The notes beneath the pieces were generated by a model that searched no databases, was not told the DNA's origin, and was given only the letters and a program-made list of their open reading frames with translations. Position numbers and translations under genes: made by a program. A stretch of 38,024 nt of DNA, from positions 1 to 38,024 of the IMG/VR virus record IMGVR_UViG_3300048625_000328, one strand, 5' to 3'. The DNA comes from a virus. This document shows, one piece after another, positions 1-38,024 of this stretch. The first letter of the stretch is position 1. The number at the start of each line of letters is the position of its first letter.

Positions 1-71
1 GTGGCTGGTAAGATAGGGGCCTGGGTGGGTCGAGACAGTGACGTTTCCCAGGCCCCTATCTTACCAGCCAC
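1..71. repeat. 25-bp perfect inverted repeat at the window edge
   Basis: Positions 1-25 are the exact reverse complement of 47-71, with a 21-base loop at 26-46. In the second copy of this region (37899 onward) only the inner 10 bp of the left arm (ggggcctggg) is present, and the outer 15 bases are replaced by sequence leading into the 37871 gene. The genomic structure is therefore probably a 10-bp stem with a 21-base loop. Bases 1-15 look like a snap-back or assembly extension of the right arm rather than genuine phage sequence. Confidence 0.75.
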
Positions 72-141
72 CGCTCCGTTGCGGTGTCAGGATGCTGGTA
101 AGGGTTCTATTGTCCGCTGGAGCCGAAGCCTTGGGTTCCGC
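16..141. repeat. Terminal direct repeat, left copy
   Basis: These 126 bases are identical to 37899-38024. The simplest reading is an assembly overlap showing that the contig is circular or circularly permuted. The copy covers the 3' end of the dUTPase-fusion gene and the hairpin-rich gap before the zinc-ribbon gene. True physical direct terminal repeats are possible but less likely, because the boundary cuts through a coding region. Confidence 0.9.
60..102 (-). terminator. Nested hairpin after the early operon
   Basis: cttaccagc at 60-68 pairs with gctggtaag at 94-102. Inside it, caccgc (69-74) pairs with gcggtg (81-86) around a 6-base loop. The structure begins 5 bases past the TAG stop of the dUTPase fusion, which suggests a terminator or mRNA 3'-end element. 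No U tract follows, so intrinsic termination is uncertain. The arms carry the same TGGTAAG word that is clustered at 3595-3789. The structure is repeated at the right end of the window. Confidence 0.5.
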
Positions 142-979
142 GGGGGTGGTTTGTGAGTTGGGTTGTTTCGGTGGTGTGGTGTTCGGCTGTCCAGTTTGGC
201 ATTAGGATTAGTTGGGCTAGTCGTTCGCCTTTTCGGATGGTGACGGTTTTTCGGGTTAGGTTCCAGACGCCTGCGTAGAGTTCGCCTCGGTAGCCTGGGT
301 CGATTATGCCTTGGTTGACCATTAGGCCGTGTTTGCGGAGTGTGCTACTGCGTCCTGTGAGCATGGCCCAGGTGTTGGGTGGTAGTTGGATGGCGATGTC
401 GCTTGGTACGTCTACGAATTGGCCTGGTTTGATTTTGGTGGTTTGGGTGACGTAGAGGTCTAGACCTGCGTCGTCTGGGTATGCTCTTGTGGGGGTTTGT
501 GCGGCCGCGGTGAGTCTTTTATATGGGAGTGGGGTTGTGCGTGGTCGTGGTCCTACGATGGCTTCCGTGACCCATTTGGTGGCTTCTCTGACCCCTATTG
601 GGCTGAGTTGGTAGGTTTTGAAGTGTGGGTCGGTGTTCCAGGCGGTTGGCATGGCCCATGTTGGGGTGCCGTCGGTGAGGAATGCGACTTTCTGGCCGTT
701 TTGTAGGGCACGTTCGATTTCTACTGGCACTCCCCAGGATTTGGCTCCTCTTGGCCAGATTGCGATTACGGCTTCGGCTTGCTGTTGGGCTGCTTGGTTG
801 ATGGTTTCGATGGTTGGGTCTGGTTCGGCGTATTTACCCAGCCAGAAGGCTTTCCCTGGTTGGAACAGGTGGTGTTTGGTGTAGCCGAGTTCGGTTTGTA
901 GGTGCCCGATTGTGTTAGCCACTGCCAGGTTGATTTCTCCGCCTGCTCGGTCTATTGGGTAACTTAGGTAGATTAGCAT
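107..979 (-). CDS. dut: Nucleoside 2-deoxyribosyltransferase-like / dUTPase fusion
   Basis: This 290-residue protein has two domains. Residues about 1-105 resemble the nucleoside 2-deoxyribosyltransferase/Rcl fold, with a YLSYPID start, AEAVIAIWP, and SWGVPVEIERA whose E87 fits the catalytic Glu. Residues about 150-290 form a complete trimeric dUTPase with all five motifs: PDDAGLDLY (168-176), TGRSST (208-213), GIIDPGYRG (224-232), RLAQ (253-256) and RGTQGFGSSG (280-289). It should hydrolyse dUTP to dUMP; the first domain probably cleaves or transfers deoxynucleoside bases. The ATG at 979 overlaps the stop of the upstream small gene. It ends the purZ-mazZ operon, which suggests nucleotide-pool control. 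The dUTPase call is firm and the first-domain substrate unknown. Confidence 0.9.
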   Translation of the reverse strand: MLIYLSYPIDRAGGEINLAVANTIGHLQTELGYTKHHLFQPGKAFWLGKYAEPDPTIETINQAAQQQAEAVIAIWPRGAKSWGVPVEIERALQNGQKVAFLTDGTPTWAMPTAWNTDPHFKTYQLSPIGVREATKWVTEAIVGPRPRTTPLPYKRLTAAAQTPTRAYPDDAGLDLYVTQTTKIKPGQFVDVPSDIAIQLPPNTWAMLTGRSSTLRKHGLMVNQGIIDPGYRGELYAGVWNLTRKTVTIRKGERLAQLILMPNWTAEHHTTETTQLTNHPRGTQGFGSSGQ

Positions 980-1164
980 GTTTCTGTCTCTCGGTTGGTC
1001 CAGAGTCGTAGCACTGGTTGGCAGGGGTCGTCGCCGTTTTCTCAGGCTTGGTCTTCTTCTGGTGTGGTGGGGGTTCCGTCGTGGGTGGCACAGGTCGCCT
1101 CGGAGCAGTATCCTAACTGGACTCCGAGGGCGACCCATTCAGCCTGGGTTGGCTGGTTAGCCAT
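973..1164 (-). pseudogene. Small GYC..THDG actinophage protein split by in-frame TGA
   Basis: The ATG at 1164 opens a 40-codon frame containing GYCSEATCATHDGTPTTPEE and ending at TGA 1044-1042. The same frame continues for 22 codons (ENGDDPC, then PVLRLW) to a TAA at 975-973. The dUTPase ATG overlaps that TAA as ATGCTAA, the coupling typical of this operon. Both halves match what I recall of one actinophage small-protein family, which reads THDG, an acidic stretch, then DPC and VLRL. The TGA sits where TGG would restore Trp. It is therefore a nonsense mutation, a readthrough site or a sequence error. The start overlaps the upstream gene's stop by 8 bp. Function is unknown. Confidence 0.7.
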
Positions 1165-1447
1165 TTAGGTGTTCGTTCCAGAGTGCGGTGGTCACTTGGT
1201 GGATTCCGAGTTCTGCCTGGTCGTGGTTTTCGGCTTGTGCTTTGTAGTGAACTTCGGTGGTGCCTACGCGGTGCCAGCCTTGGATGTGGATTAGGCCTCC
1301 ACTGTAGAGTAGCCTGATTTCGGCGTTTGGCATGTTTGGGTTGCGGAATTCGTTACCTAGGACGTTTACGGTCCAGTTGAGGTTTTCGAGTTCGGTTTTT
1401 GCGGTTTTGTAGACGTCGTGTGGGTCTGGTTTGGTTGTGGTGGTCAT
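1157..1447 (-). CDS. Hypothetical protein in the purZ-mazZ operon
   Basis: This 96-residue protein was not recognised. It begins with a Thr-rich stretch and looks like a small alpha/beta domain, with a segment around EIRLLYSGGLIHIQGWHRVG followed by a helix. The ATG at 1447 overlaps the mazZ stop as ATGA, implying translational coupling; an ATG three codons upstream (1456) is possible. Position between mazZ and dut suggests, but does not show, a role in nucleotide metabolism. Confidence 0.75.
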   Translation of the reverse strand: MTTTTKPDPHDVYKTAKTELENLNWTVNVLGNEFRNPNMPNAEIRLLYSGGLIHIQGWHRVGTTEVHYKAQAENHDQAELGIHQVTTALWNEHLNG

Positions 1448-1776
1448 AGTGGCCATCCGCCTTTCTCTCTGATTCGTTGTACCATTTTGATGTAGATTGC
1501 GATGTCGTGTAGGGTGTCGTCGCTTACTGGTTTGCCGTTTGCTATGGCGGCGGACCAGCGGCCGAGTTTCCCTACGACGTAGAAGTAGATGCCTAGTTCT
1601 GCGGCTTCTGCGTCGGTGACTTGCTGTTTGGAGATGTGGGCTAGGTCGCGTCCGATGTTTATCAGGTCGACGGCTCGTCCGTTGCCTCCGTATTCGATGA
1701 TTTTTGGTAGTAGTGGTGCGATTTCGTTGTGGGCTTTTTCTAGCCACCAGTTTTCTAGTTCGGTTGGGTTTATCAT
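1444..1776 (-). CDS. mazZ: MazZ-like (d)GTP pyrophosphohydrolase
   Basis: This 110-residue all-helical protein resembles the MazG-like family found next to purZ in aminoadenine phages. It carries an EAAE motif (E57, E60) and a second acidic cluster SDDTLHD (D86, D87, D91), which fit the Mg-binding residues of MazG folds, with the segment FYVVGKLGRW between. In characterised systems MazZ converts dGTP (and GTP) to the monophosphate, feeding dGMP to PurZ. Its ATG overlaps the purZ stop as TAATG, so the two are translationally coupled. A longer upstream frame exists but is only the purZ shadow. dGTP specificity is inferred from the purZ context. Confidence 0.82.
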   Translation of the reverse strand: MINPTELENWWLEKAHNEIAPLLPKIIEYGGNGRAVDLINIGRDLAHISKQQVTDAEAAELGIYFYVVGKLGRWSAAIANGKPVSDDTLHDIAIYIKMVQRIREKGGWPL

Positions 1777-2897
1777 TAGGCTACTAGTGCTGTTGATGGG
1801 CCTGTGGTGATTAGGGTGACTGGTACGCCTGCGTCTTTTTTGACTTCTTCGATTAGGGTGTTGAGTTTTTCGAAGGTTGGTGCGTCCATTTGGTTCCAGT
1901 GGTCCATGTTTTTGATTTCTGGGAGTTTCTGGTCGGCCATGGTTAGTGCGACCATGATACTGGTGAGGGTGTTTGGGTTGGTGATTCCTTGTGGGTTGGC
2001 TCCGTTGGCGATTGCTGCTTGGCGGATTAGTTCTGGGTCCCATTCTCCGACTCGTCTGGTTTTGTGGGTGACGGTGGTTTTTTCGGTTGGTAGGCCTAGG
2101 TTTTCCCAGGAGGTTTCGCCTTTGAGTGCTCCGCTGTTGCCTGCGACGCGGATTGGGTAGACGCGGGCTACTAGCCACACTGCTAGGTGTTCTACTCCTT
2201 GTGACCAGGGGTTGATGCCTGCCATGGCTAGGAAGTCGATGGCTCGGGCGTCGCTGCTGGTGCATTGTGGGTAGTGGCCTGCGTGTAATCCTAGGCCGTA
2301 TCCTTGGGTGCCTTCAATTACGATAGTGGTTTTGGCGGTGTTTACCCATTCGTTGATGAAGCGGAGGCCGTCGTTGGCGTTTAGTACTACGGCTCCGATT
2401 TTGTCGGCTAGGGCTAGTGCTTCTGGGTGGTCGATGAACCTGGTGGCGGTTCGCATGATTCGGTCGGCTCTGGCGGCTCCGATGCCTTTACCTGTGGAGC
2501 CGATTTTACCTGTCATGTCGAGTTCGGTTTCGGTGTTTTTGTGTTGCTGTTCTAGGATTGTGGCTTCGCCGCTGATGATTAGGCGGTTTACTGGGTGTCC
2601 GTGTTCGCGGAGGTGTGCCACTTCGTATTCTAGGACGTCGAGTTCGATTTCGGACCCTGGTGCTAGGTAGAGGGTGGTGTCGTGGTTTACGGCTGCTCCT
2701 ACTGGGATTGTGCGGAGTGGGAATGCGGTGCCGTTTTTATCTAGGGCGGTATGTCCTGCGTTTGGCCCTGCTACTCTGATGTTGAGGGTGCGGTGGTCGG
2801 TGTCGGTGAGTTGCTGGTTGGTTAGGATTTGGGCGGTGACGTGGCCTTTACCTTCGGAGCCGAACATGGCTCCTGTTACTACGTGGATTACTGACAT
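1776..2897 (-). CDS. purZ: PurZ, phage aminoadenylosuccinate synthetase
   Basis: This 373-residue protein is homologous to adenylosuccinate synthetase but shorter than cellular PurA (about 430). The P-loop reads FGSEGKGH, with Ser14 replacing the catalytic Asp of PurA; this substitution is the published hallmark of PurZ. GPNAGHT (44-50) keeps the His. GSTGKGIG (133-140) and EGTQG (195-199) match nucleotide- and phosphate-contacting loops, and the PurA segment after EGTQG is changed to GLGLHAGHYP. PurZ joins dGMP and aspartate to give N6-succino-2-amino-dAMP, which host PurB converts to dZMP. It is the first gene of a coupled purZ-mazZ pair and strongly predicts a 2-aminoadenine genome. Confidence 0.95.
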   Translation of the reverse strand: MSVIHVVTGAMFGSEGKGHVTAQILTNQQLTDTDHRTLNIRVAGPNAGHTALDKNGTAFPLRTIPVGAAVNHDTTLYLAPGSEIELDVLEYEVAHLREHGHPVNRLIISGEATILEQQHKNTETELDMTGKIGSTGKGIGAARADRIMRTATRFIDHPEALALADKIGAVVLNANDGLRFINEWVNTAKTTIVIEGTQGYGLGLHAGHYPQCTSSDARAIDFLAMAGINPWSQGVEHLAVWLVARVYPIRVAGNSGALKGETSWENLGLPTEKTTVTHKTRRVGEWDPELIRQAAIANGANPQGITNPNTLTSIMVALTMADQKLPEIKNMDHWNQMDAPTFEKLNTLIEEVKKDAGVPVTLITTGPSTALVA

Positions 2898-2913
2898 GTC
2901 TCTTTTTCCTGTT

Positions 2914-3114
2914 CTACTTGTTGCTGTGGAGTGGTTTGGTTTTTGGCCATTGCCCGCCTGGGTCGCTGTTGGTGCCGATGCTGATGGCTACCATTTGGGC
3001 GATTGCGGAGTTTTTGGTGTCGTGGCAGGCTTCTAGGTTGCCTGCGGAGTTGACTACGGCCCAGCGGCTGGGGCAGTCTGGGTGTTGGTCGGTGATGTAG
3101 TATGGTGCTGGCAT
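2914..3114 (-). CDS. Small hypothetical protein (DQHPDC type)
   Basis: This 66-residue protein contains DQHPDC, a WAVV strand and a CHDTK..AI.QMVAISI helix. I recognise that pattern as a small domain common in actinophages, sometimes fused to structural proteins. Its function is unknown to me. It lies 16 bp upstream of purZ and downstream of promoter A, so it should be co-expressed with the aminoadenine genes. Confidence 0.75.
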   Translation of the reverse strand: MPAPYYITDQHPDCPSRWAVVNSAGNLEACHDTKNSAIAQMVAISIGTNSDPGGQWPKTKPLHSNK

Positions 3115-3127
3115 TTCTGTTCCTTTC

Positions 3128-3487
3128 TTATGCTGCTTTGGTTTCGGTGTAGCGGTTGATACTGTCGGCCATCATGTCTACCCAGGAGTGGATTCGGGTT
3201 GGTTTTAGTGAGGTTGGGTCTACGCACCAGCCGATTTTGGTTGCGTAGAGTCTGAAGGCTCGTGGTTTGTTGTCTGCGTGCCAACGGGTGGCTACTACTC
3301 TGATGTAGTCGTAGGTGAGGATTTGTTCTAGCATGTTGGCGTGGCCTTCGAAGTTGCTGTGGATTTCGATTACGTAGGTTTGGCAGCCGTAGTCGTCTTC
3401 GTGTTCGGTTAGGTCTACGCGTAGGCCTAGGCGGGTTGCTTGGTTGATGATGGTGTTGAGTTTGGTGCTGGCGGTTTTTGCGGTCAT
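3128..3487 (-). CDS. Hypothetical protein, first gene of the purZ unit
   Basis: This 119-residue protein was not recognised. The start at 3487 is chosen because an AGGAGA ribosome-binding site precedes it and promoter A lies just upstream; the reading frame runs further up but would cross the promoter and repeat cluster. The protein looks alpha/beta, with YVIEIHSNFEG and a C-terminal helix SWVDMMADSINRY. It has no membrane segment or Cys cluster. Being promoter-proximal to purZ, it is worth testing for a role in the dNTP pool. Confidence 0.8.
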   Translation of the reverse strand: MTAKTASTKLNTIINQATRLGLRVDLTEHEDDYGCQTYVIEIHSNFEGHANMLEQILTYDYIRVVATRWHADNKPRAFRLYATKIGWCVDPTSLKPTRIHSWVDMMADSINRYTETKAA

Positions 3488-3535
3488 GTTCTGTCTCCTG
3501 GTTTTGGCGGGGGTCCTGTTCCCTGCTATATTTCT

Positions 3536-3588
3536 ATTCAACCATATCCTGTGCCATTTTGTCAAGTTCGTGCTTTGTGGGCGTGTCG
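3536..3588 (-). promoter_or_regulatory. Promoter A with upstream CGACACGCC box
   Basis: Reading the minus strand, the CGACACGCC box is at 3588-3580, the -35 TTGACA at 3565-3560 and the -10 TTGAAT at 3541-3536 with a TGG extension. The spacer is 18 bp. It would drive the unit from the 119-residue gene through purZ, mazZ and dut. A weak stem-loop (GGG, loop AACAGGA, CCC) starts a few bases after the predicted transcript start. Confidence 0.8.
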
Positions 3589-3594
3589 GAGCCG

Positions 3595-3789
3595 TGGTAA
3601 GTGGTAAGGCGGTAAGAACCCACAAAAGGTCGGGTGCGTACGCACACGCACACGTACAGGAGAACACAGAAAACCTCTTACCACTTACCAAAATATCTAA
3701 TAGTACTTCTTTCCCTTTTCTGACGCGGGGTTGTGTGGTAAGTGACCATCTCTTACCAGCACTTACCAAGGGGGGTTCTTTACTTACCA
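3595..3789. repeat. TGGTAAG iteron cluster, candidate replication origin
   Basis: Eight exact copies of TGGTAAG or its complement lie within 195 bp. Plus orientation: 3595, 3602 and 3736. Minus orientation: 3677, 3684, 3752, 3762 and 3783. One variant (CGGTAAG) is at 3610. Two tandem pairs abut head to tail with a 7-bp period. The cluster includes an AT-rich stretch (about 3690-3722) and a 12-bp palindrome gtgcgtacgcac (3635-3646). It is noncoding and lies directly after the primase-helicase gene, which is a common place for a phage origin. A multi-site operator is the alternative. Confidence 0.6.
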
Positions 3790-3793
3790 CGGG

Positions 3794-6478
3794 CTATTCC
3801 GAACCCATTGCACGGTTGTAAACAGCCTCTGCGTAGTCTTTCGGAAGTTTACGGTACCACCCTTTACGGCGTGTCCCAGGCAGTGCGAATGTTTTCCCCT
3901 TGTCCAGGGTAAGTGCATCTGCTTGCTGCTTGAGTGCCTGCTCGGTCTCAGTTCGGGCTTCCACTTTGTGGTTTCGGTCACGTGCCCAGGCTTGTGCGAG
4001 CAGCGGTATGGCCACCCACACTTCGATTTGTTCTTCATCAGATAGGGTGGGGGTCCCATCCCACTCGGTGTTCCCAAGTGACCTGACGAAAACTGGGGTA
4101 TCAATACCTGCGAAACGGCCCGAATCAGACCCTGGCAGTGGTGACCCAGCAAACCCCCAAGTGCGTATCGCCCAGGGGAGGATTTGAGTGGTCAAGGTGT
4201 TGTCCTTGTCCAACCAACCCATAGTAGACTGCTGCTCAATCCACCCCTCAACCCTCGTAGCGTATTCACCAAGGGTTTCGAAGGCATTCTCCTGACCAGA
4301 GAGGTGGTCGAGGAGGCTAGCACCCGCCCTAAGCACTGCCAGTTTGTCGTTCTGGCGTCCAGAGCCTTTCCGTTTGACACGTTTCAAAACCTCCAATACA
4401 CGGTCGTTCACTAGCAGGGCCTGTTGTACGTACCAACCCGCCAGAGTGGATAGGCCGCCACGGTCCTCAGGGTACTCCGCCAACAGGTCTAACACGTCTT
4501 CCCACTGAGGCCAGTCACCCCTGGTGGAGAGTCGGCCCTTAGGGCTTGGGACGTTCAACACGACGGAACGGTCCAGCAACGCTTTCTGCTGGTTCATACC
4601 GAGGCTTTCACCCGTGATGAAGATTGGAGCCACCACCTGGGTGTTTTTGATACCGCTCCTGTCCATGTCCATTTTAGAGGCGGTTCCGTTGCTGGTACTG
4701 GCACGCAGCAGTTCGCCGTAGGGTTCCAGGCTGTCCAGGTCGTCGGCCCAGACGATTCCGTTGCGGTTCGCTGAGGAGTAGTCACGTAGCACTGGCCTGG
4801 TTGGGGCGATTTGGCCGCGTGTGTTGCCGTTCAACTGCACCATCAGGTCGAAGAACCCGTTGGTTTTACCTGATTCGGAGACGGCTTCAACACCGAAGAA
4901 TGGGAATAGACTGGTGCGGGCTTGGATTTGCGGTTTCAACAGGCAGGCAGCCCACCAGGCACCGAACACTGCGGTTACGGTTTCGTCCTGGAACGTCAAC
5001 ACTTCACGCAGTACGGCTTGGGCTTTCACCCAGGTGTCGTTGAACCCGTAAACGTATGGGGCGACGTCACGTTCAACCAGTTTAGGGTCGGCCACCACTC
5101 CTGCGTCTTCTTTTTTCTTGAACCCGTGGACGTTAATCAACCCGTCGTGGGTGACGAATGCGTCCAACTCGTCGTGCCACCCCAGAGTGTCCACGATGTG
5201 TACCTGTGGTGGTTTTTGTGAGTTTAGGTACCTGAGGATACGGACACCTGTACTGGTGCGTGGCATGGCGTTGAATGGTGGGTCGGCACTTAGGCCCATG
5301 GCGGCTAACCATTTACGGATTGCACGGTCGTCACCCAATACTTCTGCGTTGAGGGTGGCGTCAATAGTGGTGCCATTCCAGTACAACCTGACCCAGTACA
5401 TGCGGCGGTCGAGTTCGTCCACAGCCACGCCGAGGGCTTCAATGTCGAAATCTGCGAATGGTGCCAGGGCTGGGACGTTCATGTCGTCTTGCTTCACCAC
5501 CACCTGGCAGTAGAGGATTCCGTCTTGGCTGGTTAGGTACCCTGTGTGTTCGGTCGCTGCCCGTTCAGGGTGGTTGGCGGTTTCGGTGTTCCAGATTGAG
5601 TTGGCGGTTTTCTCCAGTTCGAACTGGTCTAACGGGTCGTTCAGTAGGGTGTTGGCCAGGGTCACTGAGGCGATGAACTTGTCACGGTCTCCTCGGTGTT
5701 GCTTGGCGTAGTGACCTGCCACCCTAGTCAACCAGTCGTTACGACCCCCTTGGGCTGGTGGGTTGGTTAGCAGTTCTACCAGGGAGACGTTAGAAGTTAT
5801 TGGGACCACTGGTTGGTGTGCGGTTTTAGCGATAGTGGTTGAGGTTTTACGGTCGGCGGTGAACTGGGTACCTGATTCGGCCCAGATTGCGTCCACTTCT
5901 GTGTCGGTTAGGACGTGTTCAATGCCGAGGTTGATGTCGGTCACTTGGTATGGTTTGCCTGTGGATTCGTGCCTAGTGGGTGGCATAACTATATACGCTC
6001 CACGGCCCACTTTGATATCCAGTCCGCGGCCGAGTGCTGCGGTTTTCGGTTGGATTTTGGCGGCTTTAGTGCCTGGGGCGATTCGGTAAATTAGGTGACT
6101 GTTCCCGTTGCCTCGACCACTCAGATGGGTGCGGGTGGTTGGGAATGCGTCAAGTTTGGTGCCTCCGTTTTGGAGGTCGATGTCGAATGCGATTCGGTCG
6201 TCGCCTAGGTTGGCACCTACGCCTGCGTTTGGTACGCGGGTCCACCACCCGATGATACGTTCTGGGTCTGTGGTGCCGTCCCACGCTCCGTGGCCGTCTT
6301 TACCACATTCACCTTTACAGACCACGCCTGCTTCGTGTGCTCGTGGGAGTAGTGGGGCTTTAGACCCTGGGCGGAGTGGGAACACGTTCCAGCCGAGTTC
6401 GGCCAGTTCTAGGGCTGCTAGCAGGGTGTGACCTGGTGCTGCTTCCACTTGGGTGGTTTGGGTGGCGGTCAGTTTCAT
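3794..6478 (-). CDS. Primase-polymerase / helicase
   Basis: This 894-residue replication protein has two parts. The N-terminal third is an archaeo-eukaryotic-type primase/polymerase: FDID (D99, D101), GNSHLIYR (H128) and GLDIKVGRG (D154) fit the three catalytic motifs. A Walker A loop, GVEAVSESGKTNG at 529-541, begins an ATPase/helicase region. Between them is a linker domain typical of prim-pol fusions. It should make primers and unwind DNA at the fork. The start at 6478 is chosen because a purine-rich AGAGAGACAGAG lies just upstream; the frame extends 20 codons further into a structured gap. The iteron cluster follows immediately downstream. Confidence 0.88.
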   Translation of the reverse strand: MKLTATQTTQVEAAPGHTLLAALELAELGWNVFPLRPGSKAPLLPRAHEAGVVCKGECGKDGHGAWDGTTDPERIIGWWTRVPNAGVGANLGDDRIAFDIDLQNGGTKLDAFPTTRTHLSGRGNGNSHLIYRIAPGTKAAKIQPKTAALGRGLDIKVGRGAYIVMPPTRHESTGKPYQVTDINLGIEHVLTDTEVDAIWAESGTQFTADRKTSTTIAKTAHQPVVPITSNVSLVELLTNPPAQGGRNDWLTRVAGHYAKQHRGDRDKFIASVTLANTLLNDPLDQFELEKTANSIWNTETANHPERAATEHTGYLTSQDGILYCQVVVKQDDMNVPALAPFADFDIEALGVAVDELDRRMYWVRLYWNGTTIDATLNAEVLGDDRAIRKWLAAMGLSADPPFNAMPRTSTGVRILRYLNSQKPPQVHIVDTLGWHDELDAFVTHDGLINVHGFKKKEDAGVVADPKLVERDVAPYVYGFNDTWVKAQAVLREVLTFQDETVTAVFGAWWAACLLKPQIQARTSLFPFFGVEAVSESGKTNGFFDLMVQLNGNTRGQIAPTRPVLRDYSSANRNGIVWADDLDSLEPYGELLRASTSNGTASKMDMDRSGIKNTQVVAPIFITGESLGMNQQKALLDRSVVLNVPSPKGRLSTRGDWPQWEDVLDLLAEYPEDRGGLSTLAGWYVQQALLVNDRVLEVLKRVKRKGSGRQNDKLAVLRAGASLLDHLSGQENAFETLGEYATRVEGWIEQQSTMGWLDKDNTLTTQILPWAIRTWGFAGSPLPGSDSGRFAGIDTPVFVRSLGNTEWDGTPTLSDEEQIEVWVAIPLLAQAWARDRNHKVEARTETEQALKQQADALTLDKGKTFALPGTRRKGWYRKLPKDYAEAVYNRAMGSE

Positions 6479-6500
6479 CTCTGTCTCTCTGATTTGGGGT

Positions 6501-6564
6501 GCGAGGGGCCTGGTGTACCAGTGTTGAGGTGGGGGCACTGGTTCTTGGTTTCCAGACCCCTCGC
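6501..6564 (-). promoter_or_regulatory. Two-level stem-loop between SSB and primase genes
   Basis: The arms 6501-6513 (gcgaggggcctgg) and 6552-6564 form a 13-bp stem with one G-U pair. Inside, accagtg (6517-6523) pairs with cactggt (6536-6542) around a 12-base loop. The element fills most of the 112-bp gap between the SSB-like stop and the primase start. A short ctagt/actag dyad overlaps the SSB stop. No U tract follows on the minus strand, so it looks more like an attenuator, processing site or protein-binding RNA than a simple terminator. Confidence 0.6.
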
Positions 6565-6590
6565 TTCGGGTGCCTTCTAGTTAGCGGTGA

Positions 6591-7085
6591 CTAGAAAGGC
6601 GAGTCTTCGGAGTCGGTTGGTGCCGCTCCTGGGTAGATACCCTTGACGCCGTTTACCTGTTCGCCGCGTCGTGGGCCGTTCTGGATGGTGCGGATTTCGA
6701 TTTCGATGATGGCTTTCTCACCAATCATCTCGTCGGTGTCACTGTCGACGGTGTAACCGAACGCGGTGAAGAACGCCTTGAGGCGGGACTTGTTCACGGA
6801 CTGGTACGACGCCCACTTGTCTGGGCCGTTGACGTACGACGCTGGTGCTGGTGCGTCGGTTGGGATGTTGAGGTTCAGCCACTGGCGACCTGGCTTGCGG
6901 TCGCCGTTACTGTCGGTGATGTCGGTGAACTCGGCGGACCACTGGACAAGTCCGTGGTTTCCGTCCTTGACCTCAACCTTGGTTAGGGTTGCGGTGTAGC
7001 GGCCTGGCTGGATTAGTTCGTAGGAGCCTGTAGACTCCTGGGCCTGGTCGACGGCCTGGGCCATCTTGGTGTTCAACTTTGGCAT
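6591..7085 (-). CDS. SSB-like single-stranded DNA-binding protein
   Basis: This 164-residue protein has an OB-like beta-rich body (GRYTATLTKVEVKDGNHGLVQW) and a C-terminal acidic tail ending DSEDSPF. That tail resembles the DDDIPF tail by which SSBs recruit partners. It is 11 bp downstream of the RecA-like ATPase, a pairing common in phage recombination modules, and upstream of the primase. It probably coats single-stranded DNA at forks and during annealing. The fold assignment rests on the tail, length and context, not on high sequence identity. Confidence 0.7.
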   Translation of the reverse strand: MPKLNTKMAQAVDQAQESTGSYELIQPGRYTATLTKVEVKDGNHGLVQWSAEFTDITDSNGDRKPGRQWLNLNIPTDAPAPASYVNGPDKWASYQSVNKSRLKAFFTAFGYTVDSDTDEMIGEKAIIEIEIRTIQNGPRRGEQVNGVKGIYPGAAPTDSEDSPF

Positions 7086-7096
7086 TTTCTAACTTT

Positions 7097-7999
7097 CTAC
7101 TTGTTTGGGTTGGTTTCTGCTGGGCTGGTGGTGAGTTTGGCCTGTAGAGGGTCGCTCTGTTCGGTCAGTTCGCCGTTTTCGTAGGCCAGGATGCGTGGCA
7201 TGGTTGGTTCTACGAGGATACGTGGTAGGACGCCCAGGCGGTCCTTACCTCGGTACTTGCCTGCACTGCGGGTGAGTGCTCGGTAAGGCTTGTTTTCATC
7301 TAGGTCTTCTGCGGAGCAGGCCAACACTAGGTCTACGAAGCCGAGCAGGTCGGCCTGTACTCCTGGGGTGACGGCTGGTCCGTAGGTGACTTTCCCTGTG
7401 TCGTCGTCTACGTCGCGACGTTCCAGGGCGGTGATGATGAAGTGGGTTGGTAGGTCGCGGAACTTGCGGAGTATGTCGCGGAACATCTTGGACATGGTAC
7501 CGTAGTCGGAGCGGTCGGTGAAGAACTGGTCAACTGCGTCGATGGTTACGCCTCGTTTGGCGGCTTTGTCGATACGGTCGGTTGCCACCTGGTCTACAAG
7601 TGCTGGGACGATTTCGGTTGCACTGTCGAACACAACCCCTGCCCATGAGTTTGGGTCGCGGGCTAGGTCGGCTTTGAGTGCTCGGTGTAGTTCGTCCAAG
7701 CCCTTGTGGGTGATGGCTTCTCCTGGGTTTGGCCAGATTTTGATTCTTGAGGTGTCGATGCCGTGTCGCTTGAGGGTGTTCTTTTTCAAACCGCCTTCGG
7801 CGTTGACGAACAGCACGTTCCCTGTTCCTAGGTTGGCTAGGGTTGCTGCTGCTGTGGTTTTGCCTGAGCCTTCTCGGCCGTACATGAGGACGTTGAGGTA
7901 GTCTTCGGTACTGTCGAGGTCAGCGAACAGGCTGTTACTGGTTGGTGCTGGTGTTGCTGCTGCGGGTGGGGTTTCCACTTCGCCGTTCAGTTTAGCCAT
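7097..7999 (-). CDS. RecA-like (Sak4-type) ATPase
   Basis: This 300-residue ATPase has Walker A GREGSGKT (41-48), Walker B GVVFDS (121-126) and a further strand FIITALERR, the core layout of RecA/Sak4 phage recombinases. Such proteins promote single-strand annealing and recombination-dependent replication, usually with an SSB, and the next gene here is SSB-like. The ATG at 7999 overlaps the upstream stop by 8 bp and follows GGAGAAG; the open frame extends 22 codons further but would overlap the upstream gene heavily. A Pro/Ala-rich N-terminal linker precedes the ATPase core. Confidence 0.85.
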   Translation of the reverse strand: MAKLNGEVETPPAAATPAPTSNSLFADLDSTEDYLNVLMYGREGSGKTTAAATLANLGTGNVLFVNAEGGLKKNTLKRHGIDTSRIKIWPNPGEAITHKGLDELHRALKADLARDPNSWAGVVFDSATEIVPALVDQVATDRIDKAAKRGVTIDAVDQFFTDRSDYGTMSKMFRDILRKFRDLPTHFIITALERRDVDDDTGKVTYGPAVTPGVQADLLGFVDLVLACSAEDLDENKPYRALTRSAGKYRGKDRLGVLPRILVEPTMPRILAYENGELTEQSDPLQAKLTTSPAETNPNK

Positions 8000-8318
8000 T
8001 TGCTTCTCCTGTGTTTTCTGCCAGGGTGCCGCCTGGTCGGTTTGTTTCGGCTTTGTAGGCCTCACATTCTGGGGACCACTCGTAGCCGTAGACGAGGTTT
8101 CGCCCTGGTGCGGCTATGAATCGGTAGTTTTGGGGGTGGTATTTGGTGAATAGCCACATCACTTCGTCCATTTGGACGTGGTGGGGTTGGTAGTCGTCGA
8201 CTCGTGCTACTTCGTCGGCTAGGTCACCGCAGGGGTTGGTGGCTGCCCAGTGACGGAGTTGTCTAACGATTAGTCTTGGATTGGAGCCGACATCGCAGAT
8301 GGTGATGAATTGGGTCAC
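7992..8318 (-). CDS. Hypothetical protein, GTG start
   Basis: This 108-residue protein was not recognised. The GTG at 8318 is chosen because it overlaps the previous stop as GTGA, the coupling used throughout this operon. The protein contains WAATNPCGDLADEVARVDDY and a YHPQNYRFIAAPGRN segment, and looks like a small globular domain. It belongs to the run of small genes between promoter C and the RecA-like ATPase. Confidence 0.7.
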   Translation of the reverse strand: MTQFITICDVGSNPRLIVRQLRHWAATNPCGDLADEVARVDDYQPHHVQMDEVMWLFTKYHPQNYRFIAAPGRNLVYGYEWSPECEAYKAETNRPGGTLAENTGEANG

Positions 8319-8488
8319 TTTTTGGCCTCCAGTTGGTACACCAGGTCCATTAGGTCGTGGCAGGAGCCGTGCTGGCATTCACCGCGTAGGTAGTTTAGGC
8401 AGACGCGGTTTCGCAATTCAGCGATTAATTCAAGGCGTTCACGTTTGGCGGCGTGGGCTACAATTTTGGCTATGGTTTTGTTAGCCAT
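8315..8488 (-). CDS. Small Cys/His protein
   Basis: This 57-residue frame runs from ATG 8488 to TGA 8315 and begins at TAATG over the upstream stop. It has a basic helix (AAKRERLELIAELRNR) and a C/H cluster around GECQHGSCHDL that could bind a metal. Tight overlaps at both ends support it as a real gene. Its function is unknown. Confidence 0.7.
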   Translation of the reverse strand: MANKTIAKIVAHAAKRERLELIAELRNRVCLNYLRGECQHGSCHDLMDLVYQLEAKK

Positions 8489-8643
8489 TAGAGAGCCTGG
8501 CTTAGTCGGGTGACTTCGCCCACTAGGAGACCTGCGGCTTCCAGGAGGACCTGGGATTCGTGGAAGTTGCCCAGTTTGAGGTGCTGGGTGGCGGCTTCCA
8601 GGGTTACGGCTGCTGCGTTGAGCAGTTCTAGTCGCTTGTTCAT
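8488..8643 (-). CDS. Small helical hypothetical protein
   Basis: This 51-residue Ala/Leu-rich protein is predicted to be two helices. The ATG at 8643 follows an AAGGGGA ribosome-binding site and overlaps the upstream stop as ATGA. The frame is open further upstream, but that part overlaps another small gene. No family was recognised. Confidence 0.65.
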   Translation of the reverse strand: MNKRLELLNAAAVTLEAATQHLKLGNFHESQVLLEAAGLLVGEVTRLSQAL

Positions 8644-8774
8644 TTGGTCCCCTTTACTAGTTGGTTGATGGTTCGCTTGAGTTTTGGTTTGGTGAAGAAT
8701 CGCCACTTGTTGAGTAGCCAGTAGTATTCGCCTCTCCATGTTTTCTTGTACCTGGGTTCGATGTGTTTGCTCAT
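8640..8774 (-). CDS. Small basic hypothetical protein
   Basis: This 44-residue frame is rich in Lys, Arg and aromatic residues (YKKTWRGEYYWLLNKWRFF). It starts at TAATG overlapping the upstream stop and ends at ATGA overlapping the next start. The overlaps support expression. The composition suggests nucleic acid or membrane-surface binding, but nothing identifies a function. Confidence 0.65.
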   Translation of the reverse strand: MSKHIEPRYKKTWRGEYYWLLNKWRFFTKPKLKRTINQLVKGTK

Positions 8775-9199
8775 TATGCGGCCTCCATCTTTAGCCATTC
8801 ACCAGTGCCGTTGGTCTTGGCGTTGCGGTAGGTCCAGCCGCCGCGGGTTTCGGTTGGGTAAACCCAGCGTCCAATCTTGACGGTGCCCGTGATGTGTTCG
8901 GCTCCCTTGGCCATCTTAGAGGCTGAGCGGTTGGTTGCTCCTGCGGCTTTCATCTGGGTTTTGATTTCTGAGCGGCGGTGTGCGTTGCGGAGTTTCTGGG
9001 CTAGTGCTGGGGTGACGGCCTGTCGTGCGGCTTCGTCGATGGTGAGGTCGAAGTTACGTACTGCTTTGAGCAACTTACTCACTAGGCGGGCGTCGTGTCC
9101 TGGGCGGAAGGTTGAGCCTGGGGCGTTGCAGCGGTGGCCGCACTGGCAACCACAGAGTGCGTAGGCTTCGATTGGCTTACCGTTGATTAGAATTTCCAT
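8774..9199 (-). CDS. Cys-rich PGHD-domain protein
   Basis: This 141-residue protein has an N-terminal CGCQCGHRCNAPGSTFRPGHD segment, which looks like a small zinc site followed by the PGHD motif known from actinophage hypothetical proteins. A helical region and a C-terminal strand-rich part (WVYPTETRGGWTYRNAK) follow. It is the first gene after promoter C, and the ATG at 9199 is preceded by AAGGAGA. The 15769-16296 product carries a related PGHD module, so the phage has two versions. Nucleic acid binding is plausible but unproven. Confidence 0.75.
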   Translation of the reverse strand: MEILINGKPIEAYALCGCQCGHRCNAPGSTFRPGHDARLVSKLLKAVRNFDLTIDEAARQAVTPALAQKLRNAHRRSEIKTQMKAAGATNRSASKMAKGAEHITGTVKIGRWVYPTETRGGWTYRNAKTNGTGEWLKMEAA

Positions 9200-9221
9200 T
9201 TTTGCTGTCTCCTTGGGTTTG

Positions 9222-9243
9222 GGTTCCAGTCCTATCTGGAACC
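9222..9243 (-). promoter_or_regulatory. 5'-terminal stem-loop after promoter C
   Basis: ggttccag (9222-9229) pairs perfectly with ctggaacc (9236-9243). On the transcript the loop reads AUAGGA. It begins about 4 bases after the predicted transcription start of promoter C and ends before the AAGGAGA site of the 9199 gene. Position and loop match the leaders of promoters B and D. Confidence 0.65.
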
Positions 9244-9253
9244 TCATATTTCT

Positions 9254-9307
9254 ATTCAAACATATTCGTTGTCAGTTTGTCAAGTTGGCTGTTTTCTTGG
9301 CGTGTCG
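9254..9307 (-). promoter_or_regulatory. Promoter C with upstream CGACACGCC box
   Basis: On the minus strand the CGACACGCC box is at 9307-9299, directly after the helicase stop codon. The -35 TTGACA is at 9283-9278 and the -10 TTGAAT at 9259-9254. The spacer is 18 bp. It would drive the 9199 gene through the small genes, RecA-like ATPase, SSB and primase. Confidence 0.82.
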
Positions 9308-10744
9308 CTAAACCAACTCACGGAACTGAGCAGCCGTCAAAACCCGCATTTGCTGGTCCGTCTTCTCTGCCAACAACTTACGCTTACGTTCATCAACCGT
9401 CCCCACCGTCACATACTCACGAATCGTCACAGGGCGGGTCTGACCCATACGGTGAACTCGGTACTTGGCCTGCTCATTCCGAGATGGCTTATACGACATC
9501 TCCACGAAAATCGCCATGTCAGCCGCCGTCAAAGTTAATCCTTCAGCGAGAGTCTCCAAAGACCCAACCAAAACATCAAGCCGTCCAGCCTTGAAGTCAG
9601 CCACCGCCTTGGCCTTCACAGCCTCCGAGACCCCACCGTGAACCGCCTGAGCAGTAGCACCAGTAGAAGTGGCCACAGCCACACACGCCTCAACCGTCGA
9701 ACGGTAATGGGCCAACACCAAAGTCGGCCTGGAACGAGTAGCCAAATCGAAACGCAACTGGTCAAGTTTGCCACCCTTAGGGTCACCCCCACCATCAACC
9801 AACCAATCAGACGTAGTAATGCGGTCCAGGATAACCTGCTTAGCACCATTCGACCAAGCCACCAACTCAACACCAGAATCAGTCACAGCAACCAGTTCAG
9901 TCTTCAACTGCTTATACAATCGCTTCTGGGCCGCGTTCATCTCAACCCGAACCAACTGGGTCGTAATCTCAGGTAAGTCCAGGCACTCGTCCCGTAAACG
10001 TCGCAGGAACCTCTCGCCCAGGTTCGCCTGGGTGAACGTGCGGTAATGTTCGCAAGGGTTCCACTGGTCTGAATCTCGGCAAGCCCAGGTACAGGCCTTC
10101 AAATCACCGATAACCTGACCTGTCTGGGAGAACGGACTGGGGCTAACCTTGAACCATTCTTCAACCCACCGCCAGTATGAACCGAACCTGCCACCACCTT
10201 TGGCTTCATCAGGCCAAATCACACGCAGCAGGGTGAACAACTCGTGTGCCCAGTTGGGCATAGGTGTGCCAGTCATTTGTAGCACGTAGTTGGCGTTCTT
10301 AGCCAGTTGCTCCACCGCCCAGGTCCAGGAAGTTGACCTGCCCTTGGTGTAGTGGGCTTCGTCCACGATGATGGCGTCCCAGTGTCCCTGGAACTCGGGG
10401 CGTAGTTTGCGTACTGGGGCGGTCCCCGATTTGCCTGTTTTCTCTCGTGCGTTCAACATTGAGTAGGGTGCGATTGTGAAGTGGGCGGCTCTCTCCCCAG
10501 CCCATTTCGCCAGTTCGTCGTCCCAGGTACCGCCAGATATCACCATGGACGGGGCTATTACCAGTACGCGGTCTAGGTGTTTGAACGCTTCAATGGCTAC
10601 ACGCGATTTGCCCAGGCCTGGTTCGTCACCGAGTAGGCCACGCTGCTGGGTTTGTATCCAGGTGATGGCCTCTGCCTGGTGTTTAGCGAGCGGTATACTC
10701 TGTGATAAGTCGGTCGAAGTGGGCGGAGTAAGCGGTCGCTCCAT
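9308..10744 (-). CDS. SNF2/DEAH-type helicase
   Basis: This 478-residue superfamily 2 ATPase has motif I GDEPGLGKS (39-47), motif II DEAH (128-131), motif III TGTPMPN and C-terminal YRVHRMGQTRPV (motif VI, SNF2-like). Such phage helicases remodel replication forks or recombination intermediates. The start at 10744 overlaps the HTH gene by 62 bp; no later start precedes motif I, so the overlap is accepted. The coding strand changes from A/C-rich near the 5' end to G/T-rich in the last two thirds. The stop abuts the CGACACGCC box of promoter C. Confidence 0.88.
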   Translation of the reverse strand: MERPLTPPTSTDLSQSIPLAKHQAEAITWIQTQQRGLLGDEPGLGKSRVAIEAFKHLDRVLVIAPSMVISGGTWDDELAKWAGERAAHFTIAPYSMLNAREKTGKSGTAPVRKLRPEFQGHWDAIIVDEAHYTKGRSTSWTWAVEQLAKNANYVLQMTGTPMPNWAHELFTLLRVIWPDEAKGGGRFGSYWRWVEEWFKVSPSPFSQTGQVIGDLKACTWACRDSDQWNPCEHYRTFTQANLGERFLRRLRDECLDLPEITTQLVRVEMNAAQKRLYKQLKTELVAVTDSGVELVAWSNGAKQVILDRITTSDWLVDGGGDPKGGKLDQLRFDLATRSRPTLVLAHYRSTVEACVAVATSTGATAQAVHGGVSEAVKAKAVADFKAGRLDVLVGSLETLAEGLTLTAADMAIFVEMSYKPSRNEQAKYRVHRMGQTRPVTIREYVTVGTVDERKRKLLAEKTDQQMRVLTAAQFRELV

Positions 10745-10934
10745 GGGCGGTTCTCATTTCTAACTGGTCAGCCACTGGCCACCCAAAGGCTACTTCGATG
10801 TTGTACATGGTTGGGATACTTGGGAGTCGGTCACCCGACCTGAGGCGGCTTACCGCTGAGTAGGTGAGGCCGATTAGTTCGCCTACCTGCTGGTTGGTTA
10901 GACCGTTCTCTGTGTCTATGAGGATTCGTTTCAT
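10683..10934 (-). CDS. Cro/C1-type HTH regulator
   Basis: This 83-residue protein contains a typical Cro/C1 helix-turn-helix at about residues 13-35 (TNQQVGELIGLTYSAVSRLRSG). Its promoter (-10 at 10946-10941) ends only 6 bases before the ATG and no ribosome-binding site is seen, so the mRNA is probably leaderless. It is the only clear transcription-factor-like protein in the genome, hence a candidate for recognising the CGACACGCC box or the TGGTAAG repeats. That link is an inference from context. Confidence 0.8.
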   Translation of the reverse strand: MKRILIDTENGLTNQQVGELIGLTYSAVSRLRSGDRLPSIPTMYNIEVAFGWPVADQLEMRTAHGATAYSAHFDRLITEYTAR

Positions 10935-10940
10935 ACTACT

Positions 10941-10968
10941 ATTTTACCATGCCTTGGCTGAGAGTCAA
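10941..10968 (-). promoter_or_regulatory. Promoter F, leaderless, for the HTH gene
   Basis: On the minus strand, -35 TTGACT is at 10968-10963 and -10 TAAAAT at 10946-10941 with a TGG extension and a 16-bp spacer. The start codon lies 6 bases past the -10, so transcription should begin at or within a base of the ATG. The -35 overlaps the stop of the upstream membrane-protein gene. It lacks the CGACACGCC box of promoters A-E. Confidence 0.65.
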
Positions 10969-11141
10969 AATCTGGTGAATGCGAAGTAGGCTAGCCAAAT
11001 TGCGGCCCATGAACCTACTACGAATGCTCCTGCGATTATGAAGTGTTCGATTGCTTGAATGACGGCGAGGGCTTTGTAGCCTCGCTGGTTGAACTGGTAT
11101 CTTACGCCGAAGGCGATGTACTTTGGCTGTAGGTTAGACAT
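10965..11141 (-). CDS. Small single-pass membrane protein
   Basis: This 58-residue frame runs from ATG 11141 (TAATG over the previous stop) to TGA 10965. A hydrophobic segment at about 33-56 (HFIIAGAFVVGSWAAIWLAY) should span the membrane, after a basic N-terminal part. It lies in the replication region, away from the lysis genes. It could be a small inner-membrane or exclusion-type protein; nothing identifies the function. Confidence 0.7.
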   Translation of the reverse strand: MSNLQPKYIAFGVRYQFNQRGYKALAVIQAIEHFIIAGAFVVGSWAAIWLAYFAFTRF

Positions 11142-11401
11142 TACTGCTCCTTGGAGGTCTTGTTGATGGCGGTGGTTGCCAGTTTGCGGGCTTGGGCTAG
11201 GGTTAGGTGTGGGTACTGTTCGGTTGCCTTGCGGGTGACGTCGCGGTGGAGAAGTGCTGCGTCGTTCTGCTGCTCCAACTGAATCATTAACTGCTCGGCT
11301 AGTCGGTAGGATTCAAGTTCGTCGTCCTCTAGTCCGTCGAGTTGAATCTCTAGGGCCATGGCTAGGAAGTTGAGGGCTTTGTGCTTGTCGTCGAGGGTCA
11401 T
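11141..11401 (-). CDS. Hypothetical helical protein
   Basis: This 86-residue, strongly helical, charged protein was not recognised. It has an acidic central part (GLEDDELESYRLAEQLMIQL) that may form a coiled coil, and a C-terminal KLATTAINKTSKEQ. It follows the 110-residue gene by 9 bp in the promoter D unit. Confidence 0.7.
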   Translation of the reverse strand: MTLDDKHKALNFLAMALEIQLDGLEDDELESYRLAEQLMIQLEQQNDAALLHRDVTRKATEQYPHLTLAQARKLATTAINKTSKEQ

Positions 11402-11410
11402 GTTCGGTCC

Positions 11411-11743
11411 TTACTTGCTCTCTGCTTTACGCCAGCCGATGATGTCAACACGCTTACGGTCCCAGCCCATTTCGGTGGTGCGTACCATCTCGAAACCTGC
11501 TAGTACCAACTCCTGGGTCAACTTGATGTTGGCCTGTGCTGCCTGGAGGTCACTCTGTGCGGAGTGGCCCCAGTTGATTACGCGAACCTTGAAAAGGTCG
11601 GTACCGTAGATGGTGTCAACGTGGATACCTGACTTGAGGTAGGTGGTGGTCTTGTTGACTAGGTGGCCGATGCCAACTGGGCTGATGTGCTTCTTGATGG
11701 CGTTGCGGAACTTAATCTCGTTTAGGTAGGTAACTTCGGTCAT
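11411..11743 (-). CDS. Hypothetical protein, first gene after promoter D
   Basis: This 110-residue alpha/beta protein was not recognised. The ATG at 11743 follows AAGGAGA at good spacing, and the mRNA leader carries a 9-bp stem-loop. A VRVINWGH strand, a long Gln/Ala-rich helix (SDLQAAQANIKLTQELV) and a basic C-terminus are visible. Its place next to the promoter suggests abundant expression. Confidence 0.75.
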   Translation of the reverse strand: MTEVTYLNEIKFRNAIKKHISPVGIGHLVNKTTTYLKSGIHVDTIYGTDLFKVRVINWGHSAQSDLQAAQANIKLTQELVLAGFEMVRTTEMGWDRKRVDIIGWRKAESK

Positions 11744-11762
11744 TTTCTGTCTCCTTGTCGGT

Positions 11763-11786
11763 GGTCTCGGGCCTGTTCCCGAAACC
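11763..11786 (-). promoter_or_regulatory. 5'-terminal stem-loop after promoter D
   Basis: ggtctcggg (11763-11771) pairs with cccgaaacc (11778-11786), giving 9 bp with one G-U pair. On the transcript the loop is AACAGG. It begins about 4 bases after the predicted start of transcription, as at promoters B and C. Confidence 0.65.
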
Positions 11787-11796
11787 TTGTATTACT

Positions 11797-11851
11797 AGTT
11801 TACCAGACTTGTTGACTACTTGTCAAGTTAGTTCGTGTTTCGGGCGTGTCG
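11797..11851 (-). promoter_or_regulatory. Promoter D with upstream CGACACGCC box
   Basis: On the minus strand the CGACACGCC box is at 11851-11843, directly after the zinc-finger stop. The -35 TTGACA is at 11826-11821 and the -10 TAAACT at 11802-11797 with a TGG extension. The spacer is 18 bp. It would drive the 110- and 86-residue genes, the small membrane protein and possibly the HTH gene and helicase. Confidence 0.82.
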
Positions 11852-12070
11852 TCAAAACCCCCTCACCCTATCCGACCCACCAGAAATACCCAAATACGAA
11901 ACCACCCAAGCCCACCGCTCCGCCTGGAACTCCAACCGAACCGTAGGTGACGTGCTATTACTACGAACCCGCTGGTGGTAATACGCCTTACGGCCCGTGC
12001 TCAAATCGTAACAAGGACGACACAACCCACGCTTATGAACCTTACGGTCACAGCCACTCTCGCACTGCAT
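11852..12070 (-). CDS. Small Cys-rich zinc-binding protein
   Basis: This 72-residue protein begins with MQCESGCDRKVHKRGLCRPC, giving Cys at 3, 7, 17 and 20 in a spacing that fits one zinc site, as in HNH or ribbon-type proteins. No HNH catalytic residues follow. It starts at TAATG over the polymerase stop, so it is coupled to the polymerase. It is probably a nucleic-acid-binding accessory protein. Confidence 0.75.
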   Translation of the reverse strand: MQCESGCDRKVHKRGLCRPCYDLSTGRKAYYHQRVRSNSTSPTVRLEFQAERWAWVVSYLGISGGSDRVRGF

Positions 12071-14178
12071 TACTTCTCACCCCACTTCTTCACGTCCACA
12101 TCACCAGGGACACCAGGGAAAAACTCCGACCACAACTCACGGCCACGGTCCCGAGCAGCAAAAGCAATTCGCTCACCAACCTCACCCTCAGGGAGCAACA
12201 TCACAATCGAGTCGTGAATCAACATCACCACACCAACACGGCCCAAAGGTTCCAAACTGCCAGCGTCCTCCACCACAAAGTCACCCAACTCAGCCGTCAC
12301 CGTGGCCTCAACATCAAGCCACCAGTCAATACCAAACTGAGCCAGGTTAGGCTGCACACGCTGGTTGAACGCCTTGTGTGTGTCCTCGTCAGGTTGGAAC
12401 CAACGACGCTCCCCATTACGAGTCTGCAACCAACCCAAGCCGTGAGGGTTCGAACGCATACGCTTCTCCACCACGTCCATGTGCTGGCGAATTGCCTGCT
12501 GGAACTCAGGGTACAACGCGTTCCAGTCACGCACCAACACCCGAGCCTCCTCCAAAGTCAACACCATACCAGTTTGCGTCTCAATATCGGCCTGCAACTT
12601 CTCAGCACCAACACCGAAAATCAACGAGAAATTCGCACGTTTAGCCACGTTACGCATTTGACCCCACTTCGGGTCGTCAGGTGTCACCCCAAACAACTGG
12701 GTCGCCGCGTCACCATGTAAGTCCTGGTCCTCGTTAATGAGTTTCAACATACGGGTGCAGTTGGCGAATAGAGCAGCCACACGCAACTCAGCCTGGGCCA
12801 AGTCCAACTCCCACAACTGGAACCCGCGAGGCACTCCACGACCAATCAAAGCACGAGGGGTCAAAATGTCGGATAAAGCACCACCAGCCAAGCGGTAGTC
12901 ATGCGGAATCGCCTGCAACTGCACACGTTCCACCGAGAACCGACTCGATACCGTACCATTTTGACGTACACTCGCACGGAGACGCCCATCAGGCCCAACC
13001 ATTGAAGCCCAACCAGTGTACCAACGCGAATCGGCGGTCTGTAACTTTTGCAAATCACGCCACTGAGCAGCAGCGGGTACACCGTCTTTAGCCATCTTCT
13101 CCACGATGAACGCATTCACCTGGGGTTCGCCCTTATCAGTGGTGGCGTACGCTGGGAGGCCTAAACCTACCACGCCGTTCTTAGACCCACGGCCAAACCA
13201 GTAGTGCTTAGCCATCGGTAGGGTAATCGGCTTGAAAGGTAGCGAATCAGCCAAAGCATGGAAACGCTTCTGAATTACCACAGCCTGGGCGGCGGCCTGT
13301 TCAGCGTCGAACGGCAGGCCACGCCTCTCAATGCGGAACAACATCAAAGTGGTTCGCAACCTACGCTCAATCGCCTGGTGTACGTTCATCTGGCCGCGGT
13401 CCTCACGGAACCAATCAGCCTCACCCGCGGTCAACGCCCATAACTGGTGGTAGTACAGGCGAATAGTTAGGCGGGCGTCCTGGTCCGCGTACGGGCCAAT
13501 CAACTCCCACGGTACCAAATCCCAACGACCCGATGGCAGTTTCCCCTTGGTGAGGTGGTTCTTCACCTTGGCGGACTCGTCCGTCTCAGCAGCACCCCAC
13601 AGCCTGGCGGAGGTTGGCTTCAAACTGGTGGTTTTAGATTCAGGCCACATCAGGTGGCAGACGTTCTGGGTGTCCCAAATCGTCCACGCACTCAGGTCAA
13701 TACCCTGACCTGGCCAGCGGCGGATACCCGCTTCCATGAGGTGCAGGTCGAATTTGGCGTTGTGGAACACGAACCCGTTCTTCTTACCTACCAGGGTGAG
13801 CCACTCCCTGAGGTCGTTCCACTGGTCTTCGCCCAGGTTGGTGCTTTCACCGAACAGGACGCCCTGCCCGTTGTCTTCAGGTTTCCCAGTGCCCACCACG
13901 CCCTGGTCAAACGGCCATGCGAAAGAAACCACGGGGAGGACCTCGGAGCCGCGAATCGGCTCTAAGCCCGCCGAAGACACGTAAGTGTCACGGAGACCCG
14001 TTCCGTGGTCACGGGCACATGCTCCGAACGTCCCAGACGTGTCCACCCAGGCTACGGAGACTACAGCCACCCGTGCACCATCGTCCACGAAAAGACCAGA
14101 AGTCTCAGTGTCCAAAGCCACGGGGCTGTAAGGTAGGATACCCTCACGGGCAAGTTGAAGCAAATCAGAAGGTAACAT
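12070..14178 (-). CDS. dpoZ: PolA-family DNA polymerase, DpoZ-like
   Basis: This 702-residue enzyme has a 3'-5' proofreading domain and a family A polymerase domain, without the 5' nuclease of bacterial Pol I. Exonuclease motifs: LDTET (D23, E25), HNAKFD (N140, D144), YADQD (Y230, D234). Polymerase motifs: A, DLAQAELR (D459); B, RNVAKRANFSLIFG (K513, F517); C, IHDS (D656). Two positions differ from the usual family A pattern: F521 replaces the O-helix Tyr, and S657 replaces the Glu after the catalytic Asp. With purZ and mazZ in the genome it is the expected Z-tolerant replicative polymerase. Polymerase identity is secure; the DpoZ label is inferred. Confidence 0.88.
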   Translation of the reverse strand: MLPSDLLQLAREGILPYSPVALDTETSGLFVDDGARVAVVSVAWVDTSGTFGACARDHGTGLRDTYVSSAGLEPIRGSEVLPVVSFAWPFDQGVVGTGKPEDNGQGVLFGESTNLGEDQWNDLREWLTLVGKKNGFVFHNAKFDLHLMEAGIRRWPGQGIDLSAWTIWDTQNVCHLMWPESKTTSLKPTSARLWGAAETDESAKVKNHLTKGKLPSGRWDLVPWELIGPYADQDARLTIRLYYHQLWALTAGEADWFREDRGQMNVHQAIERRLRTTLMLFRIERRGLPFDAEQAAAQAVVIQKRFHALADSLPFKPITLPMAKHYWFGRGSKNGVVGLGLPAYATTDKGEPQVNAFIVEKMAKDGVPAAAQWRDLQKLQTADSRWYTGWASMVGPDGRLRASVRQNGTVSSRFSVERVQLQAIPHDYRLAGGALSDILTPRALIGRGVPRGFQLWELDLAQAELRVAALFANCTRMLKLINEDQDLHGDAATQLFGVTPDDPKWGQMRNVAKRANFSLIFGVGAEKLQADIETQTGMVLTLEEARVLVRDWNALYPEFQQAIRQHMDVVEKRMRSNPHGLGWLQTRNGERRWFQPDEDTHKAFNQRVQPNLAQFGIDWWLDVEATVTAELGDFVVEDAGSLEPLGRVGVVMLIHDSIVMLLPEGEVGERIAFAARDRGRELWSEFFPGVPGDVDVKKWGEK

Positions 14179-14194
14179 AGCGGTCAGTGTCCTT

Positions 14195-15112
14195 TTAGTG
14201 TCGAGTGAAATCTTGAATGAAACCAGCCTCGGTCAAAGCCGTGAACGGCTCCCGACCCTTACGGCTAATCAGGTGGACCTCCTTGAAGTCACACTTCCAA
14301 CCGCAGTTGCGAGGGTCAGGTGACGAGTACAGAGGCAACTCACCCCCAACAGGGTAAGCGTTCGCCGCAACCGCCCAAGCGTCACGGGCCAAAGCCGTCA
14401 ACTCAGTATCGGTGCGGTTCAAATAGGTACGTAGGTTACGCTGGTTCAACGTCTGAGGTGTCAACTTACCAGAGTAGTCTGGGTAATCCGCCGTGTTACG
14501 GGTAGTCCTGGTGGCGTTGTGAATCGCACCGAGCACAGGTTCACCATTTTGACGCATAGCCCAGGCGTACAACCCAAACTGGTCGTCAATCTCCAAATCC
14601 ATCATGCTCGGTAGGTTGGCACCACTCTTGTGGTCAACCACCCACAGGTGACCTGTTACACGGTCACGCACTAGCAGGTCAATCTTACCCTTGATTTGGT
14701 ATGGTGAAACCTCACCGCGGTCGTCCAGTAGTGGCACCTGGAACGAACCCTCAACTTCCACGATGTCCCAGTGCGGGTCGGCACCCCAAAGGGCGACGTA
14801 CCCCTCGTACATCCACTGCACCAGGGCCTGGGTTTCCGACTGGGCACCAGTGCGAGTGTCCACCAAATACGGTAGCACGGCCTGGTGGGCTTCAACTAGG
14901 GCAGCGTTCTCCGAACCCTGGTTGTTCCGTGCGTGGGTCTGCAGAACCTGGTAGTGGGTTTCCAACACGAGGTGCCACAGGCTACCCTTAGCCAATGCCC
15001 CGTTCGGGTCTACTGGTCTACGCCACCGCTCCTTATAAGCCCACATGTGCTTCAACGGGCACTGGCGGTAGGTGTCCAGTTCTGAGTATGATACGACGAT
15101 TTCAGCGGTCAT
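14195..15112 (-). CDS. Cas4/RecB-like PD-(D/E)XK exonuclease
   Basis: This 305-residue nuclease has the RecB/Cas4 core: GSLWH (H47), GKIDLLVRD (D146), VVDHKSG (D161, K163) and QFGLYAWA. Cys18 in TYRQCP and a C-terminal CGWKC suggest an iron-sulfur cluster as in Cas4/AddB-type exonucleases. It should resect DNA ends for recombination with the RecA-like ATPase and SSB. It is 16 bp upstream of the polymerase. No cas1, cas2 or array is present, so a CRISPR role is not implied. Confidence 0.85.
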   Translation of the reverse strand: MTAEIVVSYSELDTYRQCPLKHMWAYKERWRRPVDPNGALAKGSLWHLVLETHYQVLQTHARNNQGSENAALVEAHQAVLPYLVDTRTGAQSETQALVQWMYEGYVALWGADPHWDIVEVEGSFQVPLLDDRGEVSPYQIKGKIDLLVRDRVTGHLWVVDHKSGANLPSMMDLEIDDQFGLYAWAMRQNGEPVLGAIHNATRTTRNTADYPDYSGKLTPQTLNQRNLRTYLNRTDTELTALARDAWAVAANAYPVGGELPLYSSPDPRNCGWKCDFKEVHLISRKGREPFTALTEAGFIQDFTRH

Positions 15113-15122
15113 GTTCGTCTTC

Positions 15123-15299
15123 CTAATCTTCTAAGGTTGGGTACTGGGGTGGTTCAGGTGGGGTGGCGTGGCAGTCGCACTTGTTCTGGTGGCCACACCC
15201 GTAGGGGGTCCAACAACAGGAACGCTTACACGGTAGGGTTTTATCCCTCGCCTGGGTGCTGGGAGCCTTCGGGGAGAGGGTGAATCTGAACTGGTTCAT
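15123..15299 (-). CDS. Small Cys-rich protein (CC..YGCGH type)
   Basis: This 58-residue frame starts at ATGA over the resolvase stop and ends at TAG 15123. It carries CKRSCCWTPYGCGHQNKCDC, a dense Cys/His cluster that probably binds zinc. I recall short proteins of this pattern in actinophage replication operons. The C-terminus is Pro-rich. Its function is unknown. Confidence 0.75.
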   Translation of the reverse strand: MNQFRFTLSPKAPSTQARDKTLPCKRSCCWTPYGCGHQNKCDCHATPPEPPQYPTLED

Positions 15300-15772
15300 T
15301 CTTCCATCTTACCATTCATCACGGACAACGGGAACCCATGTCGTCCGAGGTAGAAGAAGCCGTGGGTTTCGGCACTTTTAGTGTGACCACCCGTGCGGCT
15401 AGTAACTGAGGTTAGCGGTATGCCTTTCAACTTGGCCAGTGCGGCACCTATCGCCTGGGCGGTTGGGTCCTGCACCACCAGTTTGGTCTGGGTGGCCAGT
15501 TGGCGGCGGTGTAGGTACTTGATTACTCCGATAAGTTGGGACGCACGGAACTCTGAGCCGATTTGCTGCTTGGCTAGGTGGCCGAAAAGTTTGAACCTCT
15601 CGTAGCAAATGACTTGGTAGGTGTCGTTTGCCAGGGCACGTTCCACGAACTCCTCGGCGTACTCGGGGGAGCATTCGAACGTGTTGGTACAAGCCCAGCC
15701 GTCCTCCAGTTCCCTGAATATGGCCACGCCTACGTGGACGTCTCCTGGGTCGATGAAAAGGGCTTGTCTCAT
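15296..15772 (-). CDS. RuvC-like Holliday junction resolvase
   Basis: This 158-residue RNase H-fold protein begins FIDPGDVHVGVA (D8), has VICYERF (E58) and ends with a GGHTKSAETHG segment that fits the last metal-binding site. These are the features of phage RuvC-like endonucleases that resolve branched replication and recombination DNA before packaging. It overlaps its upstream neighbour as ATGA and sits beside the Cas4-like exonuclease. Confidence 0.8.
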   Translation of the reverse strand: MRQALFIDPGDVHVGVAIFRELEDGWACTNTFECSPEYAEEFVERALANDTYQVICYERFKLFGHLAKQQIGSEFRASQLIGVIKYLHRRQLATQTKLVVQDPTAQAIGAALAKLKGIPLTSVTSRTGGHTKSAETHGFFYLGRHGFPLSVMNGKMEE

Positions 15773-16296
15773 TTGAGTCGTTTCTCCAGTTTCTTGGCTA
15801 GGTGTTCACTCACGGCGGTTACCGTGTCTAGGGTGGTGTCTTTTTCCAGGGTGCCGTTGTTAATTTGTTCGGCCAGGTTTTTTAGCCAAGTTGAGTCGTG
15901 GCCTGGTAGGAACTTACCACCCTTGGTCGGTTCGCCACAGCACTGACAGGTGTTCTGTGGTTTGGTCCCTGGGCGGGTTGTCACTGGTTTGACTTCACTG
16001 GTTCGCTGGCGGATTTCAGCAATTTTGGTACCTAGCGGGCTTGAGGTCACTCGCTGGTGGACTCGGTTGTCGCAGGCTTCACGGTCGTCACACAACCATG
16101 GACGGCCTAGGTTGTCTGGGTCAGTGGTGTAACACTGGGTGCAGTGTGGGGTTTTAGTTTTGACGCATGGGCATGGGCAGAAGTAGAGTGACAGGTCTCC
16201 GTTTCGGATTGCTCCTTTGCAGGTATTGTGGTTGGAGGTTGAGCAGAACCCACAGATGTGGGTTCCCTCTTTGGCCTCGTCTTTGTAGGTGACCAT
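15769..16296 (-). CDS. Cys-rich protein with PGHD module
   Basis: This 175-residue protein has at least two zinc-like clusters: ICGFCSTSNHNTC with CPCPC and CTQC in the first half, and CQCCGEPTKGGKFLPGHD in the second, followed by a helix. The second module resembles the N-terminus of the 8774-9199 product. The start overlaps the previous stop as TAATG. It is likely to bind nucleic acid or scaffold replication proteins; the exact role is unknown. Confidence 0.75.
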   Translation of the reverse strand: MVTYKDEAKEGTHICGFCSTSNHNTCKGAIRNGDLSLYFCPCPCVKTKTPHCTQCYTTDPDNLGRPWLCDDREACDNRVHQRVTSSPLGTKIAEIRQRTSEVKPVTTRPGTKPQNTCQCCGEPTKGGKFLPGHDSTWLKNLAEQINNGTLEKDTTLDTVTAVSEHLAKKLEKRLK

Positions 16297-16835
16297 TACT
16301 TCACCTCAACTTCTACTAGTTGAACGGTCTGGCCCTTACGCTGGCCATACTTCTTGTATTGCTTCTCTGCTAGGTCTAGGCGGCCGCACCAGGTGATTAC
16401 TTCCCACTTGCCGTAGGAGCCGTCTTTCTTAATCTGGTTGATTTTGCCCAGGATTCGGTCGAGTTCTGCGTTTGCGGTGATGGTGAAGCGGCGGTAGGTG
16501 GCTAGTGCCTTGCCTGCTGCCTCTTCTGGGGTGATGGAGCCTGGCTGGCGGTAGCCGCCGTCGATGAAGATTCGTACGTCACCTACGTAGAACTCGTTGT
16601 GGTCGGAGCCGAACAGTTCAACCACCTTGATGGTGACGCCGTTTTCTTCGATTTCGTCGATGATTTCGGCGTAGCGGAACATCTCCTGGGTCTTCATATC
16701 GTACTGCTTGTCGAAGTATTCGATGGCTACCGCTTCGCTTAGTGGGGAAACTGCGATTGCGTGGGTGTAGGTGCGGTTTTCGGAGTTGCGGGTTGACTTG
16801 GTGCCGTCTGGGTGGATTACGAAGTGCTTGTTCAT
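16296..16835 (-). CDS. Hypothetical protein, first gene after promoter B
   Basis: This 179-residue protein has an alpha/beta composition and a C-terminal segment WEVITWCGRLDLAEKQYKK that I recall from actinophage hypothetical proteins. The ATG at 16835 follows AAAGGAACC, and the leader carries a stem-loop. It is promoter-proximal and likely strongly expressed early. No catalytic motif was recognised. Confidence 0.75.
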   Translation of the reverse strand: MNKHFVIHPDGTKSTRNSENRTYTHAIAVSPLSEAVAIEYFDKQYDMKTQEMFRYAEIIDEIEENGVTIKVVELFGSDHNEFYVGDVRIFIDGGYRQPGSITPEEAAGKALATYRRFTITANAELDRILGKINQIKKDGSYGKWEVITWCGRLDLAEKQYKKYGQRKGQTVQLVEVEVK

Positions 16836-16856
16836 TTTGGTTCCTTTACCTGTCTC

Positions 16857-16877
16857 GGGAGAGGCCTGTCCTCGCCC
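16857..16877 (-). promoter_or_regulatory. 5'-terminal stem-loop after promoter B
   Basis: gggagagg (16857-16864) pairs with cctcgccc (16870-16877) with one mismatch. On the transcript the loop is ACAGG. It begins about 3 bases after the predicted start of transcription and precedes the AAAGG ribosome-binding site of the 16835 gene. Confidence 0.6.
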
Positions 16878-16886
16878 TATATTTCA

Positions 16887-16938
16887 ATTTAACCATATCT
16901 GTTGCCTGTTTGTCAAGTTCGATGTTATCGGCGTGTCG
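16887..16938 (-). promoter_or_regulatory. Promoter B with upstream CGACACGCC box
   Basis: On the minus strand the CGACACGCC box is at 16938-16930, the -35 TTGACA at 16916-16911 and the -10 TTAAAT at 16892-16887 with a TGG extension. The spacer is 18 bp. A second, inverted half (cgacac at 16948-16953) makes a 6-bp dyad with the box. It would drive the 16835 gene through the resolvase, exonuclease and polymerase. Confidence 0.82.
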
Positions 16939-16960
16939 CAAAAAACACGACACACCTACT

Positions 16961-18106
16961 CTAAAGAACCGTCAAACTCTGCAAATCGAACCCATTCTCG
17001 TCAATCACAAACACCAACAATCCAGGGTCACTATCGTCCCCAGACACATTCCGCCACCACGAACTACCATTGTCTAAAGTCGGAGCCTGAACCCACCACT
17101 TAGAACGACCAGTGAACGGGTTACGGCCCGACGGCTGCAACCGCAAATGGTGGTAGTGACCAGTCACCAATACATCAGCATGAGCCAACGGCTGCCCACC
17201 ATGAACCTGACCAGCCCACCACTTCGGCACCCCATCAGGACTAGAAGCACGGTGACCATGGGCCAACCCCACAACCGTCCCATTGATGTCCAAAGCCAAA
17301 GATTCAGACCACTCCTCAGGGCGGACGAACTCAATCGGCAAACCAGCCAACTTAGCCATCTTCGCCAACTGCTTCTGAATGAAAACACCCCAGTCGTCAC
17401 TAGGGCGGCCCAGCGAACTCTTACCGCTACGCCAAGCACCATGATTAGACGGAACCGTAGCAGCCACCACCCTAGCGTGGGTTTTCGACAACAAAGTCAA
17501 CAACTCCCACTCCAATGTCGCTTCCAAGTCCACCTGGTCCATCAAACTCAAATCGTTAGTGAACTGTTGACTCGCAACGTTATCGAAACCCTCAATCGGG
17601 TCCCCAGGGTTCAGAAAAAACGCCGAACCCGTCTTATATCGCTTCACATAGTCAGCCAGTTTAGCCCGCTTCTCAGCGATACGAGCCACCAACTGCTCAG
17701 TGCCACCCCTGGAGTCACACTTACCCGTCTGAGGGTCAGACCAAACCACCACCAGGGCAGCACCCTCGCTAGGCTTCGGAACTGAAACCTTAGTCTTCCG
17801 AGCCGCGTCCAACAGAGCAGGCAAATCAATCGACTCACCACGCAGGCGAATGTGGAAACGGTAAGCGGTCAGCCACTCACCATCGTACCGCTGCCAACGA
17901 CTGGTACGTACGTCACCCACAACCTCAACCTGTTCAGGGTCATGACCATGTTCACGTAATAACTCGTCAAAATTAGGAGCCTCAACAGACCCAGGGCTGG
18001 TAATCTCACCTTGGAATCCGTCCCAGTTCGCAGACGCCGACCACCCAGTAGGGGCGGAACGTTTAGCGTCGTTACTAGCGAGTAATGTCTTGATGTCTTT
18101 TTTCAA
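16961..18106 (-). CDS. Metallophosphoesterase
   Basis: This protein of about 381 residues has calcineurin-like motifs: FLNPGDPIE in the place of the usual GDxxD, VPSNHG in the place of GNH(E/D), GLAHGH and TGHYHH. It probably acts as a nuclease or phosphatase on DNA or RNA; similar genes occur in actinophage replication regions. A TTG at 18106 is preferred because AGGGA precedes it by 5 bases; a GTG at 18124 is the alternative. Either start overlaps the upstream gene. The 3' half of the coding strand is G/T-rich, unlike the genes after promoter B. Confidence 0.78.
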   Translation of the reverse strand: MKKDIKTLLASNDAKRSAPTGWSASANWDGFQGEITSPGSVEAPNFDELLREHGHDPEQVEVVGDVRTSRWQRYDGEWLTAYRFHIRLRGESIDLPALLDAARKTKVSVPKPSEGAALVVVWSDPQTGKCDSRGGTEQLVARIAEKRAKLADYVKRYKTGSAFFLNPGDPIEGFDNVASQQFTNDLSLMDQVDLEATLEWELLTLLSKTHARVVAATVPSNHGAWRSGKSSLGRPSDDWGVFIQKQLAKMAKLAGLPIEFVRPEEWSESLALDINGTVVGLAHGHRASSPDGVPKWWAGQVHGGQPLAHADVLVTGHYHHLRLQPSGRNPFTGRSKWWVQAPTLDNGSSWWRNVSGDDSDPGLLVFVIDENGFDLQSLTVL

Positions 18107-18317
18107 TATGTTCCCTAAAAGCACTCTCGCTCACCGATAAGCCCTGCTCGCGTAGCAGGCGGTATAAAGGTTGAATCGGCCAACGCTTAGAAGCCAAAGC
18201 CTCACGGATAGCGTCATAGTCCCCCTCAGGTAACTCCTCGAGCCAGTCACAAGAACGGCACCGACGGTTAATTACCTGAGGGGAATTAGACAGAATATCA
18301 GACAGTTTAGCGGTCAT
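18075..18317 (-). CDS. Small putative DNA-binding protein
   Basis: This 80-residue protein has CRSCDWLEELPEGDYDAIREAL followed by a helical region (PLYRLLREQGLSVSESAFREHIEKRH) that resembles a winged or simple helix-turn-helix. I recall this layout in small actinophage proteins. It lies between the holin and the metallophosphoesterase and overlaps the latter. A regulatory or packaging role is possible. Confidence 0.7.
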   Translation of the reverse strand: MTAKLSDILSNSPQVINRRCRSCDWLEELPEGDYDAIREALASKRWPIQPLYRLLREQGLSVSESAFREHIEKRHQDITR

Positions 18318-18323
18318 GTGCTT

Positions 18324-18572
18324 TTATTCCTTTACAGGGTCCACTTTATCGAACTCTTTGTCGACATCAGTGAGGGTTACCTTGCCGCGGTTGTTGTACC
18401 ACACCACAACCAAAGTACCCAAAACGGTCAAAACAGGTGCCAAAATCGTACCCAAGATAACCCAGAACGCATCAGCACCAGCAGTTAGTAGTGACCCTAA
18501 GGACACCACCATCAGGGAAGTGGCTAAACGCCACGACCTACGAGCAATTTCAAACCAAACTTCTTTAGTCAC
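18324..18572 (-). CDS. Holin
   Basis: This 82-residue protein has two hydrophobic segments (about 16-34 and 38-59) with a short turn, and a charged C-terminus (DVDKEFDKVDPVKE). Size, topology and the ATGA overlap with the endolysin gene identify it as a probable holin that permeabilises the membrane at lysis. The assignment is by topology and position rather than sequence identity. Confidence 0.8.
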   Translation of the reverse strand: MTKEVWFEIARRSWRLATSLMVVSLGSLLTAGADAFWVILGTILAPVLTVLGTLVVVWYNNRGKVTLTDVDKEFDKVDPVKE

Positions 18573-19015
18573 TTATTACCTTTCTTAGCCACTTTTAGCA
18601 AATCGTAGACCTTCCCGTACATGGCACCGTCAATCGTGTCAGACACTACCACGTGACAATGGGCACCCGTGGACGCTGAACCACTCGGAGTGTTAGGGCC
18701 ACCCCCGCAACGACCAATTGGTCGGTCTGGAGCAGCGGTCCCCCCTGGTCGTATCGAAGTCGGTTTCATCGCCAAATGGCAATAGGATAGGTAACGCCGT
18801 TTAGGGTCGTCTTTGATGGTTTGAACTACCACCCACCCTAACGCGTTTGACCAGTAAGTTTTGACGAATACACCATCAGTGAACGCACCAATTACTTCGT
18901 TTTCAGCGAATTTGAAGTCAGTACCGCGGTGAGGTCCTAAACCCAGTCGGTGTCGTATGTTAGTCATAACCCCGAACTTGTCACCTAGCAGTTCAATTGG
19001 TATTTTCCAAGTCAA
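18569..19015 (-). CDS. M23-family endolysin
   Basis: This 148-residue peptidase domain has zinc ligands HRGTD (H29, D33) and HCH (H119, H121), with H80 between, as in M23 metallopeptidases that cut peptidoglycan cross-bridges. It lacks a visible wall-binding domain; the LysM protein at 20714-21004 might serve that role. The start is a TTG at 19015: an AGGAGG site sits 6 bases upstream, and the next ATG would remove part of the fold. It overlaps the small upstream gene by 23 bp and the holin by 4. Confidence 0.82.
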   Translation of the reverse strand: MTWKIPIELLGDKFGVMTNIRHRLGLGPHRGTDFKFAENEVIGAFTDGVFVKTYWSNALGWVVVQTIKDDPKRRYLSYCHLAMKPTSIRPGGTAAPDRPIGRCGGGPNTPSGSASTGAHCHVVVSDTIDGAMYGKVYDLLKVAKKGNK

Positions 19016-19121
19016 TGTCGGCCTCCTCTACTTGCTCGATGATGTTATGGAGTGGATGGTCGTGTGACGGGTCACACTCGACGCAGTAACCGCCGATACC
19101 GTAGACAGTGTTTAGAGCCAT
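18993..19121 (-). CDS. Small CxxC protein upstream of the endolysin
   Basis: This 42-residue frame begins at ATG 19121, immediately after the fibre stop, and ends at TGA 18993 inside the endolysin gene. It carries YCVECDPSHDHP, a CxxC with nearby His residues, then an acidic helix. Its end contains the AGGAGG site of the endolysin TTG start, so translating it may help expose that start. Its function is unknown. Confidence 0.65.
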   Translation of the reverse strand: MALNTVYGIGGYCVECDPSHDHPLHNIIEQVEEADIDLENTN

Positions 19122-20369
19122 TTATGCTACCTTCAGTTTGACCGCGCCGTATAGGCAACCGCTTACCACGTTTGGCTGGATAAGGGTTCCAACGGTGCTT
19201 GGCAATGCGCCAGTGACTGAGGACTGGCTGTAACCAATTGCGTTTGTGTAAGCACTCATAGTGTTGGCGTGTTGCTGGGCGAACGGGGTACCAACATACG
19301 TGATTGAGCCAGAAGCAGCCGTCTGCGCAACTAGGGCAAGGCAGTAGTTACCAGCGGCTAGGGTTCTGCTAATGGTGATTTGTTTAGCCCCCGTAGTAGA
19401 AACGTCAACAGTGCCCGCGTCTAGCACGAGAGTGGTTGGTGTTCCGTTTATATCGGCGTTATAAATACCTAAACGTACTACGGAGGTTGCGGCCGCGCCT
19501 GCTACCCAAATACCAATGGCGGCGAAAGACGTTGACGCTGCCAAAACTAGAGGGGTGAACATTAGCGAGTTCAAGGCTGCCGCAGAGCCGCTACCTAGGT
19601 AGTATCCAGGTGGCGACATCCAGTAACCTGAGCGTGGTGGGAACACGTAACTAGGGATAACCTGTGCGCTACCGCCTGTGCCACTGGCAGCAGCCGTGAT
19701 ACGACCGAACGCATCAACGGTTAGGTTAGTATTCGTGTACGAACCCGCCGTAACCGCGGTAGTGGCTAACCCGAGTTGCGCTGCGGTTGAAGTACCAGTG
19801 TTAGTCAACTCACCAGAGTCTACGCCTACCACACCCGAGGGTCCTTGGGCACCCGTGTCACCAGTTAGTCCTTGTGGGCCTTGAGGGCCAGTGGCTCCGT
19901 CAACGCCGTTGCTACCCGCTGGGCCTGTAGCACCTGTAGCACCAGTTGGACCCGCTGGGCCTTGTGGGCCTTGTTCACCTGTGTCGCCCTTGGGACCTGT
20001 TGGACCAGTTGGACCAGTTAGACCCGTTAATCCTTGAATGCCTTGAGGTCCAGTAGCACCCGCTGGACCAGTTAGCCCAGTTGGACCAGTTAGCCCAGTT
20101 GGACCCGCTGGGCCTTGAATACCCTGCGGGCCTGTTAGCCCGATTGGGCCACTCCCCCCCGCTGAACCTATTGGTCCTTGTGGACCTTGAGGTCCTGCTG
20201 GTCCCTGCGGCCCAGTAGCCCCAGTTGGTCCTGGTACAGTGGAATCGGCACCCGTAGGACCAGTAGGTCCCACAGGTCCGCGTTCCACCACTACCGAGGT
20301 GATATTAGAAGCCACTGCTGGTACTTTCACAACATCGGGGGTTGGTACGTTAATGATGATGTCGTTCAT
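19122..20369 (-). CDS. Collagen-like tail fibre
   Basis: This 415-residue protein has a short N-terminal part, about 49 Gly-X-Y triplets at residues 31-179 (rich in GPT, GPQ and GPA), a linker, and a C-terminal globular domain of about 220 residues with beta-rich Ser/Thr/Gly sequence. Collagen-like repeats form trimeric rods in phage fibres; the C-terminal domain likely trimerises and binds the receptor. It overlaps the upstream gene as ATGA. Confidence 0.85.
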
Positions 20370-20704
20370 CGTACCACCTCAGGACTGGTGTGGATGTCAC
20401 CCTCTACCAAACGAATGACCTCACCAGTGGTGCTATTGGTAAGTTCAATCGCATAGACGTAGGTGGGTGCCGTAAGTAGGGCAGTTTGGGTGGCAGTAAA
20501 GGCGAAACTAACCAGCCCACTAGCAGCCACCACAACTGGGGTGGTCGTCAACACTGCGGTTGGGGCGGTGGCTGACGTGCGTACCTGTAACTGGGCAGTG
20601 AACCCAGTGAGGGAGAAGTCAGTACCGTCTGGACGGTTGTACTCCAACGTCCTACTTGGGTAGGTTGCGCCTGTTTCAATGCGTAGGTGGTATAGTTTCG
20701 CCAT
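20366..20704 (-). CDS. Baseplate/fibre-associated Ig-like protein
   Basis: This 112-residue beta-rich protein resembles the N-terminal domain of baseplate upper proteins (BppU): Thr/Val-rich strands with [10 protein letters not shown] and [12 protein letters not shown]. It sits between the LysM protein and the collagen-like fibre and overlaps the fibre start. It probably attaches or chaperones the fibre. The family call is tentative. Confidence 0.6.
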
Positions 20705-20713
20705 TACTGATTC

Positions 20714-21004
20714 CTAACTGATTCGGATGGTGTCGCCCACCATCAGAATCTGACCGTTGTTGAGGTTGAAGATGTCCACGGCTTTGGCATGCTTAGACTG
20801 GTTACCAGTCTTGTACATCTCACCAAGAACTGCGTAGGTCTCACCGTGCTGCACGACATGGGTCACTCCAGCCTTCGGTGGGGTCACGGTGACCACGGTG
20901 TCCTCAGCCTTGGCTTCGACAGGTCGTTCGAACTCTGTGGCGTCCTGAAGCAGGCCGTCCTTGTCCCCGTCCACGGCCTTAGCCTTATATGATGGTTTAC
21001 TCAT
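20714..21004 (-). CDS. LysM-domain protein
   Basis: This 96-residue protein ends with a LysM module (VVQHGETYAVLGEMY, then FNLNNGQILMVGDTIRI). The N-terminal 45 residues are charged and begin VDGDKDG. LysM binds peptidoglycan glycan chains. Here it is separate from the endolysin and could help the tail or the lytic enzyme engage the wall. Confidence 0.8.
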   Translation of the reverse strand: MSKPSYKAKAVDGDKDGLLQDATEFERPVEAKAEDTVVTVTPPKAGVTHVVQHGETYAVLGEMYKTGNQSKHAKAVDIFNLNNGQILMVGDTIRIS

Positions 21005-21006
21005 GT

Positions 21007-21213
21007 TTACGCTCCTAATAGTTTCGCAATGCCAGCACCTACGGCTCCAGATGCTACGGAGATACCCAAAACCATCCAGCGAAACTGCTCGAGGGTTCGG
21101 ATACGTTTTTCATGGTCGAGCACGTTACGCTCAGTCCATGTGATGTGGTTTGGTAGTCGCTCGTTGAGGATTGTGACTTGGCGGGTGAGTTCGAGTATTT
21201 GCTCTTCCATCAC
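21007..21213 (-). CDS. Small membrane protein with coiled coil (holin-like)
   Basis: This 68-residue protein has an N-terminal helical heptad region (EEQILELTRQVTILNERL), a charged stretch and a C-terminal hydrophobic segment (WMVLGISVASGAVGAGIAKLL). This is the layout of haemolysin XhlA or small holin-type proteins. It may be a second lysis membrane protein, although it lies within the fibre genes. Confidence 0.6.
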   Translation of the reverse strand: MMEEQILELTRQVTILNERLPNHITWTERNVLDHEKRIRTLEQFRWMVLGISVASGAVGAGIAKLLGA

Positions 21214-21455
21214 TGCTCCGCCTCAACTGGTGGTGCCACCTCAGGGGTGACGAACACGTCGTTGGCCTCGTCGTAAGTGTCACCAATGGCGGCGAATTTG
21301 CCGCGGACGGTGGCGTTGTACGAGGTTTTCACCCAACGGCCACCCAGGTTATCCTGGAGCCACTGGTACCCCTCGTCACCTGCTGGGTCGTTGTTATCGC
21401 CTACGGTCACTCGGAGTACTTTGTTGTTTTCGTCTAGTTCAGCCCAGTGAGCCAT
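21210..21455 (-). CDS. MAHWAELDE-type tail-associated protein
   Basis: This 81-residue protein begins MAHWAELDENNKVLRVTVGD and has GGRWVKTSYNATVRGKFAAIGDTYD. I recognise this short family from marine and freshwater phages, where it lies among tail-fibre genes. Its function is not known. It overlaps the next gene as ATGA. Confidence 0.75.
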   Translation of the reverse strand: MAHWAELDENNKVLRVTVGDNNDPAGDEGYQWLQDNLGGRWVKTSYNATVRGKFAAIGDTYDEANDVFVTPEVAPPVEAEQ

Positions 21456-21456
21456 G

Positions 21457-22371
21457 CTATACCAACGCCTTCAAATAACGAACAATTACAATGCCTGAGG
21501 CACCGTTACCACCAGCCATGCTCTTGTTACCAGCACCGCCACCCGAACCTGTGTTCGTGGTTGCGGCTACACCTGCGTGGTTTGAGGTGAAGTCGTTATA
21601 ACCAGCACCACCACCACCAGAACCACCAGCGTTTGCTGTGTTATCTGGGGAGCCGAACGTGTTCTCGGAACTTCCACCGCCACCGCCTGCGAAGTAACCA
21701 CTCACACCCGATGAAGTTGCCGTGGCCCATGTGGAGTACGCGTTAGTACCAGCACCACCAGCACCACCGTTGGAGCCGTTAGCGTTAGTACCTGCAGCAC
21801 CTGCTCCACCACCGCCACCGCCTGTCCACCAAGAGTAGGTTGTGGAACTGTAGAAACCTGAGCCACCTGCGTTACCCTGGCCAGCAGTACCAGTACCACC
21901 AGCCTTAGCAGTTGCGACGGAATTACCACCACCGCCGCCACCTGAACCACCGTTAGAACCGACGGCTAGGTAGGCACCACCACCACCTCCACCCGCAGCG
22001 GCTGTGAAACCTGTGATGGAACTGTTCGAACCTGTACCACCATTAGTGCTGGAACCGCCCGTGGCACCTGAACCTGCACCACCGACAACTACTGAGAACG
22101 AACCTGGGGTAAAAGTCTGACTGGTCGCTGTAAACACACCGCCTGCACCTCCACCACCATTGCCTCGTAGGTAACCGCCGCCACCGCCACCGCCACCGAT
22201 AACCAGGATATCCATGGCTAGCGGGATACCACTAACCGTCAGGGTCCCGTTACCAGTGAACTTGCGGTAGTAGTAGGTTGCGTCGGAGTACAAAGTACCA
22301 CCAGTGACGGTGGCCTTGCTACCCATGAACGCACTGGCTGAAGCACCAGCCCTAGTAGTTAGTAGTGGCAT
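21457..22371 (-). CDS. Glycine-rich tail fibre protein
   Basis: This 304-residue protein has an N-terminal domain, then a central Gly-rich region (runs such as IGGGGGGGGY) and a C-terminal GASGIVIVRY signature. Glycine-rich domains of this type form the distal adhesin of many phage fibres. It overlaps the preceding minor tail gene by one base. It probably contributes to receptor binding. Confidence 0.8.
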   Translation of the reverse strand: MPLLTTRAGASASAFMGSKATVTGGTLYSDATYYYRKFTGNGTLTVSGIPLAMDILVIGGGGGGGGYLRGNGGGGAGGVFTATSQTFTPGSFSVVVGGAGSGATGGSSTNGGTGSNSSITGFTAAAGGGGGGAYLAVGSNGGSGGGGGGNSVATAKAGGTGTAGQGNAGGSGFYSSTTYSWWTGGGGGGAGAAGTNANGSNGGAGGAGTNAYSTWATATSSGVSGYFAGGGGGSSENTFGSPDNTANAGGSGGGGAGYNDFTSNHAGVAATTNTGSGGGAGNKSMAGGNGASGIVIVRYLKALV

Positions 22372-23423
22372 TATGCGAACCTGCTCTGTGAAGCCAAGAC
22401 GGTGTAAGTTGCCGAGGCGGTCTTCAAAATGGAGAATGAGTAGACGTCGAGGGACGAAGCATTACCAGTTGCTGGCATGGTTCCGTTCAACCACTTCACC
22501 GTCACTGCGTTACCATCAATGGTGAACGCGGTTGGGCGATACGCAGTGGCACCGTTGGTGATGATTAGCACACAAGTTGCAGAATCACCTACAGCCATCA
22601 ACGAGTTCAACGTGGTACCAGCGGTTGCGGTGAAGTTGATGGTACCGTTCGCTGTTGCGTTACCTGTTGAGTACTGGTACGCACTGTTCGTGGTGTGGTA
22701 GAACGTGTAACCCGCAAAACCTGTAGCAGTGGTGTAGAAACGCTCCAGGGTTTGACCACCCAAGGCTGCGTTATTAATCACTGGTGAGGTTAGGGTTTTA
22801 TTAGTTACGGTCTGTGCACCAGTTAGGGTGACGAATGAGGAAAGGTCCGCGGTGAACCCAACCCATGCTGAGCCGTTCCAATACTCTGGGTAGGCCAGTG
22901 TGGTGTTGTAACCTGCACTGAACCCAGTCACTGGGAACGACGGTCTGGTAGCAGTTGACCATACACCGAAACGAGCACCCAAAAATGTGCGGGTGTCTGT
23001 AATAGTGGAGATGGACGTACCAGCGGCAGGTACTAAGATGTTCGCCAGTGGGAACTCGTAAATACCTGCGTCGGTTTGGGTTAGGGTTGGTGCGACTGGG
23101 GACGCTGCTGGGGTACCAGCCACCACCGCAATCAAGATGCTGTTGGCGTCTGGGTCCAGGCGTAGCACCACGGTGTCAATACGTGGATTGGTTGGGTTGG
23201 CGGTTGCCACTGCTGACGCTTCCACCGCGGTGGAGATATAGTAGTGTCCGCGTACCATAGCCTGGCCGACACCGACGTTGAAATTCAACCCAACACCTGC
23301 GGTGACCTTCAACTCAGTACCTGTTGGGCTGCCCTGGACTCCCGCTCCGAAGTTGCGGAAGAACTGGCTGAACTGGGTCTCGGTTGTGTCAATACCCTCA
23401 AACGGGTAACTTGTCTGTGCCAT
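22371..23423 (-). CDS. Minor tail / receptor-binding protein
   Basis: This 350-residue beta-rich protein has an N-terminal domain (GIDTTETQFSQFF, then VGVGQAMVRGHYYIS and TVVLRLDPDANSILI) common to baseplate proteins. The middle carries a TLTGAQTVTNKTLTSPVI stretch typical of phage fibre stalks, and the C-terminal part resembles an adhesin. It lies next to the Gp37-like tail protein and is a strong candidate for host recognition. Confidence 0.8.
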   Translation of the reverse strand: MAQTSYPFEGIDTTETQFSQFFRNFGAGVQGSPTGTELKVTAGVGLNFNVGVGQAMVRGHYYISTAVEASAVATANPTNPRIDTVVLRLDPDANSILIAVVAGTPAASPVAPTLTQTDAGIYEFPLANILVPAAGTSISTITDTRTFLGARFGVWSTATRPSFPVTGFSAGYNTTLAYPEYWNGSAWVGFTADLSSFVTLTGAQTVTNKTLTSPVINNAALGGQTLERFYTTATGFAGYTFYHTTNSAYQYSTGNATANGTINFTATAGTTLNSLMAVGDSATCVLIITNGATAYRPTAFTIDGNAVTVKWLNGTMPATGNASSLDVYSFSILKTASATYTVLASQSRFA

Positions 23424-23433
23424 TCTTATCTCC

Positions 23434-24996
23434 TTAGATTGCTACTTCGTAGGTGCCAGAAACGTAGAAGTAGTCGTTCGTGGCTAGGGTTTTAGGGCTG
23501 TTGTAGTCCATGATTGCGTCGGACCCACCAGCACCTGACGAGTACAGGTTCATCACCACGGTGCCTGGTTCGGCGTCTGCCATCAGGTCGTAGTGTGCAC
23601 CTAGGGAGACGTCGTGAATGCCGCCGCTACGGAATACGTAGTCGTCAACTGGTGGGTACGGTAGGGTCAGTGTGTACTGGCCTGTTCCGAAGTTGGTCAC
23701 TGTTGTGCAGTTCACCCTGATTCGGAAGTGTATCATGTTACCGAACCTGGTATATGAGCCTGTGGTTGGTGTCCCTGTATAGGTTAGCCCTATACCGCCC
23801 CAAACTGGGCTGTAAGTGACACTCACGCCGACACCTGAGGTGTTGCGTTCCAGGTTTGAAATACGGGTGTCTTGCTGGGCTGACCTGTGGGCCAGTTTCG
23901 ATTCGAAAGTCAACGGCACTGGTTCACCGACGGTGGCTCCGATTCGGAGGCCGTCACTGTCAATGGAGATACCAACTTCAGTCACCACTGCTGTGGCTTC
24001 AATGTCGTCGACCACTACGGTCACTCGGTCACCTAAGCCCCAGTCGTAGCCGTACCTCATGTTGGTGTCGTCGCTTGGGGTTACAGATAGGCTGACCACG
24101 GTTTTGCCAGTGTCGACCAGGGTTTCCTGGGCGGTTTGGTTGAGTGAGTCCACGCTTGAGGTTCCGCGTTTGTCCACAAAAACTTCAATACGTCTGGCCC
24201 AGTCGGTTTCTGCCAGTACCGATTCAGTGGTGGTACCTTCAAAGAATACACGGTCCTGTGACTGACCTGCACCTGCTACGATGGCCCTGGTTGCTGAAGG
24301 TGCCACGTATGAGTAGTCGGTTTTGGTCAGTTTGCCGTTTGCCAAGTCCATACGGACGGTGGTTGAACGGTCCTGCGGTTGGTACACTTCGAACTGGAGA
24401 ACTGAACCGCTCTGGAGGACGGTGTAACCTAGACCGCCAGTTTGGGCTAACCCGAACAGCAGGTCTTGTAATTTCTCAAACCTGGCGTTACCTGAGACGA
24501 AACTGCCCCTGCCCAGGTTGTCACCTACGACTAGGTTGGCTTGTCTCACGGCTGGTGCCGCAGCACCGATGTTAGCGTTGACATAGCCCTTCAATACCGA
24601 TTCGGCGTTGCCTGCTCGGTAGTCGTACGGGCTGGTCTGTGCTGTGACCGTCGCTGTGGTTGGGGTTGGGTACGCTAAGCGTTCCACCAAAACTACGGAA
24701 TCGTCCACACCTTTGATAGTCCATTCGCCGTTCACGTCGTCCGCCGATTGTTCCAAAGTGGCGGAACGCGTTGGCCCTGAAATCTCCACACCTCGCGGGC
24801 TGGTGACGATAAGTCCGTAGCCTGGAGTGCGGAGCAGTTCAGCGGTGGGTGAACCGTTGGCGATTTTCAACTCCCACGACCCGACGTTGTTATAACGGGT
24901 GAGGAATTTCGAACCTACCAGTTCTGAGGGCATGACTTGGGCCACCCGCTCTAGGGTGTTGTCACGTACCTCAACTACTAGGTCTTCAACTCTCAT
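23434..24996 (-). CDS. ReqiPepy6 Gp37-like minor tail protein (Tal position)
   Basis: This 520-residue tail-tip protein begins with the ReqiPepy6 Gp37-like pattern (LVVEVRDNTLERVAQV, then LTRYNNVGSWELKI) found as the tail-associated hub protein of actinobacterial siphoviruses. A C-terminal beta-rich extension follows. It abuts the distal tail gene and should close the tail tube and carry the fibres. Confidence 0.82.
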   Translation of the reverse strand: MRVEDLVVEVRDNTLERVAQVMPSELVGSKFLTRYNNVGSWELKIANGSPTAELLRTPGYGLIVTSPRGVEISGPTRSATLEQSADDVNGEWTIKGVDDSVVLVERLAYPTPTTATVTAQTSPYDYRAGNAESVLKGYVNANIGAAAPAVRQANLVVGDNLGRGSFVSGNARFEKLQDLLFGLAQTGGLGYTVLQSGSVLQFEVYQPQDRSTTVRMDLANGKLTKTDYSYVAPSATRAIVAGAGQSQDRVFFEGTTTESVLAETDWARRIEVFVDKRGTSSVDSLNQTAQETLVDTGKTVVSLSVTPSDDTNMRYGYDWGLGDRVTVVVDDIEATAVVTEVGISIDSDGLRIGATVGEPVPLTFESKLAHRSAQQDTRISNLERNTSGVGVSVTYSPVWGGIGLTYTGTPTTGSYTRFGNMIHFRIRVNCTTVTNFGTGQYTLTLPYPPVDDYVFRSGGIHDVSLGAHYDLMADAEPGTVVMNLYSSGAGGSDAIMDYNSPKTLATNDYFYVSGTYEVAI

Positions 24997-25850
24997 TAGT
25001 GGACAACCTCGTATCGTAGGGCGTAGTTACAGACCACCTGGGTGGCGGTTGAGGTTTCAATTCCTGAAACTTCGATGGTGGATTCACCAGGTTCGAACGG
25101 GAACAGTTTCGGTGCTGGTGAGAGGATTGCGTAGCGGTTAGCCCCGCTACTGTCAATCACAGTACCTGCTTCAGTATCCACGGTGATGGTCTCACCTGCG
25201 AGCACTGGGGTTTCGAAACTGAACGACCTGACACCGTTGGAGATGTACAAACCTGTGATTGGACCTGTGATGGTCCAAACTGGGTAGACGTCTACGTCGG
25301 CGTTGCTGTTGACGTCCACAATTCCGAGGGAACTGGAGGACGCAACTGCTAGTCGGCTCAGTTGAGGTAGTAGGCCTCGGCCCGTGTTACCTGAACGGAG
25401 GAAGAAGGTCTGGACGGTTTGCGACTCCCAGTATGGCTGGGGTGCTTGGAACGACATGACCCACTTACACCAGATTAGGCCTTCACTGTCACCCCAGGTG
25501 CCTTCAGCCCCGCCCACGTAGTGTACGTTTAGGCTTAGGCTGGACCCATCGTCGTAGATTGCGTTGAGGCGGGTTGGGCCTTTGGTGTCTTGGGTTAGTC
25601 GGGCTAGGCGTCGAAGTTTGGCTTCTACGTCTGCACGGTCGATACCCAGGATTGTGATTGGTAGGTCTACGTCACGGACGCCACGTTTGGTGAAACGCCA
25701 CGTACCGCCTACACCTGCGGATTCGGAGATTCTCACTGAGGTTGGTGGGATTCCGAACCCTAGCATGCCTGGGTTTAGTACGTAGTCGTTTCCGTCTAGT
25801 GCGATGGTATCGCCGTTAGCCCCCGAGAGGGTATATGTGACGTCTACCAT
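24996..25850 (-). CDS. Distal tail protein (Dit-like)
   Basis: This 284-residue protein fits the siphovirus distal tail family in size and place between the tape measure and the hub. The segment RFTKRGVRDVDLPITILG and the later WCKWVMSFQAPQPYWES are typical of Dit N-terminal domains. It should form the hexameric ring joining tube to baseplate. It overlaps the tape-measure stop by 7 bp. Confidence 0.82.
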   Translation of the reverse strand: MVDVTYTLSGANGDTIALDGNDYVLNPGMLGFGIPPTSVRISESAGVGGTWRFTKRGVRDVDLPITILGIDRADVEAKLRRLARLTQDTKGPTRLNAIYDDGSSLSLNVHYVGGAEGTWGDSEGLIWCKWVMSFQAPQPYWESQTVQTFFLRSGNTGRGLLPQLSRLAVASSSSLGIVDVNSNADVDVYPVWTITGPITGLYISNGVRSFSFETPVLAGETITVDTEAGTVIDSSGANRYAILSPAPKLFPFEPGESTIEVSGIETSTATQVVCNYALRYEVVH

Positions 25851-27751
25851 GAACCTACCGCCTTAGCACGTCGCATAGCCTGGAATAGGGCCTGCTCTGA
25901 ATCGATTGAGTTGTTTGGTGCGGCGTAGTAGTGCAGGGACTTGCCTTTATCGCCATGACCGTCTAGACCCATCATACGTTCAAAGTCCTTTAGCGGGGTT
26001 ACAACTTCGGGACCTGCTTCACCGATTAGGGCTGTGGTTGGTCCTGTCACGTAACCACCAGCGGCTAGGGCTGGAATGTGTGGGAGGCTAAACCCGATGG
26101 TTTTACCACCGATGTCTGGCACCCAGTCTGGGACGGTGAAACTGAACGAGTTGATTTTGTCAATCATGCTGTTGACGAAACCAATGACGCTGTTCAGTGG
26201 TGTCTTGATGATACTGACTAGGCCGTTGAAGATTTTGCCTACAAAGTCGGAGATGTTCTGGAACGCTGTCTGGAATGCGGATTCAACTTTTTTGGCTGCT
26301 CCGCTGATGAAACCCCAGAAGATGTTCCAGGTGGTGACGGCTCCGTCCCATAGTCCCTTGAAGAACCCGCCGATTTTATCGAACGAGGTTTGGAAGAAGG
26401 TCTGGATGTCACCCCAGTGACTTAGGATTAGTCCTGGTAGGGTCCAGTTTAGGAACAAACCGACGATGATGTCGAACGCCACTTGGAAGATGGCTGAGAT
26501 TGCGTCCCATGCTACTTGGAATCCGACTTGGATTCCGTCCCATACGGCGGCGAACACAGCGACCACTCCATCCCACAGACCTCCAAAGAAGTCGGCGGTT
26601 GCGGACCAGGTGTCTTGGAAGAACGCGGTAACCACTTTGATGGCGTTGGTGATGAACTCGGTCATTACCTTCCACGCGTCTTGGAAGAACGTGGTCTTGG
26701 TCGCTACCCAAACGATGGCTGCCACCACCGCTGCAATACCAATGACAATCCAGGTGATTGGGTTGGCTAGCATGGCCACTGCGTTGGCCCACCACGCCGA
26801 TGTGGAGACGGCCACTGCGATTGATTGTGCGTTCATCGCCAGGGTGAGCACCGCTAGAGTACCTGCAAATACTCCAATTGGGACGATGTTGTCTGCGATG
26901 AACGAGATGAACGGGTTCATGGCTGACACGATGCCGTTAATGGCTGGCAGTAGGAACGAACCAACGGTGATACCCAGGTTAGCCATGTTGGCGTCTAGGA
27001 TTCGTTGCTGGTTGGCTAATCCAGCACTGGTACGGGCGAAGTCACCCTGTTGAGTGTTGGATTGTTCAAAAATGGATGCGTTGGCGGCTAGGATTTTCTG
27101 CTGCTGGGTTAGCGGGCCTGTACCGTCATAGATACCCATCTCCATGGCTTTGGCTTTTAGGGTTGCGTCGTCAAGTAGGATACCGTACTTACGTAGCGGT
27201 TCAGCCTCTCCACGCAGACCTGAGCCAAGTGCGAGTAGGGCGTCGTCAACTGAGGTGTTGTTGAACGAAGCCAGGTCGGTCGCTAGACCTACTAGGTCTT
27301 TGGAGAAGTTAGCGTTGTCTTGACCTGCTAGACCTGCTGCTTTACCGTAGATACCGAAGCCTTTGGCTGCTTCAAGTACCTGGGTTTTTGACTGGCCCAT
27401 TGAGGTGGCACCGCTGGCGGCGAATTTCTGAATGTCACTGGCTGCAGTACCGAAAACCTGGCTTACGGCTCCGCCCTGCTCGTTGAAGTCACTGGCACCA
27501 GTCACTGCGTCTTTGAAGAACCCAGCAATACCTACGGCTGCGAATGACGCTGCGAAACCTGCGGCTAGTGGGCCGACGAAACTTTTCAGTTTGGACCCGA
27601 ATGAACCCGAGAGGCCTGTGGCCATTTTATCGCCAGCGTCCACACCACCAGCCGAGGCGGAGTCACCTAGACCAGTGCGGAGGTAGTTGTCGATGTCCTT
27701 AGTTCCAGGGACGATGTTAACAAAGGCGGTTGCTAATGCTCTAGCGGCCAT
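25844..27751 (-). CDS. Tape measure protein
   Basis: This 635-residue protein has an N-terminal domain, hydrophobic helices near residues 275-355 and repeated Trp/Phe-rich helices (GLWDGVVAVFAAVWDGIQ and similar). Position after the chaperones and composition identify the tape measure. By the usual 0.15 nm per residue the tail would be near 95 nm. It overlaps the chaperone frame by 11 bp and has an AAGGAGAAG ribosome-binding site. Confidence 0.92.
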   Translation of the reverse strand: MAARALATAFVNIVPGTKDIDNYLRTGLGDSASAGGVDAGDKMATGLSGSFGSKLKSFVGPLAAGFAASFAAVGIAGFFKDAVTGASDFNEQGGAVSQVFGTAASDIQKFAASGATSMGQSKTQVLEAAKGFGIYGKAAGLAGQDNANFSKDLVGLATDLASFNNTSVDDALLALGSGLRGEAEPLRKYGILLDDATLKAKAMEMGIYDGTGPLTQQQKILAANASIFEQSNTQQGDFARTSAGLANQQRILDANMANLGITVGSFLLPAINGIVSAMNPFISFIADNIVPIGVFAGTLAVLTLAMNAQSIAVAVSTSAWWANAVAMLANPITWIVIGIAAVVAAIVWVATKTTFFQDAWKVMTEFITNAIKVVTAFFQDTWSATADFFGGLWDGVVAVFAAVWDGIQVGFQVAWDAISAIFQVAFDIIVGLFLNWTLPGLILSHWGDIQTFFQTSFDKIGGFFKGLWDGAVTTWNIFWGFISGAAKKVESAFQTAFQNISDFVGKIFNGLVSIIKTPLNSVIGFVNSMIDKINSFSFTVPDWVPDIGGKTIGFSLPHIPALAAGGYVTGPTTALIGEAGPEVVTPLKDFERMMGLDGHGDKGKSLHYYAAPNNSIDSEQALFQAMRRAKAVGSW

Positions 27752-28375
27752 CAGGCTTCTCCTTTGGGTTCATGAGTTCGAGTCGTCGTTTGACTTCGGC
27801 TGGGTTTTGGTTGGCTCGTCCGATGTGACCTTCACCGTCTGTAGGCCATGGCCTGGGGAACGGTTTCGGTTTCTTCTTGGAGTTGACCATTGCGAGTAGG
27901 TCGTAGACGTCGGCTAGGACAGCCCATTCACGACTCACTGGTTGCTTCCAGTCGTAGAGGACTGACGCTAACCAACTGGTTGGGTCTTTTACTAAGATAC
28001 TGACGAGTTGAACCGTTTCCAAATAGGTCACGGTGTCACCAATGTCGAGGTAACTTAGGTTGAATCGACTCCTAAAGTCGTACGCTAGTTCAGCGGGGTG
28101 CTGGTCGCGTATCTCTAGGAGCCTGAGGATTCCCCCACTGCCACTCCCTGGGTCCAGTTGTTCAGCCACTCCTGGAACTGCTCCAGGGACATGGCGTCAA
28201 CTGCGTTGATGGCTGGGGTGTCTTCACCTAGGAAGTTTTCCAAGATGTAGAACGTCTGCTCCATCTCGTTCAGGCTTAGTTTACGTGAACGGCGGATTAG
28301 GCCGACGGGTACGTCTTTGAATAGTGGGATTTCGTACGTGGTGCCGTCGTGTTCGAACTTGTACTTGTTGGACAT
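27741..28375 (-). CDS. Tail assembly chaperone, -1 frameshift product (GT)
   Basis: The upstream 86-residue frame and a second frame ending at 27741 overlap at 28115-28169. Before the first stop the RNA reads G-GGG-GAA in zero frame (five G at 28136-28132). A -1 slip after codon 81 would join the two frames into one protein of 211 residues. This matches the lambda G/GT chaperone layout found in siphoviruses. The downstream part has RSRFNLSYLDIGDTVTYLE and a basic C-terminus (NSKKKPKPFPRPWP) and has no convincing start of its own. Confidence 0.8.
28115..28375 (-). CDS. Tail assembly chaperone (G)
   Basis: This 86-residue protein is the unshifted product. It is acidic and helical (EMEQTFYILENFLGEDT, then EQFQEWLNNW) and ends AVGESSGS. 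It binds the tape measure during tail assembly in related phages. It lies between the major tail protein and the tape measure, the conserved site. Confidence 0.85.
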   Translation of the reverse strand: MSNKYKFEHDGTTYEIPLFKDVPVGLIRRSRKLSLNEMEQTFYILENFLGEDTPAINAVDAMSLEQFQEWLNNWTQGVAVGESSGS

Positions 28376-28413
28376 GGTTTCCTTTGCGGTCGTGAGCGGT
28401 TGGGGGTGGGGGA

Positions 28414-28448
28414 CCCGAGGACTGGTGACCGCTCAACCAGCCCTCGGG
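28414..28448 (-). terminator. 13-bp hairpin after the major tail protein gene
   Basis: cccgaggactggt (28414-28426) pairs with accagccctcggg (28436-28448) through 13 positions, one being G-U, with a 9-base loop. It lies 12 bp past the major tail protein stop. No U tract follows, so it may act as a partial terminator or as a 3'-end stabiliser that keeps the major tail mRNA more abundant than the downstream tail genes. Confidence 0.65.
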
Positions 28449-28460
28449 CGTTTGTGTTTG

Positions 28461-28988
28461 TTACGCCTCGAACTGCGAGTAGTGTACTTCTGCTGCTCGT
28501 CCGTTGGTAACATATGCGGTGACGGTTACGCCGTAAACTACAGCCTCGCCGTTCTGGTACTTCTGGGCTTCAACCGACAGGATTTCACCTGCTGGTACGT
28601 AGTGGCGGATTGACTTAGCACCGTCTACTACGTCAATGACGAACGACTTCTTACCGCCAGTGTTGGAGGCGTTTACGTTCACCTTACCAGTGGTCATGGT
28701 GGAACCGAAGTACGCTTCGATAACTGCGGTGCTGCTCTCCATTAGGGAGAACTTGTAGGTCACGGTGGACTCGGTTACAACCTCGCGGATTAGGTCGGAG
28801 TTCTGCCATGCACGAATCTGGTTGGTGGACTTGTCGGTGGTGAACTCAACACCGTCGGTGGTCACGTAGCCAAGTTCAGCGAAACCTGTCAGGGTCGAGG
28901 TGGTGGTAGTTGGTGCAGTCGAGGTGGTAGGACCGACGTATACCTTGCCAGTGATGCCTACTACCACGTTGTCGGCGGTTAGTGCCAT
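28461..28988 (-). CDS. Major tail protein
   Basis: This 175-residue protein begins MALTADNVVVGITGKVYVGP and is Thr/Val-rich, as for siphovirus tail tube subunits. The start at 28988 is set by an AAAGGA site; the open frame extends 10 codons further. That site lies inside a 12-bp palindrome (cctttcgaaagg) that could sequester it. The gene lies between the tail terminator and the chaperones, and a strong hairpin follows it. Confidence 0.85.
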   Translation of the reverse strand: MALTADNVVVGITGKVYVGPTTSTAPTTTTSTLTGFAELGYVTTDGVEFTTDKSTNQIRAWQNSDLIREVVTESTVTYKFSLMESSTAVIEAYFGSTMTTGKVNVNASNTGGKKSFVIDVVDGAKSIRHYVPAGEILSVEAQKYQNGEAVVYGVTVTAYVTNGRAAEVHYSQFEA

Positions 28989-29053
28989 TGTGGTTCCTTT
29001 CGAAAGGGTGGTGGGCAATCGCCCTTGGGTTTTCCTGCGGCGGCGGCAGAAAT

Positions 29054-29434
29054 TTAGATGTCGGTTGCTTTCACAACCAGTTCAGCGGCCATCTGCCGCT
29101 TGTGTTGGGTTCCCATTTCTGGGAGTCGGGTGGGACCTACTATGATGTCAACGTGTTTGACTTCTTCACCTAGTACTGTGCGGAGAGCGGCTTCCGCCTG
29201 GAGTGCTAGGGTGTTCGCTGATTCGTAGGTATTGGAGAAGGTTTCGATTACAACTGAGCAGGTTTTGGTCACTTGGTCTTCACGGTCTCGGCTGTAGGAC
29301 GCTGTGACCACCACTTCTTGGGTTGGTGCTGTAAGTTGTGGTGGGGTTTTTATGGTTCCGACGCGTACCCCTGGCAGGTTGTCTGCTAGGTGGTTCACTA
29401 GGACCAGTTCGATGTCTGGGTAGATGATGGCCAT
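29054..29434 (-). CDS. Tail terminator / tail completion protein
   Basis: This 126-residue protein (IYPDIELVLVNHLADNLPGVRVG, then VVIETFSNTYESANTLA) matches the small alpha/beta tail-terminator family in length and motif. It would cap the tail tube and join the head. ATG 29434 overlaps the previous stop as TAATG; a GTG two codons upstream is possible. Confidence 0.75.
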   Translation of the reverse strand: MAIIYPDIELVLVNHLADNLPGVRVGTIKTPPQLTAPTQEVVVTASYSRDREDQVTKTCSVVIETFSNTYESANTLALQAEAALRTVLGEEVKHVDIIVGPTRLPEMGTQHKRQMAAELVVKATDI

Positions 29435-29787
29435 TACCACTTACCCCCTCGGGACGTGACTGAGTAGAGGGCGTTCCGTAGGTGGTCTACGCCTTTGGTT
29501 TTTAGGGTGTGGAAGAACACCCTCATGAATGTCTCCATCGGTGCGTTGGTTGACACTTCCACGCGAGGTCTACGTCCCCCGCTGCCGTTCCAAGAAACTG
29601 TGAAACCTGCTGAGGCGTAGCCATCAATGGTACCGCCTGGGCCGTTTTCTGCGTCCCCTGCGGTGGCTTGTGCGTGGGCGGCCACTGCTTGGCCTGTTGA
29701 CACCATTAGGTCGCGGATTTCTTTGTTTTCTGCCAGGAATTCGCGAATGCCTTGTTCGTCAACTTCAACGCGTACGTTGCTAGCCAT
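29434..29787 (-). CDS. HK97 gp10-like head-tail protein
   Basis: This 117-residue protein has the HK97 gp10 pattern: an N-terminal helix, then KTGQAVAAHAQAT-like helix sequence (here STGQAVAAHAQATAG) and a beta-rich region, with VFFHTLKTKGVDHLRNAL at the C-terminus. It lies between head closure and tail terminator and belongs to the neck. Function beyond the neck role is not clear. Confidence 0.75.
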   Translation of the reverse strand: MASNVRVEVDEQGIREFLAENKEIRDLMVSTGQAVAAHAQATAGDAENGPGGTIDGYASAGFTVSWNGSGGRRPRVEVSTNAPMETFMRVFFHTLKTKGVDHLRNALYSVTSRGGKW

Positions 29788-30100
29788 CTCTCCGCCTTAC
29801 GTAGACTACAACTCCAACCGCTGTGCCTTGTACGCTCTGCCAGTGTTGGCCGATTCCGTCTTTTACCCAGTGTTCACCGTTGATTAGGTAGGCGTCGCCG
29901 TCTTGAACGTCGGTGCCTGCTGGCATGTAGAGGGTGAGGTGGGCGTCGATTGGGTCGCGGTTGACGTCGTTAGGTTCGCTTGTCGCTCCGTAGCCAACTA
30001 ACACGTTGTCGATGTTTGAGGTGGTTTCGGTTGAGGTTGGGTTCCCGTAGGCGTCGGTGGTGCTGTAACCTTGTCTGATTACTTGAATGGTTTGGCCCAC
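29780..30100 (-). CDS. Head closure protein
   Basis: This 106-residue beta-rich protein (IQVIRQGYSTTDAYGNPT, then GDAYLINGEHWVKDG) has the size and position of siphovirus head-closure (stopper) proteins, between the connector and the gp10-like protein. It overlaps the next gene by 8 bp. Confidence 0.75.
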   Translation of the reverse strand: MGQTIQVIRQGYSTTDAYGNPTSTETTSNIDNVLVGYGATSEPNDVNRDPIDAHLTLYMPAGTDVQDGDAYLINGEHWVKDGIGQHWQSVQGTAVGVVVYVRRRDG

Positions 30101-30103
30101 GTT

Positions 30104-30670
30104 TTACCCCAGTATCTCGATTGAACCTACTACGCGGTTTTTGTACTTGCTCAGTATGTTCTGGTCGGTTGGGGATAGGACGAGTTGGCCACCCACCGCC
30201 CAGGCTGCGTAGGACACACTGAACGGACCAGTGGTCTGTTGGGTGATTCCGTTAGCGGCGTCTGGTGCGATGGAGAAGGTGCGAACTACTAGCCCAGCCA
30301 CCACTGACACAACGTCGTCTGGGGTTGAGGCGTAGCCGTGGTCGTAATTGACGATGGCGTAGTCGTAGTTCGCTAAAAGGTCTGATGGTACTGCTACGGT
30401 GTGGTGCCCGTTCCAACTGAATGGCACGTCGTCGCCGTCAATATTGGTGACGGTGTTCACCGCGGTCACTGGGTGTTGTGACAGTTTCACGGAGCCTTTA
30501 CGAACTTGTAGCATGTTGGTACTGGTACCTGCTGTGAAGTTCTGCCCCGTGTAGTTCACAACCAGGGCAGAGGCGTCTTCAATTAACGCCTCCACCTTGG
30601 CTGCTTCTGCAAACGTGAGGGACCGACCTAGACGTACTTCAACGTCGGAAACGGTTATCAGGTTGGCCAT
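30104..30670 (-). CDS. Head-tail connector (adaptor)
   Basis: This 188-residue protein starts with a helical domain (TVSDVEVRLGRSLTFAEAAKVEALIEDAS-type; residues about 6-36) and has VNYDHGYASTPDDVVSVVAGL, the signature of gp6/gp15-like head-tail adaptors. It follows the capsid gene by 26 bp. It would form the ring below the portal. Confidence 0.85.
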   Translation of the reverse strand: MANLITVSDVEVRLGRSLTFAEAAKVEALIEDASALVVNYTGQNFTAGTSTNMLQVRKGSVKLSQHPVTAVNTVTNIDGDDVPFSWNGHHTVAVPSDLLANYDYAIVNYDHGYASTPDDVVSVVAGLVVRTFSIAPDAANGITQQTTGPFSVSYAAWAVGGQLVLSPTDQNILSKYKNRVVGSIEILG

Positions 30671-30696
30671 TGGTCGGTCCTCTCTATGTTTGTGGG

Positions 30697-31596
30697 TTAG
30701 GCTACAGCGTTGGTCAACTTGACGAACGACGAGGTGTCGTTTACAAGCCAGCCGTACTCAGCCTCTGCTAGAACTGCTACGAGGTTGTTCTCCCATAGCG
30801 ATACCAACTGACCGTTGATGGTCACGGTGGCCTCGGTGCTTACGTTGTACGAGATACCGCCAACAACACCCCAGGCTGCCTGGGTCCAGTCACCTGCGTA
30901 ACCAACAACGGTGCCGTTGCTGATTTCGTTTACTAGGTAGGAGTTACGGCCGATTAGACGTCCTGGGCGAACTGCTGCCGAGGTGCCGTCTAGTGGGGTG
31001 TCGATGTAGATTGGGCGTCCAGTGCTGTCCACTGCTCCGAGGAGTAGAGGCTCAACAACCTCGTCAAGGGCGAATCCGTTGAGACGCTTGCCGTCTGCGG
31101 TTAGCAGACCTAGCGAGTTAACGATGTCCTTGTGTAGGCCACCAGTTGCCTGGGTTGCGGTACCTAGTTCGATGGACTTGCTGGTCTGGTCGATGTAGGT
31201 GCTGAACGGGGACGAGGTGCCGTGTAGGGCTGCCGAGTCGAAGGCACGGCCGAAGGCCTCACCAATCTGCTCGCGGATTAGGTTCATGTAGTTGCCTGGG
31301 TTCGAACGTACAACCTCAGCCGATACAACCGCGATGGCTGCAATCTTCTTCGGGTCCATGTTCTTGAGGCTTAGCGAACCAGACGATGCTGGCTTCTGAG
31401 CACCTTCAGCAACCCAACCAGCCGACATACGGCCAGTAACCACTGGGATTGACTTGCCGTTAGCACCTAGTGGTACTTCACGTACAAGTTGCTGTACTAC
31501 AGACGAACGTGCGGCACGTTCGAAAATTGGCCCTGCCTGCTCACGGGTTAGGAACCCTGAGAAGTCAGAGAGTTTGGTCGAGGCGGTAATTGCCAT
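30697..31596 (-). CDS. Major capsid protein, HK97 fold
   Basis: This 299-residue protein has ANGKSIPVVTGRMSAGWVAEG, DPKKIAAIAVVSAEVV and FDSAALHG, typical of HK97-fold actinophage capsids. It lies directly after the scaffold gene, with an AGAAAGGA ribosome-binding site. No separate protease was found, so maturation proteolysis is either absent or carried out elsewhere. Confidence 0.92.
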   Translation of the reverse strand: MAITASTKLSDFSGFLTREQAGPIFERAARSSVVQQLVREVPLGANGKSIPVVTGRMSAGWVAEGAQKPASSGSLSLKNMDPKKIAAIAVVSAEVVRSNPGNYMNLIREQIGEAFGRAFDSAALHGTSSPFSTYIDQTSKSIELGTATQATGGLHKDIVNSLGLLTADGKRLNGFALDEVVEPLLLGAVDSTGRPIYIDTPLDGTSAAVRPGRLIGRNSYLVNEISNGTVVGYAGDWTQAAWGVVGGISYNVSTEATVTINGQLVSLWENNLVAVLAEAEYGWLVNDTSSFVKLTNAVA

Positions 31597-31622
31597 GATT
31601 GGTTAGTCCTTTCTAGACTAGG

Positions 31623-32150
31623 TTAGTTGATACCCAACTTGCTCTTTAGGTCTGCGAGTAGCGGGTCACCGTTTAGTGGTGTACTACTACCTCGCTGGCC
31701 CTGGCCGAGGTCTGGGTATGTTGGTTCTGGTGACTTGCTGTTGGCTTCCACCCATTTGCTGATGGCCTGCTCGTCAACTTCTCCGTCTTCGGTGATGAAG
31801 GCTGACTTGTCGAAAGTGAGTACTGCGTTACCGTCTAGTACACGTCCGTTTAGGGCCGATTCAAGTTTTGCGTCGACGAGGCGTTTGGAGTATTCCGCCA
31901 TTGTTTCTTGCCTTGCTTCACGCTTGGCTTCTGCGATGGCTTTTTCCTGGTCGGTTAGCATTGACTGCTTGATTTGGTCCAGTTCGGATGCAGCCTTGGC
32001 GTTGGCCTTGGCTCGTTCCTCGTGCTTCCGTGCGAGTGTCTTCCACTTCTCCAGTTCCGCCGTGGTGTCTACCGCCGTGTCGGTGGTGTCAGCCTCTGGC
32101 TGGGTGGTGTCGGTGGTCTCTGTGTTTTCAGTTTCCGTAGTGTCGGTCAT
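31623..32150 (-). CDS. Scaffolding protein
   Basis: This 175-residue protein has a Thr/Asp/Glu-rich disordered N-terminus, a long charged coiled-coil helix at about 35-95 (EKWKTLARKHEERAKANAKA) and a C-terminal LLADLKSKLG helix. This is the classic phage scaffold layout, immediately upstream of the capsid gene. Confidence 0.88.
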   Translation of the reverse strand: MTDTTETENTETTDTTQPEADTTDTAVDTTAELEKWKTLARKHEERAKANAKAASELDQIKQSMLTDQEKAIAEAKREARQETMAEYSKRLVDAKLESALNGRVLDGNAVLTFDKSAFITEDGEVDEQAISKWVEANSKSPEPTYPDLGQGQRGSSTPLNGDPLLADLKSKLGIN

Positions 32151-32198
32151 GTGGTGGTTGCCTTCCGTGTCGGATGGTTTGGTTTTCCCTTGTCGGGA

Positions 32199-32215
32199 TT
32201 CGGCGGGTTGCCGAA
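32199..32215 (-). terminator. Short hairpin after the MuF gene
   Basis: ttcggc (32199-32204) pairs with gccgaa (32210-32215) around a 5-base loop. It lies 3 bp beyond the MuF stop, in the 68-bp gap before the scaffold gene. No U tract follows. It may set scaffold/capsid mRNA ends. Confidence 0.45.
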
Positions 32216-32218
32216 GTC

Positions 32219-33037
32219 TTATTTGATGGCGTTGGGACCTGTAAAGTGTTGGTCTGCCACGGTTAGTACTGGTCCGAGTTCTCCGTGACGCCGTACGGCG
32301 ATTTTGGAGTAGTCGATGGTCCTTGTGTCCCTGGCGGATTTTCCGAACCTCAGGGCGACCGCTTCGTGGGTTGCTTCTAGGTTGGCTCGGTCAATCACTT
32401 GGCCAGGGTCTTGGGAACCGAAGATTGGCTCTTCACCACAATCACACCCTGGGTGGATTGGCATGAGGTTGCCGCGGTGGTACCTTTGAGTGCTAGCCAC
32501 GTAACATTTGGCACAGTTCTCAGCCCCGCTCAGCACACGCACGTAACCTACGATTCCGCTGTTGCCGTTGCGGATTGCCAGGCCAGTGTTGGTTTTGGCT
32601 AACTGCATATCGGTTCGGGCGATGTTGTAGATACGTTGAGCACCCAACTGGACGGCATAATCTAACGATTTACCTTGACTGAGTGCTGTTCGCATGGCGA
32701 TGTGGCCACGGGTGTAGACAGTGCTACCAGCCACTCCACGCAACGCGGTTGTGGTCATTTGGTCGGCTGGTATGTTGACCGTGTTCAGGTTTTCACCTAG
32801 CAGTTGCCCCAGCAGGGAGTAGTACGCCTTGGTCAGTGCACTCATTTGCTTCTGACCTGCGGTGACCACTGGGAGCACACTGGCTAGGTACTGCTGGACG
32901 GTGGCGTCAGACCAGTTGCCTAATTCTAGGAACCGTTTGGACGCAAAACTGGCAACTTCGTCAGCCATGCGGCTGGTTTGGTTGAAGTATTGCTTTTTGA
33001 TGTCGTCCGCGGTTACTTTAGGCGGTGGTTTGGCCAT
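32219..33037 (-). CDS. MuF-like head morphogenesis protein
   Basis: This 272-residue protein contains a MuF-type region: YNIARTDMQLAKTNTGL, CAKCYVASTQRYHRGNLMPIH and HPGCDCGEEP, where the Cys/His residues are characteristic. Such proteins are minor head proteins associated with the portal. It overlaps the portal gene end by 20 bp. Confidence 0.88.
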   Translation of the reverse strand: MAKPPPKVTADDIKKQYFNQTSRMADEVASFASKRFLELGNWSDATVQQYLASVLPVVTAGQKQMSALTKAYYSLLGQLLGENLNTVNIPADQMTTTALRGVAGSTVYTRGHIAMRTALSQGKSLDYAVQLGAQRIYNIARTDMQLAKTNTGLAIRNGNSGIVGYVRVLSGAENCAKCYVASTQRYHRGNLMPIHPGCDCGEEPIFGSQDPGQVIDRANLEATHEAVALRFGKSARDTRTIDYSKIAVRRHGELGPVLTVADQHFTGPNAIK

Positions 33038-34430
33038 CGGTCACTCCAGCGTTCGGGGTTGGTTGAGTGTTGTCAACTGGTGCCGCCGCTGGGGTTGTCG
33101 TGGTTGGTGTGGCTGGCTGCATCAGGTTTGCCATCAGGGTTTCTGCTGCTTTTTCCACTTCCATCTGGTCGATTTCAGCAGGACTGAAACCACCAATCAG
33201 TTCCATCTTTGAACGGAACGGCACGTCCAGGAACTTGGAGATGGCGTCGCCACGCTCTGCCAGGCTGTAACGTTCTGGGGATTCCCACATCGGTTCCAGG
33301 TCTAGTAGGGCTGCACGTACTGGGTCATTGTTATAACGGAAGATTAGTGACATCACGGTGGACCAGGAAGAACTGGCACGTCGGATTCTGTCTTCAGTTT
33401 TGTAAACTAGACCTTCACGGCTTAGGGCTGCACCTTCGGCACTTTGCGATTCACCACCTGGGGTGAGATAGTGCAGTGGGGTGCGGGTGATTGCGGCGAA
33501 GTCTTGGATGTCGTTCTTCACTGCGTTCAGAATGCCTTGGATATCGCTTTGGCCACTCTCCCAGATGTCAGTTCCCTGTGGCATTAGCCAGAGTGAACCT
33601 GGGCCTGGTTGGAATATGCCGTTGTAGTCGATGGCGTTTCCGTCAGCGTCGAACTCAGGCATGTCACCCTTGATTGCTCGCTGCTTGAACGCCTGGGTGG
33701 CAATGATTACCAGTCTTTGGAGGATTGTGTGGTTGATTCGGTCCAACACGTCTAGGTGTGGTTCGAATTCGCCGCGTCCGCCCAGGTTTTCAAAAACAGC
33801 CACTGGCACCATGCCGAGTGGGTTGTTTGCGGAACGTTCTGGGCTGTACTCCCAACCGCCCTGGGTGACCAGGGTGCCTGTGCTGGCTGGTTTGTAGAAC
33901 ACTTCGACGCGGTTAGCCTCGTAGAAGTAGGCGTAGTCGATTAGGTCAACTTCGTCGCGGAACACCTTCATCGCAGCGACTACGCGGCGACGGTCGATTG
34001 GGTCCAGTAACGCAGTCATTTGCATTGGCGATTCAATGGTCACCTGAGGTGCACCAGTGAACGCTGATACAGGGCCTACGATTGCGTATGCACGTCCGTA
34101 AGTCAACATCCAGTCGTGGGCGTCAGCGGCTCCGACGTCTAGGTTGTTGGCTTTCCAGAGTCGGCGGGCTTCACGGTCACCATTCTCGTCTGAATCTGCA
34201 CCAGTACGGAACCCACCAATGTTCATACGCTCACGCACGGCGGTGACCGCCAGTTGAGCGAAGTTGGTGCGGGCCTTCTTCTGGAAGTTACGGTAAGCCT
34301 GGGACATGCCCTCAGCACCCTCTGGGAGTGGTGCGTTTCCTACCATGTACTTCTCTAGAAGTTGTAGGCGTGGTAATTCCTCGCCTAACTGGTTCATTAG
34401 ACGAGCGTAGGGTGCTGGCAGTGAAGCCAT
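33018..34430 (-). CDS. Portal protein, SPP1-like
   Basis: This 470-residue protein has the SPP1 gp6-like portal pattern: YMVGNAPLPEGAEG near residue 28, then GRAYAIVG, AVFENLGGRGEFEPH and a Pro/Thr-rich C-terminal tail. It forms the dodecameric DNA channel. It follows the large terminase by 9 bp. Confidence 0.9.
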   Translation of the reverse strand: MASLPAPYARLMNQLGEELPRLQLLEKYMVGNAPLPEGAEGMSQAYRNFQKKARTNFAQLAVTAVRERMNIGGFRTGADSDENGDREARRLWKANNLDVGAADAHDWMLTYGRAYAIVGPVSAFTGAPQVTIESPMQMTALLDPIDRRRVVAAMKVFRDEVDLIDYAYFYEANRVEVFYKPASTGTLVTQGGWEYSPERSANNPLGMVPVAVFENLGGRGEFEPHLDVLDRINHTILQRLVIIATQAFKQRAIKGDMPEFDADGNAIDYNGIFQPGPGSLWLMPQGTDIWESGQSDIQGILNAVKNDIQDFAAITRTPLHYLTPGGESQSAEGAALSREGLVYKTEDRIRRASSSWSTVMSLIFRYNNDPVRAALLDLEPMWESPERYSLAERGDAISKFLDVPFRSKMELIGGFSPAEIDQMEVEKAAETLMANLMQPATPTTTTPAAAPVDNTQPTPNAGVTDGQTTA

Positions 34431-34439
34431 GCTTTTCTC

Positions 34440-36107
34440 CTATCTAACTCGGCGTGGTACTGCGAATTTCGGTTTACCTAGGTCTTTCGAAACTGCGTCA
34501 ACTCGTGCGGTCCAAGCGAGTAATGCTGCCACGGCCGCATCGATTTTGTTGGGGGAATCGGGGTGTTCTTTGTAGATTTGGATACCGTTACGACCTGCAC
34601 GTCGGCGGGCGTTCAAAATGTGCCTACTGAGTGCTCGTGCACCGTCGTGGGTCATTTCTTTCTGAACTACGGCTGAGTAGAACTGCTCCAACGCACGTAC
34701 GACGAGGTAGGAACGGCCACCCGACATCCACCACTCGATTGGGTGTTGCTGGGTGGACCTGACCTTCAACTTACGTCCGAAGTCGGCCTCCCACTGGGCT
34801 ACGTAACTCTCCCATTTAGCAGGGTCGGCGTAGAAACCAACCACTTTGTAGTCGTTGAACGCACGGCGAACTTCGAAATCTACGTCGTTGATTGGAACTT
34901 CCCAACCCTCACCCGCAGGTCCATCAGGTTGCTCCCACACTTTCAACTCGAAAATGTGTCCGTCACTGACACGACACCCAATTAGGGCGGTTGCGTCAGC
35001 GATACCACGGTTGCGTCGCCTGGAACCGTCAAACCCGAGTGTGATGACGTCGCCACGCTCAACAGGTTTGGTTAGGTCTTGGCAGGCGTTCCACTCAGGT
35101 GCGGAAATCCATGCGTCACGGCTGGAGGTCGGCTGGTTGAAGTAGTACCTGCGAGAGTCCTGTGGGTCGTTTCGTGGGTCGTAAATCTCAGCCACGATAC
35201 GTTCAAGGTCCATCACGTCAGCGAAAGGCCCGTAAGCCTCACGCAACCCGCTCAGAACCTCAGCCTCGTTAGACAGGTCAATGTCTGGGTCGGCCTCGCG
35301 GTGGTCGAACAATAGACGGGACTTCTTAGCCTTACCCTCACTGATGGCTTTAGCCAGTTTATGGGTTTCCTCAGCGACGGAATCTTCACCAGGCATGTAC
35401 ATGGTGGAGGTTTCCAGGGACCAAGGTTCGGCTGCTTTACGTTTCGCCAGGTTACGTCGCACGGTTGAGTACATGCGACGGAGTTCTGGTTTCGTGTAAA
35501 GGTGAGTCTCGTCGAAGACTACCATCGACTCTTTACCACCGTCTTTCGACGAGTTGCTAGCGGTCGACGGGACGATTTCGCCACCACCAGGAATGAAGAT
35601 TCTGGTGAGTCCAGCGGCGTCCCGAGGTAGGCCTTCCGCGAGTGGCCCTTGGGTCAAATTGAAATGCACGTTATCATAGGTGTTGCCAGCCTGGGATTCC
35701 TCAGTTGCTAAACAACGAATGACAGGGCTGACTACTGGGACACCTACGGGTTCGCCCTCTTGGTAGACGTAGGTTTCACCGCGGAAGGTGTAGGTTTCGC
35801 CAGGTTCCGCCCAGTGGTCGAATCGGGCAGGCCCGAACGCTTCATACAGAACAATGAACCCAGCAAGTTCAGATTTGGCACGACCCTTGGCACGGCTTAG
35901 GAACGCTGAGTCGTAGAGACGGCGGCCAACCTCACCAATGGCGTAGCAATCCAAGATGAAACCTGCGAACTCGTCGTCCAGTTCCACTCGTTGGCCTTGT
36001 ACGTCACCAGGTCCGTGAACGCAGAACGTCTCAATCCACCAGATGGCATGCCAGCCTAAGGATTTGGTTCGGTCGTGGTTAGGTGCTAGGACTAGTTCAC
36101 GAGCCAT
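34440..36107 (-). CDS. terL: Terminase large subunit
   Basis: This 555-residue packaging motor has a Walker A-like loop SRAKGRAKS (71-79), Walker B MVVFDE (195-200) and a C-terminal RNase H-like nuclease with LGFDGS (D360) and NKIDAAVAALLAW. The ATG at 36107 overlaps the small terminase stop by 11 bp; a GTG five codons upstream is less likely. It cuts and translocates DNA into the head. Confidence 0.93.
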   Translation of the reverse strand: MARELVLAPNHDRTKSLGWHAIWWIETFCVHGPGDVQGQRVELDDEFAGFILDCYAIGEVGRRLYDSAFLSRAKGRAKSELAGFIVLYEAFGPARFDHWAEPGETYTFRGETYVYQEGEPVGVPVVSPVIRCLATEESQAGNTYDNVHFNLTQGPLAEGLPRDAAGLTRIFIPGGGEIVPSTASNSSKDGGKESMVVFDETHLYTKPELRRMYSTVRRNLAKRKAAEPWSLETSTMYMPGEDSVAEETHKLAKAISEGKAKKSRLLFDHREADPDIDLSNEAEVLSGLREAYGPFADVMDLERIVAEIYDPRNDPQDSRRYYFNQPTSSRDAWISAPEWNACQDLTKPVERGDVITLGFDGSRRRNRGIADATALIGCRVSDGHIFELKVWEQPDGPAGEGWEVPINDVDFEVRRAFNDYKVVGFYADPAKWESYVAQWEADFGRKLKVRSTQQHPIEWWMSGGRSYLVVRALEQFYSAVVQKEMTHDGARALSRHILNARRRAGRNGIQIYKEHPDSPNKIDAAVAALLAWTARVDAVSKDLGKPKFAVPRRVR

Positions 36108-36567
36108 TTGCGAGCCTCGCACGTCGGTCGCTCAGTTGGGCCACCTCGGTGGGGGTGGTCTGCTCCGAGGACTGGTCCTCAGGTTGAACGTAGCGTATGC
36201 GTAGGTCACGTCGGGCGTCTAGTGTGGTGCCGATGATTTTCTCGCGTTGACGGAGTTCAGCACTGGCGGTGACCGAGCCGTAAACGCTGGAGGCGTGGAC
36301 CATGGCTGTGTCCAGGGCGAATGCCCAGTCGGACTGAGACCATAGGCTGCAGTGTGGCATGGTGCTCACTGCGTCCCACCATTCGCGGGTGCGGTCCTCA
36401 ATTGGTACGATTACGACCTCGCCGTTCTTCACCATCACCTGTCGGGTGGTTGGTAGTTCGGGTTTTGGCCCGTTGTAGGGCTGGTCTAGTACGTCGGTCC
36501 AGTCGTGGGTTGGCTTGTGCCTGGTTACGGTTGGACGGCCTGAGGGTTTGGCTCCTGAGATTGGCAT
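36097..36567 (-). CDS. terS: Terminase small subunit
   Basis: This 156-residue protein matches the actinophage small-terminase type: basic N-terminus (SGAKPSGRPTVTRHK), WWDAVSTMPHC, DWAFALDTAMVHA, ELRQREKIIGTTLDARRDLRIRYV. It recognises the packaging site. The start at 36567 is set by GGGAGA upstream; the open frame runs 61 codons further through a noncoding-looking gap. Confidence 0.85.
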   Translation of the reverse strand: MPISGAKPSGRPTVTRHKPTHDWTDVLDQPYNGPKPELPTTRQVMVKNGEVVIVPIEDRTREWWDAVSTMPHCSLWSQSDWAFALDTAMVHASSVYGSVTASAELRQREKIIGTTLDARRDLRIRYVQPEDQSSEQTTPTEVAQLSDRRARLANGS

Positions 36568-36774
36568 TTGGGTCTCCCATGTCGGGTGTTTGGGCCACCG
36601 TGTCGGTGATACGTTTTCCGCGTGCGTGTACGCACATGAAAATACTCGGGTTTTGCACACACCGCGAACAACAGCATCTTGTCGGTGCTTCTCTACCTGG
36701 GTAGGAAACCCTCCCCCTATGTGTGCTTGGTCCCGTGTCGGGTCCGTCAAGGTTGGGTTGTTGGTTTTGGTGTG
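36568..36774. other. Noncoding gap, candidate packaging site
   Basis: About 207 bp separate the HNH gene from terS. It contains the dyad tgcgt-gt-acgca, a gaaaatactcgggtttt stretch and a G-rich tract (ccctcccccta on plus, 36706-36720 region). Genes for HNH and terS flank it, as they do many cos sites. A frame is open on the minus strand but has no ribosome-binding site and unusual composition. Cos or pac function is inferred from position. Confidence 0.4.
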
Positions 36775-37083
36775 TTAGTTGAGGCCTGGGTGCCGTTCGC
36801 GTGGGTGGCGTTCGGTGTATCGTGGTTTTTGGGCTGCTTTTCCTTCGGCTGAGGATTTGCGGTTGTGGTGCCATTTGCAGAGCCATTGAAGGTTGCTGAG
36901 GTCGTGGTTGTTGCCTGGGACGATGTGGTCGCAGTCGGTTCCTGTGTTGGTGCAGCGGCTGGCGTCGTTGAGTGGGGCTTCGCATTGGCCGCCTGCTCTG
37001 GCACGTACTCGGGTACGTATATCTGCCCAATCCCTGGGGAGGGTATTTCGGCGGGTACTTCCTGACCAGGGTGTATTTGACAT
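36775..37083 (-). CDS. HNH endonuclease
   Basis: This 102-residue protein has the HNH core CDHIVPGNNHDLSNLQWLC followed by KWHHNRK, plus Cys pairs that bind structural zinc. HNH proteins next to terminases are needed for cos cleavage in many siphoviruses. The start at 37083 follows AAGG at 6-7 bases; upstream in-frame starts fall inside the promoter E transcript leader. Confidence 0.85.
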   Translation of the reverse strand: MSNTPWSGSTRRNTLPRDWADIRTRVRARAGGQCEAPLNDASRCTNTGTDCDHIVPGNNHDLSNLQWLCKWHHNRKSSAEGKAAQKPRYTERHPRERHPGLN

Positions 37084-37118
37084 GTATACCTTGGGTCTAT
37101 ATCCTGGGTATGGGTTTT

Positions 37119-37134
37119 GGGACACTTTTGTCCC
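37119..37134 (-). promoter_or_regulatory. Stem-loop in the late leader
   Basis: The minus strand reads GGGACA, loop AAAG, TGTCCC: a 6-bp stem starting about 4 bases after the predicted start of promoter E. It matches the 5'-terminal hairpins of promoters B-D in position, but not in loop sequence. Confidence 0.5.
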
Positions 37135-37144
37135 GTGCATTTCT

Positions 37145-37197
37145 ATTTTATCATGTGTAGACAGGTTCACACAACAGGGGAACTTTACGGCGTGTCG
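37145..37197 (-). promoter_or_regulatory. Promoter E (late), CGACACGCC box, weak -35
   Basis: On the minus strand the CGACACGCC box is at 37197-37189, inside the last codons of the zinc-ribbon gene. The -35-like TTGTGT is at 37174-37169 and the -10 TAAAAT at 37150-37145 with TGA before it; the spacer is 18 bp. It precedes the HNH and terminase genes. A good -10 with a poor -35 suggests activator dependence, as expected for late genes. Confidence 0.72.
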
Positions 37198-37871
37198 CCG
37201 TCTTTTTGGTCGATTCCCCAGCGGAGGTTTCTTAGTTCACGCTCTCCGACCCAGGTTTGGCCGCAGGCTCGACATTCGGCTCGGCTTTCGTTGAAGGTGC
37301 GTCTCCAAATGACGACTAGGCAGCGGTGTTTGTCGTCGTATTCGTCGTAGACGTATTCTTTTTCGCAGTTGGGACAGGGCCTGGTGACTTCCAGGGTGAC
37401 TGGTGGGTCGAGTTTATATTTGATGGTGGCGGCCCACCCTGAGATGGTTTTGACGTATGGGTGGAGTGGTAGTTGTGGGTGTTGGTCTGACCAGAGGTGG
37501 AAGTGTACCTGCCAGGACCTGAGGGTGTTTTGGAGTGTGTCTTTTGGTGGGGTTTTGTCTCCTGTGCGGGTTTTCAGTCCGTTTAGTTCTTGTTCGATTT
37601 GCTGGTAGAGGATTAGGGCTGAGAGGTCTAGTACGTTCCTGGTTTCGGCTGACACGACTCCGCGTGGGGTGCCTGTGTTGGTACTGGCGATTGCGGTTTG
37701 GAGTTGTTCTAGTAGGCTGACTTGGTTGACGATTTGGTGTTTTTTGGTGCCGTTTTGGTCGATGGTTTCGACTTTGACGATGGTTGGTTGGGTTAGTTCG
37801 TCGATTAGGGTTCTGGTGGCTTGGAGGTGGAATTGGCGGCGTTCGTCGTGGATTTGGTCGTTGGTGTCCAT
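37185..37871 (-). CDS. Zinc-ribbon actinophage protein
   Basis: This 228-residue protein has a helical N-terminal part, a middle WAATIKYKLDPP and a C-terminal zinc ribbon with CPNC (about 171-174) and CRAC (about 205-208) ending GQTWVGERELRNLRWG. I recognise this layout from actinophage genes just upstream of the terminase region. Probably DNA-binding. It follows the junction hairpins, and its stop overlaps the promoter E box. AGAAAGG serves as its ribosome-binding site. Confidence 0.75.
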   Translation of the reverse strand: MDTNDQIHDERRQFHLQATRTLIDELTQPTIVKVETIDQNGTKKHQIVNQVSLLEQLQTAIASTNTGTPRGVVSAETRNVLDLSALILYQQIEQELNGLKTRTGDKTPPKDTLQNTLRSWQVHFHLWSDQHPQLPLHPYVKTISGWAATIKYKLDPPVTLEVTRPCPNCEKEYVYDEYDDKHRCLVVIWRRTFNESRAECRACGQTWVGERELRNLRWGIDQKDGDTP

Positions 37872-37898
37872 TTTGGTTGCCTTTCTAAGTTTGGGGGT

Positions 37899-38024
37899 GG
37901 GGCCTGGGTGGGTCGAGACAGTGACGTTTCCCAGGCCCCTATCTTACCAGCCACCGCTCCGTTGCGGTGTCAGGATGCTGGTAAGGGTTCTATTGTCCGC
38001 TGGAGCCGAAGCCTTGGGTTCCGC
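37899..38024. repeat. Terminal direct repeat, right copy
   Basis: Identical over 126 bases to 16-141. It includes the 10-bp stem (37899-37908 with 37930-37939) and the second hairpin, then the 3' end of the dUTPase fusion. Joining the copies links dut to the 37871 gene in a single minus-strand unit. Confidence 0.9.

Follow-up and report, generated by a model that had tools for sequence, protein, structure and literature searches.

The window, by which we mean the whole stretch of DNA analysed, is a single viral contig of 38,024 bases with a G+C content of 55%. Nearly all of its long open reading frames lie on the minus strand, and ARAGORN detected no tRNA genes in it. A 126-bp direct repeat is present at both contig ends (16–141 and 37899–38024, plus strand), pointing to an assembly of ~37.9 kb that is complete or circularly permuted. 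There is also a perfect 25-nt inverted repeat at the contig start (1–25 versus 47–71, and again at 37930–37954); together with the first 15 bases, this looks like an inverted assembly artefact. On the minus strand close to this end lie purZ (1776–2897) and the gene that follows it (1444–1776), at the positions given in the original prediction, which had read the two as a purZ–mazZ pair. The stop of purZ and the start of the next gene share one base within TAATG (1774–1778), and the coupling that had been described for this junction is present. Further downstream on the same strand are a small open reading frame of ~96 amino acids (1157–1447), which overlaps the gene behind purZ through ATGA and had no family match, and a 290-amino-acid fusion gene (107–979). 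A primase-polymerase (3794–6538, minus strand) and a DNA polymerase (12070–14178, minus strand) lie upstream.

The purZ gene encodes a protein of 373 amino acids (MSVIHVVTGAMFGSEGKGH), a shortened homologue of PurA (PF00709) in which residue 14, within MFGSEGKGH, is the serine named in the original prediction. The protein scored 334.1 bits against the PurZ model NF038379 (cut-off, 300) and fell far below the cut-off of every PurA equivalog model (139 versus 395 bits for TIGR00184). The catalytic aspartate of PurA (Asp13) is replaced by serine in all 31 aligned PurZ sequences. When phage records were searched by tblastn with the window protein, 195 matched, all at 60% identity or less, and the best match in the PDB was 7vf6 (E = 1.2e-87). 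This is a PurA-like enzyme from a phage, and its printed sequence matches that of locus L013. A tree placing this protein against both PurZ and PurA had been proposed; the one that we built by maximum likelihood from 31 rows covers the PurZ side of that proposal, with the PurA outgroup left out. The window grouped with three IMG/VR contigs (L011, L018 and L019; support 100/99), and its group, which also holds Wayne, Ghobes, Sucha, Hiyaa and Parvaparticeps, was split from the phiVC8, Acinetobacter, Stenotrophomonas and Alteromonas PurZ sequences with support of 100/100. By its scores and placement the protein is a true PurZ, a predicted succino-2-amino-deoxyadenylate synthase of the PurZ0 subgroup defined in PMC12884076, together with those of Wayne, Ghobes and Archimedes.

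The alignment also bears on the nucleotide donor. Asp322, in the segment ALTMADQ of the window protein, aligns with TMLD of archaeal PurA; it is kept in all PurZ0 rows, and the phiVC8-type rows are without a clear counterpart. The matching region of PurA is its guanine-binding region, which makes GTP a plausible donor for the window PurZ0. Tong et al. (2023) reportedly assign GTP to PurZ0 and ATP to PurZ. These preferences are the reverse of those given in PMC12884076, which are ATP for PurZ0 and GTP for PurZ.

The fusion gene at 107–979, on which the original prediction was silent, joins an NDT-like N-terminal domain to a dUTPase-like C-terminal domain. The C-terminal DutZ domain (residues 154–290; 110–520, minus strand) is recognized by the dUTPase model TIGR00576, against which the protein scored above the cut-off, and by PF00692 (E = 4.4e-31). 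The N-terminal DmtZ domain (residues 1–140; 560–979, minus strand) is homologous to that of Wayne gp53 and is a predicted deoxynucleoside-monophosphate hydrolase/transferase. Five of its residues (Y4, D10, P41, N61 and E87) are invariant in a 7-row alignment that includes the window, and they correspond to Y6, D12, P57, N77 and E103 of Ghobes DmtZ; mutating Tyr6, Asp12, Pro57, Asn77 and Glu103 of the Ghobes enzyme altered its activity (PMC12884076). According to the same paper, DmtZ acts as a hydrolase on dAMP and as a transferase of deoxyribose phosphate to the Z base, the DmtZ–DutZ fusion of Wayne hydrolyses dATP and dGTP, and dutZ is present in all PurZ0 genomes of the published survey (PMC12884076). 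After purZ itself, the fusion is the most specific marker of the PurZ0 pathway.

The original prediction had also pointed to a PolA-family polymerase lacking a 5′ nuclease elsewhere in the genome, and this is borne out by the 702-amino-acid protein at 12070–14178, which scored 823 bits against the DpoZ model NF038381 (cut-off, 350). Its 3′–5′ exonuclease and polymerase motifs A and B are intact, the 5′ nuclease domain is absent and motif C reads HDS, as in Wayne. This is a Wayne-type DpoZ, which we predict to prefer dZTP over dATP. The primase-polymerase belongs to the same replication module (PF09250, E = 3.4e-26; phrog_5177, 1085 bits). Across these genes the window resembles Wayne, a phage of Arthrobacter, with identities of 50% for PurZ0, which falls in the same clade, 50% for DpoZ, 43% for the fusion protein (gp53) and 54% for the primase-polymerase. 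DatZ was found in neither the window nor Wayne, Ghobes or L011 with a single query that finds it in four phiVC8-type phages, and a DpoZ of the Wayne type without datZ and mazZ agrees with PMC8599892. No adenylosuccinate lyase was found in the window, and host PurB is therefore assumed. Ghobes differs in encoding its own lyase (L005, 1–195), as does Hiyaa (L009, 12432–13805).

The gene behind purZ begins at the shared A of TAATG, in a translationally coupled arrangement, and encodes a protein of 110 amino acids, predicted to be all-helical, that we call p110. Its relatives in isolate phages amount to 31 records, from phages of Microbacterium (18), Gordonia (6), Streptomyces (5), Curtobacterium (1) and Micrococcus (1), beyond which the next matches are noise (E = 0.6). 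The number of purZ records equals that of p110 in Microbacterium, Gordonia, Streptomyces and Curtobacterium, and the two genes are adjacent in the annotated isolate loci examined, Micrococcus included. Searching IMG/VR with p110 alone recovered 19 loci, every one with purZ just upstream and dutZ downstream, and a much diverged member of the family (L014) used as the query found Z phages only. Bacterial genomes yielded a single match, on a contig also bearing purZ. That contig (L046; CAIOKD010000330.1) was binned in a Verrucomicrobia MAG; it carries purZ, p110 and dutZ, and is therefore probably a binned phage. As the one bacterial contig matched thus has purZ and dutZ as well, an occurrence of p110 outside Z phages was rejected. 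The p110 family, so far unnamed, is found only in PurZ0 phages.

Most of its relatives are longer proteins in which p110 is the C-terminal domain and the N terminus varies; in the window it stands alone. The Gordonia phages Ghobes and Archimedes share with the window a PurZ0, a p110 domain right behind purZ, and DutZ and DmtZ nearby; they differ in that DmtZ and DutZ are separate genes and the p110 domain has an N-terminal extension. Other Z phages fill the slot after purZ in other ways. Those of the phiVC8 type have MazZ-2 or DUF550 there, and the Arthrobacter Z phages, which are without p110, have DUF5664; the DUF5664 protein of Wayne, which stands where the window has p110, is a dATP/dGTP hydrolase (PMC12884076). 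That one gene replaces another at this constant position is our chief reason for thinking that p110 acts on nucleotides, as a probable nucleotide-pool enzyme.

The label of MazG-like pyrophosphohydrolase, or MazZ, that the original prediction had attached to this gene did not hold up. No family matched p110 in NCBIfam (E = 0.1), Pfam (E = 0.1) or PHROGs (E = 0.01), and its best PHROG rows were families without known function at E = 0.01 or worse. The Pfam MazG model PF03819 had no match across the window even at E = 10, with control genomes positive, and the DUF5664 model PF18909 had none either. Profile alignment by hhalign against MazZ-2, DUF550 and DUF5664 gave P values of 0.36 to 0.58, and a sequence search of the PDB likewise lent MazZ no support. 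The four-acid metal site of MazG (ExxE...ExxE/D) is not kept: D87 and D91 are the only invariant acidic residues of the p110 family, with E60 nearly so, and they are outnumbered by invariant tryptophan, lysine and arginine residues. The dATP/dGTP hydrolases tested in PurZ0 phages were DutZ and DUF5664, not MazZ (PMC12884076). We suggest that the name MazZ be withdrawn for p110, in favour of a PurZ0-linked family that is probably a nucleotide-pool enzyme.

Two AlphaFold models of p110 had pLDDT values of 89.7 and 92.3 and consist of four to five helices. Foldseek found no significant match to either model in the PDB. Among viral models, the named proteins matched outside the p110 family were DUF6378 proteins (probability up to 0.97, TM ~0.54). 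These phage proteins (PF19905) have a similar predicted fold and share with p110 a KxxR pattern followed by DxxxDxxxY; they have no significant sequence match to it. Alignment by hhalign covered exactly this stretch, and its P value of 0.009 is weak, yet better than those obtained with MazZ-2, DUF550 and DUF5664. An in-house fold re-alignment returned weak MazG matches (Z of 4 to 5; for 2yxh, Z = 5.3 with an rmsd of 2.8 over 68 residues) at the level of unrelated helical bundles.

We consider the chances about even that p110 is a far-diverged, all-helical pyrophosphohydrolase, either MazG-type or related to DUF6378, that would make dGMP and so be a MazZ by function. The slot that it shares with MazZ-2, DUF550 and DUF5664, the confident helical fold, the link to DUF6378 in both structure and motif, and the MazG entries among the weak fold matches all point in this direction; they are offset by the missing four-acid signature, the failure of PF03819 to match and fold scores no higher than those of unrelated bundles. 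It is rather unlikely that p110 is instead a non-hydrolytic partner of PurZ0, such as a subunit or regulator with affinity for PurZ0 or for nucleotides. A partner would fit the strict linkage and translational coupling to purZ, the N-terminal extensions that vary among most relatives and are lacking in the window, and the preponderance of invariant tryptophan, lysine and arginine; against this, its replacement by a DUF5664 hydrolase in Arthrobacter Z phages suggests an exchangeable enzymatic role.

The genome is also depleted of particular tetramers. AGCT, CCGG and GATC do not occur in the 37.9 kb of the window and GCGC occurs 7 times, and these are the four lowest of its 256 tetramers; when 34.4 kb of coding sequence from the window were shuffled among synonymous codons, the expected counts were 127, 166, 104 and 121, respectively. 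The nearest relative is L011 (IMG/VR contig 3300042352_000874), with identities of 67% for PurZ, 88% for p110, 74% for DpoZ and 64% for the DmtZ–DutZ fusion. It shares the absence of AGCT, CCGG and GATC over its whole length (L076 and L077), and differs from the window in that GTAC is also nearly gone (2 seen versus 89 expected) and GCGC avoidance is weaker. No loss of AGCT, CCGG or GATC was seen in Wayne, which is unlike the window in this respect, in Ghobes, or in the ordinary phages ArV2 and Spartoi. GATC is present 4 times in phiVC8 versus 152 expected, and CCGG is missing from the 40 kb examined of DMU1, a Z phage of Acinetobacter, versus 110 expected.

Two of the three absent sites, GATC and AGCT, contain A. 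Their complete loss from both the window and L011 casts doubt on the resistance to many restriction enzymes that the original prediction had expected. Among coliphages, site avoidance amounts to 2.4% in those with modified cytosine versus 55.8% in those without (PMC6286503), so the loss of GATC and AGCT would be unexpected if Z protects. It suggests one of three things: some enzymes cleave Z-DNA at GATC and AGCT, the sites had been lost before Z arose, or Z substitution is lacking or incomplete.

The capsid protein of the window is 59–62% identical to those of the Arthrobacter phages ArV2 and Hum25, and its terminase is closest to those of Gordonia phages, which makes an actinobacterium the probable host. 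The annotation of ArV2 does not list purZ. Elsewhere in the window, a 51-nt repeat (ATATTTCTATTCAA...TTTGTCAAGTT) occurs in four copies that are 63–80% alike (3528–3578, 9246–9296, 11789–11839 and 16879–16929). The copies are spread across the early region, for the most part seemingly in intergenic positions, and are possibly promoters or operators. Near the tail genes, 19122–20369 encodes a protein of 415 amino acids with a long collagen-like Gly-X-Y repeat.

The presence of PurZ0, a Wayne-type DpoZ and a DmtZ–DutZ fusion in one complete-looking genome gives good support to the prediction of a 2-aminoadenine (Z) genome. We regard it as highly likely that the window is a PurZ0-type Z phage of actinobacteria. 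Its virion DNA would very likely contain Z, with the enzyme activities transferred from those of Wayne and Ghobes (PMC12884076). In the proposed pathway, PurZ0 would couple dGMP with aspartate, and adenylosuccinate lyase and kinases of the host would convert the product to dZTP; DmtZ would remove dAMP and rebuild dZMP from free Z base, and DpoZ would copy the genome with dZTP replacing dATP. As a further nucleotide-pool enzyme, p110 may feed PurZ0, probably by dNTP hydrolysis, a step that we put at roughly an even chance. The Z-clusters of S-2L and phiVC8 (PurZ, MazZ and DatZ) likewise make dZTP and remove dATP; the phiVC8 type differs from the window in its PurZ clade and in having DatZ and MazZ, neither of which was found in the window.

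A bolder combination, somewhat less likely than not, is put forward tentatively: p110 would represent a new class of Z-pathway enzyme, confined to PurZ0 phages and supplying dGMP or removing dATP with a catalytic site unlike that of MazZ, and Z would have failed to shield this lineage at GATC and AGCT because some natural restriction enzymes cut Z-DNA there. We consider it improbable that, with the Z genes in place, the virion DNA carries adenine, or Z only in part, so that exposure to restriction at A-containing sites remains. Zero counts of GATC and AGCT in two genomes, set beside the little avoidance seen in modified-cytosine coliphages (PMC6286503), would agree with such DNA; however, the core Z genes are all intact, the known host-side gaps are covered by housekeeping enzymes, and the avoidance may be older than Z or a nuclease may cut Z-DNA. 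That the window PurZ is an ordinary adenylosuccinate synthetase using IMP is barely credible: despite its homology to PurA, it has Ser14 in place of the catalytic aspartate, scores below the PurA cut-offs and above that for PurZ, and falls in the PurZ0 clade.

As a PurZ0-type Z phage, the window would add to the predicted Z genomes an uncultured lineage with head genes like those of ordinary Arthrobacter phages, and p110 is a specific gene family that travels with PurZ0 only. The genome also poses a pointed question for the standard view of Z as a shield, as it has a full set of Z genes, yet every GATC and AGCT has been purged from it.
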